Positions 1-64,000 of a stretch of DNA of 64,000 bases are shown one piece after another. Made by a program: the position numbers and the translations under genes. The first letter of the stretch is position 1, and each line of letters starts with the position of its first letter. Origin of the DNA: Methanobacteriota archaeon (GTDB lineage Archaea > Thermoplasmatota > Poseidoniia > Poseidoniales > Thalassarchaeaceae); contig PBMR01000005.1 in the NCBI GenBank assembly GCA_002722735.1, positions 1-64,000 on the forward strand, given 5' to 3'. The notes under the pieces are model-generated. The model was not told where the DNA came from. It saw only the letters and a list, made by a program, of their open reading frames with translations, and did not search any database.

Positions 1-111
1 CAGCAACCGAGGAAGGGCAAGCGCCCGCCCAAGGGAAAGAAGCCCCAGCAACCGAGGAAGGGCAAGCGCCCGCCCAAGGGAAAGAAGCCCCAGCAACCGA
101 GGAAGGGCAAG
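1..111 (+). repeat. 45-bp in-frame tandem repeat
   Basis: Copies start at 1, 46 and 91. The first two are identical over 45 bp and the third matches for its first 21 bp before diverging. The period is a multiple of three, so each copy encodes the same 15 residues. More copies may lie upstream of the window. Confidence 0.9.
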
Positions 112-429
112 CCCGGCCAACCCCCTATCGGCCAAAGGAAGAAGGGCCGCAGAATCAAGATTAAGCTCGGCCTTAGAGCGAGAGGCCTTTCTCAGGAGGC
201 TGATACCTACACCGACCAGATAGGCTGGACCTCCTCAGAGAGGATCTTGGAGGATATCGGGGATGTCGGGGGTCTCGAGGACGACGTCAAGCATGAGCCA
301 GAGACAACCATCCACCAGTGCTCCATGTGTGGTGTGAGGATGGAGATTCCCATGCCTAAGCGAGACCGGTACAAGGTGATATGCGCTTATCCTGAGTGCG
401 GCCACGAGGACATGATCGGCATTGAGTGA
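1..429 (+). CDS. Basic repeat protein with C-terminal zinc ribbon (3' part only)
   Basis: The frame is open from base 1, so the true start lies before the window. The visible 142 residues begin with two full and one partial copy of a 15-residue Lys/Arg/Pro/Gly repeat (QQPRKGKRPPKGKKP), followed by a second basic stretch. The C-terminus carries a probable zinc ribbon, CSMC then CAYPEC, with 'PMPKRDRYKVI' between the two pairs. The very basic low-complexity tail suggests nucleic-acid binding, but the main domain, if any, is outside the window. I do not recognise the family. A TTG at 247 could be read as a start but would cut off the repeats, so I do not use it. Confidence 0.75.
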   Translation, partial: QQPRKGKRPPKGKKPQQPRKGKRPPKGKKPQQPRKGKPGQPPIGQRKKGRRIKIKLGLRARGLSQEADTYTDQIGWTSSERILEDIGDVGGLEDDVKHEPETTIHQCSMCGVRMEIPMPKRDRYKVICAYPECGHEDMIGIE

Positions 430-518
430 ACCCATACTGAAGAATCAACATCAGCACGCTCTGACGAAACCATCCTTCGGGAGCATTCATCTCCCCAACA
501 CCAATCGTCGGCCCATCC

Positions 519-1028
519 ATGTCACTGCCGAGACGAGCAATGGAGCAGATGGGCTTCGCAGTCTGCTGCTTGGCCTGCGATGCACCCGATGCGGCAGGCT
601 CTGAGCGCTGCCGCTTCTGCATCGATGGCCACTCTAGATCTAGGGACCACCTGACCAGCGGCAAGGCCACTTCGAAGGCGCAACGCCTAGCTAGGGAACT
701 CATCACCATGCTCGTGGACCCGGCCAACCACATCGATGATGACGCCCATGGGGACTGGATGGTCCGATACCTTGCCTTGGTCAACGAACACCAGGGAGTA
801 GCCAAGGCAAAGACCCACAAGGAGGTTGTCGCACGCTTCGAAGCGGAGAGGAAGAAGCGGAAGAGGTCCATAATCCGTGACGTGGCGAACCAGAACAAGT
901 GGCTCGACCAACCACCCGATGCATCCGAGCGAGAGGACCTCCTCTCCGCCTTCGGCGCCGACCCCGAGCACCGTCCGAAGACATGGGAGGAACTCCTCGA
1001 GGAAATCGAGGGACTGTTGGATGATTGA
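519..1028 (+). CDS. Small protein with N-terminal zinc finger, unknown function
   Basis: 169 aa, or 162 aa if the ATG at 540 is used. A four-Cys cluster near the N-terminus (CLAC then CRFC) looks like a zinc finger. The rest is charged and probably helical, with a Lys/Arg-rich patch (ERKKRKRS) in the middle and an acidic C-terminus ending LLEEIEGLLDD. There is no signal peptide or membrane segment, so it is probably cytoplasmic. It sits between another zinc-ribbon protein and alaX on the same strand. The family is not recognised. Confidence 0.65.
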   Translation: MSLPRRAMEQMGFAVCCLACDAPDAAGSERCRFCIDGHSRSRDHLTSGKATSKAQRLARELITMLVDPANHIDDDAHGDWMVRYLALVNEHQGVAKAKTHKEVVARFEAERKKRKRSIIRDVANQNKWLDQPPDASEREDLLSAFGADPEHRPKTWEELLEEIEGLLDD

Positions 1029-1073
1029 TGGGCCTGCGAGCCTTGATAGGTGAGGGATGGGGAATGTGGGGCA

Positions 1074-1790
1074 GTGACTGAGAGGACCTTGGAACTGTTC
1101 CGCGATGATGCCTACATGAGGAACTGCGAGGCCGAGGTCATCGAAGTCAATGAACGGGGCGGCATAGTTCTCGACAAGACGGTATTCTATGCCACCGGTG
1201 GAGGCCAGCCCGGTGATGTTGGATCGGTGGGCCTAGCCAGCGGTGAGATTTCAATCGGGGCTACCATCCGCGTTGGGGGGGATATCGTCCACGTGCCCTT
1301 TGAGAATCAGCCCGCCCCCCCCCCCGGCGGCGAGGTCACCGCCACAATCGACTGGGAAAATCGCCACCTGTTGATGCGGATGCACACTGCTACCCACCTG
1401 CTTTGCTCCGTAGTGCCTTGTGGTGTTACCGGGGGCTCGGTGGGCCCGACCAAGAGCCGCATCGACTTCGATCTCGCAGACCACATCCTCGACAAGAAGC
1501 ACCTGAACGAGGAGATCAACCGACTGATCGACGAGAATCACAATGTCGAGACGATTTGGATTAGCAGAGAGGAATTCGATGCCCAGCCCCAACTGGCACG
1601 CACGATGACAGTGAAGCCACCCGCCGATGCCCAGAGAATCCGACTCGTCAAGATTGGTGAGGATGTAGACATACAGTCCTGCGGTGGCACCCATGTACTG
1701 AGTACCGGCGAGATTGGTAGACTCAGGGTGGGTAAGATTGAGAACAAAGGGGCCCGCAACCGGCGCGTCAATATCCATTTGGAGGAGTAA
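1074..1790 (+). CDS. alaX: Alanyl-tRNA editing protein AlaX
   Basis: Free-standing homologue of the alanyl-tRNA synthetase editing domain, which hydrolyses mischarged Ser-tRNA(Ala), and Gly-tRNA(Ala) in some members. The zinc ligands are visible: HTATH (H104, H108) and CGGTH (C203, H207). The glycine-rich motif GGGQPGD near residue 42 is typical of the AlaX-M class, and the 238-aa length fits. I start at GTG 1074, because the family normally opens close to this point (VTERTLELF); an in-frame GTG at 1050 would add eight unconvincing residues. The site-2 protease gene follows after 2 nt, so the two are probably co-transcribed. Confidence 0.9.
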   Translation: MTERTLELFRDDAYMRNCEAEVIEVNERGGIVLDKTVFYATGGGQPGDVGSVGLASGEISIGATIRVGGDIVHVPFENQPAPPPGGEVTATIDWENRHLLMRMHTATHLLCSVVPCGVTGGSVGPTKSRIDFDLADHILDKKHLNEEINRLIDENHNVETIWISREEFDAQPQLARTMTVKPPADAQRIRLVKIGEDVDIQSCGGTHVLSTGEIGRLRVGKIENKGARNRRVNIHLEE

Positions 1791-1792
1791 GC

Positions 1793-2629
1793 GTGTCAGC
1801 CGAGAGAGACCCCAGGGCGTGGCGTATAGACGACGATCCGTTTGACAAACGTGAGCGGGCAGGCGGGCACTCTGCGGCCAGAGACGACGGGTCTTGGAGG
1901 CAGCCAAACGTCCGTGTAGTGCGGATCGACCATCAAGGCCGTCCCTTGGTCAGCGTCTTCGGGACTCCCCAAGTCACCCAGAGCATCCCTATTCACAGGG
2001 GCTCGATCTGGCACTTCTCCAAGACCGAGATCCAGCATCTCCTCCTAGCCACAGTCGCCTTCACGGCAGCGCTGGCCCTCATGTTCAGCGGGGGAATATT
2101 TGGAGCACTCAGCCTCGGACCGGTCTCTTTCCTCTTATTCTGCATGCTTTCGCTCATCTCGCTCGCACCTGCCTTCCTGCTGCACGAGATTGCCCACAAG
2201 GTCGTTGCACGGCAGTATGGGTGCTGGGCCGAATTCCGCGCGGACCCGGCCGGCCTCAGGTTCGGTTTGCTCCTCGCCGCAGTATTCGGCATCGTCTTCA
2301 TGGCTCCCGGGGCGGTCATGGTGGCCGGCAATACCACAAGGACCCAATTCGGACGAATCGCTCTTGCTGGCCCAGTGACCAATATCGTGCTGTGGTGCTT
2401 GGGTTACGTCGCCTTCTATCTCGTGGGGGGCCACGTGGGGCTGTTCGACATTGTGATTGAGACTTGGATGTGGGGCAATGCCATCCTCGCAGCGTTCAAC
2501 ATGCTTCCGTTCGGACCCCTAGACGGCAGGAAGATCAAGACGTGGTCCGAACCCATCTACTACACCTGCCTGTCCATAGCCATCGGCGTGGTATATCTGA
2601 CGTATACGGGGTCCACTCTCTTCGGCTAG
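1793..2629 (+). CDS. Site-2 protease family (M50) membrane metalloprotease
   Basis: 278 aa intramembrane zinc protease. Residues 1-75 are soluble. Hydrophobic segments follow at about 82-105 and 108-130, and the second leads into the catalytic HEIAH (H131, E132, H135). The second motif, NMLPFGPLDG (N236 to D244), supplies the third metal ligand and is diagnostic for the family. Two further membrane segments lie between them (about 157-178 and 188-212). Members cleave membrane-spanning substrates; the substrate here cannot be told. The GTG start follows the alaX stop by 2 nt. The stop overlaps the stop of the M28 peptidase gene on the other strand within a shared CTAG. Confidence 0.9.
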   Translation: MSAERDPRAWRIDDDPFDKRERAGGHSAARDDGSWRQPNVRVVRIDHQGRPLVSVFGTPQVTQSIPIHRGSIWHFSKTEIQHLLLATVAFTAALALMFSGGIFGALSLGPVSFLLFCMLSLISLAPAFLLHEIAHKVVARQYGCWAEFRADPAGLRFGLLLAAVFGIVFMAPGAVMVAGNTTRTQFGRIALAGPVTNIVLWCLGYVAFYLVGGHVGLFDIVIETWMWGNAILAAFNMLPFGPLDGRKIKTWSEPIYYTCLSIAIGVVYLTYTGSTLFG

Positions 2630-4350
2630 AGGTATGTGTTCAGAACAGGCTTCTCATCACAGTGGAAGAAGGTCATCAGAGCCCACCAGGTAATCATATC
2701 GAGACTATTGACTAGATTCGCGACCCCCGAGCTCTCCTCTCCGTACCCCTTGCCGGTGGTGTCCATCCAGTCCTCCATCTCCTCCAGCGTGTCACAAGTC
2801 TGGTGGTAGCACCAGTATCCATCGACCAGCCCCCCGAAGCCCACGGTGACCGTGCCGAGGTTGTCTTGGAAGCTGGCGTGATCACTCCTAGCAGTGGTGT
2901 CCTCGTAGACGACGACCTCGGGCCTATCCATATCCAGCCAGACATCCGTCTTCCACGTGTCCGCCGAGTAGTTCACACCCACCAGCGTTCCTATTTGCTG
3001 CTCGAGGCCCAGCGCATCCGCGCCGATCCACTCCGACAGACGCACGATTTCTGGTTGGTTGATCACATCGTGATCTATGCTGGGCCCAATGTAGACGCGC
3101 ATCGGCCAGACTTCCGAGTCCTTGGGATAACCATCCTCGTCGATCTGCGGATTAGGATCCCCGTGCGGCGCCCCGCCACCACCAGGCCAATTCACACCGG
3201 CCATGTCCAGATTGATGTAATTCGTCACGGTCACCTCTGGGTGATCCTCCTTGACGTAGTACTCCGTCCAGTAGTCGCTGCCGCGCTTACCTCCTTCCTC
3301 ACCCGACCACAGGCAGAAAACCATGGTGCGTCGGGAGTCGAAGTCAGCCAGCACTCGCGCGGTCTCGAGCACCATCGAGGTTCCGGCAGTATTGTCGTAC
3401 GCGCCTACTCGGGTGCCGTAGGTCCGCGATCCGGTGGTATGCGGGTCGAGAATGACGGCATTAGCCGGAGGCGCGATGTCGAAGTGGGCACCGAAGACCA
3501 GCCAATCGTTGCGGGTCTCCGTGCCCCACTTGTATGCGCAGATGTTGTACGCCTCCGGGTTCTGTATGCTGAATATGTCCGTGAACTCGAAGCGATGTGT
3601 CATCACCTCCAGACCGAAGGATTCCAACTCTCCTATGAGGTACTGGGCCGCATCCTCGTAGGCCGGGTTACCCTGACCCGCCCATCTGTCCCAGTACCCA
3701 GCACGTCCATCGACGTCGAAGGCCAGCCCCGGATCGGTAATCTCGAAGAGCCGTTCGTAGACCGTCCTGCCGTGCAGCAGCCCGCTGGAGTGGGCCCCGC
3801 CCTGATCAAGCCCGATGGACTGAGGACGCATCGATGCAATCATCTTCACCGAGACACGTCCGCCCTGCTCGGAGCTGTGGTTTACGGTGTCCAGGGACGA
3901 GTTCTCGTTATGCGCCACTCGCACGATGCCGTTGCCCGCGTCTCCCTTGTCGCCGTTATGCATCTTCCAGGCCATCCACGACTCATTGGAAACGCGGATA
4001 GGCCAGTGCTCACGCCCCTTCGCGCCAACCATGAGCACCATCGCGTCCGTCCTAGGCGGTGCTAGAATCTCTAGTGAAACACTGGACCCGGAGGACAGAT
4101 CTATGACGGTGGAATTCTGCACGAAGCCTGTCGAGGGATCGATGACGAGATAGGGCACGAAGATAGACATCCCCACCTTGGCACTCAACTCAATTTGCTG
4201 GAACACGCCCGCTTCTAGGACTTCCGGCGTCACGTTCAGGCTAGCGGCGCTGGCCTCGACATCAACCTCTCCAAAGCAGCCGCTGAGGGGTGCTGAGACC
4301 ATCACGGCGACCATCAGGAGGGCGATTCCGATTCGGGAGAGCACGTCCAT
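2626..4350 (-). CDS. M28 family metallopeptidase, predicted lipoprotein
   Basis: 574 aa from ATG 4350. The N-terminus is a signal sequence ending in a lipobox (LSGC, Cys25), so the enzyme is probably lipid-anchored outside the membrane. The two-zinc aminopeptidase site is complete: H289 and D291 in FGAHFD, D319 in AYDNTAG, E351/E352 in WSGEEGG, D382 in NLDMAG and H491 in SDHASF. Residues 26-230 before the catalytic domain are not recognised. A longer in-frame start at 4446 overlaps the upstream gene and buries the signal peptide, so I reject it. It lies 49 nt downstream of the large surface protein, probably in one transcript. Likely role: degradation of extracellular peptides. Confidence 0.92.
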   Translation of the reverse strand: MDVLSRIGIALLMVAVMVSAPLSGCFGEVDVEASAASLNVTPEVLEAGVFQQIELSAKVGMSIFVPYLVIDPSTGFVQNSTVIDLSSGSSVSLEILAPPRTDAMVLMVGAKGREHWPIRVSNESWMAWKMHNGDKGDAGNGIVRVAHNENSSLDTVNHSSEQGGRVSVKMIASMRPQSIGLDQGGAHSSGLLHGRTVYERLFEITDPGLAFDVDGRAGYWDRWAGQGNPAYEDAAQYLIGELESFGLEVMTHRFEFTDIFSIQNPEAYNICAYKWGTETRNDWLVFGAHFDIAPPANAVILDPHTTGSRTYGTRVGAYDNTAGTSMVLETARVLADFDSRRTMVFCLWSGEEGGKRGSDYWTEYYVKEDHPEVTVTNYINLDMAGVNWPGGGGAPHGDPNPQIDEDGYPKDSEVWPMRVYIGPSIDHDVINQPEIVRLSEWIGADALGLEQQIGTLVGVNYSADTWKTDVWLDMDRPEVVVYEDTTARSDHASFQDNLGTVTVGFGGLVDGYWCYHQTCDTLEEMEDWMDTTGKGYGEESSGVANLVNSLDMITWWALMTFFHCDEKPVLNTYL

Positions 4351-4399
4351 GCGAGTGACAGCTTCGTGTTCAATGCCTCGGTAGACCACATCCCCGGTC

Positions 4400-7300
4400 T
4401 CAGCCCACGGCCAGCCTTCTCTTGATGACGATACCGTTGTCGGCAACCTTCAGAACCTCCATAGTTGGTGCCGGTGGGACGTATACCCGACCGACGTTCT
4501 CTGCGGCCTCTGTCATGAGTTCAATCTCCCCCTGTCTCCGCCTCCGCCTCCGTTTGACGTGACGCGATCTCATCCTCCAAACAAAGAACAGCAGAATGCC
4601 CCCAATGTAGTAGAGTAGTTGGGCGATTATCCAATTCCAACCAACCATCAGATTGAACGTAAGACCATCCTCCCCGTCCTGGGCCCCAGGCATCAACTTG
4701 TATGTGATGACTTGACGACCAGCACCACCATCCTCCCTGTATTGACTAACCTGATCGCTCTCCGACGTGAGGTTCTGAAGCACTATTCCCAATGGAAGTT
4801 TTAGGCGGATCTCCCCGGTCAAGGAGAGCCCCATCTCCTCGTTCAGAGTAATGTTGCTGAGCCCACCAGTAGAGGAGCTCATTGATGGCGCCTCGATACC
4901 TTCCGCACTTACTAGGCTAGCCGACAGAGCGCCTGTCAACCCACCCATCGCGCTGATCATTGGATTCAGGAAGGGGGCGACAAGCAAGTTGCTGGTGGCC
5001 ACCCCGAGCTTGGGACTGACGCTTTCATCCCCCTGCAACATGGAGATGACCTCCATCCACGTGTTGTCAAGGCCAGCGGCAACCTTGACCTTGGGAATTC
5101 GGACGGACAGGGTGATTGCCTCTTCGTCCCCAATCACATCGTCAGAGTCACTCAGCCCAATAAGCGCAGTTTCTATGCTGAAGGCAGAGAGGTCCACATC
5201 ACCCATACCCAAGCCTTCGGTCTCCATTGAGGCAACCGAGTCTTGAATCAGGGCCGTGACATCACTACCGAAGCCTTCGGCGAAACCCTCAAGCCCGGTG
5301 GCGCTGAATTCGATACTCTGGTCACAGTAGCGTTCGCCGGTATCGCACATCGAGAACTCGTGTTCCAGAGGATTATCCCCCCTTCCAGCGACATCAATTA
5401 TCAATTTGAGGAGGTCTGAGGGAAGCACTTCCAGTGAGATGTTGGTGGAGTCCGTATTGAGGGACTCCAACATCGAAGGAGGCAGCCCTATTCTGTGGAT
5501 GGACATGTTGATTGATAGTGCGAACTCCACAGTGATGCCCTTGCTAAGCAGCACGTTCGCGGCGCTGAACTCCGAGATGTCCAAGTCGACGACGGTCCTA
5601 GCACAGGATCTCATCGTCGAGGTGCAGAACGCATCCTGGCTCGCATCGCTGCAGGCAGCGGGGTCGTCCGAGCATAGCGCATGCTCCCAGTCAAACGAGT
5701 CAGCTCCTGTCAGACTGACATTGCCAACGTGGTTGCCCGACATACGGTAACCTAGCAGGATACTGCCCCCACCGTCCTCGGTACTGGCCCATTCTGGGAG
5801 TCTGATCTCAAATGACAGGTCAGCGGCAATTCCCTCGGGCATCATGCTACCGACGAAACTTTCCATGACCTCGTCGCTCAGTACGGTGGAGAACTCTACC
5901 CCAGAGTTCAGGAGCATGCTGAGATCATCTCCCGTGACATCATTGATGAAGCCGGCATCCTCACCGAGGTTCCCGCCGAACAGCTCTGCAAGGCTCAGTG
6001 GGAAGGTGTGGCTGGTGGAACGCAGGTATACTGGATAACTGTCGTCCATTGCCACTGCACCCTCGGTGCAGAAGTTGACACCCTTCAGGCATGGAGAGAC
6101 GTGGGTGTAGTTCAGACCCCCTGTGAGAAGGGGGCTTTGGGCGACTGAGACCCATTGGAATGATCCCATGGTGATTGATAGCCCCGGGCTGGAACTCTCC
6201 AGAGCATCACCAACCCCCCCGATAGGCAACGCGTCGGCTAGATCACCAACATCGAGCAGTCCGGTGTGGTAGGCCATTCGAATTCCATCAGAGGTGATGA
6301 CGGGAATGTCAGCAATCTGGGGGTTCATCAGACTGATTCCCCATTGGCTCAATGCGCTTGCCTGAACTTGGTAGATTCCAGCAGTCACCTCGATGGTGAC
6401 GGATTGCTCGTCGGTCATATCGAGAACCACGGCGAGGTCAAGACTCCTCTCTTCCGAGTCGATATCGACAGCGCTGGTGAAACTGGTCTCTCGGAAGGCC
6501 ATCTCCATCACCAGATTCCCAGCTTGGGGCCCGGCCCCGCCTCCGGCCGGGTTCAAGTTGTCATTGACCCAGAGGCCGGAGTGGTACGGGACGTTGCCAT
6601 CATGCAGGACCCTCTGGGCGAACGTCCCCCGAGCGTCGGCGATGGTGGCGTAGGAGGGGGGCTGGATTGCGTAAGTGCCCTTGAAACCGGGATCCGCTGA
6701 GACGGTGAAACTAGTGGTGACCCTCGCACCCATCACCAGCATGGCCTCGTACGCACTCTCGAGGTTGGCAGCGCTAACCCCAGAGAGAGTGTCGCCATAG
6801 GTGGATATGGGAAGTGTGATGGTGACGACAGTGCGGATGCAGATGGGCGGTTCGAAGGAGTTTCCGTTCTGCGACTCATTGTGATCGGTGGTGCAGTCGA
6901 CTTGGGTACTGCCTCCGAACCCATCGGGCAGCGTAATTTGACTCGTCCAGTTGGTCTCGGGTGTGGTTGCTGAACCCCAGGATGTCAACATGCCCGAGAC
7001 ACTGCCGTCTATCTCATCCAGCAGGGCTTCCTCGACTGTAGACGAGTTCGGGTCGGCCGGGTCTGTGTTGTTGTCGAAGGCGGCCCTCAGCACGTCCGCT
7101 GGCAAACCATCGTCAATTCCGATATTGTCGAGTTGGAGGGCAGTGGTCATGGCTGAGGAGGAGAACATCCCGAGCGCGCTCTTGTCCCACTCCCTAATTG
7201 CCCACGACGCCTCGAACTGCAGGGTTGTCGTGCTTGTCATGTTGAAGTAGTACATTCCCTCGACCCATGTATCGCCCTCGGTGCCGTCATCGGCATCCGT

Positions 7301-7480
7301 CCTATCATCGCAAATCCCACCTAGGCCAAGGGGGCTGCTGCACAGGGTCATGTCGTCTAACTCGTCATTGCTGGCAGAGGCCAGTGGAGCGGCCGCCTGG
7401 AGTAGGAAGAAGAGAGCCAAGAGGACGGGGAGAGAGACTCTCGTGGGAGCAGAGTAATCCTTAGCGTGCCGCTCAGCCAT
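4400..7480 (-). CDS. Large surface protein with C-terminal membrane anchor
   Basis: 1026 aa from ATG 7480. A signal peptide (VSLPVLLALFFLLQAAAPLASAS) precedes about 900 extracellular residues rich in Ser, Thr, Asp and Gly with several paired cysteines. Near the C-terminus there is one membrane span (IIAQLLYYIGGILLFFV) and then a strongly basic stop-transfer patch ending in six arginines, leaving about 40 cytoplasmic residues. I recognise no enzymatic motif. A GTG five codons upstream (7495) is possible, but a TATA-like box at 7506-7514 sits about 29 nt from ATG 7480 and favours the shorter, almost leaderless form. It lies between a two-TM protein and the M28 lipoprotein, forming a cell-surface gene run. 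Confidence 0.88.
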   Translation of the reverse strand: MAERHAKDYSAPTRVSLPVLLALFFLLQAAAPLASASNDELDDMTLCSSPLGLGGICDDRTDADDGTEGDTWVEGMYYFNMTSTTTLQFEASWAIREWDKSALGMFSSSAMTTALQLDNIGIDDGLPADVLRAAFDNNTDPADPNSSTVEEALLDEIDGSVSGMLTSWGSATTPETNWTSQITLPDGFGGSTQVDCTTDHNESQNGNSFEPPICIRTVVTITLPISTYGDTLSGVSAANLESAYEAMLVMGARVTTSFTVSADPGFKGTYAIQPPSYATIADARGTFAQRVLHDGNVPYHSGLWVNDNLNPAGGGAGPQAGNLVMEMAFRETSFTSAVDIDSEERSLDLAVVLDMTDEQSVTIEVTAGIYQVQASALSQWGISLMNPQIADIPVITSDGIRMAYHTGLLDVGDLADALPIGGVGDALESSSPGLSITMGSFQWVSVAQSPLLTGGLNYTHVSPCLKGVNFCTEGAVAMDDSYPVYLRSTSHTFPLSLAELFGGNLGEDAGFINDVTGDDLSMLLNSGVEFSTVLSDEVMESFVGSMMPEGIAADLSFEIRLPEWASTEDGGGSILLGYRMSGNHVGNVSLTGADSFDWEHALCSDDPAACSDASQDAFCTSTMRSCARTVVDLDISEFSAANVLLSKGITVEFALSINMSIHRIGLPPSMLESLNTDSTNISLEVLPSDLLKLIIDVAGRGDNPLEHEFSMCDTGERYCDQSIEFSATGLEGFAEGFGSDVTALIQDSVASMETEGLGMGDVDLSAFSIETALIGLSDSDDVIGDEEAITLSVRIPKVKVAAGLDNTWMEVISMLQGDESVSPKLGVATSNLLVAPFLNPMISAMGGLTGALSASLVSAEGIEAPSMSSSTGGLSNITLNEEMGLSLTGEIRLKLPLGIVLQNLTSESDQVSQYREDGGAGRQVITYKLMPGAQDGEDGLTFNLMVGWNWIIAQLLYYIGGILLFFVWRMRSRHVKRRRRRRQGEIELMTEAAENVGRVYVPPAPTMEVLKVADNGIVIKRRLAVG

Positions 7481-7486
7481 TGTTTG

Positions 7487-7514
7487 ATGACTCACCGAGT
7501 CATTGTTATAGAAT
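7487..7514 (-). promoter_or_regulatory. TATA box and operator-like inverted repeat before surface-protein gene
   Basis: On the minus strand a TATA-like TTCTATAAC (7506-7514) lies about 29 nt before ATG 7480. Between box and start codon, 7487-7503 is a perfect 7-bp inverted repeat with a 3-nt spacer (ATGACTC/GAGTCAT). It covers the predicted transcription start, where an archaeal repressor would block initiation. Confidence 0.5.
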
Positions 7515-7554
7515 TCGGTGCCGAGCCTCGGAAAGACTAGGCCGAACCCTCGGT

Positions 7555-8313
7555 TTAGTCATCTGTCTGGGCGTACCAATCATCGACGTTAGGGGGGGCA
7601 TCACCAGCATCCTGCGCTGGCTGCTGGGCCGCTCCGGGCTGCTGCACGATCACCTTGCCATCCTCGCCGTAAGTGATGGTGGTCGCGGGCTGGTCGTCAT
7701 CCTCGACGACGAGGGCCAGAATCAGGCCGAAGAGCATGATTACTATACCGCAGCACAGGCAACCCCCCCCTCCCAGCCCAGCGAAGAGACCACCGAGGAA
7801 ATCTCCGAGGGCCACGTCGACGTAGACGACCCACACCGGCTGGTTGGACTCGAACTCGAAGTCCCCCCCATAGCAGGCAAAGCAGGCCATGCCGAGCTTG
7901 GCGAAACCAGGTCTGTTCAGATCCTTCCCTTCTTCCACATCGCAGGAGTGCCCTTTGTCCTCCGACGCCTGGAAGTAGAACTCCCCCCTCTCCCCATTGC
8001 CCCCTTCTTCCTCAATATCATCCCAATCTGTGTTGACAGCAGGCTTCTGCTTGACTGTGATCTCTACTCCAGAGCAGTGGTCCCACTCCCCGTCACCATC
8101 GTCATCGGCGTACTCCCCCTTGACGAAGAAGGCGAAGCCGAGGTCCCCATTGCCATCCTCATCGACGATCTTCAGCGTGCCTCCCGTGGTCTCCTCCGCA
8201 GCCCAATCTGAGCCCGCGTCACCGATTGAAGAGCCTGCCAGAACCAGCATCGCTATTCCGGCGAGTAGAAGCAGCGCCCCCGCTCCAATCGTGATTTTGG
8301 ATGCTATGTGCAC
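7555..8313 (-). CDS. Two-TM protein with acidic external domain
   Basis: 252 aa from GTG 8313. A membrane segment at about residues 6-27 is followed by about 125 external residues rich in Asp, Glu and Gly with paired cysteines. A second, Gly/Cys-rich membrane segment (GGGGCLCCGIVIMLFGLIL) then leads to a Gln/Pro-rich cytoplasmic tail containing 'DGKVIVQQP'. A TTAA-type box at 8338-8343 lies 27 nt upstream of GTG 8313, which is why I choose this start over a TTG at 8346 or GTG at 8337; it implies a leaderless mRNA. The 251-aa protein at 35035-35793 has the same layout and may be a paralogue. No known family recognised. Confidence 0.75.
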   Translation of the reverse strand: MHIASKITIGAGALLLLAGIAMLVLAGSSIGDAGSDWAAEETTGGTLKIVDEDGNGDLGFAFFVKGEYADDDGDGEWDHCSGVEITVKQKPAVNTDWDDIEEEGGNGERGEFYFQASEDKGHSCDVEEGKDLNRPGFAKLGMACFACYGGDFEFESNQPVWVVYVDVALGDFLGGLFAGLGGGGCLCCGIVIMLFGLILALVVEDDDQPATTITYGEDGKVIVQQPGAAQQPAQDAGDAPPNVDDWYAQTDD

Positions 8314-8335
8314 GCCTGAACCAGACCCGAACCGC

Positions 8336-8345
8336 ACTTTAATCA
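8336..8345 (-). promoter_or_regulatory. TATA-like box for leaderless GTG start at 8313
   Basis: Minus-strand GATTAAAGTG; its core is centred about 27 nt upstream of GTG 8313. This spacing is expected of an archaeal promoter whose transcript begins at the start codon. Confidence 0.5.
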
Positions 8346-8373
8346 ATGGGGGGGATGTGCAGAACCCACCTGC

Positions 8374-9165
8374 TCATCCGATGAAGACCGAGAGGCAGGT
8401 CAGGCTGGCATCGACCTCCCTGAACTCGGTCATGTCCACGGTGGTTATCGAGAAGCCCGCGTCGAGCATCAGGCGCCTGGCCTTGGGATAGCCGTCGGCA
8501 ATGATGATGCGGTCGCCATACGCGATGGTGTTGGCCGCGTAACCCTCCTCATTGGGCACCCAGATGACCTCCTCGGCGAAGGCCAGGTCCTCGGGCTTGA
8601 GGTGCCCCTGCGCTGCGACCATAGTTCCGGGCCTCGGGCTTGAGCAGACCGTGGTCAGGTGCAGCGTTGTATCGGGCACCTCGAAGATCTGGGTGCCGAT
8701 GCCAGCCTGCTTGGCATGGCCGGCGAGGAAATCAGCCCCCCCCCTATTGGTGCGAGTGGATACACCGACTAGGAACCGGTCGTCGTAGAAGACGACGTCC
8801 CCCCCATCTAGAGTCGCCCCGGCGGGCATTCTGTGGATTTCGAAATCATCGGCTAGGAATTCGGCTATCGTATCCTGCTCGCCGTCCCTGCTAGGGTGCC
8901 CGAGGTTCGGTATCACAGCCTTGTCATCGATGATGACCGCTACGTCCTCGGTGAAGCTGCAGTCGGGGTGGCCGGACAGAGCCGGGAGGGTGACAACATC
9001 GGTGCCATGGGCTCTCAATGCAGCGAAGTACGCCTCCTGCGCCCCTCTGGCAGCATCGTAATCGGGAGCTCTTGTGTTGAAGAAGTCGGAGACCGCCTCC
9101 ACAAACTCTGGGGAGACCTCTCGAGTCAGCGCTCTCCCCCTGGTTCGGTCGAAGGTCCCGGGCAC
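8374..9165 (-). CDS. Dimethylarginine dimethylaminohydrolase-like amidinohydrolase
   Basis: 263 aa, close to the usual DDAH length. The guanidino-group-modifying fold is indicated by 'GHPDCSFTED' (residues 65-74), 'ATLDGGD' (117-123), the catalytic His in 'TTLHLTTV' (H169) and the nucleophilic Cys near the C-terminus (C257 in 'SLTCLSVF'). These enzymes release citrulline or a related product from methylated arginine or similar guanidines; arginine deiminase-like activity cannot be excluded. The upstream open frame reaches 9615, but that part is antisense to the HAD gene and not real. A TATA-like box (9186-9195, minus strand) lies 25 nt before GTG 9165, supporting a leaderless GTG start. Divergent from the HAD gene. 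Confidence 0.85.
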   Translation of the reverse strand: MPGTFDRTRGRALTREVSPEFVEAVSDFFNTRAPDYDAARGAQEAYFAALRAHGTDVVTLPALSGHPDCSFTEDVAVIIDDKAVIPNLGHPSRDGEQDTIAEFLADDFEIHRMPAGATLDGGDVVFYDDRFLVGVSTRTNRGGADFLAGHAKQAGIGTQIFEVPDTTLHLTTVCSSPRPGTMVAAQGHLKPEDLAFAEEVIWVPNEEGYAANTIAYGDRIIIADGYPKARRLMLDAGFSITTVDMTEFREVDASLTCLSVFIG

Positions 9166-9249
9166 GAACCTCGCCCCTACTACCCGTTCATAACGATTCG
9201 GAGCACGGAACGAGATTGCTGGATTCCGGAAGTCTGCGACCCATCCATT

Positions 9250-9699
9250 ATGGACGGCCCGGGCGCGCCCGCCAGCGTGGAGGACATGGAGGACGCCTTC
9301 GACGAGCAGGGCCGTAGGGTCAGCCCGGTCCTCCCCTCCACCACCAAGAACTACCTCATCGACATCGATGGGACGGTGGGCGAGGACGTACCGAACGAGG
9401 AGCCGGAGAGGATGGCGAACGCCACTGCCTACCCCGACGCCTTGGAGACGATCAACAAGTGGCACTCGCAGGGGCACGTCATCACCTTCTTCACGGCGAG
9501 GACCGAGCAGCATCGGGAAGTCACGGAGAAGTGGCTCGAAGCCCATGGGTTTCGCTACCACGGACTGCTGATGGGCAAGCCTCGTGGGGGGAACTACCAC
9601 TGGATAGACAACCACATCGTCAGGGCGACTAGGTTCAACACCCGGTTCACAGACCTGATTCGGCGTACCGTCGAGATCGAGGTCTTCGACGATGACTGA
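9250..9699 (+). CDS. HAD-like phosphohydrolase
   Basis: 149 aa. The catalytic Asp motif is DIDGT with D38 and D40, preceded by 'NYLI'. The second motif is the Thr of 'FFTART' and the third is around 'DNHIVRA'. The size fits small polynucleotide-kinase-phosphatase-like or capsule-phosphatase-like HAD proteins without a large cap. The substrate is unknown. The frame is open further upstream, but the first convincing start is ATG 9250, 84 nt from the divergent DDAH start. Confidence 0.8.
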   Translation: MDGPGAPASVEDMEDAFDEQGRRVSPVLPSTTKNYLIDIDGTVGEDVPNEEPERMANATAYPDALETINKWHSQGHVITFFTARTEQHREVTEKWLEAHGFRYHGLLMGKPRGGNYHWIDNHIVRATRFNTRFTDLIRRTVEIEVFDDD

Positions 9700-9843
9700 G
9701 CTGGACGAGCTCCTCTCATGATGCCAAACGGGCTAGCGAGTCCTAGAGACACGACCATTTGCGGGTTTTTGCATCGTTTGTCGAGCATTTGGGCCGCATG
9801 GTGATATGGTTTTGCAAGCAGTGGAGGGAATAGGTGACTAGGA

Positions 9844-10872
9844 ATGGAGCCAAAGATGAATGAAACAACCGACCCGAAGAGAAAGCCCCTCACAGCGGGC
9901 GTTGTCGCTCTCGCGGTGATCTCACTACTGGCAGGAGCGTCAGTGAGTGCGACTCTGGAGGAGTTCGCAGCCCCGGTGTACGCGGAGGAAGACCCCTACG
10001 CCGGAGCCGTCGACGACACTACTGGCGAGGGCACATGGAGCGAGATAAATGCCGACAAGCGCGACAAGGGAATCAGGGGGCTCATTGGACAGGTGATGAA
10101 GAACCGCATGGACGACAGGATGGAAGACAGGACCGAGCACCTCGAGAAGAGGATTCAGATCGACTCCAACCTGATTGTAGTATTCCAGCACTGCATCGAC
10201 AGTGCGGACTGCACCGCCGACTCCGAGCCCCTGTCTGAGATGGTCGCGAGACTCACCGCTACGACCGAGGACATCCAGGCAAAGCTCGACGCCGTCGAGG
10301 CCACCGACCACGACTGGGTGATGACTCAGGAGATTTGCGAGGAGAAAGGCGGCATCTGGACTGAGTCCCCGGACCGTGGCGACGACGTCTACTACTGCGA
10401 TTGGGGAGAGAAGGACTGGGACGAGAGGAAGAACTGGCCAGAAGAGGAAAAGATAGAATTTGCCGAGGACAAGATGGAGCAGATCGAGGCAGCCAGGATT
10501 GCAATCGCCTTCTGCATGGACAGCGATGCCTGCGAGGCAGATGCCGAGACCCTCCGGATAATCATCACCCACATGAACCACCGAGTCGAACACCACAGAG
10601 AGTGTGCCGACGACAGGAGGTGCGATCGAGACCACGACGATAGACGAGGCATCGCTGAGAGGACGCGCCGAGCATTCTGCGAGAGGACCGACCGGTGCGA
10701 CAGGGACGACATCAACCACGACTGGGTGATGAATCAGGAAATCTGCGAGGAGAGAGGCGGCACTTGGACCGAAGCCCCCGATCGGGGTGAGGGATACTAC
10801 TACTGCGACTGGGCCGAGAATGACTCCGGAAACGACGAGGACCGCGAATCGGACGAAGAGCCCGGTCAGTGA
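9844..10872 (+). CDS. Secreted Cys/Asp-rich protein with two internally duplicated modules
   Basis: 342 aa. A signal sequence or anchor at about residues 17-37 (AGVVALAVISLLAGASVSA) is followed by an acidic external protein. Two modules are each present twice. Module A (about 107-147 and 216-256) has FxxCxDSxxC-type spacing. Module B (about 155-188 and 290-323) contains 'HDWVM.QEICEE.GG.WTE.PDRG' and ends YYCDW; its two conserved Cys probably form a disulphide. The A-B-A-B order points to a segmental duplication. I do not recognise the family. It precedes a membrane-bound winged-helix protein, separated by a strong palindrome. ATG 9856 is an alternative start. Confidence 0.8.
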   Translation: MEPKMNETTDPKRKPLTAGVVALAVISLLAGASVSATLEEFAAPVYAEEDPYAGAVDDTTGEGTWSEINADKRDKGIRGLIGQVMKNRMDDRMEDRTEHLEKRIQIDSNLIVVFQHCIDSADCTADSEPLSEMVARLTATTEDIQAKLDAVEATDHDWVMTQEICEEKGGIWTESPDRGDDVYYCDWGEKDWDERKNWPEEEKIEFAEDKMEQIEAARIAIAFCMDSDACEADAETLRIIITHMNHRVEHHRECADDRRCDRDHDDRRGIAERTRRAFCERTDRCDRDDINHDWVMNQEICEERGGTWTEAPDRGEGYYYCDWAENDSGNDEDRESDEEPGQ

Positions 10873-10886
10873 GGAGGACTACGCAA

Positions 10887-10918
10887 GCGACTCGGTGCGC
10901 AGATGCGCACCGAGTCGC
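10887..10918. promoter_or_regulatory. Perfect 15-bp inverted repeat (32-nt palindrome)
   Basis: Arms 10887-10901 and 10904-10918 are exact reverse complements (GCGACTCGGTGCGCA and partner) with a 2-nt spacer. It begins 14 nt after the stop of the secreted repeat protein and lies just upstream of the membrane winged-helix gene. There is no T-run after it, so it does not look like an archaeal terminator. A dimer-binding operator, or a structured RNA with a 14-bp stem and AGAU loop, fits better. Confidence 0.75.
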
Positions 10919-10953
10919 CCAACATTCACAACGATGGAGCATGGCGGCAATCC

Positions 10954-11439
10954 ATGGAACCGAGTGCAGACGATTCGCCGGCAGGACCTATGGATAGCGT
11001 CGCCCGCACGACCCTAGCACTGGCCGGATTCATGCTTTTTCTGCTGATCTCTCTCCCATTCGCCCTCACCCTTGACGGCCCAACGGGATACATCGCCCCA
11101 TACCTGATTTACTCGCTCTTCCTCACTAGCGTCGGCATCATCATCGGGATCTCGCTCACCTGGCTCAACGACCCGAGGAGGCAGGCAAGGCCTGAGGGCA
11201 AAGCACCCGAACCGAAGAAGCCCACGAAATCTCCGATGCTATCCGATGACCAGAGAAGAGTTGTGGATCTGCTGGCTGCCAGTTTCGGGTCGATGTGGCA
11301 GGCCGAGCTGGTTCGCGAAAGCGGCTTCACGGACTCCAAGGCTAGTCGGCTATTGTCGCGCATGGAGCACGAGGGACTAATCAGGAGGGTGCGTGACGGA
11401 ATGGGCAAGCGAGTCGAACTAATGGAGAATGGTGGTTAG
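10954..11439 (+). CDS. Membrane-anchored winged-helix transcriptional regulator
   Basis: 161 aa from ATG 10954. Two hydrophobic segments (about residues 16-37 and 44-69) are followed by a Pro/Lys linker and a C-terminal winged helix of about 70 residues: 'LSDDQRRVVDLLAASF' as helix 1, 'MWQAELVRESGF' and 'DSKASRLLSRMEHEGLI' as the helix-turn-helix, then the wing 'RRVRDGMGKRVEL'. Both termini are predicted cytoplasmic, so this would be a one-component system carrying a DNA-binding domain on the membrane. An ATG at 10903 would add 17 residues but lies inside the palindrome's right half, so I prefer 10954. The next gene starts 1 nt after its stop. Confidence 0.75.
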   Translation: MEPSADDSPAGPMDSVARTTLALAGFMLFLLISLPFALTLDGPTGYIAPYLIYSLFLTSVGIIIGISLTWLNDPRRQARPEGKAPEPKKPTKSPMLSDDQRRVVDLLAASFGSMWQAELVRESGFTDSKASRLLSRMEHEGLIRRVRDGMGKRVELMENGG

Positions 11440-11440
11440 A

Positions 11441-11884
11441 ATGAGCGATGATGTCCAAGACAAACGCCGACTGGTTGCCATTGCAGTCATTGGGCTGCTG
11501 CTAATCGTGCTCACCGCCAGACTACTGCTCACAATGGAGACCTCGTTGAACGAGGGCAGGGGGCCGGGACTGGAGGGCGAGAGATCCCTAGCGACACTCC
11601 CACTGTTGATTCTGATTGCTGCCCTCATGGGAGCTTTGTTCCTGCAATTGAGAGGGGGGTCTCTGAGACTATCTTCTCAAGACACAAGAATCGCTCCCCT
11701 ACTGGCTGCTATGTTCCTGATCGGGATGCTGATAGAACCGATGCTAACAGTCCCTAATGGCTTACTGGAGACGGACGCGGTAGGCATCCTCCTTGTCCTA
11801 GTGCCAATAGTACTGATTGCAGCCCTGCTCCAATCTCACAAGCAAAGCCCGAGCACACCCTCTAAGGCTCCAGAAGAAGAATGA
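11441..11884 (+). CDS. Four-TM membrane protein, unknown function
   Basis: 147 aa. Four hydrophobic segments can be seen (starting near LVAIAVIGLLLIVL, LPLLILIAALMGALFL, IAPLLAAMFLIGML and VGILLVLVPIVLIAALL), with a hydrophilic stretch after the first and a short Ser/Pro-rich C-terminal tail. It starts 1 nt after the stop of the membrane winged-helix regulator, so the two proteins are probably made together and may interact in the membrane. The family is not recognised. Confidence 0.7.
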   Translation: MSDDVQDKRRLVAIAVIGLLLIVLTARLLLTMETSLNEGRGPGLEGERSLATLPLLILIAALMGALFLQLRGGSLRLSSQDTRIAPLLAAMFLIGMLIEPMLTVPNGLLETDAVGILLVLVPIVLIAALLQSHKQSPSTPSKAPEEE

Positions 11885-11985
11885 GGCATCACTGCTGATA
11901 CTTCCAAAATGTGTTTTTTCGCTCTTTTCCCTACAGCGAACCGATTTTCAAGCAGTACCCCCTGTGTCATCGAGGAGTTGTGCAG

Positions 11986-13266
11986 ATGTGGGATGTATTG
12001 AGGCAAATCTCGGGGCTGGATTTCGATGAGAAGATTGGATTCGCCGCCGCCGTCCTGATCTTCATTCTCGGCTTTGAGATCTACGTGGTCATGAGGGTCT
12101 TTGAGAAAGTCACGGACAAACACCACGCCGAGTGGTCCGAACCTCTGTTCAGACCCTTGCGAAATAGGTTCTACATTCTCACTTTGCTAGTCTTCCTGAA
12201 CCTCACACGTTGGTGGGTCAAACCAGAAGATATGTTCGAGAGCATCACCGATCATTCTGGACCATCGGTCCAGGACTACTTCTACACAGCCTACATCCTG
12301 CTCGCTACGAGCATCGTCAGCGTCTCCATCAAACACGTCCTCCCTTCAACCTTGAAGACCCTCGACACCGAGGAATCGGTGGTTCTGTCGGGAGGCCATC
12401 ATCTAGCCGTCTTGACTTCGCGCCTGCTTGTCTGGGTCGCCGGCGTCAACCTCGCACTCCAGGAGATCCATATCGAGATGCTCGGGATGCTTGCCTCCCT
12501 CGCCGTGTTCTCTATTTTCCTCGGGCTCGCAGTCCAGCAGACTATGGGTAACATCCTCAATTCCTTCTTGCTTGACATCGACCACCCCTTCGAAGAGGGC
12601 GACAGGGTCCAGGTCGGCGAGCACAGAGGAATCGTCGTCTCCATGGGAGTGCTCTCGACCAAACTACTGACCCTCGAGGAGGAACTAGTGGTGATTCCCA
12701 ACAATACCCTGGTCAACTCAACACTGATCAATTCCGCGCGCGGCGGCGGTGGTGGGGTGGCTGGACGAGTCGCATTGCGTCAGGAGGTCGGGGTCGCATT
12801 CGACGAGGACCCCAATCACATCAAAGCGATTCTGCTCATCGTTGCCCAAGGATGTGAGTACGTCCTCGAATCACCGAGGCCACGAGTCCTGATGACCGAG
12901 TTCGACGACTACTCGAAGAATTTCATGCTCTACGCATGGATCGACGACTACAACAACGAGCGATTCGCACGTGATCTGCTCCTGATGGACATAGATGCGG
13001 CCTTCTCTCGCGAGGGCATACAGATTCCGTACCCGACCACCCACGAAATGCGAGACCTCCCAACAATACCCCCCGAAGTCTTGGCTGTGAAGGCAAAGGC
13101 TAGGAGGTCAGCGGTCGCCTTCATGAAGAATGAGGGTATGATGCTTGACATCGAGGAAGAGCGGAGACAGCGTGCCGAGGAGGTTCGGGCGAACCTCCTC
13201 CAATCCCTTGAGAAGTGGGAGGATGACGAGGCTCTCGTGGACGATTTCTTAACCGAGGAAGAATGA
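11986..13266 (+). CDS. mscS: MscS family mechanosensitive ion channel
   Basis: 426 aa. Three or four N-terminal membrane segments lead into the pore helix and beta domain: 'LAVFSIFLGLAVQQTMGNILNSF' with the Gly/Ala pattern of TM3, then 'HPFEEGDRV', 'GIVVSMGVLST' and 'VVIPNNTLVNSTLIN', all hallmarks of the MscS beta domain. After the alpha/beta domain comes an acidic helical extension of about 70 residues (EEERRQRAEEVRANLL). Channels of this family release solutes during hypo-osmotic shock. The start is ATG 11986, with GAGGAG (11972-11977) 8 nt upstream; the frame is open back to 11911. Confidence 0.92.
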   Translation: MWDVLRQISGLDFDEKIGFAAAVLIFILGFEIYVVMRVFEKVTDKHHAEWSEPLFRPLRNRFYILTLLVFLNLTRWWVKPEDMFESITDHSGPSVQDYFYTAYILLATSIVSVSIKHVLPSTLKTLDTEESVVLSGGHHLAVLTSRLLVWVAGVNLALQEIHIEMLGMLASLAVFSIFLGLAVQQTMGNILNSFLLDIDHPFEEGDRVQVGEHRGIVVSMGVLSTKLLTLEEELVVIPNNTLVNSTLINSARGGGGGVAGRVALRQEVGVAFDEDPNHIKAILLIVAQGCEYVLESPRPRVLMTEFDDYSKNFMLYAWIDDYNNERFARDLLLMDIDAAFSREGIQIPYPTTHEMRDLPTIPPEVLAVKAKARRSAVAFMKNEGMMLDIEEERRQRAEEVRANLLQSLEKWEDDEALVDDFLTEEE

Positions 13267-13299
13267 GAAAACACCCTGACCAACAGATGACCCTATGTT

Positions 13300-13620
13300 G
13301 TGAGCGATATGGTCGCCGAGGCTTTCTATACGGACATTGCCGAGTTCAGCAAGGCTGCCTTCTATTTCGTGCTCTTCGCGGTCGTAGGCCGCGCTTGGAT
13401 CCGTTCCCGCTCTAGGGGCGACGAGACTTGGATTCCCTGGTTGCACGGCACCATCATGTTCCACTGGATCGTAGGCGGGCTCTACTCGGGAATCCGCATG
13501 CTGACCACCGACCCAATAACCGAGATGGAGGTTCGTCGGATGTTCGCAATGGAGGCCTTCATTTGCTTTGGAATCGTCACCTTCCACATCCTGTGGCTGC
13601 TCGATCACAAGGAGGAGTAG
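13300..13620 (+). CDS. Small membrane protein, unknown function
   Basis: 106 aa from GTG 13300 (ATG 13309 is possible). Three hydrophobic segments: 'AAFYFVLFAVVGRAWI', 'WLHGTIMFHWIVGGLYSGI' and 'MEAFICFGIVTFHILWLL'. Several His and Trp lie at membrane boundaries, but no family signature is recognised. The phosphatase gene begins 1 nt after its stop, suggesting co-transcription. Confidence 0.65.
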   Translation: MSDMVAEAFYTDIAEFSKAAFYFVLFAVVGRAWIRSRSRGDETWIPWLHGTIMFHWIVGGLYSGIRMLTTDPITEMEVRRMFAMEAFICFGIVTFHILWLLDHKEE

Positions 13621-13621
13621 C

Positions 13622-14416
13622 ATGGGAGACACTCACAGGGACGCCGAGCTGGAGGCAAGGCTGCAGGGGGCCCTAGATGATGGGAGAGCGGTTTGGGTGG
13701 TCGGTGATATCCATGGGTGCAGGCAGACCTTCGAGGCCCTGCTCGACAAGCTAGATCTGACCGATGGTGATTTTGTGTTATGCGTCGGCGATCTCGTCGA
13801 TAGGGGCCCCGACAGCCACGGAGTGCTCACCATCGTCCACGATCGCGACGATATCAACTCTTTATTGGGCAATCACGAACTGATTATGACCGATGCCTTG
13901 CGGGGCAACTCCACCAACTTGACGACCTTCTGGCAGGACCGTATCGGAGGGGGTCAGACACTAGCCTCCATGCCTGGCGATGCCGAGCAGCAGCGCAAAC
14001 GCGCAATCGAGTGGTTGGAGTTCACAGACACTCTGCCCACGGAGGTGATACTCGATCGCTTCCGCATCGTCCACGCTGGCTACAAAACCCACATCCCTCT
14101 GGAGGAGCAGACCGACGGGGATCGGCTCAAGTCCCGCACGGTCTTCCTCGCCGACAGGCCTCTGGACGATCGGCGGCAGATCATCGCCGGCCACACCCCG
14201 GTCCAAAAGCTAGGCACGTTCGGTATAGAGCCGCCCGTAGACGGCATCTGGACCAGTGCGGTGGAGACTGCAGACGGCCGCTCCGCAGCCCTTCTCATCG
14301 ATACCGGAGTGGTGGTAGAGAGATCTTTGCGGCCGAGGCTATCCGCTGTCGACTTGCAGACCGGCAGAATCGAGGAGGCCGAGCGCATCGAGACCTTCAA
14401 CGAAGATACTGGTTGA
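13622..14416 (+). CDS. Calcineurin-like metallophosphoesterase (PPP-type phosphatase)
   Basis: 264 aa. The di-metal site of PPP phosphatases is clear: GDIHG (D29, H31), GDLVDRGP (D57, R61), GNHE (N84, H85), then His in 'IVHAGY' and 'IAGHTPV'. The family includes Ser/Thr protein phosphatases and symmetric Ap4A hydrolases; the order and spacing here resemble both, and I cannot choose. The start is ATG 13622, one base after the preceding stop. Confidence 0.9.
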   Translation: MGDTHRDAELEARLQGALDDGRAVWVVGDIHGCRQTFEALLDKLDLTDGDFVLCVGDLVDRGPDSHGVLTIVHDRDDINSLLGNHELIMTDALRGNSTNLTTFWQDRIGGGQTLASMPGDAEQQRKRAIEWLEFTDTLPTEVILDRFRIVHAGYKTHIPLEEQTDGDRLKSRTVFLADRPLDDRRQIIAGHTPVQKLGTFGIEPPVDGIWTSAVETADGRSAALLIDTGVVVERSLRPRLSAVDLQTGRIEEAERIETFNEDTG

Positions 14417-14473
14417 TTGCAGGGCGATGGGTTTGTTATCCCCAATGAAATGGTACATAAATTGGAAGGAACG

Positions 14474-14896
14474 CTACATAATGCCGATTAGTTTGCTTGC
14501 GCCTTGATCCAAGTCACACTCCCAGATGGTGTGTACTTCCCACCCCATACCCAGAAGCATCTGCTCCTTCCTTCGGTCGCGCTCGACGTTGCGCTCGAAC
14601 TTCTCGGACCAGTATTCCTTGTTCGTCTTTGGCAATTCAAGGGCGCAGCGAGGGCAACGGTGCCAGAAGCAGCCGTGCACGAAAATCGCAATTTCCCGCC
14701 CGGGGTAGGTGATGTCCGGCCGGCAGACGTAGCGCCCATTCTCATCATCGATCCGCCAATGCAGGCGATATCCAGGATGCCCTCCCTCTCTGAGCATGCG
14801 CCTCACCACCTGCTCGGGGCCGGTGTTGGTCGAGCGGTTGGCAATCATCACATTGTGGACTGCAGGCGAAGATGCTGTTGGGACCTCAAGGGCCAT
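14474..14896 (-). CDS. vsr: Very short patch repair (Vsr) endonuclease
   Basis: 140 aa from ATG 14896. Vsr nicks 5' of T:G mismatches produced by deamination of 5-methylcytosine. The catalytic block is well conserved: 'RPDITYPG' with the metal-binding Asp, 'VHGCFWHRCPRC' with the active-site His pair and Cys zinc ligands, 'NVERDRR' and 'WEC'. The length matches the family. No cytosine-5 methyltransferase, its usual neighbour, is in the window. It follows three small membrane-protein genes on the same strand after a 12-nt gap; its GC is high (37 of 60 bases at 14701-14760), unlike theirs. A TTG at 14905 is an alternative start. Confidence 0.92.
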   Translation of the reverse strand: MALEVPTASSPAVHNVMIANRSTNTGPEQVVRRMLREGGHPGYRLHWRIDDENGRYVCRPDITYPGREIAIFVHGCFWHRCPRCALELPKTNKEYWSEKFERNVERDRRKEQMLLGMGWEVHTIWECDLDQGASKLIGIM

Positions 14897-14908
14897 GACA
14901 CTCAATCG

Positions 14909-15301
14909 CTACTCATTTTCCTGCATACCAAGATAGACTAGTGCGCCACCAATCACATAGTTCATGGCGAGGCTGAAGTAAGTCTGGCCGTTCTGTACAG
15001 CAATCTCAGCGACGAATACGTCATTGATCTGAAGCAGACCACCAATCATCCATAGAGCTCCTGATGCCATGGCCCACTTGCCTAGGTTATCAGCCTCCCA
15101 GATTGTCAGGAGGATGTGAATACCTCCTATGCACATGAAGGCAAAGCCGACCTGTCGCATAGCACTTTCACTTGCTTCGTTAATCAAGGCCGGGTCGGCT
15201 AGCCAGCCTTCCATAGCACCGCTCGGGTCGACTAGGAAATAGACCGCCCACAATATGCTGAAAGCGCCAGCACCCCTCATTGCGAGTACGAGCCTACTCA
15301 T
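14909..15301 (-). CDS. Four-TM membrane protein of low-GC module
   Basis: 130 aa. Hydrophobic segments: 'GAFSILWAVYFLV', 'QVGFAFMCIGGIHILLTI', 'WAMASGALWMIGGLLQI' and 'NYVIGGALVYLGM'. Small DUF4345/DoxX-like membrane proteins look similar, but no diagnostic motif is seen. The gene starts 3 nt after the stop of the preceding membrane gene. Base composition is lower in GC than the flanking genes. Confidence 0.7.
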   Translation of the reverse strand: MSRLVLAMRGAGAFSILWAVYFLVDPSGAMEGWLADPALINEASESAMRQVGFAFMCIGGIHILLTIWEADNLGKWAMASGALWMIGGLLQINDVFVAEIAVQNGQTYFSLAMNYVIGGALVYLGMQENE

Positions 15302-15304
15302 TTT

Positions 15305-15709
15305 TCACTCCTCCCCTAAGTGTAGATATCCTGACAAGAAAAGACCCACCGCTGCTATCATACCCGGCGCAGCACTAGCAGGTTCCAAGTAGCCATAACC
15401 CAGATCACCGTTTGCAAGGTTCTGGAGCAGGAAACTAATGACAAATCCTCCTGAAATCGCCATTGCGACAATTGAAAGACCCCTTCCTTCGATTAAGAGA
15501 CCTGAAGCCAAAGCAATAATGGCGACCCAGAGTACGTTAGAGGCCCACGCTTTCTCGTAGAAAACATCGTAATCAGTGTAATCAGCACCCCATGCAGTTT
15601 CTGCTGCCCCTGCTCCATCAGTGTAAGTCAACAATCCAAGGATTGTGAATATGGCACCCACGCCTATCAACCACCACTTTGGTTTCATGTATTGTTTGAT
15701 TGCGTCCAT
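15305..15709 (-). CDS. Four-TM membrane protein of low-GC module
   Basis: 134 aa from ATG 15709; a GTG at 15730 would overlap the upstream stop as GTGA. Four hydrophobic segments: 'WWLIGVGAIFTILGLLTY', 'NVLWVAIIALASGLLI', 'LSIVAMAISGGFVISFLL' and 'GMIAAVGLFLSGYL'. A Tyr/Asp-rich loop follows the first segment. The family is not recognised. It is the middle gene of a closely packed three-gene set. Confidence 0.7.
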   Translation of the reverse strand: MDAIKQYMKPKWWLIGVGAIFTILGLLTYTDGAGAAETAWGADYTDYDVFYEKAWASNVLWVAIIALASGLLIEGRGLSIVAMAISGGFVISFLLQNLANGDLGYGYLEPASAAPGMIAAVGLFLSGYLHLGEE

Positions 15710-15726
15710 AATTACAACCCCCTGAA

Positions 15727-16530
15727 TCACCCATCCTCATATGTGATACAGGTAGGCAGTGCAATCATGCCGACAAGGGATATAATGAACGGTATTTCCA
15801 TGAAATCGAAGGCTGGCCCTCCATCTGCCACTAACCAAAGATACTGTCCGATCGCCAAAGCACCCGCTGCCATTGCACCACCGTGCCAGGGCAGCATCTT
15901 CCAATTTCCCATGATTACCCTATCGTCGTATGTGCGAATACCCACTACAGCCGTTAGTAGGAACACCATAACCCCGATTACGCCCACTGCCAGTCCAACC
16001 TGAGCGATTGTCTGCTGGGTAGAGTCGATTGACATGGCATATTCGACCTCATCAAAATCCTGTTCTGTGAATTCGCCATCCATAGCAAAAGGAACAAGAG
16101 AGGACATCATGAACATCATTAACAGAGTGAAGGCCAGCCAAACAATACCTAGTCTCATCATCCTATCATCATCTTCTAGACCCAGTGTCGAATCACCGGT
16201 CGCCATTGCTGGCATGTAGGCAATTGGCCCGAACATGGCCAACATGAAAACAGCCCAGAACACCATATCATTCTCCTTCGTAGCCAATCCCATCACGACC
16301 ATTAACGCTGGAACTCCCAAGGTTACCCCCATCCTCGCGTTTGGGACTGAAAGGAAGAGAGCCAAACCGGAAACCGCCATCAACCCTGGAAAGATGTAGT
16401 CACTATTGCTCTCTGCTCCTTGGCTGAACCAGTAAGTGAAACAAACAAAAAATCCCAACTGGGATAGTGTCATCAGAGATCTAGCAGACAGGTTGATTGT
16501 TGGCATTTTGTAAAGAGCATCATCACTCAT
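15727..16530 (-). CDS. Multi-TM membrane protein, first gene of low-GC module
   Basis: 267 aa from ATG 16530. About eight hydrophobic segments, with Met-rich helices such as 'LAFTLLMMFMMSSLVPFAM' and an acidic loop 'EFTEQDFDEVEYAM'. The open frame reaches 16980, but the extension would cross tRNA-Ala and is not real. A TATA-like ACTATATG box (16553-16560, minus strand) lies 27 nt before ATG 16530, indicating a leaderless transcript that continues through the next two or three genes. ATG 16578 is less likely because it lies upstream of the TATA box. No family recognised. Confidence 0.7.
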   Translation of the reverse strand: MSDDALYKMPTINLSARSLMTLSQLGFFVCFTYWFSQGAESNSDYIFPGLMAVSGLALFLSVPNARMGVTLGVPALMVVMGLATKENDMVFWAVFMLAMFGPIAYMPAMATGDSTLGLEDDDRMMRLGIVWLAFTLLMMFMMSSLVPFAMDGEFTEQDFDEVEYAMSIDSTQQTIAQVGLAVGVIGVMVFLLTAVVGIRTYDDRVIMGNWKMLPWHGGAMAAGALAIGQYLWLVADGGPAFDFMEIPFIISLVGMIALPTCITYEDG

Positions 16531-16552
16531 GACAAACCAATTGAGAATTACG

Positions 16553-16617
16553 GCATATAGTCCTTTCATCCCAAACATGTTCGTGTTGTTGTGGAAATGT
16601 AGGCGAACATGTTTGGG
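16553..16617 (-). promoter_or_regulatory. Promoter with 14-bp inverted repeat and two AACATGTT palindromes
   Basis: A minus-strand TATA-like box lies at 16553-16560. Upstream of it, 16570-16583 and 16604-16617 are perfect 14-nt inverted repeats (CCCAAACATGTTCG and complement) with a 20-nt spacer. Each arm also contains the 8-bp palindrome AACATGTT (16574-16581 and 16606-16613), 32 bp centre to centre, about three helical turns. This fits a pair of dimer-binding operator sites upstream of the low-GC membrane module, or a hairpin beyond the tRNA-Ala 3' end. Confidence 0.6.
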
Positions 16618-16626
16618 CAGATGGGA

Positions 16627-16703
16627 TGGTGGACGTGACGGGATTTGAACCCGTGGCCTCCTCGTTGCGAACGAGGCGATCTTCCAGGCTGATCTACACG
16701 CCC
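16627..16703 (-). tRNA. tRNA-Ala (anticodon CGC)
   Basis: The full cloverleaf folds by eye: acceptor GGGCGTG/CACGTCC with the alanine identity pair G3-U70, D stem GATC/GATC, anticodon stem CCTCG/CGAGG with loop TTCGCAA, T stem ACGGG/CCCGT with TTCAAAT, discriminator A (16630) and encoded CCA (16627-16629). No intron. A TATA-like CCTATATC (16729-16736, minus strand) lies about 29 nt before the 5' end. Confidence 0.95.
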
Positions 16704-16775
16704 TCGCGCCCGAGCCGGGCCCACCCCCGATATAGGCATTCACCTTATGGCCGATTCCCGCGCCCGCTGGCCTCA

Positions 16776-16853
16776 GGGCCCGTGGGTTAGCTTGGCCTAT
16801 ACTTGGCGCTTCGGGGGCGTTAGACCCCAGTTCAAATCTGGGCGGGCCCACCA
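16776..16853 (+). tRNA. tRNA-Pro (anticodon CGG)
   Basis: Acceptor GGGCCCG/CGGGCCC, anticodon stem GGCGC/GCGTT (two G-U pairs) with loop TTCGGGG and anticodon CGG at 16812-16814, T stem CCCAG/CTGGG with TTCAAAT, discriminator A and encoded CCA. The D stem is short (GGT/ACT). Divergent from tRNA-Ala, sharing a 72-bp spacer. Confidence 0.92.
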
Positions 16854-16868
16854 CCTGCCGGGACCGTG

Positions 16869-18578
16869 CTACGGAAGGGGGCCAGAGCCGCTGACCTCGG
16901 CCAACCATCCCATGGCCGCCCCATAGTCCTCCACTGCCTCGATATTGTCTTTGAGCAGAAGCGCGTCTGCTGCGTCCCACAGCGCCTGCAGCGCTGGAAC
17001 CCAGTCACCCCCCTTGTCACGACTGTCCTCATCGAACCTCCAAGCATCAGACTCCGTACGCTCGTGGACCACCAGCCACGCCCAACCCATCGCCGCCTCG
17101 AGCCCCTTGCCCTTCCTGGCCAACGACACCGTTGCCGCAATGCCGTCGTCTGCAGCCCTGCGCACCAACCGGTCGGCGAAGTCTAGGGGGGTTGGCAACG
17201 AAGAGGTCTGCCAGGGCAGCCGGTCCAAGCGCTGTGCTGTGTTGAGCGACTCATTGAGCTCACGCAGGAAGGCTCCGAAGCCCTGCTTGCGCTTGGCCTG
17301 ACGGTCGTGTACCCTCTCGCCCTCCTCCCCCGAGAGTCCGAAAAGCTCCTCCAGAACTGTCATCCCGTGTTGTGGCCATAGTGCGACAAGCACGGGATGG
17401 CAAGAGGAGTCCTCCAGACGAACCACCCGCTCATCGAGACTCAGCACGACTCCGTCGGATCTGACCTGTATTCCACCTTCGAGCGAGTCTAGAATGCAGG
17501 CGATGGCACGGCGCTCCTCGCTGGTCCCGCTCATGTGCCCGAGGAACCCATCCCGATCCTCATCTGCGAACCAACTGCTGCCGGTCACGTATCCGTCGGT
17601 AATCGAGTTGAGGATGCTGTTCCTGCAGTTACGTGCCAGCGAATCGTCCTCCAACGACATCTTGAGCCACGCCTGAAGAGCCTCCCCGAGGAGTTCTCTG
17701 CCCTCCTCGGGCAGCGGGCGGTCCTCGGGCCATCCCTCGGGCCTCCACATCCACGATGCATCACAGATATCCCCGAGTTTGTTGGGAGGCATCATCGTTA
17801 TCGCGATGCTCTGTGCCAGCGGCTCAGCGGTCTTGGTCAGCGAGGCTTGGGAGAACCCCACTGTCATGTCGTCGCTGAATCTCAGCCTGAGCCAGCCCTG
17901 CTCTGTCATCCGACCATCCCGAACGATGTCCTCGTCGAGCCCGACTGACCATCGCACATCCTCTCCTGAGAGGGTGGCTGAGGCATTGTCAAGAGCCCAG
18001 TCAACCCACTCGGAGGGGGCGGAGGGGTCGGTGCCTGTGCAGATGAAGCCACCGTCCCAGGAGAAGAAGAACTGGCCCGATTTGGCATGATCGTCCCATA
18101 CCAGCAGCCTCAGCCTAGTGTGGGTGAAGTTCTGGATTCCGACCTGATGACTCTGCTTGCCGTTCCCCCGCCTCAGGAAACTGGCATTGCCGTAGAGCGC
18201 GTGCTTGAACACGGAGACGGTAGACAGGTCATCCTCTGAGGATGCTAGGAGACAGCCGGCCAACGCTCTGCAGACAGTGTCTCCCCCCTTCTTCACCATC
18301 CTCTTGCGCAACCACTTGGAGTCATGCCGTTTGGAAGCGACAACCCCAATCTCCCTCAGAGTCAGTGCCATGCGGTCCTTCGGGCCGAAAAGTGAGATTT
18401 TCCCCAACTCCCCCGTTATCTCTGGCACGAAGACCTCCGGGTCGTCAATGAGCGCTTCGAGATTCGCCTCTAAGCGCCTTTGAATCTCCTTCGAGGCTTG
18501 CTTGATGCCACGGACACGAACCCTCCTTCTGCGATTCTTGTCACCAGGGAAGCGGACTTCAGCCGGGGGTTTGGCCAT
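16869..18578 (-). CDS. Large soluble protein, unknown function
   Basis: 569 aa with no signal peptide or membrane segments. The N-terminal 25 residues are very basic (KNRRRRVRVRGIKQ), which may indicate nucleic-acid or ribosome contact. The rest is mixed, Trp-rich and acidic, with no catalytic motif that I recognise. A short linker (GLSGEEGERVHDRQAKRKQGF) separates an N-terminal region of about 400 residues from a helical C-terminal region. It stands between the tRNA pair and the divergent dphB/trm5-like locus. It is probably real, given its length, high GC and codon use like its neighbours. Confidence 0.75.
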   Translation of the reverse strand: MAKPPAEVRFPGDKNRRRRVRVRGIKQASKEIQRRLEANLEALIDDPEVFVPEITGELGKISLFGPKDRMALTLREIGVVASKRHDSKWLRKRMVKKGGDTVCRALAGCLLASSEDDLSTVSVFKHALYGNASFLRRGNGKQSHQVGIQNFTHTRLRLLVWDDHAKSGQFFFSWDGGFICTGTDPSAPSEWVDWALDNASATLSGEDVRWSVGLDEDIVRDGRMTEQGWLRLRFSDDMTVGFSQASLTKTAEPLAQSIAITMMPPNKLGDICDASWMWRPEGWPEDRPLPEEGRELLGEALQAWLKMSLEDDSLARNCRNSILNSITDGYVTGSSWFADEDRDGFLGHMSGTSEERRAIACILDSLEGGIQVRSDGVVLSLDERVVRLEDSSCHPVLVALWPQHGMTVLEELFGLSGEEGERVHDRQAKRKQGFGAFLRELNESLNTAQRLDRLPWQTSSLPTPLDFADRLVRRAADDGIAATVSLARKGKGLEAAMGWAWLVVHERTESDAWRFDEDSRDKGGDWVPALQALWDAADALLLKDNIEAVEDYGAAMGWLAEVSGSGPLP

Positions 18579-18629
18579 GGAGAACGCATCGGCGACGGGA
18601 CGTCCTATTTTGAGACCCTCGCATAGAGC

Positions 18630-19451
18630 CTAGCCAACGACTCGGCGTTCGAAAGCCTCACGCTCATTGACCCCCATCTCCGCTGGCAGTATCAGGGTGT
18701 GGATGAAACCCCCTTGCACCTCGGACAAATCACCCAAGTGGCCAGCAATCACACGTTGGTCAACGGTTCCGATATCGCTGAGCAGAATACCGTCCCATTC
18801 TCCCACAGGGACTGCGAGACTTTCCCTCTCACCCTGTTCTTCGACCAAACGCGATACCATTCGTTCCAGCATCGCAACCGCTTCGGCAGGCTGCATGGGC
18901 TGGGGAGGGTCGATGCCCATTCCAGTTGGATCTAGATCCAGCAGCACGATGGAGTGGAGGCCGCTGACGTAGTTTGCGTCAATCAACTCGAGCGGAGAGG
19001 TAACTAAGCAATCGCCGTAGGCATAGGGCAGTGTGACCTGACGTCCGAAGCGGTAGGACTGCAGCCCCGAGAGTGAGACCGCCAGTGAGGTTGCGGACAT
19101 CCCGGGCACGACCTCGAAACCGACTCCCCGCTCGGCGCACCGCGCCTCGAGGTCTATGTGAGTGGTAGCCTGCATCGGATCGCCGACCACGAGCAGGGCG
19201 ATTGAGCCCTCTCTAGCCTCTTCCAACAGGTCTTCTGGATTTTCGACTGAGGGACGCATTAGCCTCTTCCACGGGCCGACCAACTCTTCCAGCCTCTCCT
19301 CCTGGTCTTTGGGAAGGAGGGCCGTGTAGCCCTCTAGGTAACGCTTCTTGCATCTTCTTGCCACGCTCATGGCCCGCTCTGTCATATGCCCCAAGTCACC
19401 TGGTCCCAGACCAATCAGCCACAGACCCGGTGTCGGAAACTCTGCCGTCAT
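18630..19451 (-). CDS. dphB: Diphthine synthase
   Basis: 273 aa SAM-dependent tetrapyrrole-methylase-fold enzyme that methylates the modified His of elongation factor 2 during diphthamide synthesis. Diagnostic features: 'LWLIGLGPGDLGHMTERA' at the N-terminus, 'YLEGYT' for the archaeal/eukaryal Dph5 group, 'LLVVGDPMQATTH', 'VPGMSATSLA' and 'GLQSYRFG'. The open frame runs to 20288, but the part beyond 19451 is antisense to the Trm5-like gene. ATG 19451 shares the palindrome CATG (19449-19452) with the divergent gene's start, so the two open reading frames face away with no spacer. Confidence 0.93.
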   Translation of the reverse strand: MTAEFPTPGLWLIGLGPGDLGHMTERAMSVARRCKKRYLEGYTALLPKDQEERLEELVGPWKRLMRPSVENPEDLLEEAREGSIALLVVGDPMQATTHIDLEARCAERGVGFEVVPGMSATSLAVSLSGLQSYRFGRQVTLPYAYGDCLVTSPLELIDANYVSGLHSIVLLDLDPTGMGIDPPQPMQPAEAVAMLERMVSRLVEEQGERESLAVPVGEWDGILLSDIGTVDQRVIAGHLGDLSEVQGGFIHTLILPAEMGVNEREAFERRVVG

Positions 19452-20667
19452 GGTGAAGCGCTCTGGCCTGCCCCTAGCCATGAACGTGATGCGACACCTC
19501 AGAGTTCCTAATCGGCTGGTCGAAGAGGCCCTAGGCCACCTGCGCAGCAACGACTGGGTCTCATCGGGAATGCGAATCCTCCCTTCTGAGGATAACGAGT
19601 ACAGGCTAATCCCTCTCGATGTCGGCGCACCCATCGAACTCCCCTCCCCCCTAGATGACTTCGAAGCCATCGAGCTCGAGGGAGCGGCCGAGGAGAGAGT
19701 CGACTCCGACTGGTGGGCGCACCTAGCTCGGATGGTCGGAGAGGACGAAGTCGAGAAGCATCGAGAGGCATGGCCCTCATCCCACGAGTTCATCGGTGAC
19801 ATGATGGTGGTACGTATCGATGACGAGGTTGCGGAGCACACCTCTGCCATAGCTGAGGCCAAGTTGCGTTCACACCCGCATATCCGCTTGGCCCTCCGCG
19901 ACAACGGTGTGCAGGGCGAGTTTCGAATCAGGGAACTCAGCCCGATAGGAGCTCGTATGGGCGATGAGGTACTAGTGGGGGGGATACCCACCGAGCTATG
20001 CGAAACCCAGGTGCTGGTAAGGGAGTCCGGGCGCAGCATATTGTGCGATCCCACCCGTGCGTACTTCTCCACCAAACTCCAGACCGAGAGACTCGAGACG
20101 CTAGAACTCGCCAAGCAACTGCGCCAGATGCTCGGGCGCCCTTTGCGCATTTGCGACCCGTTCTGCGGTGTTGGGCCGGCCCTAGCCACCCTACTTGGTG
20201 AACCCGGCCTCTCCAGCGACGTCCTAGCAGCCGACCTCAACCCCCACGCCGTCGAGATGCTGCTCGACAACCTTCGTCGCTGGGACAATCGCCCCTATCC
20301 CATCGAGCCGCTCCCGCTGTCCCGCCTTCACGAGGACAGGATGGTCGGTTACGCTGATGCCACAACTCTCAGCAAGGAAGCTGCAATCGAAGGCAAGTGG
20401 GACCTGCTGATAGTGAACCTCCCGCACCGCACAATAGAGATGATGCCTTCGCTCATTCCCCTGCTTGACAGAGCCAGCCCATCCATGGTCCGAGGCCGTG
20501 CCATTGTCGCGGAAAGCGAGATCGAGAGTGCTAATCTGGCTATTCGAGAGTCTCTGCCTTCCCTACTGGAGGAAAGCCCAGAACCATCACTCAGGGTAAA
20601 GCGAGATTACAGTGCGACTCTGAGACTTTGCTCCTTTGAGGCATGGATTGCCCCCACAGTTTCGTAG
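19450..20667 (+). CDS. Trm5-like class I SAM methyltransferase
   Basis: 405 aa from ATG 19450. The layout matches archaeal Trm5 (tRNA m1G37 methyltransferase): an N-terminal domain, then 'AYFSTKLQTERL' (compare YFSPRLxxER), motif I 'CDPFCGVGPAL' near residue 235, 'ADLNPHAVEMLLDNLRR' as the acidic SAM-binding loop, and 'LIVNLPHR' near residue 322 as the NLP motif. G37 N1 methylation prevents +1 frameshifting. The N-terminal half is more divergent, so a paralogous tRNA methyltransferase is possible. ATG 19480 is an alternative start and would leave 28 nt between the divergent start codons. Confidence 0.8.
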   Translation: MVKRSGLPLAMNVMRHLRVPNRLVEEALGHLRSNDWVSSGMRILPSEDNEYRLIPLDVGAPIELPSPLDDFEAIELEGAAEERVDSDWWAHLARMVGEDEVEKHREAWPSSHEFIGDMMVVRIDDEVAEHTSAIAEAKLRSHPHIRLALRDNGVQGEFRIRELSPIGARMGDEVLVGGIPTELCETQVLVRESGRSILCDPTRAYFSTKLQTERLETLELAKQLRQMLGRPLRICDPFCGVGPALATLLGEPGLSSDVLAADLNPHAVEMLLDNLRRWDNRPYPIEPLPLSRLHEDRMVGYADATTLSKEAAIEGKWDLLIVNLPHRTIEMMPSLIPLLDRASPSMVRGRAIVAESEIESANLAIRESLPSLLEESPEPSLRVKRDYSATLRLCSFEAWIAPTVS

Positions 20668-20706
20668 GCAGGGTTAACGCCACCTGATACTGTGCCATCC
20701 CATGGT

Positions 20707-20723
20707 ACTCCAGATTCTGGAGT
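20707..20723. promoter_or_regulatory. 17-nt palindrome upstream of small zinc protein
   Basis: ACTCCAGA and TCTGGAGT are perfect 8-bp arms around a single T. It lies 62-79 nt before the preferred start of the downstream small gene and after the Trm5-like stop. An operator is possible; no other support. Confidence 0.3.
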
Positions 20724-20785
20724 TATTCTGCTGTCTATTGGAAGTGTTCGCTGGGTTGGGATCAGTCAATGCAGCAACGGGTGGT

Positions 20786-20965
20786 ATGGCCCGGGGCACT
20801 GGAAATACCAAGCTTGAACCACGACCAAGCCACTCCATCGACGGAACACCGGTTGTCGGGGGTATTTGTGTAGAAGAAGGCTGCTCTAGACAGAATATGT
20901 ACGGGAGCCACTTCTGCTACCGCCACAAGGAAGAATCGCCCACTGGGGAAGGCTGGTGGGAGTAA
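20786..20965 (+). CDS. Small zinc-binding protein
   Basis: 59 aa from ATG 20786; an upstream ATG at 20702 would give 87 aa with an unconvincing hydrophobic start. The C-terminal half holds a compact Cys/His cluster (CVEEGC, then CYRH about 11 residues later), consistent with one zinc site. It is basic and polar with no membrane segment. It ends 4 nt before the CCA end of tRNA-Asp on the other strand. Function unknown. Confidence 0.5.
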   Translation: MARGTGNTKLEPRPSHSIDGTPVVGGICVEEGCSRQNMYGSHFCYRHKEESPTGEGWWE

Positions 20966-20969
20966 TTAA

Positions 20970-21045
20970 TGGCGCCCCGACCGGGATTTGAACCCGGGTC
21001 GCAGCCTCGACAGGGCTGCATGATAGGCCACTACACCATCGGGGC
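20970..21045 (-). tRNA. tRNA-Asp (anticodon GTC)
   Basis: Acceptor GCCCCGA/TCGGGGC, anticodon stem CAGCC/GGCTG with loop CTGTCGA (anticodon at 21009-21011 on the minus strand), T stem CCGGG/CCCGG with TTCAAAT, discriminator G and encoded CCA. No intron. Confidence 0.96.
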
Positions 21046-21124
21046 TGGCCCTCCACCGAGATTGCCTCTCTTTTTCAATCTTTGAGAGGGTATCATTCAT
21101 CGCCCTTCGCTGCTCCGCTCTGTC

Positions 21125-21718
21125 ATGGACGATGGCAGCATCGTCATCGACGTCATAGACAATGGGGGGCAGTGGACCCACCGAGAGTGGAGGATGCTCA
21201 GGTACCTCGGGATCGAAACCCAGATTTTACCCAACTCAACGCCACTCGACAATCTCAGGAATCTCGACGGCCTAGTTCTCTCGGGAGGTGCCACTAGGGT
21301 TGGGATTACGGGGGAACTAGGTAACTGTGGGGAATACCTAGCCCTGGACGTCCCAATCTTGGGTATCTGCGCGGGTCACCAGTTCATGGCTCGCTTCTAC
21401 GGTGGCGATGCTGGCGAGGCCCCTAGGCCCGAGTTTGGCCCCGCCTCCATCAGCCTAGTCGATGGAGGCGGCCCCCTGTTCGAAGGCACCCCTCCCGAGC
21501 AGACCGTATGGGAGAGCCATAACGACGAGGTTACCGTTATGCCACATGGGTTCAAGATCGTCGCCCATAGCGAATCCTGCGAGGTTCAGGGCATGGAGAA
21601 CGAATCGCTGGACCGCTTCGGACTCCAATTCCACCCGGAGGTCAACGACACGGAGTATGGCACGAGGATCTTCGAGAACTTCGTGGAGATTTGTAAACGT
21701 GCCCGCAAGACTGCTTGA
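21125..21718 (+). CDS. guaAA: GMP synthase, glutamine amidotransferase subunit A
   Basis: 197 aa class I amidotransferase, the separate subunit used by archaea. It supplies ammonia for XMP to GMP conversion. The triad is visible: nucleophile Cys in 'GICAGHQ', and His and Glu in 'FHPEV'. 'VIDNGGQWTHREWRMLRYLG' at the N-terminus and 'SHNDEV' are typical of the GuaA type. The ATP-pyrophosphatase subunit is not in the window. An Rpo12-like gene follows after 43 nt on the same strand. Confidence 0.93.
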   Translation: MDDGSIVIDVIDNGGQWTHREWRMLRYLGIETQILPNSTPLDNLRNLDGLVLSGGATRVGITGELGNCGEYLALDVPILGICAGHQFMARFYGGDAGEAPRPEFGPASISLVDGGGPLFEGTPPEQTVWESHNDEVTVMPHGFKIVAHSESCEVQGMENESLDRFGLQFHPEVNDTEYGTRIFENFVEICKRARKTA

Positions 21719-21761
21719 CGGATAGGACAGGTTGAAGAAGGCTCGACAATTCGCCGGCCCG

Positions 21762-22031
21762 ATGGCAACGAAGGTCGACCAGACTATTCTTCACAAGTGC
21801 AGGAACTGCAATCGCACCGACAGGAGGGCCCACAGCCCCTCTGGCGACGAACAGTGCAGCCATTGCAACTCGCCCATGGACCCACTCGAGATTCGATACA
21901 AGTGTGTGAACTGCGGCCACCACACTTGGGCCGAGGCAGGCTCCACGGGCAGATCATGCCACAAGTGCGGCTACCGCATCTTCGTCAAGCCCCGCAAGGA
22001 CGGGATGGCAAAAATCCTGAAGGCAGAGTGA
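21762..22031 (+). CDS. rpo12: RNA polymerase subunit Rpo12 (RpoP)-like with extra N-terminal zinc ribbon
   Basis: 89 aa from ATG 21762; a TTG at 21732 could add ten residues. The C-terminal 45 residues match archaeal Rpo12: 'YKCVNCGH' then 'CHKCGYRIFVKPR', with CxxC pairs and the conserved GYRI-KPR end. The first 45 residues form a second four-Cys zinc unit (CRNC then CSHC) that the usual short Rpo12 lacks. Rpo12 sits at the polymerase assembly platform. Alternatively it is a stand-alone zinc-ribbon protein that borrowed the Rpo12 fold. Confidence 0.75.
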   Translation: MATKVDQTILHKCRNCNRTDRRAHSPSGDEQCSHCNSPMDPLEIRYKCVNCGHHTWAEAGSTGRSCHKCGYRIFVKPRKDGMAKILKAE

Positions 22032-22071
22032 CCATCGCGGAGTTCAAGTCCCGCCACTTCGCCCTACCCTC

Positions 22072-23208
22072 GTGGCGAGTTGGCTTGAAACGGAAAGGCC
22101 CAGGACCTTTGCGCAACTCGCGATTCCCGAAGGACCCCAGCAGGCACTTAGGGCAGCCAGCCTATCCCCAGATCCACCTCATTTGCTAATCACCGGACCG
22201 GCTGGGGTAGGCAAGACTGCCTCGTGGCGCTTGGTAGCCAGACAGATACTAGGTCCTAGTTGGAGGTCAACCACCCATGTTCTACAGGCGAGGAACCTCC
22301 TCAGGCAGAGGGGCGCTATGTCCACCTTCGAGGAGTTCCTGAGACCTGAAGGCTCTGACGCAGATACCCTTGCAGGCCGCCTTAGTCTGGACGCCTTTGA
22401 CAGGGGTATGGCGAAAACCTCCGATGATGACACCGCACCATCGGGCTCGGAACTAAGCCTGCAACATGGGCAGATTCCCATCAGCCGACTCATTGTCATC
22501 GAGGACGCCGATTACCTAGGCCACATCCGTCAGGCCTATCTGCGACGGATGATGGAGACCATCGGCTCTGCCTCACGATTCATACTGGTCGCTAGGGCGC
22601 CTTCCAGAATCATTGAGGCGCTTAGATCGAGGAGCCAAATGATTAGAATCCCCTGCACAGATAGGGGGGTTGTCATAGCAACCCTCTCTTCAATCGCCTC
22701 AAAGCATGGTTGCGAGCCTGCGGAGGGGGTGTTGGAGGACATCGCCTACATCTCTGAGGGCAACCTCAAGAAAGCCGTCTTCACGCTCGAACTACTCGAG
22801 TTGCGAGGACTGACCTCCAACCGCTCGTCCGTCCACGGGCTCGTCCAGGCTTCGACCCTGCAGGCAGGCAGGCATCTGCTTGAACTTGCACTGAGGGGCA
22901 GGGTGGTCGAATGGCGATGGGAGAACCAAGGAGGCAGAAAGAGGAAGCTGCTTTCTGGGGCAATGGCCGAGATTGATGACCTCATGACGAACCACGGAAT
23001 GGATGCCAGTGATATCGTCTCCCAGATTCACGGTGTCATTGTGGGACGACGTCTGACCCTCCCTCCTCCCTTGCAAGCCGAGTTACTCGACGCTCTCGCA
23101 GACTGCGATACCGGCCTTCAACGCTCGACGTACCCCCGTATACACTTCGAGCAATTCCTCCACCGTACCGCTACAGCAGGCCGCTTCCACGGCCTCGCTG
23201 TAAGATGA
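22072..23208 (+). CDS. Divergent replication factor C small-subunit-like AAA+ ATPase
   Basis: 378 aa from GTG 22072. The N-terminus 'TERPRTFAQLAIPE' resembles the YRPxTLDEV opening of RFC/DnaX clamp loaders. Walker A is GPAGVGKT. In place of the usual DEAD Walker B it has 'VIEDAD', and in place of the SRC arginine-finger motif it has 'RSRSQ'. About 60 extra residues lie between Walker A and B. The C-terminal helical collar is present. A normal RFC small subunit is about 320 aa with intact motifs, so this may be a specialised, ATPase-weak clamp-loader subunit. The stop codon directly abuts the CCA end of tRNA-Arg on the opposite strand. Confidence 0.8.
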   Translation: MASWLETERPRTFAQLAIPEGPQQALRAASLSPDPPHLLITGPAGVGKTASWRLVARQILGPSWRSTTHVLQARNLLRQRGAMSTFEEFLRPEGSDADTLAGRLSLDAFDRGMAKTSDDDTAPSGSELSLQHGQIPISRLIVIEDADYLGHIRQAYLRRMMETIGSASRFILVARAPSRIIEALRSRSQMIRIPCTDRGVVIATLSSIASKHGCEPAEGVLEDIAYISEGNLKKAVFTLELLELRGLTSNRSSVHGLVQASTLQAGRHLLELALRGRVVEWRWENQGGRKRKLLSGAMAEIDDLMTNHGMDASDIVSQIHGVIVGRRLTLPPPLQAELLDALADCDTGLQRSTYPRIHFEQFLHRTATAGRFHGLAVR

Positions 23209-23286
23209 TGGCGGGCGCGGCAGGATTCGAACCCGCGGTCCCCGGCTTAGGAGGCCGGTGCATTATCCAGGCTATGCTACACGCCC
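23209..23286 (-). tRNA. tRNA-Arg (anticodon CCT)
   Basis: Acceptor GGGCGTG/CGCGCCC, D stem GCAT/ATGC, anticodon stem CCGGC/GCCGG with loop CTCCTAA, T stem GCGGG/CCTGC with TTCGAAT, discriminator G and encoded CCA. No intron. The 3' end touches the RFC-like stop codon on the other strand. Confidence 0.95.
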
Positions 23287-23361
23287 GTACTCGCGAGCAC
23301 TCACCCCTCAAGAAATGTGATGCTGCACAATCGGTGCCTCTCGCTTCGTTCGTCCGATGCC

Positions 23362-24858
23362 ATGAAGCAGAAGGACCCACCCCAATTATTCATGGATAAG
23401 GGGGATACCGATCTACCCAACCCCTATGGGAAGGAGAGCACTTTTGGTCGGGTGAGTGAATCCGCGCTTTCTCGCAGGGTGAGAACCCGAGATTCACAAA
23501 GGAGGTTCTGGACTCGAGCATCGATCCTAAACGGAATGCCGAATTTACGACTTCTTCTAGCCACTGCCGCTGCTCCATACGCAATCCTATTGTTGGCTGG
23601 TTGGAAATACGCATTCGACGAAGCAGGCGTCGCTGTGCTCGTGATGCTCTCCGTGCTCTGCGTACCGACCCTGCTGGCATCGACGTTCGCTCAGATGTCG
23701 GCTAGGGACCGACTCCAACTCAAGGCAGGCGGCAAACGCTCGATGGAGGCATATCCCGGGGTTGAAAGAATCCTGAATACCCTGCATGAGCGAGTACTGC
23801 GCGAGCGAACGCGGCTACTCTGCACGCTGGTCGCCGCCTTCGCAATCAATTCCGTCGGCAATTTCGATACTGGGACAACCCTCGCCTCGCTCCTCTATGG
23901 CCTTGCGGTCTTCCTCTGTGCAATCGCCTTGCTAAACACGTTGAAACTAGAACAGAGCATTCCGATGAGGAACGATGACTTCCCGCTTCTGTCACTACAT
24001 GCACCCACTCTCCATCAGAGTACGCTTGACCGGGTACTCTCCGATTTACTGGTCGCCCACCTCGACCCCGAGACGGCAGGCGCTTGGGACGACTGGGTGC
24101 GTCGATTGGAAGACAAGGTCAGGTCTAACCAGACACCAGATTCGGCAGTCGAGCACTTGCTGAGGGTTCTGCACCTCAATTATCTGGGGTTGCTCGATGA
24201 CGATAGACTGCTCTCGGAGGCCAAGCGAGTATTCCGGGTTGCTGCAATAGACGGTCTGACCAGTGACGACTCGAAGTTCAGCATCGAGTCCCTACGCATC
24301 CTGATGGAGCACACTAGGCATTGGCAACCTGGCCTGTTTCGCCTGATTGACAGGCTCCAGGACTCAGCAATGAGGGGGCACGCATCACTAATCGAAAATA
24401 GATGGCGAATGGATTTGGACCTCCCTCCACGGTGCACTCAAGGTCAGGGAGACCTATTCGTAATGGTCCACAACCACTCTCGTGAGTCCTCTCAGGTGGA
24501 AATCGAGATTATCGCGGCTGATGGCGAGCCTCACTTGCAGACGCTCCGAGTCAATCCCCCTCTGTCTAGGCAGCCCAAGAGACCGGCAATACTTGGGGAG
24601 GAGGGAAACGACTTGGTCGACGTGCTGGGCAGGTTAATCGACAATTGCATCGTGTTGTGGATAGGCCTCGCTTGGCCCGTGTCGACAACCGGATCACGCC
24701 CCGTCCAAGTCAATCTGCGAGGCCCCAAAGGCGAGACCCTTTCTTCAATCGTGGTCACGACGTCACTCTCCTCCGGCTTCAACCCGGAAGGAGCAGCCGA
24801 GAAGATGCTTGAAGCCGCGGTGGCCGTCAGAAGGCTTGCAATATCGGTCGCTGAGTGA
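23362..24858 (+). CDS. Membrane protein with long cytoplasmic domain, unknown function
   Basis: 498 aa from ATG 23362 (ATG 23317 also possible). After a polar N-terminus of about 55 residues come two hydrophobic pairs: 'LLLATAAAPYAILLLAGW' with 'AGVAVLVMLSVLCVPTLLAS', then 'LLCTLVAAFAINSVG' with 'LASLLYGLAVFLCAIALL'. The remaining 290 residues are soluble, Leu/Arg-rich and mostly helical, ending in a beta-rich region near 'DLFVMVHNHSRESSQVEIEI'. No catalytic motif recognised. It is separated from the next gene by 67 nt. Confidence 0.7.
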   Translation: MKQKDPPQLFMDKGDTDLPNPYGKESTFGRVSESALSRRVRTRDSQRRFWTRASILNGMPNLRLLLATAAAPYAILLLAGWKYAFDEAGVAVLVMLSVLCVPTLLASTFAQMSARDRLQLKAGGKRSMEAYPGVERILNTLHERVLRERTRLLCTLVAAFAINSVGNFDTGTTLASLLYGLAVFLCAIALLNTLKLEQSIPMRNDDFPLLSLHAPTLHQSTLDRVLSDLLVAHLDPETAGAWDDWVRRLEDKVRSNQTPDSAVEHLLRVLHLNYLGLLDDDRLLSEAKRVFRVAAIDGLTSDDSKFSIESLRILMEHTRHWQPGLFRLIDRLQDSAMRGHASLIENRWRMDLDLPPRCTQGQGDLFVMVHNHSRESSQVEIEIIAADGEPHLQTLRVNPPLSRQPKRPAILGEEGNDLVDVLGRLIDNCIVLWIGLAWPVSTTGSRPVQVNLRGPKGETLSSIVVTTSLSSGFNPEGAAEKMLEAAVAVRRLAISVAE

Positions 24859-24925
24859 ATTCCGCAGAGACCGGGCCCGAGCGTCACGTTCATGAGATTA
24901 CGTCCGTTGGGCCGGTTCGATTGTA

Positions 24926-26368
24926 TTGGAGTCGTGGGATGTTATCGTTCTGGGTGCCGGTCCGGCCGCTCTGCGCGCAGCCATAGCGTGCGCCGACTCG
25001 GGTACGGTCCCACTGATGATAGACGAATCCGGCATCGGCTCGGCATCGGGTGCATCCCCATTAGCAGGCTTGGCTGCATCAATCGACGAGTTGGACTCCT
25101 CAGCGCACTTCGACGACACAATCGCAGCTGGAGGTGAGACGACAGATAGTGAGGCGGCCGCTAGGACTTGTGGAGAGGGTGTTTCCACACTCGCAGAGCT
25201 TGAGCGCTGGGGACTCGTCTTGCGGAGGAGGCAAGGAGGACTCCCCCATGCATCCACAGCCCCCGGACACAGTGTCGCGAGACTAACAGGCTGCGGGGAC
25301 TCCACAGTTCGTGAGGTTACTAGGGTCCTAGAGGAGCAGGCCATCAAGCGAGGTGTGCACAGGCGTTCTGATACACTCCCCCTGCAACTGGTATCCGACA
25401 ACCAGCAAGTTCGAGGGGTCATCACGCTAGACATCCTGACAGGGGAGGTCAAACCAATCCAGGCCAAAGCGGTCATCCTCGCCACAGAGGGACACCAAGG
25501 CCTCTGGTCTTCATCCACAAATGGCCACGGCACGGGATCAGCACTCGCTCTCGCCGCCGGGATCCAACTGAGGGGGTTGGGTAGCATACCCAGACACCCT
25601 CTCACCATTAGGGACTGCGAAGTCCACATCCCCCTTGAGGTACTGGGATCTGGTGGCCGGATTCGCAGGGAGGATGGGGAGGATGTGGGACCGGAAGAGG
25701 TCTTGGCGGGGGAATCCTGCGTCCTCGACTTGCGAGGAATGGATCCAGGCTCCAAACTGTGGTTTTCCCAGACCGCTTCTAGGGTCAAGGATCGTATAGG
25801 AATCGACCTATCTCGAGACGTCATCCCAATCTCCGCAGGCGTCGCTGCTACGACAGGAGGAGCCCCATCGGACGAATTCGGACGGGTCACTTTCGAGGGT
25901 TTCACTCCCGAGGGTTTGCCCGGCAAGATGTGGTTCACGGGCCTATACGCTGCTGGCAGAAGCTCACATAACGGCATGCACGGTGAAGGGATGCTATCCG
26001 GCAATCTGCTGCTTGATGACTTGGTCTCAGGCAAGGCAACTGGCACCCACGCCGCGGGCTGGTCCCGGGAAATCCAGTTCGGCGGGTCATCCCAAATCGG
26101 TGAATCCGGGGAATTGGCCTCAAAGCGCATCGAATCCCTCCAATCACCCAATGGCATGCCCGTCGGACAGTCCTCCTCTAGCCTAGCCTCAGTTATGTGC
26201 TCGGTGAACGGTGCGAATGACGCCGCCGCCCGGGATAGCATCAGAGAAATCCGGGCGGCGGGCATCAGGGTAACGGACAATTCACCTGTGATGAATACAG
26301 AGTTGGTTTCAGCCCTGCAATTGGAAGGAATGATTTCGATAGCAGAGGCAATAGTCGATACGGGGTGA
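24926..26368 (+). CDS. FAD-dependent oxidoreductase, SdhA/FrdA/NadB-like paralogue
   Basis: 480 aa. FAD binding: 'VIVLGAGPAALRAAIACADSG' as the Rossmann start, 'ASTAPGHSVAR' like the conserved His-FAD region of SdhA, and C-terminal 'GLYAAGRSSHNGMHGEGMLSGNLLLDDL', aligning with the GLYAAGE...HGANRLGGNSLL block. Key dicarboxylate-binding residues appear changed: the Arg of GANRLGG is Met here, and the His of HxTMGG is absent in 'GVAATTGGA'. It is also shorter than SdhA (about 580 aa), and no SdhB/C/D is adjacent. It is therefore probably not a succinate dehydrogenase; the substrate is unknown. It starts at TTG 24926, since no in-frame ATG or GTG lies upstream of the FAD motif. The HIT gene follows after 4 nt. 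Confidence 0.75.
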   Translation: MESWDVIVLGAGPAALRAAIACADSGTVPLMIDESGIGSASGASPLAGLAASIDELDSSAHFDDTIAAGGETTDSEAAARTCGEGVSTLAELERWGLVLRRRQGGLPHASTAPGHSVARLTGCGDSTVREVTRVLEEQAIKRGVHRRSDTLPLQLVSDNQQVRGVITLDILTGEVKPIQAKAVILATEGHQGLWSSSTNGHGTGSALALAAGIQLRGLGSIPRHPLTIRDCEVHIPLEVLGSGGRIRREDGEDVGPEEVLAGESCVLDLRGMDPGSKLWFSQTASRVKDRIGIDLSRDVIPISAGVAATTGGAPSDEFGRVTFEGFTPEGLPGKMWFTGLYAAGRSSHNGMHGEGMLSGNLLLDDLVSGKATGTHAAGWSREIQFGGSSQIGESGELASKRIESLQSPNGMPVGQSSSSLASVMCSVNGANDAAARDSIREIRAAGIRVTDNSPVMNTELVSALQLEGMISIAEAIVDTG

Positions 26369-26372
26369 TTGG

Positions 26373-26798
26373 GTGGGAGGGGTTGAACCAAGCATCTTCA
26401 GCCTAATCATCAACGGCGAGATGCCCTGTCACAAGGTGTACGAGGACGAGCACGTATTCTCCTTCCTCGATGTCAACCCATTCAGCCCCGGACACACTCT
26501 TGTTGTCCCCAAGGAGGCAGCGAAGACTCTGGACGCTCTCTCTGAAGAGTCGGCGCAGGCCATAGGACGGGTCCTCCCCCGCGTCTCCCGCGCTGTCCTC
26601 GAAGTCAGCGGCGCCTCGGAGTTCAACATCCTGCAGAACAATGGTCCAAATGCCTTCCAGAGTGTATTCCACGTACACTTCCACATAATACCCAAGTTCC
26701 AAGATGGTCGCGGTCTGGCCTGGCCCTTCAAATCCAACCCCATAGACCACGAGGACGGGGCTAGGATGGCAGCGGCAATGCGGGACCTTCTGAGCTGA
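26373..26798 (+). CDS. HIT family nucleotide-binding hydrolase
   Basis: 141 aa. The histidine triad HVHFH is followed by 'IIPKF'. Upstream elements 'SIFSLIINGEMPCHKVYEDE', 'FLDVNPFSPGHTLVVPK' and 'NNGPNAFQSVFH' are typical of Hint/Fhit-like proteins that hydrolyse adenosine phosphoramidates or dinucleoside polyphosphates. GTG start 4 nt after the flavoprotein stop, so probably one transcript. Confidence 0.93.
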   Translation: MGGVEPSIFSLIINGEMPCHKVYEDEHVFSFLDVNPFSPGHTLVVPKEAAKTLDALSEESAQAIGRVLPRVSRAVLEVSGASEFNILQNNGPNAFQSVFHVHFHIIPKFQDGRGLAWPFKSNPIDHEDGARMAAAMRDLLS

Positions 26799-26841
26799 AA
26801 ACACTCTGAATTCTCAAGACCCCTGACCCCTTGGGCCCTTC

Positions 26842-28320
26842 GTGTCGAGAATCCAACAGGCACCAGACGTCGACCCCGTGCTCTCTAGCGGGGCGATGAA
26901 ACTCAGGAAGATGAAACTCGACAATTTGCCTTGGGACCATTCAGGAAGGCATCCTGGAAGCCCCTTGTTCTGGCAAGTCATCCTGATTATGATCGGAACT
27001 GTGTGGGCCTACATCTTTCGGAGAAAGCAGGCAGATCACCTGCCCCCTCTCGAGGGAGGTAGGGTATTCACTCCTATCCACATCAACGGACTGGTCGACC
27101 CCCTCGTTATTTTTCACAACCAGGATCGTCGGATTATCACCATGGGGCGTCACGACCTAATGACCATGCCACTAATCGGATGGATTACCCGCAGGATGGG
27201 CTCCCAACCAGTGATTCGTAGACCTGAGATTGAGGGAGGGGTCTCAGATGAGGCATATGCCCGGTCTATCAACCATCGAACCCTGCTAACAATGACCAAT
27301 TGCATCGCTGCCGGACACAACGCAGTGGTGATGCCCGAGGGCAAGTCACATCAGGACTCAAGGCTGCACAGATTCAAGACGGGAACAATGCGATTCGCCC
27401 TCAATGCTGCTGCAATCGCCGCGCAGAAAGGCCTGCCACTCCCTGCCTTTCAGCCCGTTGGTCTGCACTATCGATGCCATTATTGGTTTAGAACCGACTT
27501 TTTCCTTGAGTTCCCCGAGCCGATTTCCATAGAACCGCCCCCCTCCCCAGAACTGGGACAGCACCTGATTGGGGGCGAATGGGTCGAGCCACCCTCCGAT
27601 GAGGTGAACCGATTGAGAGACGAACTATTCGACGAACTCTCCACAGTAACTCCCGATGCCCCGGACTGGGAGACCTATCGAGCATGGCATCTCATCGGGC
27701 ACATTCGCGCCAATGACGACGACTCTAGACTCACGACGTTCCGCGACGAGGTTCTTGCCGCGCGCGAGGTGCGTGATGCACTCGTATCGAACGAACGGTC
27801 CGAGGAAATCGTCGAACCAGCAAGGATTGCAGCTGAAATCCTGCATGCGAATGATTTGGATGGACGGTCGCTTGATAACGGTGGTCTGCGAACCCGAATC
27901 TCCTGGACAAGTTGCATCACCGGGCTTCTCGTGATGCTAATCACGGCCCCTGTCGTCCTCCCATCCACTGGAGTCCAGGCCTTCTTCGCTTGGTATCTGG
28001 GGAATCGCACCGATGAGGGGGTTGACGCGAGGACGACCTACCACATGATTGCAGCCATGTTCTCTCCTGTACTTCTGTGGCCCCCCATCGCACTCACCTT
28101 CGCATTTCTGACATTGGGCCCGACTTGGCTAATGCTACCTGTCACCCTTGCAATCATGCTAGTGTTTCACATTTCCAACCTAATCTTCCTTTGTGGCTAT
28201 GATATGTGGAGTGATTATTCCGCTTCTAAGAGGAGCGCTAAACTATCCTCCTCCGCCGACGGTGAGCGCATCATCGAGTTGCTGGCGAGGACACGTTCCA
28301 AACTCAACGTGCTCAAATAG
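26842..28320 (+). CDS. PlsC-like glycerophosphate/lysophospholipid acyltransferase
   Basis: 492 aa. A first membrane segment (about residues 44-60) is followed by the acyltransferase domain. The catalytic motif is 'HINGLVDP' (the His-x5-Asp variant, compare HPNSLIDP), motif II lies around 'ITMGRHDLM', and motif III is 'VVMPEGKSHQDSRLHRFKTG'. A long charged middle region follows, then two C-terminal membrane segments (about 350-375 and 408-450). Such enzymes transfer acyl groups from acyl-CoA or acyl-ACP to glycerol-phosphate or lysolipids. That is notable because archaeal membrane lipids are isoprenoid ethers. GTG 26842 is used; ATG 26896 is an alternative. Confidence 0.85.
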   Translation: MSRIQQAPDVDPVLSSGAMKLRKMKLDNLPWDHSGRHPGSPLFWQVILIMIGTVWAYIFRRKQADHLPPLEGGRVFTPIHINGLVDPLVIFHNQDRRIITMGRHDLMTMPLIGWITRRMGSQPVIRRPEIEGGVSDEAYARSINHRTLLTMTNCIAAGHNAVVMPEGKSHQDSRLHRFKTGTMRFALNAAAIAAQKGLPLPAFQPVGLHYRCHYWFRTDFFLEFPEPISIEPPPSPELGQHLIGGEWVEPPSDEVNRLRDELFDELSTVTPDAPDWETYRAWHLIGHIRANDDDSRLTTFRDEVLAAREVRDALVSNERSEEIVEPARIAAEILHANDLDGRSLDNGGLRTRISWTSCITGLLVMLITAPVVLPSTGVQAFFAWYLGNRTDEGVDARTTYHMIAAMFSPVLLWPPIALTFAFLTLGPTWLMLPVTLAIMLVFHISNLIFLCGYDMWSDYSASKRSAKLSSSADGERIIELLARTRSKLNVLK

Positions 28321-28340
28321 GACGGTCTTCTGCACAGACC

Positions 28341-28967
28341 GTGGAACCGCGGGAAGCCAGCAAGGACATCAAGGCGTGGTTAGACAGTGAGCGACTGGAT
28401 GCACGCGAGGTCAAGGACCCACAGGCAATCCTTCACCTCCACGTCAGGTATCCACCAACCAAGCAAGGTCACCTGTTCAACGTGGTAATTCCGAAAAAGA
28501 GGAATTTGGCACTCGTCTACTCCATCACCCGAGTCGACGAGGGGCAACAGAAGTCTATGAGGGAACTTGCCTCTGAGGACTCCGACGGATGGGAGGAGTG
28601 GCTGCATGACACCCGAATTCATCTGACTTCATCTGACCTTGATTGGGTACTCCACCTTGGCCATAGCACTAACGGGGTTGCAGGCCCCCTTCAGGCCTTC
28701 AACCTCTCAAGGCCAATATGGTTCGACGGCCTGACCCAAAACGAATTTATGCACACGATGAGAAAAGTCTGGCTGACTAAACTCTCCCTCATACACCAGA
28801 TCAAATATGGTTTTGGTAAGGGGTCCGGCAAGCCCGGACCCGTCGACGACTGGGCAGCAAAAAGCTCCACGAAAAGAAAGTCCCAATCCCAATCTAGGTC
28901 TTCTGAGATCGACACCGACGAGACCGGCGGTTTTGGCAAGGACTTCGATCCCCTCGAGTGGGCCTAG
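28341..28967 (+). CDS. Soluble conserved-looking protein, unknown function
   Basis: 208 aa from GTG 28341. The N-terminal 140 residues look like a compact alpha/beta domain ('IKAWLDSERLDAREVKDPQ', 'HLHVRYPP', 'LFNVVIPKKRNLALVYSI'). The pattern recalls the archaeal DUF2299 proteins, but I cannot confirm this. The C-terminal 60 residues are Lys/Ser/Gln-rich and probably disordered. No signal or membrane segment. It follows the acyltransferase after 20 nt. Confidence 0.65.
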   Translation: MEPREASKDIKAWLDSERLDAREVKDPQAILHLHVRYPPTKQGHLFNVVIPKKRNLALVYSITRVDEGQQKSMRELASEDSDGWEEWLHDTRIHLTSSDLDWVLHLGHSTNGVAGPLQAFNLSRPIWFDGLTQNEFMHTMRKVWLTKLSLIHQIKYGFGKGSGKPGPVDDWAAKSSTKRKSQSQSRSSEIDTDETGGFGKDFDPLEWA

Positions 28968-29021
28968 AAGAACCGAGTAGGGAAACAGGATTTCTCCACT
29001 AGTGACCGCAAAGGGGTTAGG

Positions 29022-29029
29022 TTAAGTAT
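29022..29029 (+). promoter_or_regulatory. TATA box for leaderless surface-protein gene
   Basis: TTAAGTAT is centred about 26 nt before ATG 29052, so transcription would start at or next to the start codon. Confidence 0.55.
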
Positions 29030-29051
29030 TCGGTGAAACCGACTTTGGCCA

Positions 29052-32000
29052 ATGCAGCAGCCTTGCTCTGATTTGGTTGAATGTCAAGGGACGAAGAGAA
29101 GCAGCATCGTGCTCGTCTCGCTTATGCTGGTCAGCCTTCTCTCTGCCTTCGCTCCGACGGCTTCGGCTACCGATATCGTACTCACCGATGCAATCCAAGT
29201 CGTCGACAGCGGTGCCCACAGTGACAGGATGATCGCGCTTGACGCCGACTCCGAAGGCAACATACACGTCGTTTGGAGTCGCAACACCAACCACCTGTAC
29301 TACAAGATGCTCGACCCCAGGGGGGAGGCCCTAATCGAGCAGACCCAGATCTCTGATCCGGGCCAGCAACGTGCATGGCATCCCGACATCAAAGTCGATA
29401 GTGACGATATGGTCCACATCGTCTGGACCGACAAGTCTGGCCAGTACACAATCATGTACACGCTTCTGGACCCGTCTCTCGACGACCAGAACGGGGACGC
29501 GTCACTAGACTCGGTGCTCTCTATCTTGCCCGACGACTACGAGGTCACCAATAACCCCCAGAACCGCGATTGGCCCGCAGTCGCCGTCGATTCCAATAAC
29601 AACCCCCACATCGTTTGGGAGGACCACTTCGAGCCTCTGGAGAAGTTCTACCAGCAGCCACAGATATACTACAAGATGCTCTCAATAGACCACATCGCTA
29701 GAATAGCTATTATCGAGATTGATGACTCACTATTGACGCCGATTCTTGGTCATAAGGGCCATCCTGACATCGCCATTGATGTCAACGACTACGTCCAGAT
29801 AGTGTGGGACGACACCAGAGGTGGAAAGGTCGAGATGGCCGTTCCCATCGACACCTCGGGATCAATGAATACCGAATGGGCCGACATGTGCGTCGTGTTC
29901 TATGGTGGTAACTTTGCTAGTGGTGGATTCTTCCCTGGTCTCAAGCCCCTTCTAGTGAGCGCTAACATGACAGTGTACGAGACCCTGTACGCACTCAGCG
30001 GCAATTGGCCGGCAGCGGCAACCAGCGGGGCCTGCTCCGAGGCCTATCAGACCGGTGGCTCGGGGAGCCAAGGACCGAGGAACTCTCCTCTGGGAATCAA
30101 TCCCGGAGACGATTCGGGAGGTATCAGGGAACTGACACAGGTGGTCTACAACAACCAAGCAGTTGACCTTCCCGCCGATGGCGGCTACTACAGCGAGTTC
30201 TGGGGACCAGCCACAACTTGGGCCTGCTTGTCTTGGCGAGACATCGGTGGTAATGTTCCTGGCAACCCCCCCACTTCGGCAGACCATCACTGGAATCCCA
30301 ATGCTACTAGGGTGGTAATCCCAATTTCGGACGAGGGCCCATACGGAGGTACGCCAATGGACAATGATGACACCCAGAGCATCAATCAAGCCCACGACGC
30401 CTGCATAATCGCAGACATCGTCCCAGTCCCCCTATGGGCCGGCTCGGACACAAGCGTCGGCTCCTACATGCAGGATCTCGCCCAGTGTCCGAACGGTGCG
30501 GGTCTGAACACCAGAACCTGCCCGGGCACGACGACCCGACTCACCAATGCGGGGGGCCAGATGTACAGCTTCCCAACCTCCTCCTCCTCGTCCACCGAGC
30601 TGGAGATCATGGTCGAGGCGATGGTATACCTCGCGACCAACAACTCCCGTGAAATCTACCTGACCGTTCTCGACCCACTTTCTCTCCTAGAAAATCCATG
30701 GCCCGGGTGGGTGCCGGGCGACCCGGGAACAGAGGTGAATACCCAATACCAATACTATTCCGAGGATCTGGGCCCCTCTTCGGATGACCAGGGATACGGC
30801 CATCTCGTGGTCGTGAACGACACTAGGATTACAATCGATGACGCCTACAGCCTCCATCCCGCAATTTCCATCGACACTTCTGGAAACACCCATCTCGTTT
30901 GGCAGGACGGACGCGTCTACGGATTCGAGATTGATGTCAACTACGAGATCTACTACACTAAATTGAGATTGCAAGGTTCAGCAGCCTGGAACGGTGCCCC
31001 AGGGGGCTTGCCAACCTTCGGAATCAAGCAGATTGCTGATGCTGCGATTTCCGATGTAGAGGGCCCCGCGGGAATTCCAGCTGAAAGGCCGTTCGCTGCC
31101 AATTCCCACTTTCCGGCGATAATCACCGACTCCTTCGATAACGTGCACATCGCGTGGCTCGACAACTACAATGAGTCCCAAGGCGAGACCGTGATGTACA
31201 CTAGGCTAAACCATACTAACGATGCCTACCCGGACGGCTTCCCACTGAATTCCATCGCCTCGTCAATCTTCGATCCTTGGCAAAAGGTCGAAGTTTCGGC
31301 ATGGCAGTCAGACAAGTTAGGACCGAACACCCCCTTCTCCCCTGACTTTGGCATGCCCCCTGCCTTCGCTAACGATCTTGGAAGCGGTGCCCATCTGGGC
31401 TGGTCCGATACCAACAAGTGCAGTGAAGATCACAACTCAAACAGATACACTCTATGCTACGTTCACATTCTCACCGGATTGGTCGATGTCTCCCTTGCCT
31501 GCGACGACAAAGTTCAGGCAAACTCCAATCTTGAGGGCTACCCCTACGACTGCCCCGCTGAGGCCGAGACGTTCTACCACACCATCCACCCGGGCGATCT
31601 CACTACCTTCAACATGACAATCGCCAATCCGACACCAGGTCCTGCTGATCTCGTCAAGGACACCTTCACAGTCACCGTCGATGGCGTCCCGAACAACTGG
31701 ACCGCCACACTGTTCTTCGCCACCAACAACACCCCGGTCTTCGACTCTACTCCAGTTTTCCTAGAGGGTGGGGAGATAGTACCGCTTTACATCAGAATCA
31801 GAGCCCCCACCATATATCAGGCCAAACAGGACGAATTGGCCCAGATTACGGTGTTGGCTACATCCCACAAGGATCCAGCGATACGCAACCAGCAACTGCT
31901 GCTGACTCTGATGGACGTAGTCCACGGCATAGAATTGGACACTAGTCACTTTCAGGTGGACGTGGAGCAGGGTAAGTCAGCTATCTTCTCCATCACCATC

Positions 32001-34214
32001 AAGAACACTGGAAATGTCTACGACACCTTCGCCTTCTACGACCCCTCCACCCTTGAGGGGCAGAACGAGTGGGCTCTGCCGTTCGGTTGGGGCTTGGACT
32101 TCCCGACCCTCCTCTCCCTCGATCCAGGCCAATCGATAACCAAGAATCTCAAGGTCAGCGTTCCAGAATCGCAGGATCCCGGAACCTTCGTTATTTATCT
32201 CAAAGGATGGTCGATGGGAGAGCCGGTTCTGTCTATTGATAGGGGAACATTCGATGTCTTGGAGTTGTGGATCAACGTCTCGATACGTACTACGGGTAAT
32301 ATTGTCTTCCATATTGGTGACACCAAGCAGTACGTCTTACCCGGAGAGTGCGCCTACTTCGCTATCGAGGTAACCAAGCACTTCACACCCGGGCACATCG
32401 TCTTCACCACTCCCGGCGCCCCCATACAGAAGCCGGACTCCTTCGACCTTCTGACTTGGCAGTTCGACCACTGGACCGTGGACCTCGACTTCTCCGAGGC
32501 GCCCGGTGGCAATTCTCCACCTGATAACGAACCGAGGTACTGGGCACAGATTGACACCCCGCATACCGTCACAGCCGAGATGTGTGCTCCATACAACGCC
32601 ACGGCCGGCATAGGGAAATCCATCACCGTGCGCGCGCACCTCGATGGTTCTCCTAAAGTCCGCGATTCCGTGGTCATCCTCACGAATGTCATGCAGAGGT
32701 ACGAGCTCGAGGCCGAGGTCCCCAACACCATCCTTGATCTCCACCCCGGCCAGTCGTACCAGTTGGATACGACCGTCGATAACCTTGGCAATGGACCCGA
32801 CCGATACGACATCTCGATAGCCTCCATCATCGATGCGAGCGGTGGCTCGCACGTATGGGACATGAATATCCCCCGAATCCTCTTTCAAGAGTTGGACAGG
32901 GATGAGTCTCAGACCGTGACAATCCTAGTGAACGTCCCCGATCAGACGCTTGCCGGTGATTACACCGTCACCTTCTACCTACTAAGCGAGGAAACGTTCG
33001 AGGGGACGAGAATTCAGGATGTGATTGTTCTGCGCATAAATATCGTGGAATTCCACGATATGAGAATTTCTCTAGACCCATCAGTTGAGAGCAAGATTAA
33101 GACCACTGCGCCGAGCAGGATTGTCAGATTCACCCTTAACGTCACCAACTACGGCAACGTACCCGACCAACCCACACTCCACAACCACACTATCGATATC
33201 GCGGGCGTTTGGGGAGTTTCCCCAGGACTGTATGCACTGAGCACATGGCACATTGACTTCGCACTGCTTGAAGGATTCAGGACTGAATATCCCCTAGAGA
33301 ACCCCTGTATCGAGATGATTGTGGGAGAGACGCCCCCGGATGGAGAATGCTTTGTCACACCTGATTTGACAGTAACATTGCCCCTAATGGAGCCCTACAC
33401 GACATTTCAGGTAGTTGTAATCGTCACCATAGCCCCCGACGCCGCCCTCCAGGACCGGTATATCGGCATCAAGACGCTATCGATGTTCGGATCCTCTGAG
33501 TTCGGTGGTGACCACGACGAGACACCGATTTGGGACGACTCGTGCACTCTTGATACGAATAATGACGGTCTTCCGGACAACTATCCTCCGAATTGTGACT
33601 CCAATGAGCAGATTCTCGAACTGCGGCTAAGGGCCCCGGACCTACAGATCTTGGAAGTTCGTGCGGACCGTACAAAGGGAGAGATTGGCGAGATGCTATC
33701 TGTTAGCGTGAAGGTTGTCAACCGCGGCAATGCTCACGCGACAGACGTCAACATCATTCTTTGCAAGGACCAGTCGATGACTGACATTAAACGGAAAGGT
33801 TGCGATGAGGCCAATATAGTCTACAGGCAAATCGTCAAGGCGATAATGCCGATAGCCGAATCCGATACGGAGCAACCGAATTCGATAACCCTCCTGTACA
33901 TGGTTCTAGCCGGTAATCACGACATCGTAGTTGTAGTCGATCCTGATAACGTCATTGTAGAGACTGACGAGTCCATTGATAGCAACATGCGAAAAATACC
34001 CGGTGGAAAGATGAGCTCGACGCTCGGGGTAGTCGATGTTGGCGTCGATGTGATTGCAATATACTCCGTCCCAGTGATTATCCTCGGGGCGACGTTCTCC
34101 CTAGTTGGCGTCGCCGGATACGTCATTTACGGAAGGAGAATAGCCGCTATCAGTAGGTTTGCCGAGATGAGCAGCCTGCTCCCGGGAATGGAAGACGAGG
34201 GCCTGCGCTTCTGA
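29052..34214 (+). CDS. 1720-aa cell-surface protein with C-terminal anchor
   Basis: A signal peptide (SSIVLVSLMLVSLLSAFAPTASA) starts the protein. The first 800 residues contain repeated beta-propeller-like segments with the theme 'hxVVWxD' ('NIHVVWSRN', 'MVHIVWTDK', 'NPHIVWEDH', 'YVQIVWDDT', 'NTHLVWQDG', 'NVHIAWLDN'). A segment with 'DTSGSM' near residue 267 resembles a von Willebrand A metal site inserted between blades. Residues 850-1500 hold several Ig-like 'NTGN'-type domains, and about 1528-1640 is CARDB-like ('RADRTKGEIGEMLSVSVKVVNRGN'). A single membrane span near 1666-1690 and a short basic tail end it. The role is probably adhesion or substrate binding. Its stop directly abuts the stop of the ArsR-type gene. 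Confidence 0.9.
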   Translation: MQQPCSDLVECQGTKRSSIVLVSLMLVSLLSAFAPTASATDIVLTDAIQVVDSGAHSDRMIALDADSEGNIHVVWSRNTNHLYYKMLDPRGEALIEQTQISDPGQQRAWHPDIKVDSDDMVHIVWTDKSGQYTIMYTLLDPSLDDQNGDASLDSVLSILPDDYEVTNNPQNRDWPAVAVDSNNNPHIVWEDHFEPLEKFYQQPQIYYKMLSIDHIARIAIIEIDDSLLTPILGHKGHPDIAIDVNDYVQIVWDDTRGGKVEMAVPIDTSGSMNTEWADMCVVFYGGNFASGGFFPGLKPLLVSANMTVYETLYALSGNWPAAATSGACSEAYQTGGSGSQGPRNSPLGINPGDDSGGIRELTQVVYNNQAVDLPADGGYYSEFWGPATTWACLSWRDIGGNVPGNPPTSADHHWNPNATRVVIPISDEGPYGGTPMDNDDTQSINQAHDACIIADIVPVPLWAGSDTSVGSYMQDLAQCPNGAGLNTRTCPGTTTRLTNAGGQMYSFPTSSSSSTELEIMVEAMVYLATNNSREIYLTVLDPLSLLENPWPGWVPGDPGTEVNTQYQYYSEDLGPSSDDQGYGHLVVVNDTRITIDDAYSLHPAISIDTSGNTHLVWQDGRVYGFEIDVNYEIYYTKLRLQGSAAWNGAPGGLPTFGIKQIADAAISDVEGPAGIPAERPFAANSHFPAIITDSFDNVHIAWLDNYNESQGETVMYTRLNHTNDAYPDGFPLNSIASSIFDPWQKVEVSAWQSDKLGPNTPFSPDFGMPPAFANDLGSGAHLGWSDTNKCSEDHNSNRYTLCYVHILTGLVDVSLACDDKVQANSNLEGYPYDCPAEAETFYHTIHPGDLTTFNMTIANPTPGPADLVKDTFTVTVDGVPNNWTATLFFATNNTPVFDSTPVFLEGGEIVPLYIRIRAPTIYQAKQDELAQITVLATSHKDPAIRNQQLLLTLMDVVHGIELDTSHFQVDVEQGKSAIFSITIKNTGNVYDTFAFYDPSTLEGQNEWALPFGWGLDFPTLLSLDPGQSITKNLKVSVPESQDPGTFVIYLKGWSMGEPVLSIDRGTFDVLELWINVSIRTTGNIVFHIGDTKQYVLPGECAYFAIEVTKHFTPGHIVFTTPGAPIQKPDSFDLLTWQFDHWTVDLDFSEAPGGNSPPDNEPRYWAQIDTPHTVTAEMCAPYNATAGIGKSITVRAHLDGSPKVRDSVVILTNVMQRYELEAEVPNTILDLHPGQSYQLDTTVDNLGNGPDRYDISIASIIDASGGSHVWDMNIPRILFQELDRDESQTVTILVNVPDQTLAGDYTVTFYLLSEETFEGTRIQDVIVLRINIVEFHDMRISLDPSVESKIKTTAPSRIVRFTLNVTNYGNVPDQPTLHNHTIDIAGVWGVSPGLYALSTWHIDFALLEGFRTEYPLENPCIEMIVGETPPDGECFVTPDLTVTLPLMEPYTTFQVVVIVTIAPDAALQDRYIGIKTLSMFGSSEFGGDHDETPIWDDSCTLDTNNDGLPDNYPPNCDSNEQILELRLRAPDLQILEVRADRTKGEIGEMLSVSVKVVNRGNAHATDVNIILCKDQSMTDIKRKGCDEANIVYRQIVKAIMPIAESDTEQPNSITLLYMVLAGNHDIVVVVDPDNVIVETDESIDSNMRKIPGGKMSSTLGVVDVGVDVIAIYSVPVIILGATFSLVGVAGYVIYGRRIAAISRFAEMSSLLPGMEDEGLRF

Positions 34215-34952
34215 CTATCGTGCCATCCACCAAGGCAGAGGCGTACTCTCATTGGCAGCGACGAAGGCTCCCCGGGTAGTTGCGAAATCCCTCATGAGTC
34301 GATCGCGCAGGCTGCTCATCATCCTCTCAGCGTGCACGGACTGGATTCGCAGCCCATGGGAGAACGCATCGAGATCGAGGGGCCTCCTTGGATGGCTCAT
34401 CATCGCATGTGCGAGCTGCCTTTCCTCATAGGATTCGGAATGCTCCTCAACGCTGGGCGAGACCTTGTGCATTACTTGCTGATGGAGCGCAATAATGGCA
34501 TCCCGCTGCTCATCGACTCGCTCCAGAGCCGCATCCAATTCTGATAGGATGCTCATCGCATCGACCATAGGCAGCCTCCTGCGTGTTCCAATCCTTTCGA
34601 CTACATCGCCTAAATCGCCAGGGAGCTTGCCCGAGAGCCTTATCGCCCCTCCTTTCGGCATCTTCCTGTGTTCGGCTCGAAACATATCTGGCCCTAGGTC
34701 AAGGCGAATCGAGAACGACTGGTTGACCCTGTAGACATTCTTCGGAGGCCCGCCTTTGTTGGATTTCATCATCTCAGAGTCAACGAACCCGGCCCCCTCA
34801 AGCACCTTGAGGTGCTTTACGATGGCTTGCTGACTCACGTCTAGAAGCTCGGAGAGTTGCAAGGGGTAGTGAGGCTCCTTGACGAGACACTGCAGTATCT
34901 CCCTTCTGGTCGTATTCTCGAGTATGCTCAGAGACTCATCGAACCCGACCAC
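34215..34952 (-). CDS. ArsR-type winged-helix transcriptional regulator
   Basis: 245 aa from GTG 34952. The N-terminal winged helix is clear: 'ENTTRREILQCLVKEPHYPLQ' then 'LSELLDVSQQAIVKHLKVLEGAGFV' as the helix-turn-helix, and a basic wing 'KSNKGGPPKNVYRV'. Residues 100-245 are helical, with a probable dimerising coiled coil ('ILSELDAALERVDEQRDAIIALHQQ'). No metal-binding Cys motif is seen, so the signal is unknown. Its own promoter carries an inverted repeat at the predicted transcription start, suggesting autoregulation. It ends base-to-base with the convergent surface-protein gene. Confidence 0.87.
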   Translation of the reverse strand: MVGFDESLSILENTTRREILQCLVKEPHYPLQLSELLDVSQQAIVKHLKVLEGAGFVDSEMMKSNKGGPPKNVYRVNQSFSIRLDLGPDMFRAEHRKMPKGGAIRLSGKLPGDLGDVVERIGTRRRLPMVDAMSILSELDAALERVDEQRDAIIALHQQVMHKVSPSVEEHSESYEERQLAHAMMSHPRRPLDLDAFSHGLRIQSVHAERMMSSLRDRLMRDFATTRGAFVAANESTPLPWWMAR

Positions 34953-34958
34953 CGACTT

Positions 34959-34995
34959 CCCAACCCGAGGTTGGGTAGTCAGAGTCCTCTAAAAA
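34959..34995 (-). promoter_or_regulatory. Promoter and operator-like inverted repeat of ArsR-type gene
   Basis: A minus-strand TTTTTAGA box (34988-34995) lies about 40 nt before GTG 34952. An inverted repeat CCCAAC/GTTGGG (34959-34964 and 34970-34975, 5-nt spacer) covers the position about 26 nt downstream of the box, where transcription should start. Confidence 0.4.
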
Positions 34996-35034
34996 CCCAA
35001 TTGATTCGATTGCATATCGCCTACGATATGGCTT

Positions 35035-35793
35035 TCAGCCCTCGTCCCACTTCTTCCATCCATGTTCATTTCCCTCAGCCTCAGCCTCTTGGGCCGGTGC
35101 CCCGACGTCGACGAAGGGGCCCGGAACGCCATCGAAGACCCCCGTCTCGAGTATCCCCCCGTCTCGAGCTTGCATTGTCTGAATGCTGTCCACATCGGTC
35201 AGGATGACACTACCGTCCTGGATTACCACGTACTGGTCGGGAGCCTTACGCTTGTCGCTCCACACCATCACGGCGAGGACTAGCCCTACTAGGCCCAGTG
35301 GGAGGCCCACGCAGCATCCTATGTAGAACATGTATAACCATGGATTGCCATCGATCTGGGCTGCAAGGTCACCATCGTCCACCAGCCATAGTTGCAATGT
35401 CTCGGCATCGTTGTGCAGGGTGTAAGTACCCGGCCCCACTCCGGCGAAGATCCTGACCGGGGCATAGAAGGTCTTACTGTCGGAACCCGGGCGATCGGAG
35501 TCCAGAATTCCTGGAGCCCTGCCTCCAATTTCGCTTCCGCTCTGGTCAGACAATCTGAGATCAGCTTCTGGTGCCTCACCATCGCTCACTCGGAGAGCGG
35601 TTAGCACCGTGGCTTCGTCAACGGTGAATACTCCCTCTCCGCCCGGCCCCATCTTGACCACGTAGTTGGATTCCGGGTCGAAGGTATTGATTAGGGTTGG
35701 ATATACTTGGAATAGCGAAACAACGGCCACAACGAGCAGCAGAAATGAGGAGCCTGTGGCCCATCTAGCCCAGCGCCTCCTCTTTCCTGTCAC
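35035..35793 (-). CDS. Two-TM protein with external domain, possible paralogue of 7555-8313
   Basis: 252 aa from GTG 35793. A basic start (GKRRRWARWATG), membrane segment at about 14-33, external domain of about 120 residues ending 'YTLHNDAETLQLWLV', a second membrane segment 'FYIGCCVGLPLGLVGLVLAVMVW' with a Cys pair, then a cytoplasmic tail with 'VVIQDGSVILTD' and a Trp-containing end. The same plan, including membrane Cys pair and 'DG.V' tail element, is seen at 7555-8313. It lies 38 nt downstream of top6A on the same strand. No known family. Confidence 0.75.
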   Translation of the reverse strand: MTGKRRRWARWATGSSFLLLVVAVVSLFQVYPTLINTFDPESNYVVKMGPGGEGVFTVDEATVLTALRVSDGEAPEADLRLSDQSGSEIGGRAPGILDSDRPGSDSKTFYAPVRIFAGVGPGTYTLHNDAETLQLWLVDDGDLAAQIDGNPWLYMFYIGCCVGLPLGLVGLVLAVMVWSDKRKAPDQYVVIQDGSVILTDVDSIQTMQARDGGILETGVFDGVPGPFVDVGAPAQEAEAEGNEHGWKKWDEG

Positions 35794-35831
35794 GGACCCG
35801 CCTGAAGCCAGCCATCTATCAGGCTTCGGAA

Positions 35832-36938
35832 TCAGTACCCCAGTCCCATAGCGGAGAGTTTCTCAGGAAGGTAGGTATCAGTCACGAAATCGAGGCCGTA
35901 CTTGGCCAATGACTGCTGTTCGGCCTTCTTGCCGATTTCCTGCATCAGTTGAATCTGCTCCTGCCACCAACCCGTCGAGAAGCGGGGGTCGCTGAGTTCT
36001 GCGACCAGCGCGTTCGAGTCTTGCTTGGATAGGTCATCGCTAGGAAGGTCATAGGCCAGGATGTCGTCTGCGGTAATCCCCAGATAGGTCGCCTCCTTGG
36101 TGGCGAGGTACTCCGAGATGTGAGCGGTCTTGATGGCACCGTAAGCAATGCTGGCAAATATCCTGAAGGACCAAGGGTCACAGTCGGTGAACACCAGGAT
36201 GGGCTTGTTCCACTGCTCGCTCATGCGCCTCATGATTCGTCGTGTGGAACGGGCTGGCTGGCCTTTGAGATGCACAAGAGCGCACCGTGCTTCCTCATCG
36301 AAACCGTTCTCGACCAACCTATCGAACATTCCACCGGTCTCTATTGCCATCACAAAGTCAACATCCTCTTCGATGAGGCTCAACTTCTCCGACTCGACGT
36401 TGTAGGGCACGCCGTAGCCCGAGTCGCCGACGTCATCACGGCAGTTAATGCGCATCCAGTCACCCTTTCGATTCCGCTCTTCGAAAGTAACATTCCCGAT
36501 AATTCGCGCACCGTCCTCCTCGGGCCTAAGCCCGAAGTCCTCACGCAGGCACTTGGTTACGATTTCTAGGTCCTCGGCAAGGTTGTTGCTCTCGTTCTGG
36601 GTCGAGAACTTGCCGTGGCCCCAACCCTCCGAGATGTAGTACATCTCCCTCAAGGTGGAGGTCTTTCCGTCGGTTATCATCCCCTCTACGAACTCGGTAA
36701 TGTGAAGTGCCCTGAGTAATTGTCTTGCGGAACCCAGGGCGGTGGCATCCCTAACAGTCTTCTTCTTTCCGTACTTGTAGACTCCGAGCCTCTTGTCGAA
36801 GCCGATGTTGCTCTTTGACCTGACAGGGAGCGTCATCGTCGGGGGAACGCCCTTGGCCATCCTGTCGTGCATCTCAGAGGCCACCCCATGCAAGGCCTCA
36901 ATCACCTCATCCTTCGATTTCTGCCTGTTGATCGTCAT
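35832..36938 (-). CDS. top6A: DNA topoisomerase VI subunit A
   Basis: 368 aa Spo11-like subunit that cleaves and rejoins double-stranded DNA. The catalytic region is 'TLREMYYISEGWG' with Tyr100/Tyr101; the second Tyr aligns with the active-site Tyr of Spo11. The Toprim acidic residues lie in 'MAIETGGMFDRLV' and 'VFTDCDPWSFRI'. The ATG overlaps the top6B stop as ATGA, so translation is coupled. Length is normal. Confidence 0.96.
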   Translation of the reverse strand: MTINRQKSKDEVIEALHGVASEMHDRMAKGVPPTMTLPVRSKSNIGFDKRLGVYKYGKKKTVRDATALGSARQLLRALHITEFVEGMITDGKTSTLREMYYISEGWGHGKFSTQNESNNLAEDLEIVTKCLREDFGLRPEEDGARIIGNVTFEERNRKGDWMRINCRDDVGDSGYGVPYNVESEKLSLIEEDVDFVMAIETGGMFDRLVENGFDEEARCALVHLKGQPARSTRRIMRRMSEQWNKPILVFTDCDPWSFRIFASIAYGAIKTAHISEYLATKEATYLGITADDILAYDLPSDDLSKQDSNALVAELSDPRFSTGWWQEQIQLMQEIGKKAEQQSLAKYGLDFVTDTYLPEKLSAMGLGY

Positions 36939-39013
36939 TCTTCCGCCTCGTAGTTATCGAATAGTGTAGGCTGCACCTGCTCCGTGGGTTCTGTTGCGGG
37001 GTCGGGGGAATTATGCTCGGCCCGGTCGCTTAGGTGACCCATCGTTTCTGTCTGCTGCTCCAACTCCAATTCAGCAGCAGCCAGAGCCTCAGTCTTGCGC
37101 AGCTCATCTAGCAGCTTCTCGTCAATCTTCGTCGCACCAATAACCTCGCCATTACCCCTGTAGAAAACGTCGACCTCGGACCATTCGCCCTTGGTTAGGC
37201 CAGAAACAGTGAAGAAAATGGTCGTAGATGAACCAGGATTCAAGGTGTCTAACCTCCACGCCCACAGGCCCTTGGCCTCCTTCCTGCCCCCCAATGCGTT
37301 CTCATCAATCCTAACGCCATCTTCCTCAGGCCACTTAGCGAGAATCGTGTAAGCACGCGCTCTGGCGGTGTAGTTGTACACCGTGATTGAGCATATTGCA
37401 AGCTTTCGCTCATCGTCCCAATCAAGCTCCTCCTCGCAGAATACCGCATCCATGATCTTCGTGATCACTGGGGCGAGATCGGGCTCTTCCCTTGACAGCA
37501 ACTGCGATGACTTCCTGGAAATCTCAGGAAGAATGATGTTGATCAGCTCGAACTTCTCCCGAGCCTTCTTCCTCTGTGAGTTCTTCTTCAGGTGATTCTT
37601 GAGACCCCTGCCTACCTCCAGCATCGCCAAGCGAATCTCCTCGAACACCTCCTCATTGTCGGCCACTGCCTCCTTTGCTTCGCTAGTGAACTGTACATTC
37701 GTGGAGGCAAGGTGGACGAGTACTGCAGCAGGCCCCTTTGGAATCCCACGACCGCCTGGGTGTTCCAACCCATACCGCTTCCAATCGACCGCTTCCAGAG
37801 CTTTGGTGAGTAGGCAACCGCCCTGTTGGTACATCAGTGGGACACGATTGGCGAACCGTAGGACCTCGATTGGTCCCTCGGCACTGAGGTTCCCACCAAA
37901 CACTAGGCCGACTTCAATCTGGAACGGGTTGCCATTGCTCACCTTGGGATTACGTGTGATAGTGGAGGCAAACCGGGAATCGATGGCCTTTGAGAGCCCC
38001 TTCTTGATTAGCAGATCTTCGATGGGAGACAGGCAGTCGGTGGGAGGTGCGAGCAGTTTGACCTTCTGGAAGGCGGAGACCATCTCCTGGGCCTCTTCTG
38101 CCCTAATTCGTCTGGGCGTTCTACCCTCATCTATGCCCGCTGCGGCTAGGATATCACGTGCTGCGCGCATGCTCACACCCGAGAAATTGTGTCGTAGGAA
38201 AGACGTCATCTTCCGCTCCTCTGCCTCACGGAGCAGCCTTTGGAGTGAACCGAGGTGAATTCCATGAGGATGAGGCTTGATCTCACTGACCTCCCGCGGG
38301 AGCTTCTCGGTGGTCCTCGCCCAGTTCCCCTCCTCAATCATCTCGCCATTCCTGTCGCGGACCACTAGGGAGATGCTAGCGTGTGGATTCACTATGGATG
38401 TCATTCTGAGATACTGGTGCACGGACTGGCGCCCACGCTGGTACTTAGCCCTCATCACAGTCCTTATTCTCAGACCGTGCAACACAGGATCGCCTGTGAG
38501 GTCGTCAAGCCATATTTCACGGCGCTCCCCCGACTTAGTGGCCCTATTCTTCCTTGTGTCTATTCCTAGTTCAACATATACGGCAGAGGAGTCGCTGCCA
38601 ATCTTCGAGATCACTTGAGTCTTCGATCCGGCGGTTAATTGGCTGTACATCACGACACCAGTGATGCCTATGCCCTGCTGCCCTCTAGTCTGTCGGATTG
38701 CGTGGAAGCGCGAGCCGAGTAGGAACTTTCCGAAAACATTCTCGATGTCATTCCGAGGGATTCCTGGCCCGTTGTCCTGAGTGATGAGTTCGATCCGGTC
38801 GCCTTTCAGACGATTTATCTCGACTCTGATTTCGGGAAGAATACGAGTCTCCTCGCAGGCATCCAGAGAGTTGTCCACAGCCTCTTTCACGGCCGTGATA
38901 ATGGATCTCTGTAGCGTGTCGAAGCCTAGAAAGTGCTTGTTCTTCTCGAAGAACTCGCTTATGGAAATCTGTTTCTGCTTGTTCGAAAACTGTTCTGAGG
39001 TCTCCACGCGCAT
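36935..39013 (-). CDS. top6B: DNA topoisomerase VI subunit B
   Basis: 692 aa GHKL ATPase subunit. N-box 'AVKEAVDNSLDACEE', G1 box 'DNGPGIP' and G2 region 'RGQQGIGITGVVMYSQ' are intact. The helix-two-turn-helix and transducer domains follow ('HPHGIHLGSLQRLL', 'NRVPLMYQQGGCLLTKAL'). The family has a variable C-terminus; here about 120 residues are added after the transducer, with an Ig-like segment ('GSSTTIFFTVSGL') and an acidic Gln/Glu-rich tail. ATG 39013 is chosen because the family begins close to 'SEQFSNKQKQISISEFFEKN'; the extension to 39151 has no family resemblance. Confidence 0.96.
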   Translation of the reverse strand: MRVETSEQFSNKQKQISISEFFEKNKHFLGFDTLQRSIITAVKEAVDNSLDACEETRILPEIRVEINRLKGDRIELITQDNGPGIPRNDIENVFGKFLLGSRFHAIRQTRGQQGIGITGVVMYSQLTAGSKTQVISKIGSDSSAVYVELGIDTRKNRATKSGERREIWLDDLTGDPVLHGLRIRTVMRAKYQRGRQSVHQYLRMTSIVNPHASISLVVRDRNGEMIEEGNWARTTEKLPREVSEIKPHPHGIHLGSLQRLLREAEERKMTSFLRHNFSGVSMRAARDILAAAGIDEGRTPRRIRAEEAQEMVSAFQKVKLLAPPTDCLSPIEDLLIKKGLSKAIDSRFASTITRNPKVSNGNPFQIEVGLVFGGNLSAEGPIEVLRFANRVPLMYQQGGCLLTKALEAVDWKRYGLEHPGGRGIPKGPAAVLVHLASTNVQFTSEAKEAVADNEEVFEEIRLAMLEVGRGLKNHLKKNSQRKKAREKFELINIILPEISRKSSQLLSREEPDLAPVITKIMDAVFCEEELDWDDERKLAICSITVYNYTARARAYTILAKWPEEDGVRIDENALGGRKEAKGLWAWRLDTLNPGSSTTIFFTVSGLTKGEWSEVDVFYRGNGEVIGATKIDEKLLDELRKTEALAAAELELEQQTETMGHLSDRAEHNSPDPATEPTEQVQPTLFDNYEAEE

Positions 39014-39126
39014 CCCTCCATCAAGTCCTCCAATGTCCTGATGACAAAGGGCTTGCTTTGGTAGCCCCACTCGGCTCGCCGACCGCTCTTGAACAATCCC
39101 CCAATCAATGGCTTGGAGAAGCAGAA

Positions 39127-41136
39127 TCAGGAGAATACTTCTGGATGCCACGCGGTAATCTTGCCCACGAATGCACTGGTCATCACGGTCAGTGGACTAG
39201 CGAGATAGAGTCTGCCTGGCCCCGAGCGTCCCTGGAAGTTGCGATTGATCGCAGAGATACTGACCTGACCGGGCTCATCACTAATTCCCGGCCCAGCACC
39301 GATGCACGCCCCACAACCGGGGTCGATCAGCATCACGCCAGCGCGCTCAAACAAATCGATCCACCCCATCCGGGCTGAGAGGTCCTTGACTGACTTGGAG
39401 CCAAACTGGATGTAACAGTCAACATCTGAGGGTATTGTCAATCCCGCGTCTAGGGCCGCCTTGGTCACCATGGCATAGTAGGAGAAGTCATCTTCCTTTC
39501 CTGCAGTGCATGAGCCGGCGTAGGCGATGTCGATGACCACTTCACCGATCTCGTCGATGTACGCTCCGTTGGTCGGGTCGGAGGGGATTCCCTTGTCGGG
39601 TTCACCCGGGTGAGCGACCATCGGACGAATCTCTGTTAGGTCGATTGTGTGAACACCCCCACCATAAGCTGCTCCTTCGTCAGGCAGTACGAATTGCGCC
39701 CTGATAGATTCCTCGTCGAGGTCGTTGCGACGTGCCAGCAACCACTCGACAGTTAGGTCGTCTGGCTCGCAGATACCCGTCTTAGCACTGCATTCCGTTG
39801 CCATGTTGCACAGTGTCGCCCGCTCGTCCATTGACAGGCTGGCTAGGCCGGGTCCACCGAACTCCATGCTACAATCCAGCGTCTTGGACCTAGCCGCATA
39901 GATCCAGAGGATATGCAGAATGACGTCCTTGGCCGTGCAACCAGGCCCCAGTTCACCGACCAAATCGAAGCGTATGCTCTCAGGCACACTGACGAAAGCG
40001 AACTGGTTGTGGACTAGGTTGGCATACTCGGTGGAACCGACGCCATAGGCTAGGGCATTGGACGCCCCGCCCATGCAGGTATGAGAGTCAGTGGCTTGAA
40101 TGAAGTCACCAACGTCGATGAACTCCTCACGTGCCACTTGGTGGCAAATTCCAGGGCTGATGCTGTCGATCGCCGAGTAGTCGCGCACGCCGGTACGTTC
40201 TTGGAATTCTCTCTGCATATCCCGCAGAGTCTGGATTTTCTCAACGAAGCGTCCGAAGCGAGGAACCTCGGTCGCGTACAGAAGATGATCCTCGAACACA
40301 GCGAACTTCGACGGGTTAGGCAAGGAGTAGTCCTCGCCATATTCCTGTAGGAGGAAGGTGTGGACTTGCGCGGTCGTGAACTCGTGGGTGTAGCCACCAT
40401 CGACTTGAGCCAGTACCGCATCACCCGGTTTGACGCAACCGCTCCCACCATTGGCTCCCAGCAGCTTGTTGGAAATCAACTTCTCGACCATTGTCATCGC
40501 CCTTCCCCCCGTCTCCACTCGTGGCAGATCGATGTCTCCCTCCTGGAGTCGTTTGGCAAACGGCAGGATCCCTCCGCTCTCAAGGATTAATCGGCTAATC
40601 GAATCGTATTTCGAGGTGAACTCCGACAATCTGATGCTCTCTCCGTCCTGCAGCCTTCGCAGAACAGAATGATCTGCCATCAATTGGCCGAGATTCAGAT
40701 TATTACGCTCGTGTATTGGTGCGAAGGATGACGCTATCACAATGCGTATCCCAGACCACCGCTCGCACTGTGGAGCCGTCTCACGGCTCGAGCCGGTGCC
40801 CTTCCGGTGTCCGGAGACAATGACCTCAAAGCCCCCGTCCAAAAGTGCCCGCGGCTCGAAGACACGCCGCCCTTCGTGAACTAGACCCGCGTAGGCATCC
40901 TCTGCGATGGCAGCCGGATCATGGTCGAAGCATACCCAAGCTGGCGTCATTACGTCGGTGTTGATGTCATCGAGCAAGTCATCTACCGATAGGTCCTCCA
41001 TCTGGAGATCTAAACCGTCATACAGTTGCTTGCGAATCAAGTCGAGATCCTTGGTCAGGAAGAGGACGCGTTTGCCCGGTGACAGAGCCACGCGTTCGGG
41101 GGGCCAACCAACATCCTCCATAGTACACTTCCCCAT
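39127..41136 (-). CDS. Aconitase/isopropylmalate dehydratase family enzyme with N-terminal swivel domain
   Basis: 669 aa. The swivel domain comes first: 'GTGSSRE' at residues 113-119 and 'IASSFAPIHERNNLNLG' match the LeuD/AcnB-type swivel. The catalytic [4Fe-4S] domains follow: 'GICHQV', 'TDSHTCMGGASNALAYGVG' (about 350), a cluster Cys in 'GSCTAG' (about 542) and the CxxC pair in 'PGCGACIGAG' (about 606-609). AcnA has the swivel at the end, and AcnB has a HEAT domain before it; here there is no HEAT domain. 'GICHQV' favours aconitase, and isocitrate dehydrogenase is nearby, but homoaconitase or isopropylmalate dehydratase activity cannot be ruled out. A TATA-like box (41156-41164) supports ATG 41136. 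Confidence 0.85.
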   Translation of the reverse strand: MGKCTMEDVGWPPERVALSPGKRVLFLTKDLDLIRKQLYDGLDLQMEDLSVDDLLDDINTDVMTPAWVCFDHDPAAIAEDAYAGLVHEGRRVFEPRALLDGGFEVIVSGHRKGTGSSRETAPQCERWSGIRIVIASSFAPIHERNNLNLGQLMADHSVLRRLQDGESIRLSEFTSKYDSISRLILESGGILPFAKRLQEGDIDLPRVETGGRAMTMVEKLISNKLLGANGGSGCVKPGDAVLAQVDGGYTHEFTTAQVHTFLLQEYGEDYSLPNPSKFAVFEDHLLYATEVPRFGRFVEKIQTLRDMQREFQERTGVRDYSAIDSISPGICHQVAREEFIDVGDFIQATDSHTCMGGASNALAYGVGSTEYANLVHNQFAFVSVPESIRFDLVGELGPGCTAKDVILHILWIYAARSKTLDCSMEFGGPGLASLSMDERATLCNMATECSAKTGICEPDDLTVEWLLARRNDLDEESIRAQFVLPDEGAAYGGGVHTIDLTEIRPMVAHPGEPDKGIPSDPTNGAYIDEIGEVVIDIAYAGSCTAGKEDDFSYYAMVTKAALDAGLTIPSDVDCYIQFGSKSVKDLSARMGWIDLFERAGVMLIDPGCGACIGAGPGISDEPGQVSISAINRNFQGRSGPGRLYLASPLTVMTSAFVGKITAWHPEVFS

Positions 41137-41155
41137 TCTGTGCTACGGTCGCACC

Positions 41156-41164
41156 GTATATCAC
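41156..41164 (-). promoter_or_regulatory. TATA-like box for aconitase-family gene
   Basis: Minus-strand GTGATATAC is centred about 23 nt before ATG 41136, so the transcript would be leaderless or nearly so. Confidence 0.45.
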
Positions 41165-41228
41165 GATTCTCGCATTGGCTTGATGCACAATAGCCGAATT
41201 ATTGGGAGAAATTCCTCTGACCTATTAG

Positions 41229-41284
41229 ACTTAAATAGGTAGTCATTTGGGAATTCAATGCCTTTCATGCGAAAGGGGGGGAGG
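41229..41284 (+). promoter_or_regulatory. TFB promoter (TATA) and strong Shine-Dalgarno
   Basis: ACTTAAATAGG (41229-41239) is a TATA-like box. Transcription would begin near 41258, giving a leader of about 30 nt with a purine run (GGGGGGGAGG, 41275-41284) that ends 4 nt before ATG 41289. Unlike several genes in this window, this one is predicted to be leadered. Confidence 0.55.
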
Positions 41285-41288
41285 ATGT

Positions 41289-42212
41289 ATGTCATATCTC
41301 GTTGAAGACACAGTGAAGTGCGATGAGTGCGGAAGCCGAAATCTGAGCAAGGATGAATCAAGGGGTGAGGTCGTTTGCGACGATTGCGGCCTAGTTCTCG
41401 AGGAGAAAGTAATCGACCAAGGAGCAGAGTGGCGGGTCTTCAGCCCAGAGCAGGGCGATCAGCGTGCACGTACAGGTGCTCCCATGACAGTGATGCTCCA
41501 TGACAAGGGACTATCCACTGATATTGATTGGCAGAACAAGGACTACTCCGGGAAATCGATTTCCAGCCGGTACCGCAGCCAGTTCTACAGGATGAGGAAG
41601 TGGCAGAAGCGCTCCCGAGTCAGCAACGCAACGGAACGCAACAAGGCAATGGCGCTCGCCGAGCTGGACAGGATGGCCAGCCGTCTCGAGCTGCCCAAGA
41701 CGATCAGAGAGACCGCTGCAGTGACCTACGGCAAAGCCGTGGACGCTAGGTTGATTCGCGGCCGCTCCATCGAGGGCGTGGCTGCTGCCAGCCTATACGC
41801 CGCGTGCAGAATCTGCGAGAACCCGAGGACTCTCGACGAGATTGGCGAGGCGAGCAGGACTGGCCGCAAGGAAATCGGTCGCACCTATCGCTTCATGGTC
41901 CGCGAGTTGAGGATGAAGATACCACCAACCAAGCCCGAGGACTACATCCCCCGCTTCTGCTCCGGCCTCGACCTCGACGCGGAGGTCCAAGCCAAGGCAT
42001 ACGAGCTGATAGCCGCCGCTCAGGAGAAGGAACTCACCAGTGGGCGTGGTCCGACTGGTATCGCCGCCTCAATCATCTACATCGCGAGCGTTCTCTGCGG
42101 CAAGCGCAGAACCCAGCGAGAGGTCGCTGAAGTTGCTGGTGTGACCGAAGTCACCATCAGGAACCGGTACAAGGAACTGATTCAGAACCTGAACATCGAA
42201 CTCGAGATTTGA
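41289..42212 (+). CDS. tfb: Transcription initiation factor B
   Basis: 307 aa. The N-terminal zinc ribbon 'CDECGSRNL' with '[10 protein letters not shown]' is followed by the B-finger/linker ('[23 protein letters not shown]') and two cyclin-like repeats (first ending near 'AASLYAACR', second '[11 protein letters not shown]'). The C-terminal helix-turn-helix '[23 protein letters not shown]' would contact the BRE. ATG 41289 is chosen for the Shine-Dalgarno in front of it and because the zinc ribbon begins nine residues later. Archaea often carry several TFBs; whether this is the housekeeping copy cannot be told. Confidence 0.97.
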
Positions 42213-42220
42213 GATTCGAA

Positions 42221-45200
42221 TCAGGAGCACCCAGTAGTTGCACCGCACTCGTTGCATTTCAGGCAGGTTCCGTTTCGAACCATTTGGCTGCCACCGCAGT
42301 CATCGCAGATGTCACCGGTGAAACCACGCTCTTTGGCGGCTAGGCGTGCTCGCGTCTCTAGACTTCCCAGAGGGGTGACGGAAGCTTCTAGAGTCATCTG
42401 AACATCCCTCTTCTCGCCTTGGCTTCGGACCAGACCGATATCGGAAATCTCAGGCTTGCTGATGGAGAACTGGTCGAGGTCCTCCACTGCTACATGAGCT
42501 AGGTCGTCCCTGCCTGCGTATTCTATGGCCAGCTCTCGGAATACCCAGTCAACAATGCTCGAGGACATCTTGACCCGGCCGCTACCGCCTTCGATCATCC
42601 CGCTCGGCTCGAACTTGGAGAATATGAACGACTTCACGAAGGCATCTATTGGCACCCCGTGTTGCAGTCCTATGGATACGGCTATGGCGAACTGGGACAG
42701 CATGGCCCTCCAAGCTGCCCCTTCCTTCGATGTTAGGAGAAATATCTCCCCGACCTTGCCATCCGGGTACTCCCCGGTAATCAGACGAACGCTGTGCCCA
42801 CCGACTTTGGCCTTGATGTTCTCTGACTTCTTCCTATTCGGGAGGGGACGCCTGATTGCGATGTAATCCTTGACGAAGGCCTCGGCCACCGGTTTGGCCA
42901 TCGGTTCGGGGAGGGGCAATGCCTCGACGGTCTCTTCGATCATTCTTCCTACAACCGCCCCTTCGTCTTCTTCCGTGAGTTCTGGGGTATCCACGAGTTG
43001 GTTCATCAGAGGCTGAGACAGCTTGCTTCCATCCCGGTAAACCGCGCAGGCCTTGTTCATCGTCGTGTGACTCAGGTTGTAGGCATCCCTGACGTCCTCA
43101 ACAGTTGAGTTGGATGGCATGTTGATGGTCTTGGATATCGCTCCCGAGATGAACGGTTGCGCTGCAGCCATCATCTTCACGTGAGCCGGCCAAGCAATCG
43201 ATCTCTTCCCATACTTGCCGCAGGGTGTGGCGCAGTCAAAGACTGCCAGATGCTCATCCTTCAGTCCGGGCGCACCCTCAATAGTGTTGTAACCGAAGAT
43301 GTGGACGTTGGCCGCATCAATCTCTTCGGAAGTGAAACCGAGGGAGCCCAAGGTGTCGAAGAACGGATCCTCAAACTGTGATTCCGACATTCCGAGGGAT
43401 TCAGTGCAGAGTTCCTTTCCGATAATCGAGGGAGAGAAAGCGGAGCGGAGATCGAACACGTCACTCAACTTGCTGTCTATTGTCTTCAGGCTCTTTGAGG
43501 TGAAACCGACATCCTTCAGGCGCTCTACGGAGAGAGTTGGACAGCCACTCAGGTGACCGGATCCCATGATGTATTCCTCAATCGCATTGGTCTGGCTATC
43601 TGAGTAACCGAGCCGACGCAGTGCATTCGGCACGCCCTTGTTGATGATTCTCAGAGAACCGCCACCGGCTAGGGTCTTGAACTGGACCAACGAGTACTGG
43701 GGCTCCACCCCCGTGGTGTCCGCACCCATCACTAGGCCGATGGTTCCCGTTGGAGCGATGACCGTGGTCTGCGCGTTGCGGTAGCCGTGCTCCTCCCCCT
43801 GCCTAACCGCACGGTCCCAGGAGCCGCGGGCTGCATCGAGTAGATCCTGGGGGCACTTCTTGGCATTGATTCCCATGGGGGGAACGGTTAGCCCCTCGTA
43901 TTCCTCTACCGAGGATTCGTAGGCCGCGCGCCGGTGGTTGCGCATCACCCTCAGCATGTCCTGGGCATTCCTCTCGTAGTCGGGGAACGCTCCCAGGACG
44001 GAAGCCATCTCTGCACTGGTGGCATAGCTTTCTCCACACATGATGGAGGTGATGGCTCCGCATATGGCGTAGGCCCTCTCGTCATCATAGGGGATTCCCA
44101 TGTGCATCAGCAGCGAGCCTATGTTGCAATATCCGAGCCCGAGGGTCCTGTACTCGTATGACTTCCGAGTGATTGACTCAGAAGGGAACTGTGCCATGAG
44201 TACGCTGATCTCCAGTGTTGTGGTCCACAGGCGAACGCTATGACGGAAATCCTCGATTCGGAAGGTGTGTGCATCGAGATCGTAGTAGTGGAGGAGATTG
44301 ATGCTCGCAAGATTGCACGCGGTATCATCGAGGAACATATATTCCGAACATGGATTAGAACCGTTGATTCGGCCCGCGGTCGGGCATGTGTGCCACTCGT
44401 TGATCGTGGTGTCGAACTGAACCCCGGGATCGGCACACGCCCAAGCTGTGTAGGCAATCTTGTCCCAGAGCGCATTTGCATCGAGGGTTCTGCAAGGCAC
44501 GGGCCCCCTATTCTCTGCCCCTGCTGCCTCCTTCTCGGTTCGCCAGAACAGATCCCACTCCCCGTTTGCTTTGACAGCGTCCATGAAGGTGTTGGGAACG
44601 CGTACGGAGTTGTTGCTGTTCTGACCCGAGACCGTCATGTAGGCCTCTCCTTGCCAATCGGTGTCGAGCACTTCGAATTCGACGCCCTTCCACCCCTGCT
44701 TTGCGAGGTCGACAATCCTCTGGATATGCGCTTGGGGAACGCTGTCTTTAATTGCCCCCACCATCGCTCTGCGAAGCCCTAGATTGGTTCGTTGGTCAAA
44801 CCTCCCCCCATCGTCGCCGTGCCCCCAAATCGCATCCATTAGAGAGTTAGCATGCTTCTGCAGAATCGTACTCCCAATCACCAACGCAGATACCTTCTCC
44901 TCCTCGCTCGGCTTCCAGTCGATGTACTCCTCGATGTCGGGATGGTCCAAATCCAGTGTGACCATCTTCGCAGCGCGCCTCGTAGTCCCACCAGATTTGA
45001 TTGCTCCGGCTGCCCGATCCCCTATTTTGAGGAAGGACAGCAGACCGCTTGATGACCCACCACCCGAAAGGGGCTCCCCAGCGCCCCTGATATTGGAGAA
45101 GTTCGAACCTGTGCCCGACCCGTACTTGAATAGCAGAGCCTCACGGCTCCACAGTCCCATTATGGAGTCCGAACCACCAACGAGTGAGTCCGAAACCGAC

Positions 45201-45874
45201 TGGATGAAGCAGGCATGGGGCTGGGGGCGCTCGTAAGCATTGGCCGAGTAGCCCAACTCCTCGGTAACGGGGTCGACGTAGCTGTGACCTTGGGCCGGCC
45301 CCTCTATGCCATAGGCCCAGTGGAGGCCTGTGTTGAACCACTGGGGGCTGTTGGGTGCTGAGCGCTGGCTCGCAATCAGGTAGCACATCTCATCGAAGTA
45401 GGCGCGAGCATCGGCCTCGCTTGCGAAGTAGCCGTACTTCCAGCCCCAGTAGGTCCAGGTTCCTGCAAGTCGACGGAAGAGTTGTCTTCCATCTGCCTCA
45501 CCACCCATTCTTTGTTCGGCATCAACTGTCTGAAGCCTCTCGTGGTCTGCCTCACTTCGCTGTAGCCAGACGGGCACCCCTTCTTCAGGCACCTTCCGAA
45601 GTACCTTCGGAACGCCCGCCTTGCGTAGATACTTCTGGGCGCATACCTTTCCTGGTATTCCTGAGAATCCGGAAGGTAGTTTCACGCCCTCGATCGAGTC
45701 AGCCATTGACCCGTCCGGATTACGGATCTCGACATCCATCTCAATCCACTCGAATGAATCGAACGGATCCTCACCGACCGATGTAAAGCGCCGCTCAATG
45801 ACAAGCCCGCTCTCTGCTTCGGTGACGCTGTCGGAAGCACTCACCTTTGTCTGCATCTTACTCTCTCCCGCCAC
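42221..45874 (-). CDS. nrdJ: Adenosylcobalamin-dependent (class II) ribonucleotide reductase
   Basis: 1217 aa. Oxygen-independent reduction of ribonucleotides using adenosylcobalamin. Landmarks: 'NSPQWFNTGLHWAYG', redox Cys in 'PHACFIQSVSDSL', the radical-site segment 'NPCSEYMFLDDTACNLASINL' with active-site and partner Cys, 'PTGTIGLVMGADTTGVEP' and the C-terminal zinc-ribbon tail 'CDDCGG' with 'CLKCNECG', which passes reducing equivalents. The inter-domain region near residues 900-1050 includes the segment around 'GHSVRLITGEYPDGKVGEIF'. No intein boundaries seen. A PduO-type adenosyltransferase at 58343-58951 could make the cofactor. ATG 45856 is an alternative start. Confidence 0.95.
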   Translation of the reverse strand: MAGESKMQTKVSASDSVTEAESGLVIERRFTSVGEDPFDSFEWIEMDVEIRNPDGSMADSIEGVKLPSGFSGIPGKVCAQKYLRKAGVPKVLRKVPEEGVPVWLQRSEADHERLQTVDAEQRMGGEADGRQLFRRLAGTWTYWGWKYGYFASEADARAYFDEMCYLIASQRSAPNSPQWFNTGLHWAYGIEGPAQGHSYVDPVTEELGYSANAYERPQPHACFIQSVSDSLVGGSDSIMGLWSREALLFKYGSGTGSNFSNIRGAGEPLSGGGSSSGLLSFLKIGDRAAGAIKSGGTTRRAAKMVTLDLDHPDIEEYIDWKPSEEEKVSALVIGSTILQKHANSLMDAIWGHGDDGGRFDQRTNLGLRRAMVGAIKDSVPQAHIQRIVDLAKQGWKGVEFEVLDTDWQGEAYMTVSGQNSNNSVRVPNTFMDAVKANGEWDLFWRTEKEAAGAENRGPVPCRTLDANALWDKIAYTAWACADPGVQFDTTINEWHTCPTAGRINGSNPCSEYMFLDDTACNLASINLLHYYDLDAHTFRIEDFRHSVRLWTTTLEISVLMAQFPSESITRKSYEYRTLGLGYCNIGSLLMHMGIPYDDERAYAICGAITSIMCGESYATSAEMASVLGAFPDYERNAQDMLRVMRNHRRAAYESSVEEYEGLTVPPMGINAKKCPQDLLDAARGSWDRAVRQGEEHGYRNAQTTVIAPTGTIGLVMGADTTGVEPQYSLVQFKTLAGGGSLRIINKGVPNALRRLGYSDSQTNAIEEYIMGSGHLSGCPTLSVERLKDVGFTSKSLKTIDSKLSDVFDLRSAFSPSIIGKELCTESLGMSESQFEDPFFDTLGSLGFTSEEIDAANVHIFGYNTIEGAPGLKDEHLAVFDCATPCGKYGKRSIAWPAHVKMMAAAQPFISGAISKTINMPSNSTVEDVRDAYNLSHTTMNKACAVYRDGSKLSQPLMNQLVDTPELTEEDEGAVVGRMIEETVEALPLPEPMAKPVAEAFVKDYIAIRRPLPNRKKSENIKAKVGGHSVRLITGEYPDGKVGEIFLLTSKEGAAWRAMLSQFAIAVSIGLQHGVPIDAFVKSFIFSKFEPSGMIEGGSGRVKMSSSIVDWVFRELAIEYAGRDDLAHVAVEDLDQFSISKPEISDIGLVRSQGEKRDVQMTLEASVTPLGSLETRARLAAKERGFTGDICDDCGGSQMVRNGTCLKCNECGATTGCS

Positions 45875-46016
45875 TCGGGGTCAGGATTGGCCCCGCCTCG
45901 TGCAAGGGATTCGCCTTTCCGAATGGGGGGTGTTTAATGATTGAGGATGAAGGGTCGTGGGCAGAGTTGAAAATTACAAAATTGGGAACCAATCCATTTG
46001 TCCAAAAGCAGCCATT

Positions 46017-46406
46017 TCATTCGCGTATGTCAAGGGACCAATTCAGAGTCGCTCCCGAACCGGTGATCATCGCGCCGACGGAGCAGAGCTTCTCATGGCT
46101 CTGCTCGATTATTCGAGTGACTAGCTTATTGGGAACATCTCCTTCAATGACGTATTTCATTCGTATGGCAGTGAAGACGCGGGGTTTCTCCTCCGCCCTA
46201 TCCGCATCCACCTCGACCCACGCAGAGCGCACGTTGCTAATCCGCTCCTTCAGGCCGGCGATAACGTCGATGAACGAGCAAGCAGCGTGGGATATTAGCA
46301 CCATTTGCATCGGTCCGGCATGCTCGTCGCTGTGTATCCCAAAGCTCTTGCCACCGATTTCGCCCTCCATCTCTTCTCCCCCGATCCAACGCACCACGCC
46401 GTCCAT
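46017..46406 (-). CDS. OsmC/Ohr family protein
   Basis: 129 aa. The OsmC fold is indicated by '[16 protein letters not shown]' (peroxidatic-type Cys at the start of the central helix), a beta-rich N-terminus and the second Cys in '[11 protein letters not shown]'. Family members reduce organic hydroperoxides with a Cys pair, though some have other roles. It lies 142 nt upstream of nrdJ on the same strand and is divergent from isocitrate dehydrogenase. Confidence 0.88.
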
Positions 46407-46480
46407 ATTGCCTCACAATGGTCGCAGAACATGAGGGTGTTGGCTTCTTGAGTGAGGCATTGGTCCGCGACCTGACCAAG

Positions 46481-47713
46481 ATGTCCCGGAATGCCCCCAT
46501 AACCAAGTCTGAGGACCACCTCAGCGTGCCCGACCATCCCATCATTCACTACATCGAGGGTGATGGTATCGGCATCGACATCACACCAGTGATGATGGCT
46601 GTGGTCGACGCCGCGGTCGAGCGGGCGTACGACGCTGAGCGAGCCATCACCTGGATCGAGGTACTCGCCGGAGAGAAGGCATTCGATGCGACAGGCGAAT
46701 GGCTTCCCGATGAAACCAAGCTAGCGATGCGGGAGGGCTTGGTTTCAATCAAGGGACCGCTAACTACCCCAGTCGGAGGTGGTATACGCAGTCTCAACGT
46801 CGCACTTCGCCAGCAACTGGATCTCTATGCTTGCCTCCGCCCCCTGCGCTGGTTCAAGGGAACCCCCAGCCCCGTCAAGGACCCAGGAGCTGTCAACATG
46901 ACCATCTTCCGCGAGAATAGCGAGGACGTCTATGCGGGCATTGAGTGGGAGGCAGGAAGTGATGAGGTGCAAAAGGTAGTTGAGTTCCTCCAAGAGGAAA
47001 TGGGCGTGGTTGAAATCCGCTTTCCCGACACAGTCGGCATCGGAATCAAACCAATCAGTGAGGAGGGAACGGCTCGAATCGTTCGCGCCGCCATCCAGTA
47101 CGCAATTGATCGCGACAAGGATAGCGTGACGCTGGTCCACAAGGGCAATATCATGAAGTTCACTGAAGGTGGATTTCGCGATTGGGGATACCAATTAGCC
47201 AAAGATGAATTCGGTGCTACCGAGGTGGATGGCGGGCCATGGTGCACGTTGACAAACCCGAGGACGGGCAAGGAGGTCCTGATCAAGGATGTCATCGCCG
47301 ACGCGATGCTCCAGCAACTCCTAACCCGTCCGCGCGAGTACAGTGTGCTGGCCACGACGAACCTCAACGGTGACTACATCTCGGATGCTCTGGCCGCCCA
47401 GGTCGGTGGCATTGGCTTAGCGCCCGGTGCCAACATCAACTACGACACCGGGATCGCCATCTTCGAAGCCACACACGGCACCGCTCCCAAGTATGCCGGA
47501 CAGGACAAGGTCAACCCAGGCTCTTTGATTCTGTCAGCTGTGATGATGCTCCGCTACATGGGCTGGGGAGAGGCTGCCAGACTCATAGTGTCGGGAATGG
47601 AGGGTGCGATTAGTGCTGGCACGGTGACTTATGACCTAGAGCGCCTGATGGATGGTGCTACACTGCTCAAGTGCAGTGAGTTCGGCAAGGCCGTGATAGC
47701 CCATATGGGCTAA
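46481..47713 (+). CDS. icd: Isocitrate dehydrogenase (NADP-type)
   Basis: 410 aa from ATG 46481. Conserved elements: '[16 protein letters not shown]', '[26 protein letters not shown]' with the substrate-binding Ser and Arg residues, '[14 protein letters not shown]', '[13 protein letters not shown]', '[19 protein letters not shown]' and the NADP-specificity region '[13 protein letters not shown]'. It oxidises isocitrate to 2-oxoglutarate in the TCA cycle. An in-frame ATG at 46418 would leave only 11 bp to the divergent OsmC start; the shorter start fits archaeal family N-termini better. Confidence 0.94.
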
Positions 47714-47720
47714 AGTCTGG

Positions 47721-47972
47721 CTATCCGATTCGGATGACCCTGTCACTCGGGCGCACTCTCTCCGGGACTTTGATTCCCACATCATCCCCTGCACCCGCAT
47801 GTCCAACGGATTCCAGCTCAATCTGTATGGACTCCACCACGATCTCGAAGTCAGTAGTCGCTCCGACAATCTTGATTCTATCGCCTACGGAGAGGTCTCC
47901 ATCGAGCTCTAAGGCGGCGACACCGACCTTCCGGAAATAACGATCGACACGGCCGATTTCTTGCTCTGACGT
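47721..47972 (-). CDS. Small EF-Tu domain 2-like beta-barrel protein without a standard start codon
   Basis: 83 codons, easily missed. The translation runs 'EIGRVDRYFRKVGVAALEL', 'GDLSVGDRIKIVGATTDF', 'VVESIQIELESVGHAGAGD', 'DVGIKVPERVRPSDRVIRIG'. This is the pattern of small archaeal/bacterial proteins built from the second (beta-barrel) domain of translation GTPases. No ATG, GTG or TTG exists in frame between the upstream stop and the domain. The best signal is GAGGTGAG (47976-47983, minus strand), a Shine-Dalgarno ending 3 nt before ACG 47972; CTG 47993 is the other near-cognate option. Either translation starts at ACG, or an ATG was lost by mutation or sequencing error. It ends 7 nt from the convergent icd stop. 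Confidence 0.75.
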   Translation of the reverse strand, partial: TSEQEIGRVDRYFRKVGVAALELDGDLSVGDRIKIVGATTDFEIVVESIQIELESVGHAGAGDDVGIKVPERVRPSDRVIRIG

Positions 47973-48007
47973 CTTCTCACCTCGATAGTCCAGAGTGGCA
48001 GGAGACC

Positions 48008-48029
48008 ATCAAATTACTCTTGATTTGAT
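48008..48029. promoter_or_regulatory. Inverted repeat in divergent EF-Tu-D2/thiolase spacer
   Basis: ATCAAAT (48008-48014) and ATTTGAT (48023-48029) are perfect 7-bp arms with an 8-nt spacer, in an AT-rich stretch. It lies 35-57 nt before the predicted start of the minus-strand small gene and about 65 nt upstream of the thiolase TATA box. A regulator site for either gene is possible. Confidence 0.35.
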
Positions 48030-48092
48030 TAGATGTGCAATTTCACACTCAATGTGTGTGTTGTTACGTGTTGTATCCCGAGATACTCGATG

Positions 48093-48102
48093 TTTTAATT
48101 AA
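48093..48102 (+). promoter_or_regulatory. TATA box of fatty-acid oxidation cluster
   Basis: TTTTAATTAA is centred 26 nt before GTG 48123, pointing to a leaderless transcript that begins at the thiolase start codon and heads the eight-gene cluster. Confidence 0.6.
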
Positions 48103-48122
48103 GTCACAATTTTCGGACTGTT

Positions 48123-49256
48123 GTGGTAGCACTAATTGTGGGATTCGCACGCTCCCCATTCACGAGAGCGGGGAAAGGGACCCTTTCAAAAACACGCCCA
48201 GACGATGTCGCTGCGACAGTAGTAAACACCCTCCTGAAAAACCTCAATCTAGATCCTTCCCTAGTCGAGGATCTCATAGTTGGAACGGCATTCCCCGAGG
48301 GCGAGCAGGGGTTCAATCTAGCTAGGATGATAACTTTCCTCACAGACCTCCCCGAGACAGTCCCAGGAGTGACAATAAATCGCTTCTGCGGCTCGTCCAT
48401 GCAGGCGATTCATGACGCCGCTGGGCGCGTCGCCATGGGAGCTGGAGACGCATTCATCGCTGGTGGCGTCGAATCGATGACCCGAATCCCGATGACTGGA
48501 TTCAACCCGATGCCTAACCCTAGGCTCAGCGAGGATTATCCTGAGGCCTTCACCTCAATGGGAATCACAGCGGAGAACCTCGCTAGTAAGCACGGCATCG
48601 ACCGAGAGACTCAGGAGGCATTCGCAATCGAGAGCCATGCACGAGCATCGAAGGCCCGGGAATCTGGGGCATTCGTGGATGAGATCGTTCCGATTGAGAC
48701 TGTGGACGGCATAGTCGACACCGACGGTTGCATCCGTCCCGATACCAACGCCCAAGCCCTGTCCGGGCTGCGACCCGCCTTCGACGCCGATGGCACAGTG
48801 ACAGCAGGGACTTCGTCCCCACTAACGGATGGTGCCGCCTTCGTTCTAGTTTGCTCTGAGGCATTTGCCGCAGCCCAAGGACTGACACCACTCGCACGCA
48901 TCGTCAGTACAGCGGTTTCAGGCTGCGCACCTGAGATCATGGGCATCGGACCCGTCGAGGCGACGAAAAAGGCCCTTGATCGGGCAGGCCTCTCTCTCGA
49001 TGACATCGATGTCGTCGAGTTAAACGAGGCATTCGCCGCCCAATCACTCGCAGTCATAGGTGATCTCGATCTCGACCCCTCGAAGGTCAATATCGAGGGC
49101 GGGGCCATCGCCATCGGCCACCCCCTCGGTGCCAGCGGCGCACGCATCACCGGGAAGGCAGCCCAGTTATTGCATCGCAATGGCGCCGAGCGGGCTCTCG
49201 CGACCATGTGCGTGGGAGGAGGTCAGGGCATTGCGACCATCCTCGAGAAGATATAG
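48123..49256 (+). CDS. Acetyl-CoA C-acyltransferase (thiolase)
   Basis: 377 aa. The three catalytic blocks are intact: nucleophile Cys89 in 'NRFCGSSMQ', 'NEAFAAQ' with the GHPLGASGAR His region, and the second Cys in 'CVGGGQG'. It cleaves 3-ketoacyl-CoA to acetyl-CoA and a shortened acyl-CoA, the last step of beta-oxidation, or runs in reverse to condense. It starts at leaderless GTG 48123. The dehydrogenase/hydratase gene begins immediately after its stop. First gene of the cluster. Confidence 0.95.
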   Translation: MVALIVGFARSPFTRAGKGTLSKTRPDDVAATVVNTLLKNLNLDPSLVEDLIVGTAFPEGEQGFNLARMITFLTDLPETVPGVTINRFCGSSMQAIHDAAGRVAMGAGDAFIAGGVESMTRIPMTGFNPMPNPRLSEDYPEAFTSMGITAENLASKHGIDRETQEAFAIESHARASKARESGAFVDEIVPIETVDGIVDTDGCIRPDTNAQALSGLRPAFDADGTVTAGTSSPLTDGAAFVLVCSEAFAAAQGLTPLARIVSTAVSGCAPEIMGIGPVEATKKALDRAGLSLDDIDVVELNEAFAAQSLAVIGDLDLDPSKVNIEGGAIAIGHPLGASGARITGKAAQLLHRNGAERALATMCVGGGQGIATILEKI

Positions 49257-51659
49257 GTGGGCGACCGAATGGCTCCGAAGACAATGAGCATCGAGGTCGA
49301 CGCGGAGAGTGCCGCTTCGCCCCAAACATCTATCCAAAAGGTCGCTGTCATCGGAAGCGGTGTGATGGGCGCGGGAATCGCGGCACATTGCGCTAACGCC
49401 GGGTGTGAGGTTCTCCTACTGGACGTCTTACCCAAGGACGCCGATGACAGGAGTGCCATTGCAAGGGGGGCCATCGGGCGGATGCCGAAGTCTAATCCTG
49501 AGATGCTGATGCACAAGAGCTACGCAGGGCGAATCACTCCGGGAAACATCGAAGACGATCTCCCGAAGCTAAAGGAGATCGATTGGGTAATAGAGGTTGT
49601 AATCGAGAATCTAGACATCAAGCGCAACCTGTACGACAGCCTAGTTGAGCACCTCGGCCACCGTACGATTCTCTCATCCAACACATCGACCCTGCCTCGC
49701 TCCGAACTCACACATGGGATGCCCCATGACGTAGCCTCTAGGTTCCTGATTACCCACTTCTTCAACCCTCCACGATACATGCCTCTTCTGGAGGTTGTCG
49801 CAGGAGGAGAGGTGGACGAATCCGTCATCGAGCGCTTCTGCGACTTCGCCGACGAACGGCTCGGCAAGCGCGTCACTATGTGCAACGACACTCCGGGATT
49901 CATCGGGAACAGGCTTGGCGTCTTCTTCGGCCAACGCGCCTTCAAGGCCACACTCGACCACAGCTTCACCGTTGAGCAAGCCGACGCCATGGCGGGCCGC
50001 CCAATCGGGATGCCAAAGACCGCCGTATTCGGGCTCATGGACCTCGTCGGCGTCGATTTGGTACCTCACGTGATGGAGAGCATGCTTGCCCACCTGCCCC
50101 CTGACGACCCCTTCCACGAGATTGCTGGCACGGGAACCGAGATCGTCTCCTCTATGATTGAGGAAGGTTATACCGGCCGCAAGGGCAAGGGCGGGTTCTA
50201 TCGTCTCAACAAGGTCGATGGGAAGCGAGTCAAAGAGGCAAGATCCCTTTCAACGGGCGAGTACGCCCCTGCGAATCGTAGGGCAGCATTCCCATCAGCA
50301 AAAATGGGCAAACAGGGCCTCGAAGCCTTGCTGGACTACCCGGACGAGGGCGCGGCCTTCATCTCCGATGTGCTGCTGGACACGCTGTCCTACGCAGCTT
50401 ACATGGTTCCCGAGGCAAGCGACGACATTTATGCCATCGATGGTGCGATGAGAGTCGGCTACAACTGGAAGCGCGGCCCCTTTGAGATGATGGATGAAAT
50501 AGGTGCGAGCTCCATGGTAGAGCGACTCGTTTCATCGGGTCGCGTAGTGCCACAGTTCCTCAACTTGGCTGCAGATAAAGGCGGCTTCTACGCTGTGAAG
50601 GATGGTGAGATTCAGCGACTATCACCCAACGGGAAGATGCTGAAAGTCGAACGCCCCGACTCTACCCTATCGGTGGCGGACCTCAAGCGTCGAGGGAAGC
50701 CGCTGACTCGCAACGGGTCTGCGAGTGTTTGGGACATGGGCGATGAGGTACTGCTCGTCGAGTATCACACCAAGATGAACGCCATGGATCCAATGAACAT
50801 GGAAATGTTGCTCAATGCCATCGATATGGCAGAGTCAGATGGATGGAAGGGGGTGGTGATCGGAAACGACGCCTCGAACTTCTGCGCCGGCGCGAACCTC
50901 GGCCTAGCGCTCTTTGCAGCCAACCTCGCTGCTTGGAAGGAGCTGGAGGACTTCATCAGCCTCGGTCAGGATACCTATCAGGCGGTCAAGTACTCCGAGG
51001 TCCCGGTCGTCGCTGCCTCCGCAGGAATGTGCTTGGGCGGTGGAACCGAGATTCTGATGCACTGCGACGCCGTTCAGGCACACGCCGAGTCTTATGTCGG
51101 ACTGGTCGAGGTCGGCGTCGGCATCGTGCCCGCATGGGGTGGCTGCAAGGAGCTGCTCGGCCGTCTGCGTGATTTCGAAATATCCAGTGGTGGGCCAATG
51201 GGGCCCGTCATGCAGGCATTCGAGACGATTGGAACCGCACAGGTCGCCAAGTCCGCCGAGCAGGCTCGTTCCAGGGGCTTCCTCGGTCCGAAGGATAGGA
51301 TTACCATGAATCGGGATAGGCTGCTCTCTGACGCAAAGGCACGTGTGCTTGAGATATCCCAGGACTACACCCCACCCGAACCGCACTCATACCACTTGCC
51401 CGGACCATCTGGCAGAGCAGCACTCCAACTTGCGGTCAACGACCTCGCCTTATCGGGTAGGGCTACCCCGCACGATGTCGTCGTCGCTAGCGAGCTCGCT
51501 ATAATTCTCTCCGGAGGGGATACCGACGTCACCGAGACATTGGGAGAGGACGAGATACTCGCTTTGGAGAGAGAGGCAATCGGTAGGCTCGGACGGGACA
51601 CAGCGACCCTGGATCGAATGCAGCACATGCTTGAGACTGGCAAGCCCCTGAGGAACTGA
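49257..51659 (+). CDS. 3-hydroxyacyl-CoA dehydrogenase / enoyl-CoA hydratase fusion
   Basis: 800 aa bifunctional enzyme. The N-terminal NAD-binding domain carries 'VAVIGSGVMGAGIAAHCA' (about residues 29-46), with 'SSNTSTLPRSEL' and 'THFFNPPRYMPLLEVV' downstream and the catalytic His/Glu region there. C-terminal dehydrogenase domains follow. From about residue 490 there is a crotonase domain ('VVIGNDASNFCAGANL' and 'GMCLGGGTEILMHCDAV') forming the oxyanion hole. Dehydrogenase-then-hydratase is the order of FadN and archaeal crotonyl-CoA hydratase fusions, opposite to FadB. GTG 49257 touches the thiolase stop; ATG 49269 is an alternative. Confidence 0.95.
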   Translation: MGDRMAPKTMSIEVDAESAASPQTSIQKVAVIGSGVMGAGIAAHCANAGCEVLLLDVLPKDADDRSAIARGAIGRMPKSNPEMLMHKSYAGRITPGNIEDDLPKLKEIDWVIEVVIENLDIKRNLYDSLVEHLGHRTILSSNTSTLPRSELTHGMPHDVASRFLITHFFNPPRYMPLLEVVAGGEVDESVIERFCDFADERLGKRVTMCNDTPGFIGNRLGVFFGQRAFKATLDHSFTVEQADAMAGRPIGMPKTAVFGLMDLVGVDLVPHVMESMLAHLPPDDPFHEIAGTGTEIVSSMIEEGYTGRKGKGGFYRLNKVDGKRVKEARSLSTGEYAPANRRAAFPSAKMGKQGLEALLDYPDEGAAFISDVLLDTLSYAAYMVPEASDDIYAIDGAMRVGYNWKRGPFEMMDEIGASSMVERLVSSGRVVPQFLNLAADKGGFYAVKDGEIQRLSPNGKMLKVERPDSTLSVADLKRRGKPLTRNGSASVWDMGDEVLLVEYHTKMNAMDPMNMEMLLNAIDMAESDGWKGVVIGNDASNFCAGANLGLALFAANLAAWKELEDFISLGQDTYQAVKYSEVPVVAASAGMCLGGGTEILMHCDAVQAHAESYVGLVEVGVGIVPAWGGCKELLGRLRDFEISSGGPMGPVMQAFETIGTAQVAKSAEQARSRGFLGPKDRITMNRDRLLSDAKARVLEISQDYTPPEPHSYHLPGPSGRAALQLAVNDLALSGRATPHDVVVASELAIILSGGDTDVTETLGEDEILALEREAIGRLGRDTATLDRMQHMLETGKPLRN

Positions 51660-51668
51660 GGTGAGTGA

Positions 51669-53474
51669 ATGGTGGAATACAACGCACCTATACGGGACTA
51701 CGAATTCCTGTACAACGAGGTCTTAGATGCGATTCCAACCGCACAGAGGCTGGGCTTCGTTGACTTCGATGCAGAATTTTTGTCCATGTTGATGGAGGGA
51801 TGGGCCGAGCACACTACTGAAGTCTGGTTACCAATCAACCAATTGGGAGACATTGAGGGCCTCAAGTTCGAGGATGGAACCATCAAGATGCCTCAGGAGT
51901 TCAAGGATGCCTATCGAGAGGGCATCGAAGGTGGTTGGATGTCCACCTCATGCAAGCCTGAGCATGGTGGTATGGGTGTCCCAGTTTTCTTCCAATCTGT
52001 TACCTGGGCGGAGTTCGGGACTGCTGCAAACATGGCAATGAGCGTACTTCCTGCTCTTTCAGTAGGAGTCTATGAGGTACTGACAGAGCACGGAGATCAG
52101 GAGTTAATTGATTACTTCGCAACAAACCTAGCTTCCGGTGAGTGGTCGGGTACGATGTGCCTGACTGAACCGCACGCAGGCACGGATCTAGGCATTATCA
52201 CAACTAAGGCCGAGCCGCAGGAGGACGGAACCTACAGAGTTTCAGGGACGAAGACCTTCATCACTTACGGCGAGCATGACATGACCGACAATATCGTTCA
52301 CCTTGTTCTCGCAAAGACTCCCGGGGCCCCAGAGAGCACTAAGGGAATCACGCTCTTCTTGGTCCCGAAGTTCTTGCCTGCAGAGTGGGAGTCCGGCGGG
52401 GTTGAGGCCCTGTCTCAAGAACTCATGGCGACTCACAATGGGGTCACTTGCTCGGGCAGCGAGGAGAAGATGGGACTGCATGCCTCACCGACCTGTGTCA
52501 TGAACTTCGATGAAAGCATCGGATGGAGGGTTGGCGAACTCCATGAAGGAATGTCCCTGATGTTCCAGATGATGAATAGGGAGAGGGTTGCAACGGGTAT
52601 GATGGGAATCGGCCTCGCAGAAATAGCATATCAGAACGCACTAGCGTGGGCCCGCGAAAGAAGGCAAGGCAGAGACCTCAAGGGAATGCAGGATCCCAAT
52701 GAGAGGGCAGACAACATCCTAGTTCATCCGGATGTGCGCAGAATGCTGCTTGAGGCCAAGGTCAACAACGAGGGCTGCAGAGCCTTAGCGGCATGGACGG
52801 GGCTGCTGCTCGATCAGATGAGTAGCGAGGATCCGGAGGAAGCAGAGTACGCGAATGCTCTGATATCATTGTTCACCCCGATAGTCAAGGCACACTTCAC
52901 CGATTTGGGCTGCGAGACTGCAAGCACCTGCATGCAGGTGATGGGTGGGGCGGGATACTGTTCCGAGTTTGGCGTCGAGCAATTCTATCGCGATGTCAGG
53001 ATTTCCAGAATCTGGGAAGGCACCAATGGTATCCAAGCATTGGATCTAACCGGGCGCAAAATCACCCAAAACATGGGTAAGAACCTACGCCACCTGATGT
53101 GGCCACTCACCGAGTTCATCGAGGAGAACCGGGACATTCCTGAGATGTCCGAATTCAACAAACCACTTCACCAAGGGGTTCGAGGCCTCCAACATCTCAC
53201 CCTTCTACTGATTGCCGAGGGTCAGGCCAATCCCCACTTCCTAGCCGCTGGAGCCACTGACTACTGTCGCTATTTCGGCAACATATTGCTCGCCTACATG
53301 TGGGCAAGGATGGCCAGAGTCGCGCTTGAGAGTGTCGGGGATCCGTTCTATGATGCCAAGATCGCTAGTGCCCGCTTCTTCTTCAAGAGAATCTTTCCTG
53401 AGACGGTAGGGCTTGCAGCCAAGATTCAAGCTGGGCACAAGCCCATGATGGAATACCCGGAGGCGATGATGTGA
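51669..53474 (+). CDS. Acyl-CoA dehydrogenase
   Basis: 601 aa FAD flavoprotein, the long form with a C-terminal extension of about 150 residues. Signatures: 'CLTEPHAGTDLG' (FAD and substrate loop), 'YRVSGTKTFITYGEHD', 'GLAEIAYQNALAWARERRQGR' and 'QVMGGAGYCSEFGVEQFYRD', with the catalytic Glu450 in 'RIWEGTNGIQALDL'. It carries out the first oxidation of beta-oxidation; electrons would normally leave through ETF, whose genes are not in the window. Its stop overlaps the next start as GTGA. Confidence 0.95.
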   Translation: MVEYNAPIRDYEFLYNEVLDAIPTAQRLGFVDFDAEFLSMLMEGWAEHTTEVWLPINQLGDIEGLKFEDGTIKMPQEFKDAYREGIEGGWMSTSCKPEHGGMGVPVFFQSVTWAEFGTAANMAMSVLPALSVGVYEVLTEHGDQELIDYFATNLASGEWSGTMCLTEPHAGTDLGIITTKAEPQEDGTYRVSGTKTFITYGEHDMTDNIVHLVLAKTPGAPESTKGITLFLVPKFLPAEWESGGVEALSQELMATHNGVTCSGSEEKMGLHASPTCVMNFDESIGWRVGELHEGMSLMFQMMNRERVATGMMGIGLAEIAYQNALAWARERRQGRDLKGMQDPNERADNILVHPDVRRMLLEAKVNNEGCRALAAWTGLLLDQMSSEDPEEAEYANALISLFTPIVKAHFTDLGCETASTCMQVMGGAGYCSEFGVEQFYRDVRISRIWEGTNGIQALDLTGRKITQNMGKNLRHLMWPLTEFIEENRDIPEMSEFNKPLHQGVRGLQHLTLLLIAEGQANPHFLAAGATDYCRYFGNILLAYMWARMARVALESVGDPFYDAKIASARFFFKRIFPETVGLAAKIQAGHKPMMEYPEAMM

Positions 53475-54535
53475 CCATGGCTGAAGAACGGACAAAAAGA
53501 AGCCTCAGACGAGGCCGGGCAGCAGCCTATGAAAAGACCCCAGTCAACTGGGCCCCGACCATACCGGGCGTGCTGATGATAGTGATTCCTATGGAACTAC
53601 TCGCCCTAGCAGCATTGCCCGAGTGGCGCGCAAATCAAACCTCATGGCTATTGTTTGGCATCACTATCCCATTCGCAGCCTGGCTCTTTGTTTACTGGAA
53701 GATTTACCTCTCTGTATTCGTCACCACCAGTGGCGTTCCCGCCGAACCAATCAATCCCAGATGGAACCCATTCACATTCATGGGGTGGGGTGGAGAGACG
53801 CTCAAGGCAAATCTTCTCGAGTCCGACGAGAAGAGCGAGGACCTGCTCCTATTCCTCCACGGCTACGGGTCCTGCCTGTCTTGGGGGGAGTCGAGACCCT
53901 TGCATATCCATAGCATGGGGGTCAACGTAATCAGCCTTGACTTGAGGGGCTTTGGTAAACAAAAGGGCAGGTTGGACTGGACCCTCCTAAAGGTCATAGC
54001 CGACATTGAAGGGCTGTTGGAAGGGACCCCTTCAATTCTGGGATTCAAGCCGCAGAGACTGTGGATCTATGGGCACTCCATGGGCGGTTTCATTACCATC
54101 AGGCTAGCTTCCCACCACTCTGGTTGGTGGGGGGATGCACTACAGGGAATCATACTGGAGTCCCCCGCAGCGTCCTTCCCTATGATCATCGATAACAACT
54201 TACCCGGCAGGATGGTCATGGCAAGACCATGGGTCAGACAAGTGTTGAGGAGGGAGCACGAGCGAATACATCCCGACTTGAATGTCAGATATGCCAACTC
54301 GGAACTCCCCTACTGTGGCATTCCCGAGGTACCCGCACTCGTCGTGCAAGCAGAGCACGATGAGACTCTCGGGACGGAGCACTTCGCGCTAATTCAGGAG
54401 CACATGGCTGAGAACTCCGAAATCCACGTCCTCGACATGCCTCACACATCCACGGTGGATACCGATGAGCGACGCTCGACGGTCGAGGTGTGGATGGAAG
54501 AGCAACTCGGCTACAATAGGAACGTGAGTGGATGA
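53471..54535 (+). CDS. Membrane-anchored alpha/beta hydrolase
   Basis: 354 aa. Two N-terminal membrane segments (about 25-45 and 55-77) hold the enzyme to the membrane. The hydrolase domain has an oxyanion region 'LLFLHGYGSCLSWG', nucleophile elbow GHSMGG, acid Asp in 'QAEHDETLG' and His in 'LDMPHTSTVD'. Its place in the beta-oxidation cluster suggests esterase or lipase action releasing fatty acids, or thioester hydrolysis; this is inference. The start overlaps the acyl-CoA dehydrogenase stop, and its own stop overlaps the acyl-CoA-binding protein start (ATGA). Confidence 0.87.
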   Translation: MTMAEERTKRSLRRGRAAAYEKTPVNWAPTIPGVLMIVIPMELLALAALPEWRANQTSWLLFGITIPFAAWLFVYWKIYLSVFVTTSGVPAEPINPRWNPFTFMGWGGETLKANLLESDEKSEDLLLFLHGYGSCLSWGESRPLHIHSMGVNVISLDLRGFGKQKGRLDWTLLKVIADIEGLLEGTPSILGFKPQRLWIYGHSMGGFITIRLASHHSGWWGDALQGIILESPAASFPMIIDNNLPGRMVMARPWVRQVLRREHERIHPDLNVRYANSELPYCGIPEVPALVVQAEHDETLGTEHFALIQEHMAENSEIHVLDMPHTSTVDTDERRSTVEVWMEEQLGYNRNVSG

Positions 54536-54789
54536 GCTTGAGGAGTAGGTTCGAGCGGGCCCAGAAGAAGGTGTGGAGGCTTCCGCTCAGGCCCTCAGAC
54601 GAGAAACTGCTACAACTCTACGCTCTCTTCAAACAAGGATCTGTGGGGGATTGCTCCGGGAGAGCAAGAGGCGACGTCAAGCAACGCTGGAAGTGGAAGT
54701 TCTGGAAGCGTTTGGAAGGCACGCCGAAGGAGGAGGCCATGTTGCGATATTGTGACATGGTGGATGCTTTGATGAGCGCAGGCGGGTGA
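54532..54789 (+). CDS. Acyl-CoA-binding protein (ACBP)
   Basis: 85 aa, the normal ACBP size. The alignment is clear along its length: 'RPSDEKLLQLYALFKQGSVGD' matches the family block KPSDEELLxLYALYKQATVGD, including the Tyr and Lys that contact CoA. 'KWKFWKRLEGTPKEEAMLRYC' matches KWDAWxxLKGxSKEEAMxxY with the conserved Trp and Tyr. ACBP binds medium- and long-chain acyl-CoA esters in the cytoplasm, buffering and delivering them. It overlaps the hydrolase stop by 4 nt, so it is firmly part of the fatty-acid cluster. The family is well known from eukaryotes and some bacteria; an archaeal copy is notable. Confidence 0.92.
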   Translation: MSLRSRFERAQKKVWRLPLRPSDEKLLQLYALFKQGSVGDCSGRARGDVKQRWKWKFWKRLEGTPKEEAMLRYCDMVDALMSAGG

Positions 54790-54810
54790 CACGGACCGGG
54801 AGCCCGTGGG

Positions 54811-55311
54811 ATGCCAATCGATGATACCAAGCTCGAATCAGAGCTCAAAGGCCTAAGGCGACGCATGAGGTTCCGGCTTTTCACCGCCCTGTCCATGCCC
54901 GCAGCCGCCTTCGTTGGACTCGGGATCAATCGAATCGACAAAACCACCTGCGTTACCTCCCTTCCCGGTGGATGGCGGACCCAGAACCCCTTTCGAACGA
55001 TGTATTGGGCGGTCCAGGGAATGGGGGCAGAGCTCTCTACTGGGGCTGCCCCCTTCGCTTTGTCCAGGTCGATGCCGGAAAAGTTGAGGATGTTTGTCGT
55101 CGGCGTTGAGAGTACATTCACCAAGCGTGCAAAGGGAAAAGTCACTTTCATCTGCGAGGACGTCGAAAAGACCCGCAAAGCAATCGAGGAGAGCCTCGCT
55201 ACGGGGGAATCGGTCAATTGTAACCTCAAGTCGATAGGCCACGACTCGTCGGGGGACGTTGTGTCAGAGTGGGTATTCAAGTGGAACTTCCGAGTATTAC
55301 AGGATAGGTGA
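54811..55311 (+). CDS. DUF4442 hotdog-fold protein, probable acyl-CoA thioesterase
   Basis: 166 aa. The sequence 'FTALSMPAAAFVGLGINRID' and 'SLPGGWRTQNPFRTMYWAVQGMGAE' is characteristic of DUF4442 proteins of the hotdog superfamily. These include thioesterase-like members acting on acyl-CoA or acyl-ACP. The Asn of 'TQNPF' and Glu of 'GMGAELS' fall where hotdog thioesterases keep catalytic residues. Its position after ACBP supports a role in acyl-CoA turnover, but activity is not shown. It starts 21 nt after the ACBP stop. Confidence 0.82.
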   Translation: MPIDDTKLESELKGLRRRMRFRLFTALSMPAAAFVGLGINRIDKTTCVTSLPGGWRTQNPFRTMYWAVQGMGAELSTGAAPFALSRSMPEKLRMFVVGVESTFTKRAKGKVTFICEDVEKTRKAIEESLATGESVNCNLKSIGHDSSGDVVSEWVFKWNFRVLQDR

Positions 55312-55315
55312 CTCC

Positions 55316-56314
55316 ATGGAAACCCATTCCCGACTCACCGAGCATGCTGGGGTCGAGTACCCAATCATCTGCGGTGCAATGTACCCTTGTTCAAATCCCG
55401 AGCTTGTGGCAGCTGCCTCCGAGGGAGGAGGAATTGCCATCGTCCAGCCCCTTTCCCTCACCGAAGTTCACGGATTCAACAAGCCCGACAGGATTGAGGG
55501 ACTCAGGATCGCAATCCGTCACATCAGAACCCTCACTGACAAGCCGATAGGATTCAACGCACTAATCGAGAAGGGCAGTGAGAAGTACCTCCAGAAAATG
55601 TCTGAGTGGATAGACGTAGCACTGGAAGAGGGCATTCGGTTCTTCGTCACCTCCCTTGGTAAACCAGATTGGGTATGCGAGAAGGTTCACGCCTATGGCG
55701 GTGCAGTCTACCATGACGTTACCAATCGCAAGTGGGCTGAGAAGGGCAAGGAATGCGGTGTCGACGGTCTGATCTGCGTCAATAACCGTGCAGGGGGCCA
55801 TCTTGGCGACATGACGATGGAGGAGATGTACGAGGAGCTCTGCGACATGGGCCTATCCTTGGTATGCGCTGGGGGGATTGGCAGCGAGGTCGAGCTCAAC
55901 AGGGCTCTGGAGATTGGCTACGACGGCGTCCAGATGGGGACTCGCTTCATCGCCACGACGGAGTGCTCCACCCCCCAGGATTACAAGGATGCCATCGTAG
56001 AGGCCGGTGAGGGCGACATCACATGGACCACCAAGCATACCGGTGTCCCAGTTGCGGTATTCAAGACTAGGGGTTTCAAACAGCACAATTCGTGGCTGGT
56101 CCGCAAGCTATTGTCCGGTCGCTTCAAGCACAGGGTCAGAGCAACGCTGTCCGCATACAGCGTCCTCCGGTGGAAGGCATTCGGCAAAGGCAAGAAGAAG
56201 TCCTCCAAGGATCTCTGGTCGGCGGGTAAGAGCGTTGAGACCGTGCGCAGCATCGAGTCCGCTACCACTATAATGCACCGTCTCGGAGAGTCGACCTCAA
56301 CCGAATCCGAATAA
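55316..56314 (+). CDS. FMN-dependent nitronate monooxygenase / FabK-like oxidoreductase
   Basis: 332 aa from ATG 55316. TIM-barrel flavoprotein of the 2-nitropropane dioxygenase/FabK family: 'YPIICGAMYPCSNPELVAAASEGGG' at the N-terminus, 'DGLICVNNRAGGHLGD', 'LVCAGGIGSEVELNRALEIG' and 'GVQMGTRFIATTE'. In bacteria relatives act as enoyl-ACP reductase (FabK) or detoxify alkyl nitronates. Within an acyl-CoA cluster an enoyl reductase-type role is tempting but unproven. The frame is open to 55259; the ATG fits the family N-terminus and starts 4 nt after the preceding stop. Confidence 0.88.
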   Translation: METHSRLTEHAGVEYPIICGAMYPCSNPELVAAASEGGGIAIVQPLSLTEVHGFNKPDRIEGLRIAIRHIRTLTDKPIGFNALIEKGSEKYLQKMSEWIDVALEEGIRFFVTSLGKPDWVCEKVHAYGGAVYHDVTNRKWAEKGKECGVDGLICVNNRAGGHLGDMTMEEMYEELCDMGLSLVCAGGIGSEVELNRALEIGYDGVQMGTRFIATTECSTPQDYKDAIVEAGEGDITWTTKHTGVPVAVFKTRGFKQHNSWLVRKLLSGRFKHRVRATLSAYSVLRWKAFGKGKKKSSKDLWSAGKSVETVRSIESATTIMHRLGESTSTESE

Positions 56315-56359
56315 CTGTCACAGGGCGATTACTAAGTCAGGCTGACCCCTCCATGAAGC

Positions 56360-56827
56360 GTGGACCCAGTTCGCGCCACCATCATCCTAGTCCATCCTCT
56401 AGCTGCCCTCTCTCTCATCTGGCTGTTCTACGGGCAGAGGCGATGGCGCCGCGACTCCCACGTTCTCGACAAAGACGGCTTGAGGGCGTCGGTAGAGCGC
56501 CACGAATCGATGGGTGTCAGAATCACAGTTGCAACTCTTTGCATCGTCGTACTGGCCTTCGGCTCGAATGCAATCAGAGGATTAATCGATGCCAACGATG
56601 CAACCTCTTACTTGCTACCCGGGCACTTCCACGGCTGGACTGGCCTCCTAGGACTGATGCTGATGCTCGTTCTCTGGATGCTTGGACGGAAGACCCAGGA
56701 TGCGAAGACCGCTGGTGAGTCCTTCGCTAAGGAGATGCAGATGCACGGCAGGCTCAGCGAATTGATGGCAGTGCTTGCCGTGATTCATGCATTCCTAGGC
56801 TTCCTCTACTTGCTGACCATCCTGTGA
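56360..56827 (+). CDS. Four-TM membrane protein with conserved His, cytochrome b561/DUF4079-like
   Basis: 155 aa from GTG 56360. Four hydrophobic segments: 'IILVHPLAALSLIWLFY', 'ITVATLCIVVLAFGSNAI', 'GWTGLLGLMLMLVLWML' and 'LMAVLAVIHAFLGFLYLLTIL'. Membrane-facing His residues ('VHP', 'HFHGW', 'MHGRL', 'VIHAF') are placed as in haem-binding four-helix proteins, so quinone- or haem-linked electron transfer is possible. Its 3' end overlaps the convergent DHH gene by 33 bp. Last gene of the cluster. Confidence 0.65.
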   Translation: MDPVRATIILVHPLAALSLIWLFYGQRRWRRDSHVLDKDGLRASVERHESMGVRITVATLCIVVLAFGSNAIRGLIDANDATSYLLPGHFHGWTGLLGLMLMLVLWMLGRKTQDAKTAGESFAKEMQMHGRLSELMAVLAVIHAFLGFLYLLTIL

Positions 56828-57808
56828 GTGCCGATTCGCCCAAATGTCAAGCCAAGCAGCAAGATTTGCCTTGATGTCAGAGTCGACCACCCTCCTCGCT
56901 CCCCCCTCACCGTCCTTCAATGGCCGGATTCTACAACCGCAGGCATTGGCGTGACCCCCTCCATCTGGGTCGAAGCGGGTAGCCAAGCGGGTGAGATCGA
57001 AAACCCCTCCCTCAGGGTGGAGGAAGGAATTGGTGTAGAACGAGGCCGAAACAGGGTATCGCCCTTCCTCTCCGAAAGCCGCTCCGACGTTGCCGTGAAC
57101 GATTACACAGGCATCACAGGCATCGCCCACAAGCGCAGTAACGTGGTAGCCGTTCGAGCGCATGCCAAGATCCTCAAGACGAGCGATAGCCAGCCTATCG
57201 TCCACGTACACACACTCCAGTATCGCTTGTGTGAGAGCCACTCGTTGGTCCCTGCGCTCTGCGACCCTAGAAGCGATATCAGACTCAGAGAGAATCGCCT
57301 TGATGCTCTCCCCCTCTTGCAGTGACTCGAGCACGCTCATTGCCGTCCCTTCTCCAACATCTATTACACGACCCAGCCAGACTGCTGGATGGTCCGAGAG
57401 GTACTCCTCTCTCGTGACTCCGCCACCATCTAGCTTGTCCACCCACGTCAAGAGATCTTCTAGGTCGGACAGATCCACTCTCTCGGACACCAATTCGTAG
57501 GCGATTCTTGCAGCCGAGGGAGTGTTCCGCCAGACGATGACGGAATCGGACCCATCATCCTTGGAGGGCTCGTTAGTCTGATGGTGATCGATGCTCAGAC
57601 CGCAGTCGGGATGTCGTGGAAGATCACAGACTGCGGTGTTCCTGTCCATCTGTCCGTCGAGAAGACCAGCCCGCAACTCTCCTGGGTGACCGAAGACCAC
57701 TTCAGCTTCTGGCCACCATCGCCGCAGAATCGCCGCAGTGACAACTCCATCTAGGTCGCTGTCGGTGACAATGCGACGTATGTCTAGGTCTAGCGGGGCG
57801 GCGGCCAT
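56795..57808 (-). CDS. DHH family phosphoesterase
   Basis: 337 aa from ATG 57808; a TTG at 57889 would add 27 residues. N-terminal DHH domain: 'VTDSDLDGVVTAAIL' (motif I), 'AVCDLPRHPDCGLSIDHHQTN' with the DHH triplet, and a later Asp in 'LLTWVDKLDGG'. C-terminal DHHA1 domain: 'RFDPDGGGHANACGCRI'. The family includes RecJ-like exonucleases, nanoRNases and cyclic-dinucleotide phosphodiesterases; the size fits nanoRNase or archaeal DHH phosphoesterases. Not part of the plus-strand fatty-acid cluster, though the 3' ends overlap. Confidence 0.87.
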   Translation of the reverse strand: MAAAPLDLDIRRIVTDSDLDGVVTAAILRRWWPEAEVVFGHPGELRAGLLDGQMDRNTAVCDLPRHPDCGLSIDHHQTNEPSKDDGSDSVIVWRNTPSAARIAYELVSERVDLSDLEDLLTWVDKLDGGGVTREEYLSDHPAVWLGRVIDVGEGTAMSVLESLQEGESIKAILSESDIASRVAERRDQRVALTQAILECVYVDDRLAIARLEDLGMRSNGYHVTALVGDACDACVIVHGNVGAAFGEEGRYPVSASFYTNSFLHPEGGVFDLTRLATRFDPDGGGHANACGCRIRPLKDGEGGARRVVDSDIKANLAAWLDIWANRHSQDGQQVEEA

Positions 57809-57927
57809 CCCAATGTAGCCAAAGCATCCCCCCAATGGTGGTTTCGCAACGAGCCCCTCTGCCCACGCAAGGTTTTCATCCGGGGGCAAGGCTCAGTTAG
57901 GATGTGCGCGACTCGGTCGAAGGGAGT

Positions 57928-58341
57928 ATGGAGACGTCCTGCGGGTTCATCCTATTCAACTTCGACAGCATCCTGCTTCTGCAGTACCCCCAAGGTCACT
58001 GGAGCTATCCAAAGGGCCATGTCGAAGAGGGAGATCCCAATCACCATTCAACTGCAGCTAGGGAGTTGACCGAGGAAACGGGAATATCCCGGATAACAAT
58101 ATTCGAGGGCTGGAGCCAGAGGACGCAGTACACCTTCCGGAAGAAGGGCAAGCAGACTACCAAGCAAGTGTTCTGGTATCTCGCGGAGACTGATCAACTC
58201 GATGTATCCCTATCCCACGAGCACACGAACTACCTATGGCTCGATTTCGAGCAAGCCGAGCAGCAAATCACCTTCGTGCAGGAGAAGGAACTCCTCCGCT
58301 CTGCCTGTGAGCACCTGAGGAGCGCTGGACACATAGTCTGA
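57928..58341 (+). CDS. Nudix hydrolase, bis(5'-nucleosyl)-tetraphosphatase-like
   Basis: 137 aa from ATG 57928; a GTG at 57904 is possible. The Nudix box spans about residues 30-52 (GHVEEGD, then AARELTEETGI), fitting Gx5Ex7REUxEExGU. 'CGFILFN' at the N-terminus and 'WSYPKGHVE' are typical of asymmetric Ap4A hydrolases, as is 'KQVFWYLAE'. It probably cleaves Ap4A or related nucleotides. It ends 1 nt from the convergent adenosyltransferase stop. Confidence 0.9.
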   Translation: METSCGFILFNFDSILLLQYPQGHWSYPKGHVEEGDPNHHSTAARELTEETGISRITIFEGWSQRTQYTFRKKGKQTTKQVFWYLAETDQLDVSLSHEHTNYLWLDFEQAEQQITFVQEKELLRSACEHLRSAGHIV

Positions 58342-58342
58342 C

Positions 58343-58951
58343 TCAGGACTCGCGCTCGCCCAGTGGGGTCCACAGGACCTCATTCTCACTGGTACAATGC
58401 GCAATCCATCTTGCGAGGACGAATAGCCAATCCGACAGTCGGTTGAGATATGCCATCACTTCGGGTCGCACGGCATCCTCTCCCTCCTTGTCACGCAGTG
58501 AGCAGGCTCCCCTCTCCGCTCTTCTCGCCACAGTCCTAGCAACATGCATAGTTGCCACCGGTGCTGAACCTGTTGGCAGAATGAATGACTCCAGAGGCTC
58601 AAGATCTTCCAGCCATCCATCCATCTCGGAGACGAGGCGGTCAGGCTGCCCACTCCCCACGAGAGTTACTTTCTCGGGAATCGACCCAGGTGGGCACGAG
58701 CACTCCCCGCCGATATCGAATAACTCCTGTTGCACCCGATCCAGAGATTCATCGGCAATATTGGCATGGACAGACTGTAGTGATTCAGACCGGGAGATTT
58801 CCATTCTGACGACCCCAATATGCGAGTTCAACTCGTCAATAGTACCGAACAGTCCGACCCTGCCATCCTGCTTGCCGACTCTAGACCCATCCAACAACGA
58901 AGTTTCCCCTCCGTCACCGGTCCCGGTATGGACTCTGTTGATTCGAACCAT
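58343..58951 (-). CDS. Cob(I)alamin adenosyltransferase, PduO type
   Basis: 202 aa from ATG 58951, matching the family opening 'MVRINRVHTGTGDGGETSLLDG' in two pieces (phosphate-binding loop TGTGDGGETSL). Further conserved parts: 'FGTIDELNSHIG', 'ELFDIGGE', 'FILPTGSAPVATMHVARTVARRAER' and 'YLNRLSDWLFVLARW'. It transfers the adenosyl group of ATP to cobalamin, giving the cofactor needed by the class II ribonucleotide reductase in this window. A TTG at 58981 would add ten non-homologous residues. Confidence 0.94.
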   Translation of the reverse strand: MVRINRVHTGTGDGGETSLLDGSRVGKQDGRVGLFGTIDELNSHIGVVRMEISRSESLQSVHANIADESLDRVQQELFDIGGECSCPPGSIPEKVTLVGSGQPDRLVSEMDGWLEDLEPLESFILPTGSAPVATMHVARTVARRAERGACSLRDKEGEDAVRPEVMAYLNRLSDWLFVLARWIAHCTSENEVLWTPLGERES

Positions 58952-58995
58952 CGGTGGCTGCGAGGGGTTAGACGCTTTCAACCGTACTCAGGCCA

Positions 58996-59694
58996 TCAAA
59001 GGGCGAGTTTGGAGAGGGCCGCCTCGATGGCTTCAGCCCATGATGAATCTACCGAACCCCATCCCCCTTCTTTCTCTAACTCCCTGAGGTGTAACTTCTC
59101 CTCATCCGTGTTTCCATGTTTCCCATGAATCAGAACCAATGCGGCGTGACTCATCGAATTAATCCACGGCTCCTCCATATCCCAAGAACGCTCGAAGTGT
59201 GAGATGGCACCATTCGGCCCATGAATCAGCCCTCGGTGAATCTGCCTCAGTCCCGATTTCGACCAAGTGATTCCGGGCACCCCAACTACAAGTCCCCGGA
59301 ATACTAGGTAGATCTCGAGCATCACAAGGGTACTCGCTAGGATGAAAGAGCCGATCTGCTCGGTCTGCCCGGCTTCTTCCCAACGACCTGCTAACAGAGA
59401 AATCCCTCCGACGCAGAATAGCACTCCGCCCAAGGGAGCAAGAATCACATCTTCCTTGGTTACTCCCATGTTCCACACACCTAGGACCACTGCCCCTCCT
59501 CCGACAACGACTGAGAGAACTTCAGGGAACTGATCAGATCCTTGTCTGGGGCTTGTACTAGAAATCCATAGGATTAGAGCGAGTACGAGGACGAGCCCTG
59601 CGAACCTACCGCTTATTTCGGGGAATGGCTGAAGTCTGCCTAGGTAATATGTGACCGATCCCACACCTAGGAAGAGCCCGATCCAGAACAGCAT
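58996..59694 (-). CDS. Multi-TM membrane protein with soluble C-terminus, unknown function
   Basis: 232 aa from ATG 59694, which lies 4 nt after the preceding stop with a purine-rich GGAGTGAGG ahead of it; the frame is open to 59778. About five hydrophobic segments fill residues 1-150 ('FWIGLFLGVGSVTYYLG', 'FAGLVLVLALILWI', 'VLSVVVGGGAVVLGVW', 'ILAPLGGVLFCVGGISLLAG', 'FILASTLVMLEIYLVF'). The last 80 residues are soluble and contain 'HAALVLIHGKHGNTDEEKL'. No family recognised. Confidence 0.7.
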   Translation of the reverse strand: MLFWIGLFLGVGSVTYYLGRLQPFPEISGRFAGLVLVLALILWISSTSPRQGSDQFPEVLSVVVGGGAVVLGVWNMGVTKEDVILAPLGGVLFCVGGISLLAGRWEEAGQTEQIGSFILASTLVMLEIYLVFRGLVVGVPGITWSKSGLRQIHRGLIHGPNGAISHFERSWDMEEPWINSMSHAALVLIHGKHGNTDEEKLHLRELEKEGGWGSVDSSWAEAIEAALSKLAL

Positions 59695-59698
59695 TACC

Positions 59699-60022
59699 TC
59701 ACTCCTCCGTATGGTCACTACCCCAACCAGGCTTCCAGAAATCATCATCATCCAACCATCCCAACCATTCCGAGTCATCGGCTCTCAGAAGTCTGAATGC
59801 GCGTCTGTCGAGCCCCTGCAGCAGCGCATCGTCGACCTCGCCCTCTGCATGCGCATCCTGCCATTCAACCTGCATCTGCCTGATCCTTCGTTGGCCCTCA
59901 GCACGGTTGTCAAAGCACATTTCGCAGATCTCCCGCAGGTCTTGGATCCACAATCTCGATCCACGAATATGGGGCTCGTTGTCGAATGATCCAGACCTGC
60001 GCTTGAACGGCCACCAGCCCAT
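59699..60022 (-). CDS. Small Trp-rich soluble protein, unknown function
   Basis: 107 aa from ATG 60022, preceded by TTGAGG. Basic N-terminus (MGWWPFKRR), a helical middle with Cys-x2-Cys in 'LREICEMCFDNRAEGQRRIRQMQ', and an acidic Trp-rich end ('EWLGWLDDDDFWKPGW'). It runs directly into the downstream membrane protein gene, so the two are probably co-transcribed. Unknown family. Confidence 0.65.
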   Translation of the reverse strand: MGWWPFKRRSGSFDNEPHIRGSRLWIQDLREICEMCFDNRAEGQRRIRQMQVEWQDAHAEGEVDDALLQGLDRRAFRLLRADDSEWLGWLDDDDFWKPGWGSDHTEE

Positions 60023-60099
60023 GATCCTCAAGTGAACGCCGGAGCCGACCGTCTTGATGGTTTGCGAATCGCTAAGTGGAGCATTAGCCTCGAACCAAC

Positions 60100-60534
60100 A
60101 TGGGGCGCGTTGTGGTTCATCTGCATAGGGTGCCCAAAGACAAGGCCATCTCGGTAATTGTCAGTGATTACGGAAGAAGACTCAGAAGCAGGGGAGTCAG
60201 TTTGGAGACTCACTCGGAGCGCCATGGCTCAGAGAGATACGAGAGCGAACTTTCGAATCTCTCTGGCTCGCTAGTACTGCTCGACGAGTCCGGCGAGACG
60301 AAAACTAGTCTTGAGTTCGCCTCGTGGCTGTCTTCTGCGGAACTCGATAGAGATCCGACCAATCTGGCCGTAGGTTCCAGTGAGGGTTTCAGCGACTCCC
60401 TGAAAGAACGTGCAGATTACTTGATTGCCCTTTCTTCCATGACCCTATCTCACGAACTGGCCGCAGCAGTTCTTATGGAGCAGTTATACAGGGCATCCGA
60501 GATCAATCGTGGCACATCATATCACCGGGATTAG
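60100..60534 (+). CDS. rlmH: RlmH-like 23S rRNA pseudouridine methyltransferase
   Basis: 144 aa SPOUT methyltransferase. The C-terminal block 'LIALSSMTLSHELAAAVLMEQLYRASEINRGTSYHRD' (in parts: LSSMTLSHELA, LMEQLYRA, GTSYHRD) matches RlmH/YbeA, which N3-methylates pseudouridine 1915 in bacterial 23S rRNA helix 69. 'VVLLDESGETKTSLEFA' in the middle corresponds to the LDExGKxxSSxEFA motif; here it reads LVLLDESGETKTSLEFA. Homologues are common in bacteria and patchy in archaea. It is divergent from the 59699-60022 gene. Confidence 0.9.
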   Translation: MGRVVVHLHRVPKDKAISVIVSDYGRRLRSRGVSLETHSERHGSERYESELSNLSGSLVLLDESGETKTSLEFASWLSSAELDRDPTNLAVGSSEGFSDSLKERADYLIALSSMTLSHELAAAVLMEQLYRASEINRGTSYHRD

Positions 60535-60680
60535 CGATTCCGAACAGAGCCATATTCGAGCAAGATGCCGTCCTTGATACTCTGGAGCCCATGTGATACG
60601 ATTTAGGCCAAGGGCAGGAATCCATTGATAAGCAGGCCGATTTGGTTGAGGCACTCTCCCCGAGAGAAAGCAGGGATACA

Positions 60681-63600
60681 ATGCCAAAACGATGTACGAG
60701 TGACGGAACACAGGGATTACTGCCGGCGATTTTCATGGTCGCTTTGATGATGCTCAGCACTCAACTGCTTGTGCTCATGGGGGGTGATGACGAAAGCACC
60801 ACAGAGTCTGGTCTTGACACGATTCCCAAGAGAACCGCCTATCAGCAGCTCAACCAACTATCGGGCCCGGTGCAGGGAACCAACCAGAACCAACCTGCGG
60901 CGACCAACCCATTCCAAGAGGCGGCCTTCCAGGATCCGTTCTACCATGATCCAGCATCGTATTACGGAAAGATTTCGGACATGTCTGCTCTCGCCCTCGA
61001 TCCGAGCTACGGATTCTTCCTCGAGGAGACCAACACCGACGACCACGACAACGACGGAATCGACGACCTGAACGACCTTGATGACGACAACGATGGAATC
61101 AACGATCTAATTGAGCGGTTCGATGGCTGCTTTGGGACAGACCCCCTGGACCATGACAACGACGGCGTTCTGGATGAGTTCGATTGGGATGACGACAACG
61201 ACGGCATCCTCGAGGGGCCCATTGACTACACACAGGGGGCCGACCCCAAGAACGTCAGCATGGATCGATACGTCGACCCGTTAACCGTTCACCCATGGAC
61301 TGGCGATACCGTTGGAGTCGGTTACAGGGTCGACCAGAATCCCATGGACCACGACAACGACGGTGTTACCGATGAAGACGTTGATGGTTCAGGAAGAGGC
61401 TCCTACGACGAGGACGATGACAATGACGGACGCATCGACCAATTCACCTGGCCATGTGACTTTGACTCCGATGGCCTGCAGGACTACTTCGACCTAGACG
61501 ACGACAACGACGGCCTAGCCGATATCGATGATATCCACCCTTGGAGGTTTGACGACCCCGTAATCAGGATGGACAGCGTCGAGGGCATAATGTGGGATGA
61601 CTGGTCGGTAGTGCAATTATCAGATTACTCGGACTACGTCGATGGCTTGGACTACGTCGCACTCGAGGCTATCAACCATCCCAATAACCAGAGCTTCACC
61701 ACAATCTACGATGGCGACCTCGATGGCGACGGAATCCCCAACTTCCTAGATCCAGACAACGACGGTGACGGATCCCCCGACTCCTCAGACACGGACGACG
61801 ACAATGACGGCCTAGCCGATATGTATGACGTCGACGACGACAATGACGGCATTCCAGACACCTGCCACCAGACTGACACCAACAACGACGGCCAAGGTGA
61901 TTACCCAATCATCTCATTGGAATTCCAAACCCCGGGCACGGACTGCGAGATCGACTATGATGGCGATTTGGACGACGATCAGTTCAGGATGATCGATCAG
62001 GACTATGACTTGGTCTGGGACTGGTTGGACACCGATATGGGGGGGTTGGAATATCCAGACAACCCAACTCGTTGGGCAATTGATAACTCCGATGCCCCCT
62101 GGGATTCAGATAACGATGGGATCGTGAATGAAGACGACCCTTTCCCCCTGAATTCGACGGCTGAGGTCGTAACCTGGGACTGCCCCAGCATCGAAAACCC
62201 AAACCCAACCGACCCGAGCGACAAATGCTTCCTGTGGAGGAAGTCGTACACCGGCTTCAACGACTGGGACGGCGACGGTTTGAACAACTGGGTAGACGTC
62301 GACGATGACAACGACGGCATCCTCGATTGGCTGGATATCGACCCTGATTGCGACTTGGACAACGATGCCGATCTGCACGAGTTGAACGGCTCAATGTACC
62401 GTGATGACGGTACCAATGACATTGACACGGATATCGACGGGGACGGACTGCCGAATGATGTGGATTGGGACGATGACAACGACGGCATCAATGACTACTA
62501 TGATCCCGACGACGGCAACTGCGGCTTCGTAGACACGGACAACACCGACCCTTTCGACGGCGGTTGGAACTACCCACAGGACGATGGAGAGGCAATCGAT
62601 GGCTCCGAGGATGGTAGCCAACTCCGCCCATATCCCAACGACGTTGCTTACACTTACTACTGGAACATGACCTGGGGCTTCAACCCGTTCAACGAGGATA
62701 ACAACTTCCTGCTGAATTTCAACGGCTACTCGGGAGACACCTCGTTCCCGAGAATCAACGGCAAGATACCCGAGTTCTACTGGTACCTCATCATGAAGTG
62801 GAATCCGTACAACGGAAACAACTTCTTCGACATCGACACCGATGGCGACTCGCTCGTCAATGGAATCGACGTCGATCAGGACGGGGACGGTCTGCCCGAC
62901 TGGTGGGACCAGGACGAGGGCAACGACGGAGTGCTCGATGTCAATGACATCAAGATGGGGGGGACCTTCGATGGAAACTCGTGCGGCACAACCCTGTACA
63001 ATGCAATCTATTCCGGACAGCTTATCGAACGCGCTTGCGGCTTGGACTACGCTTGGCTGTATGGATATCCCATAATGACCCCCACTTGGGCCAATCAAAA
63101 TCTCTTCACCACTCCCTACAGCTCCCGCCCCGATTCGGATCACGATGACGGCCCCTACGATGGAAGCAACTCCCAAGGGCAGAATGATTGTGACAGCAAC
63201 TGCTTCTGGTTTACCTTCGACCCCGGAAGCAACCCCTCCCCATCCGCCGCCGTCACCTACAACGAGATCAAGAACAACCGAGATCTGTGGATCGCCTACG
63301 TCGGACTGAATCGTGGCCTATTTAGCTGGAACTCAGATGCCAATGGCAATCTATTCCCCGATGAGGTTGCGGACAGATTAGACGACTCCGAGGACCCGGA
63401 CATCGACTGCGGACAGCCTATGCCATCCTTCTCCTTCACACCAAGTTGCATGTACAATAACACCAACGATCTCGACGACGATTGGGACATTGTCTACGAT
63501 CACTTCGACGTCGACGATGACAACGATGGCGTTTGGGACTACTTCGAAGTCGATACCAACGACGATCTCGACGACGATGCGGGCGTCGAGGAGCCCTACT

Positions 63601-64000
63601 ACTTCACCGGCACCAACTGCGAGGACGAAGATGACGACGGCTTGGATACCGATCCCGATGGGGATGGGTGGTACCAAGCCGTCTGGGACAAGGGCGTGCT
63701 TGGACAGGGTCTGCTGTTTCCCGAATACTATGACGTCGACAATGACAATGACGGAGTCCCCGATGGAGAGGATTTTGATGACGACAATAATGGCCTCCCA
63801 GACTCCGCTCAAGAGGAGTACGAGGAGTGCTTCGTCGGCGAGGAGCAGAGCACTTGGGACCATGACAATGACGGCGTCTTGAACTGGGCCGATGACGACT
63901 GGGACGGTGACGGAATCCCCAATAGCCTCGAATTGCAATTCGCGGTACCCATGGTCTCGCCTTGGGACCATGACAATGACGGCATTCGAGACGATATCGA
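60681..64000 (+). CDS. Giant Asp-rich surface protein with TSP3-type calcium-binding repeats (5' part)
   Basis: The frame is open from ATG 60681 to the end of the window, at least 1106 residues. One N-terminal hydrophobic segment (LLPAIFMVALMMLSTQLLVLM) acts as signal or anchor. A Gln/Asn/Pro-rich linker of about 60 residues follows. From about residue 115 the protein is dominated by 'DxDxDGxxDxxD' and 'DDDNDGI.D' units, the thrombospondin type 3 calcium-binding pattern, interrupted by less repetitive segments (for example about 650-730 and 820-900). Scattered Cys and Asn-x-Ser/Thr sites are present. No enzymatic domain lies in the visible part. It is likely a calcium-stabilised stalk, adhesin or S-layer-associated protein; catalytic or anchoring domains may lie beyond the window. 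Confidence 0.88.
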   Translation, partial: MPKRCTSDGTQGLLPAIFMVALMMLSTQLLVLMGGDDESTTESGLDTIPKRTAYQQLNQLSGPVQGTNQNQPAATNPFQEAAFQDPFYHDPASYYGKISDMSALALDPSYGFFLEETNTDDHDNDGIDDLNDLDDDNDGINDLIERFDGCFGTDPLDHDNDGVLDEFDWDDDNDGILEGPIDYTQGADPKNVSMDRYVDPLTVHPWTGDTVGVGYRVDQNPMDHDNDGVTDEDVDGSGRGSYDEDDDNDGRIDQFTWPCDFDSDGLQDYFDLDDDNDGLADIDDIHPWRFDDPVIRMDSVEGIMWDDWSVVQLSDYSDYVDGLDYVALEAINHPNNQSFTTIYDGDLDGDGIPNFLDPDNDGDGSPDSSDTDDDNDGLADMYDVDDDNDGIPDTCHQTDTNNDGQGDYPIISLEFQTPGTDCEIDYDGDLDDDQFRMIDQDYDLVWDWLDTDMGGLEYPDNPTRWAIDNSDAPWDSDNDGIVNEDDPFPLNSTAEVVTWDCPSIENPNPTDPSDKCFLWRKSYTGFNDWDGDGLNNWVDVDDDNDGILDWLDIDPDCDLDNDADLHELNGSMYRDDGTNDIDTDIDGDGLPNDVDWDDDNDGINDYYDPDDGNCGFVDTDNTDPFDGGWNYPQDDGEAIDGSEDGSQLRPYPNDVAYTYYWNMTWGFNPFNEDNNFLLNFNGYSGDTSFPRINGKIPEFYWYLIMKWNPYNGNNFFDIDTDGDSLVNGIDVDQDGDGLPDWWDQDEGNDGVLDVNDIKMGGTFDGNSCGTTLYNAIYSGQLIERACGLDYAWLYGYPIMTPTWANQNLFTTPYSSRPDSDHDDGPYDGSNSQGQNDCDSNCFWFTFDPGSNPSPSAAVTYNEIKNNRDLWIAYVGLNRGLFSWNSDANGNLFPDEVADRLDDSEDPDIDCGQPMPSFSFTPSCMYNNTNDLDDDWDIVYDHFDVDDDNDGVWDYFEVDTNDDLDDDAGVEEPYYFTGTNCEDEDDDGLDTDPDGDGWYQAVWDKGVLGQGLLFPEYYDVDNDNDGVPDGEDFDDDNNGLPDSAQEEYEECFVGEEQSTWDHDNDGVLNWADDDWDGDGIPNSLELQFAVPMVSPWDHDNDGIRDDI

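Follow-up and report, generated by a model that had tools for sequence, protein, structure and literature searches.

A gene of 83 codons on the minus strand of the window, which is the whole 64,000-nucleotide stretch of DNA that was analysed, carries ACG at the position where its orthologues start with GTG or TTG. The window comes from an uncultured marine archaeon in the family of Candidatus Thalassarchaeum. As the frame, the Shine-Dalgarno sequence and the signal of selection are all intact, weak initiation at ACG was ranked first among the readings of this codon and is tentatively favoured here. The gap is small between this reading and its two main rivals, a recent loss of the start codon and a strain mixture or error in the consensus.

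The gene and its protein

The gene runs from 47972 to 47721 on the minus strand, with the ACG at 47972-47970 and a TAG stop codon ending at 47721, and its 83-residue translation from the ACG is TSEQEIGRVDRYFRKVGVAALELDGDLSVGDRIKIVGATTDFEIVVESIQIELESVGHAGAGDDVGIKVPERVRPSDRVIRIG. It is part of a minus-strand open frame that begins at 48008, directly after an in-frame TGA, and continues to 47721. A gap of 7 bp separates the TAG from the end of icd (NADP isocitrate dehydrogenase, 46418-47713), a convergent neighbour on the plus strand, and the divergent neighbour on the other side encodes an acetyl-CoA acyltransferase (thiolase; 48123-49256, plus strand). An earlier note on this DNA had described an intact EF-Tu-domain-2-like gene beside icd, and this description was borne out by the orthologues, the unbroken frame, the fold and the 7 bp distance to icd. 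The orthologues, with E about 1e-38 and 72-80% identity, indicate that the ACG open reading frame is a real gene.

The same note had stated that no standard start codon occurs in frame. This holds for the start of the domain, as no canonical start was found at the conserved N-terminus; over its full length, however, the frame contains GTG at codons 45, 46, 65 and 73. The first of these, at 47840, is halfway through the domain, and because no ATG, GTG or TTG is found before codon 45, the gene was omitted from the list of open reading frames of at least 50 residues.

Homologues of the protein were found in both archaea and bacteria, with 48-80% identity. The Pfam profile of EF-Tu domain 2 (GTP_EFTU_D2, PF03144) was matched by 11 out of 11 alignment members (best E 2e-8), and that of the U32 peptidase C-terminal domain (Peptidase_U32_C, PF16325) by 7 out of 11. 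The AlphaFold model showed a complete beta-barrel (pLDDT 94.1), for which the best match among solved structures was the U32 C-terminal domain 4he6 (TM 0.88), with EF-Tu and IF2 ranking after it (TM about 0.7-0.8). The earlier assignment to EF-Tu domain 2 is therefore backed by both the profiles and the fold. As the protein alone reaches only E 8e-4 against PF03144, a weak match under the curated cut-off, "beta-barrel of the EF-Tu-domain-2/U32-C kind" is a safer name than "translation factor".

With an open frame of at most 95 codons, this is a stand-alone protein without a GTPase domain. It resembles other stand-alone EF-Tu-domain-2-like proteins of archaea and bacteria (PF03144, PF16325; PDB 4he5/4he6, 1xe1) in being a single 83-residue beta-barrel and in sharing their conserved GIKVPERVR segment, but differs from them by its ACG start codon. 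Compared with its orthologues in g17 and g11, which are two sister genera in the same family, it lacks a C-terminal membrane helix, and the same tail-less, 83-residue architecture is seen in genera g8 and g16 as well as in homologues from other phyla. The distant homologues examined share no conserved neighbour that could give a clue to function, and the literature on Pbp11 and MTH1895 contained nothing relevant to this gene.

The ancestral start column

Nine leaders were compared, which were those of the window, of g17 (L004, L005, L007, L014, L018) and of g11 (L016, L020, L021), most of the orthologues occupying the same locus. The frames of the nine sequences align without gaps from the start codon onwards. 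In the column of the ACG (47970-47972, minus strand), GTG is found in g17 and in L020 and L021 of g11, TTG in L016 of g11, and ATG or GTG in more distant family members. Comparing this codon among orthologues had been suggested in the earlier note, and GTG or TTG was found exactly at the ACG column and in the same frame, with none of the eight compared orthologues starting elsewhere.

The ACG is preceded by GAGGTGAG, and the Shine-Dalgarno sequence GAGGTGA (47977-47983, minus strand) is identical in all nine leaders. It lies 4 nt before the start codon, or 5 nt in L020 and L021. The claim that a Shine-Dalgarno sequence is correctly placed for an ACG at the expected start was thus upheld, as the orthologues start there and share the motif. 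On its own, a good Shine-Dalgarno sequence before an ACG is no rarity: a match of at least 7 at similar spacing was found for 12 of the window's 1760 ACG triplets (0.7%), so the argument stands on position and conservation. Strong Shine-Dalgarno sequences were uncommon in the window, with a match of 7 at the first start in one of approximately 33 likely genes. No 16S from which the genome's own anti-Shine-Dalgarno sequence could be read was found in the bin.

The sequence comparison confirms the ACG as the ancestral start column; the orthologues fix the position of the start rather than the use of ACG. A one-base change from ATG to ACG, offered earlier as an option, was right in taking this column as the start, but the orthologues carry GTG or TTG there, not ATG. 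A change from GTG to ACG takes two changes, or one real change and one error, and the two-change route probably passed from GTG through ATG to ACG.

Locus, gene loss and selection

The thiolase gene is also the neighbour of the orthologues in g17 and in L016 of g11, where the orthologue is separated from icd by a convergent DEAD-box helicase gene (directly seen in L004 and L014). A C-terminal transmembrane helix was judged from the sequence to be present in the orthologues of L004, L005, L014 and L016, and the tail is also found in L020 and L021. In the source genome, which is 80% complete, no DEAD-box orthologue was found, just paralogues at 36-40% identity. The simplest reading is that the window lineage lost both the tail and the DEAD-box gene in one deletion of about 1.4 kb, with the putative junction at 47714-47726.

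Two further observations were made on the relatives. In L020 and L021 (G078 and G074 of g11), the stretch covered contains the orthologue and its tail but neither the thiolase nor the DEAD-box neighbour, so that either the gene moved or the neighbourhood differs. In the g17 genome G158 (at about 2683 in L007 and about 1683 in L025), the orthologue is frameshifted at codon 62-63 and is either broken or mis-assembled.

The strongest rival to weak initiation at ACG is that the base is real and the gene was inactivated only very recently, as a step towards the loss that already took place elsewhere in the genus. The search of 27 further genomes of the genus (three of them at least 90% complete) yielded no orthologue, and in four of these, icd and the thiolase gene are directly adjacent, with a gap of 103-133 nt and nothing between them. 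In the window, the membrane helix and the DEAD-box gene are lost, whereas g17 and L016 retain both, and as the window is the deepest branch of its own genus in the RNR tree (support 99; g17, then g11 outside), it looks like an intermediate stage. The icd and thiolase trees were poorly resolved. If this is a start-loss allele, the gene would be at a stage after its truncation and before its disappearance from the genus.

Selection on the gene was estimated with a codon model written for this analysis, using the nine sequences and two topologies. On the window branch, omega was 0.02-0.03, compared with 0.07 for the remaining branches. An omega of 1 was rejected for this branch (P 0.00025-0.0004 across the two topologies), as was an omega of 0.15 (P 0.02-0.03), and the 95% upper bound was about 0.13. 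The codon model showed no sign of relaxation of the window branch against the background. Between the window and the g17 orthologues, differences were found at 40-47 third positions and at 17-21 first or second positions. Neither frame breaks nor relaxed selection, which would be expected of a pseudogene, were found, and this pattern of substitution indicates that the gene was translated and useful over most of the window branch.

Because of the purifying selection on the window branch, any inactivation must be recent. The upper bound of omega confines neutral drift to less than about a tenth of the branch, the frame contains no stop or frameshift, and the Shine-Dalgarno sequence is perfect, all of which argue against a loss of the start. 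However, on this long branch with its nearly saturated synonymous sites, a very recent loss would be invisible, and we regard start loss as possible but less likely than initiation at ACG.

A further explanation, which we consider unlikely, is a consensus error or a strain mixture in a metagenome assembly, with ATG (or GTG or TTG) as the true codon. The source genome is a draft in 20 contigs and most likely a metagenome bin, its 80% completeness and the single-base distance between ACG and ATG are in keeping with such an error, and no second sequence of the species was found in genomes or viral contigs. On the other hand, long genes nearby, such as icd and the 1217-codon RNR gene, are unbroken, and the starts of the genes for AlaXM and topoisomerase VI A are normal. 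Moreover, as a change from GTG to ACG takes two changes, an error alone is no explanation.

The protein encoded by icd in the window (46418-47713) was found on a long branch (0.25) beside G147 of g17 and not with its own genus, unlike RNR. This could be due either to faster evolution or to recombination at the locus.

Possible weak initiation at ACG

Under weak initiation, the ancestral GTG start of a conserved small gene would have become ACG, and the strong GAGGTGA Shine-Dalgarno sequence would place the ribosome on it. Ribosomes ending a 10-codon upstream frame 4 nt earlier could possibly help. The Met-initiator tRNA would read ACG weakly, resulting in low expression, and the product would be a soluble barrel without the ancestral membrane tail. 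The start column, the Shine-Dalgarno sequence conserved in all nine leaders, the lack of any standard start before codon 45, the low omega, the complete modelled barrel and the tail-less architecture shared with other homologues speak for the use of ACG. Against it are the published results on non-canonical starts given below, as well as the truncation of this copy and the absence of the gene from the 27 other genomes searched, both of which would fit a gene that is being lost. A more specific proposal, that ACG is a fixed functional start, enabled by the strong Shine-Dalgarno sequence together with termination-reinitiation from the 10-codon upstream frame, and kept for very low expression after the loss of the membrane anchor, seems to us rather improbable.

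If ACG is used, this would be an unusual case of natural ACG initiation in an archaeal chromosomal gene. As gene finders limited to ATG, GTG and TTG skip such genes, others could be missed.

Genes with starts other than AUG, GUG or UUG are known in prokaryotes, such as infC and pcnB of E. coli, which have AUU starts. A GUC start in Halobacterium is cited in PMC4574771. Like these, the window gene has an odd codon at a necessary start, in its case behind a strong ribosome-binding site, but their starts rest on experiments, whereas translation of the window gene is inferred. Chloroplast ACG start codons (ndhD, psbL and others) are restored to AUG by RNA editing, and they likewise carry ACG where an ATG start belongs; to our knowledge, no such ACG-to-AUG start editing is known in archaea. 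The editing of chloroplast starts is also noted in PMC9845219.

In E. coli, ACG fell in the class with 0.1-1.5% of ATG activity in one series (PMC6925171). In Haloferax, GUG was 5-37 times weaker than AUG and UUG was inactive, on very short leaders (PMC4574771), and archaeal aIF1 was reported to discriminate against non-canonical starts (PMC8211752). Literature retrieved with "ACG start codon" was mainly eukaryotic, viral or organellar, and as most subscription papers were outside the coverage, absence is unproven.

The leader and upstream starts

Upstream of the gene, a short frame of 10 codons (ATG...TGA, 47977-48009, minus strand) ends inside the Shine-Dalgarno sequence, 4 nt before the ACG, and may have a function in its translation. 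TTGATG is kept in all nine leaders, and the 10-codon length in eight of them, with L016 being the exception. GTA, TTGATG and further positions are conserved amid an otherwise variable sequence. Reinitiation over short gaps has been measured elsewhere and needed no more of the upstream gene than its last 15 nt (PMC10666635). In the present case, reinitiation helped by the upstream frame is a possibility and not a finding, because the upstream peptide showed no evident coding conservation in the nine leaders, its length is broken in L016, and the conservation of the leader may instead mark a transcript start.

An in-frame CTG (47991-47993, minus strand) had been proposed as an alternative start; initiation there, or at another near-cognate codon upstream, would add about seven residues. 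There is no stop between this CTG and the ACG; however, it lies upstream of the Shine-Dalgarno sequence, has none of its own, and is not conserved, being CTC in most orthologues, whose starts are the GTG or TTG in the ACG column. Its use is disfavoured and appears very unlikely. Least probable of all is a programmed +1 frameshift, as in the RF2 gene, in which ribosomes from the ATG at 48009 would read 10 codons to AGG UGA and shift into the frame of the gene to give an extended protein: the distance from ATG to start is 38 nt in L016, L020 and L021 instead of 37, so that the same shift would fail, L016 has no UGA at the site in the upstream frame, and the orthologues have their own starts and no evident coding pattern in the upstream peptide. 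Both the CTG start and the frameshift were set aside on this comparison of the orthologous leaders.

A gene-specific leader element was observed about 37 nt before the start, with the sequence CCGTANSTTGATGRYC in the relatives and GAGTAATTTGATGGTC in the window (48004-48019, minus strand). The idea that it is common to other genes was rejected, as its sole exact match elsewhere in the genome is antisense inside a coding frame and the counts of genome matches resemble those of a reversed-pattern control. No known RNA family was found within 47000-49000. A conserved hairpin hiding the Shine-Dalgarno sequence was also rejected, as single-sequence folds disagree among the orthologues (the L021 leader being incomplete in this comparison). 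The whole window leader folds with -11.8 kcal/mol, and a possible hairpin at 47982-48010 (minus strand), seen in the window only and unconserved in the relatives, lies just upstream of the Shine-Dalgarno sequence and leaves it open.
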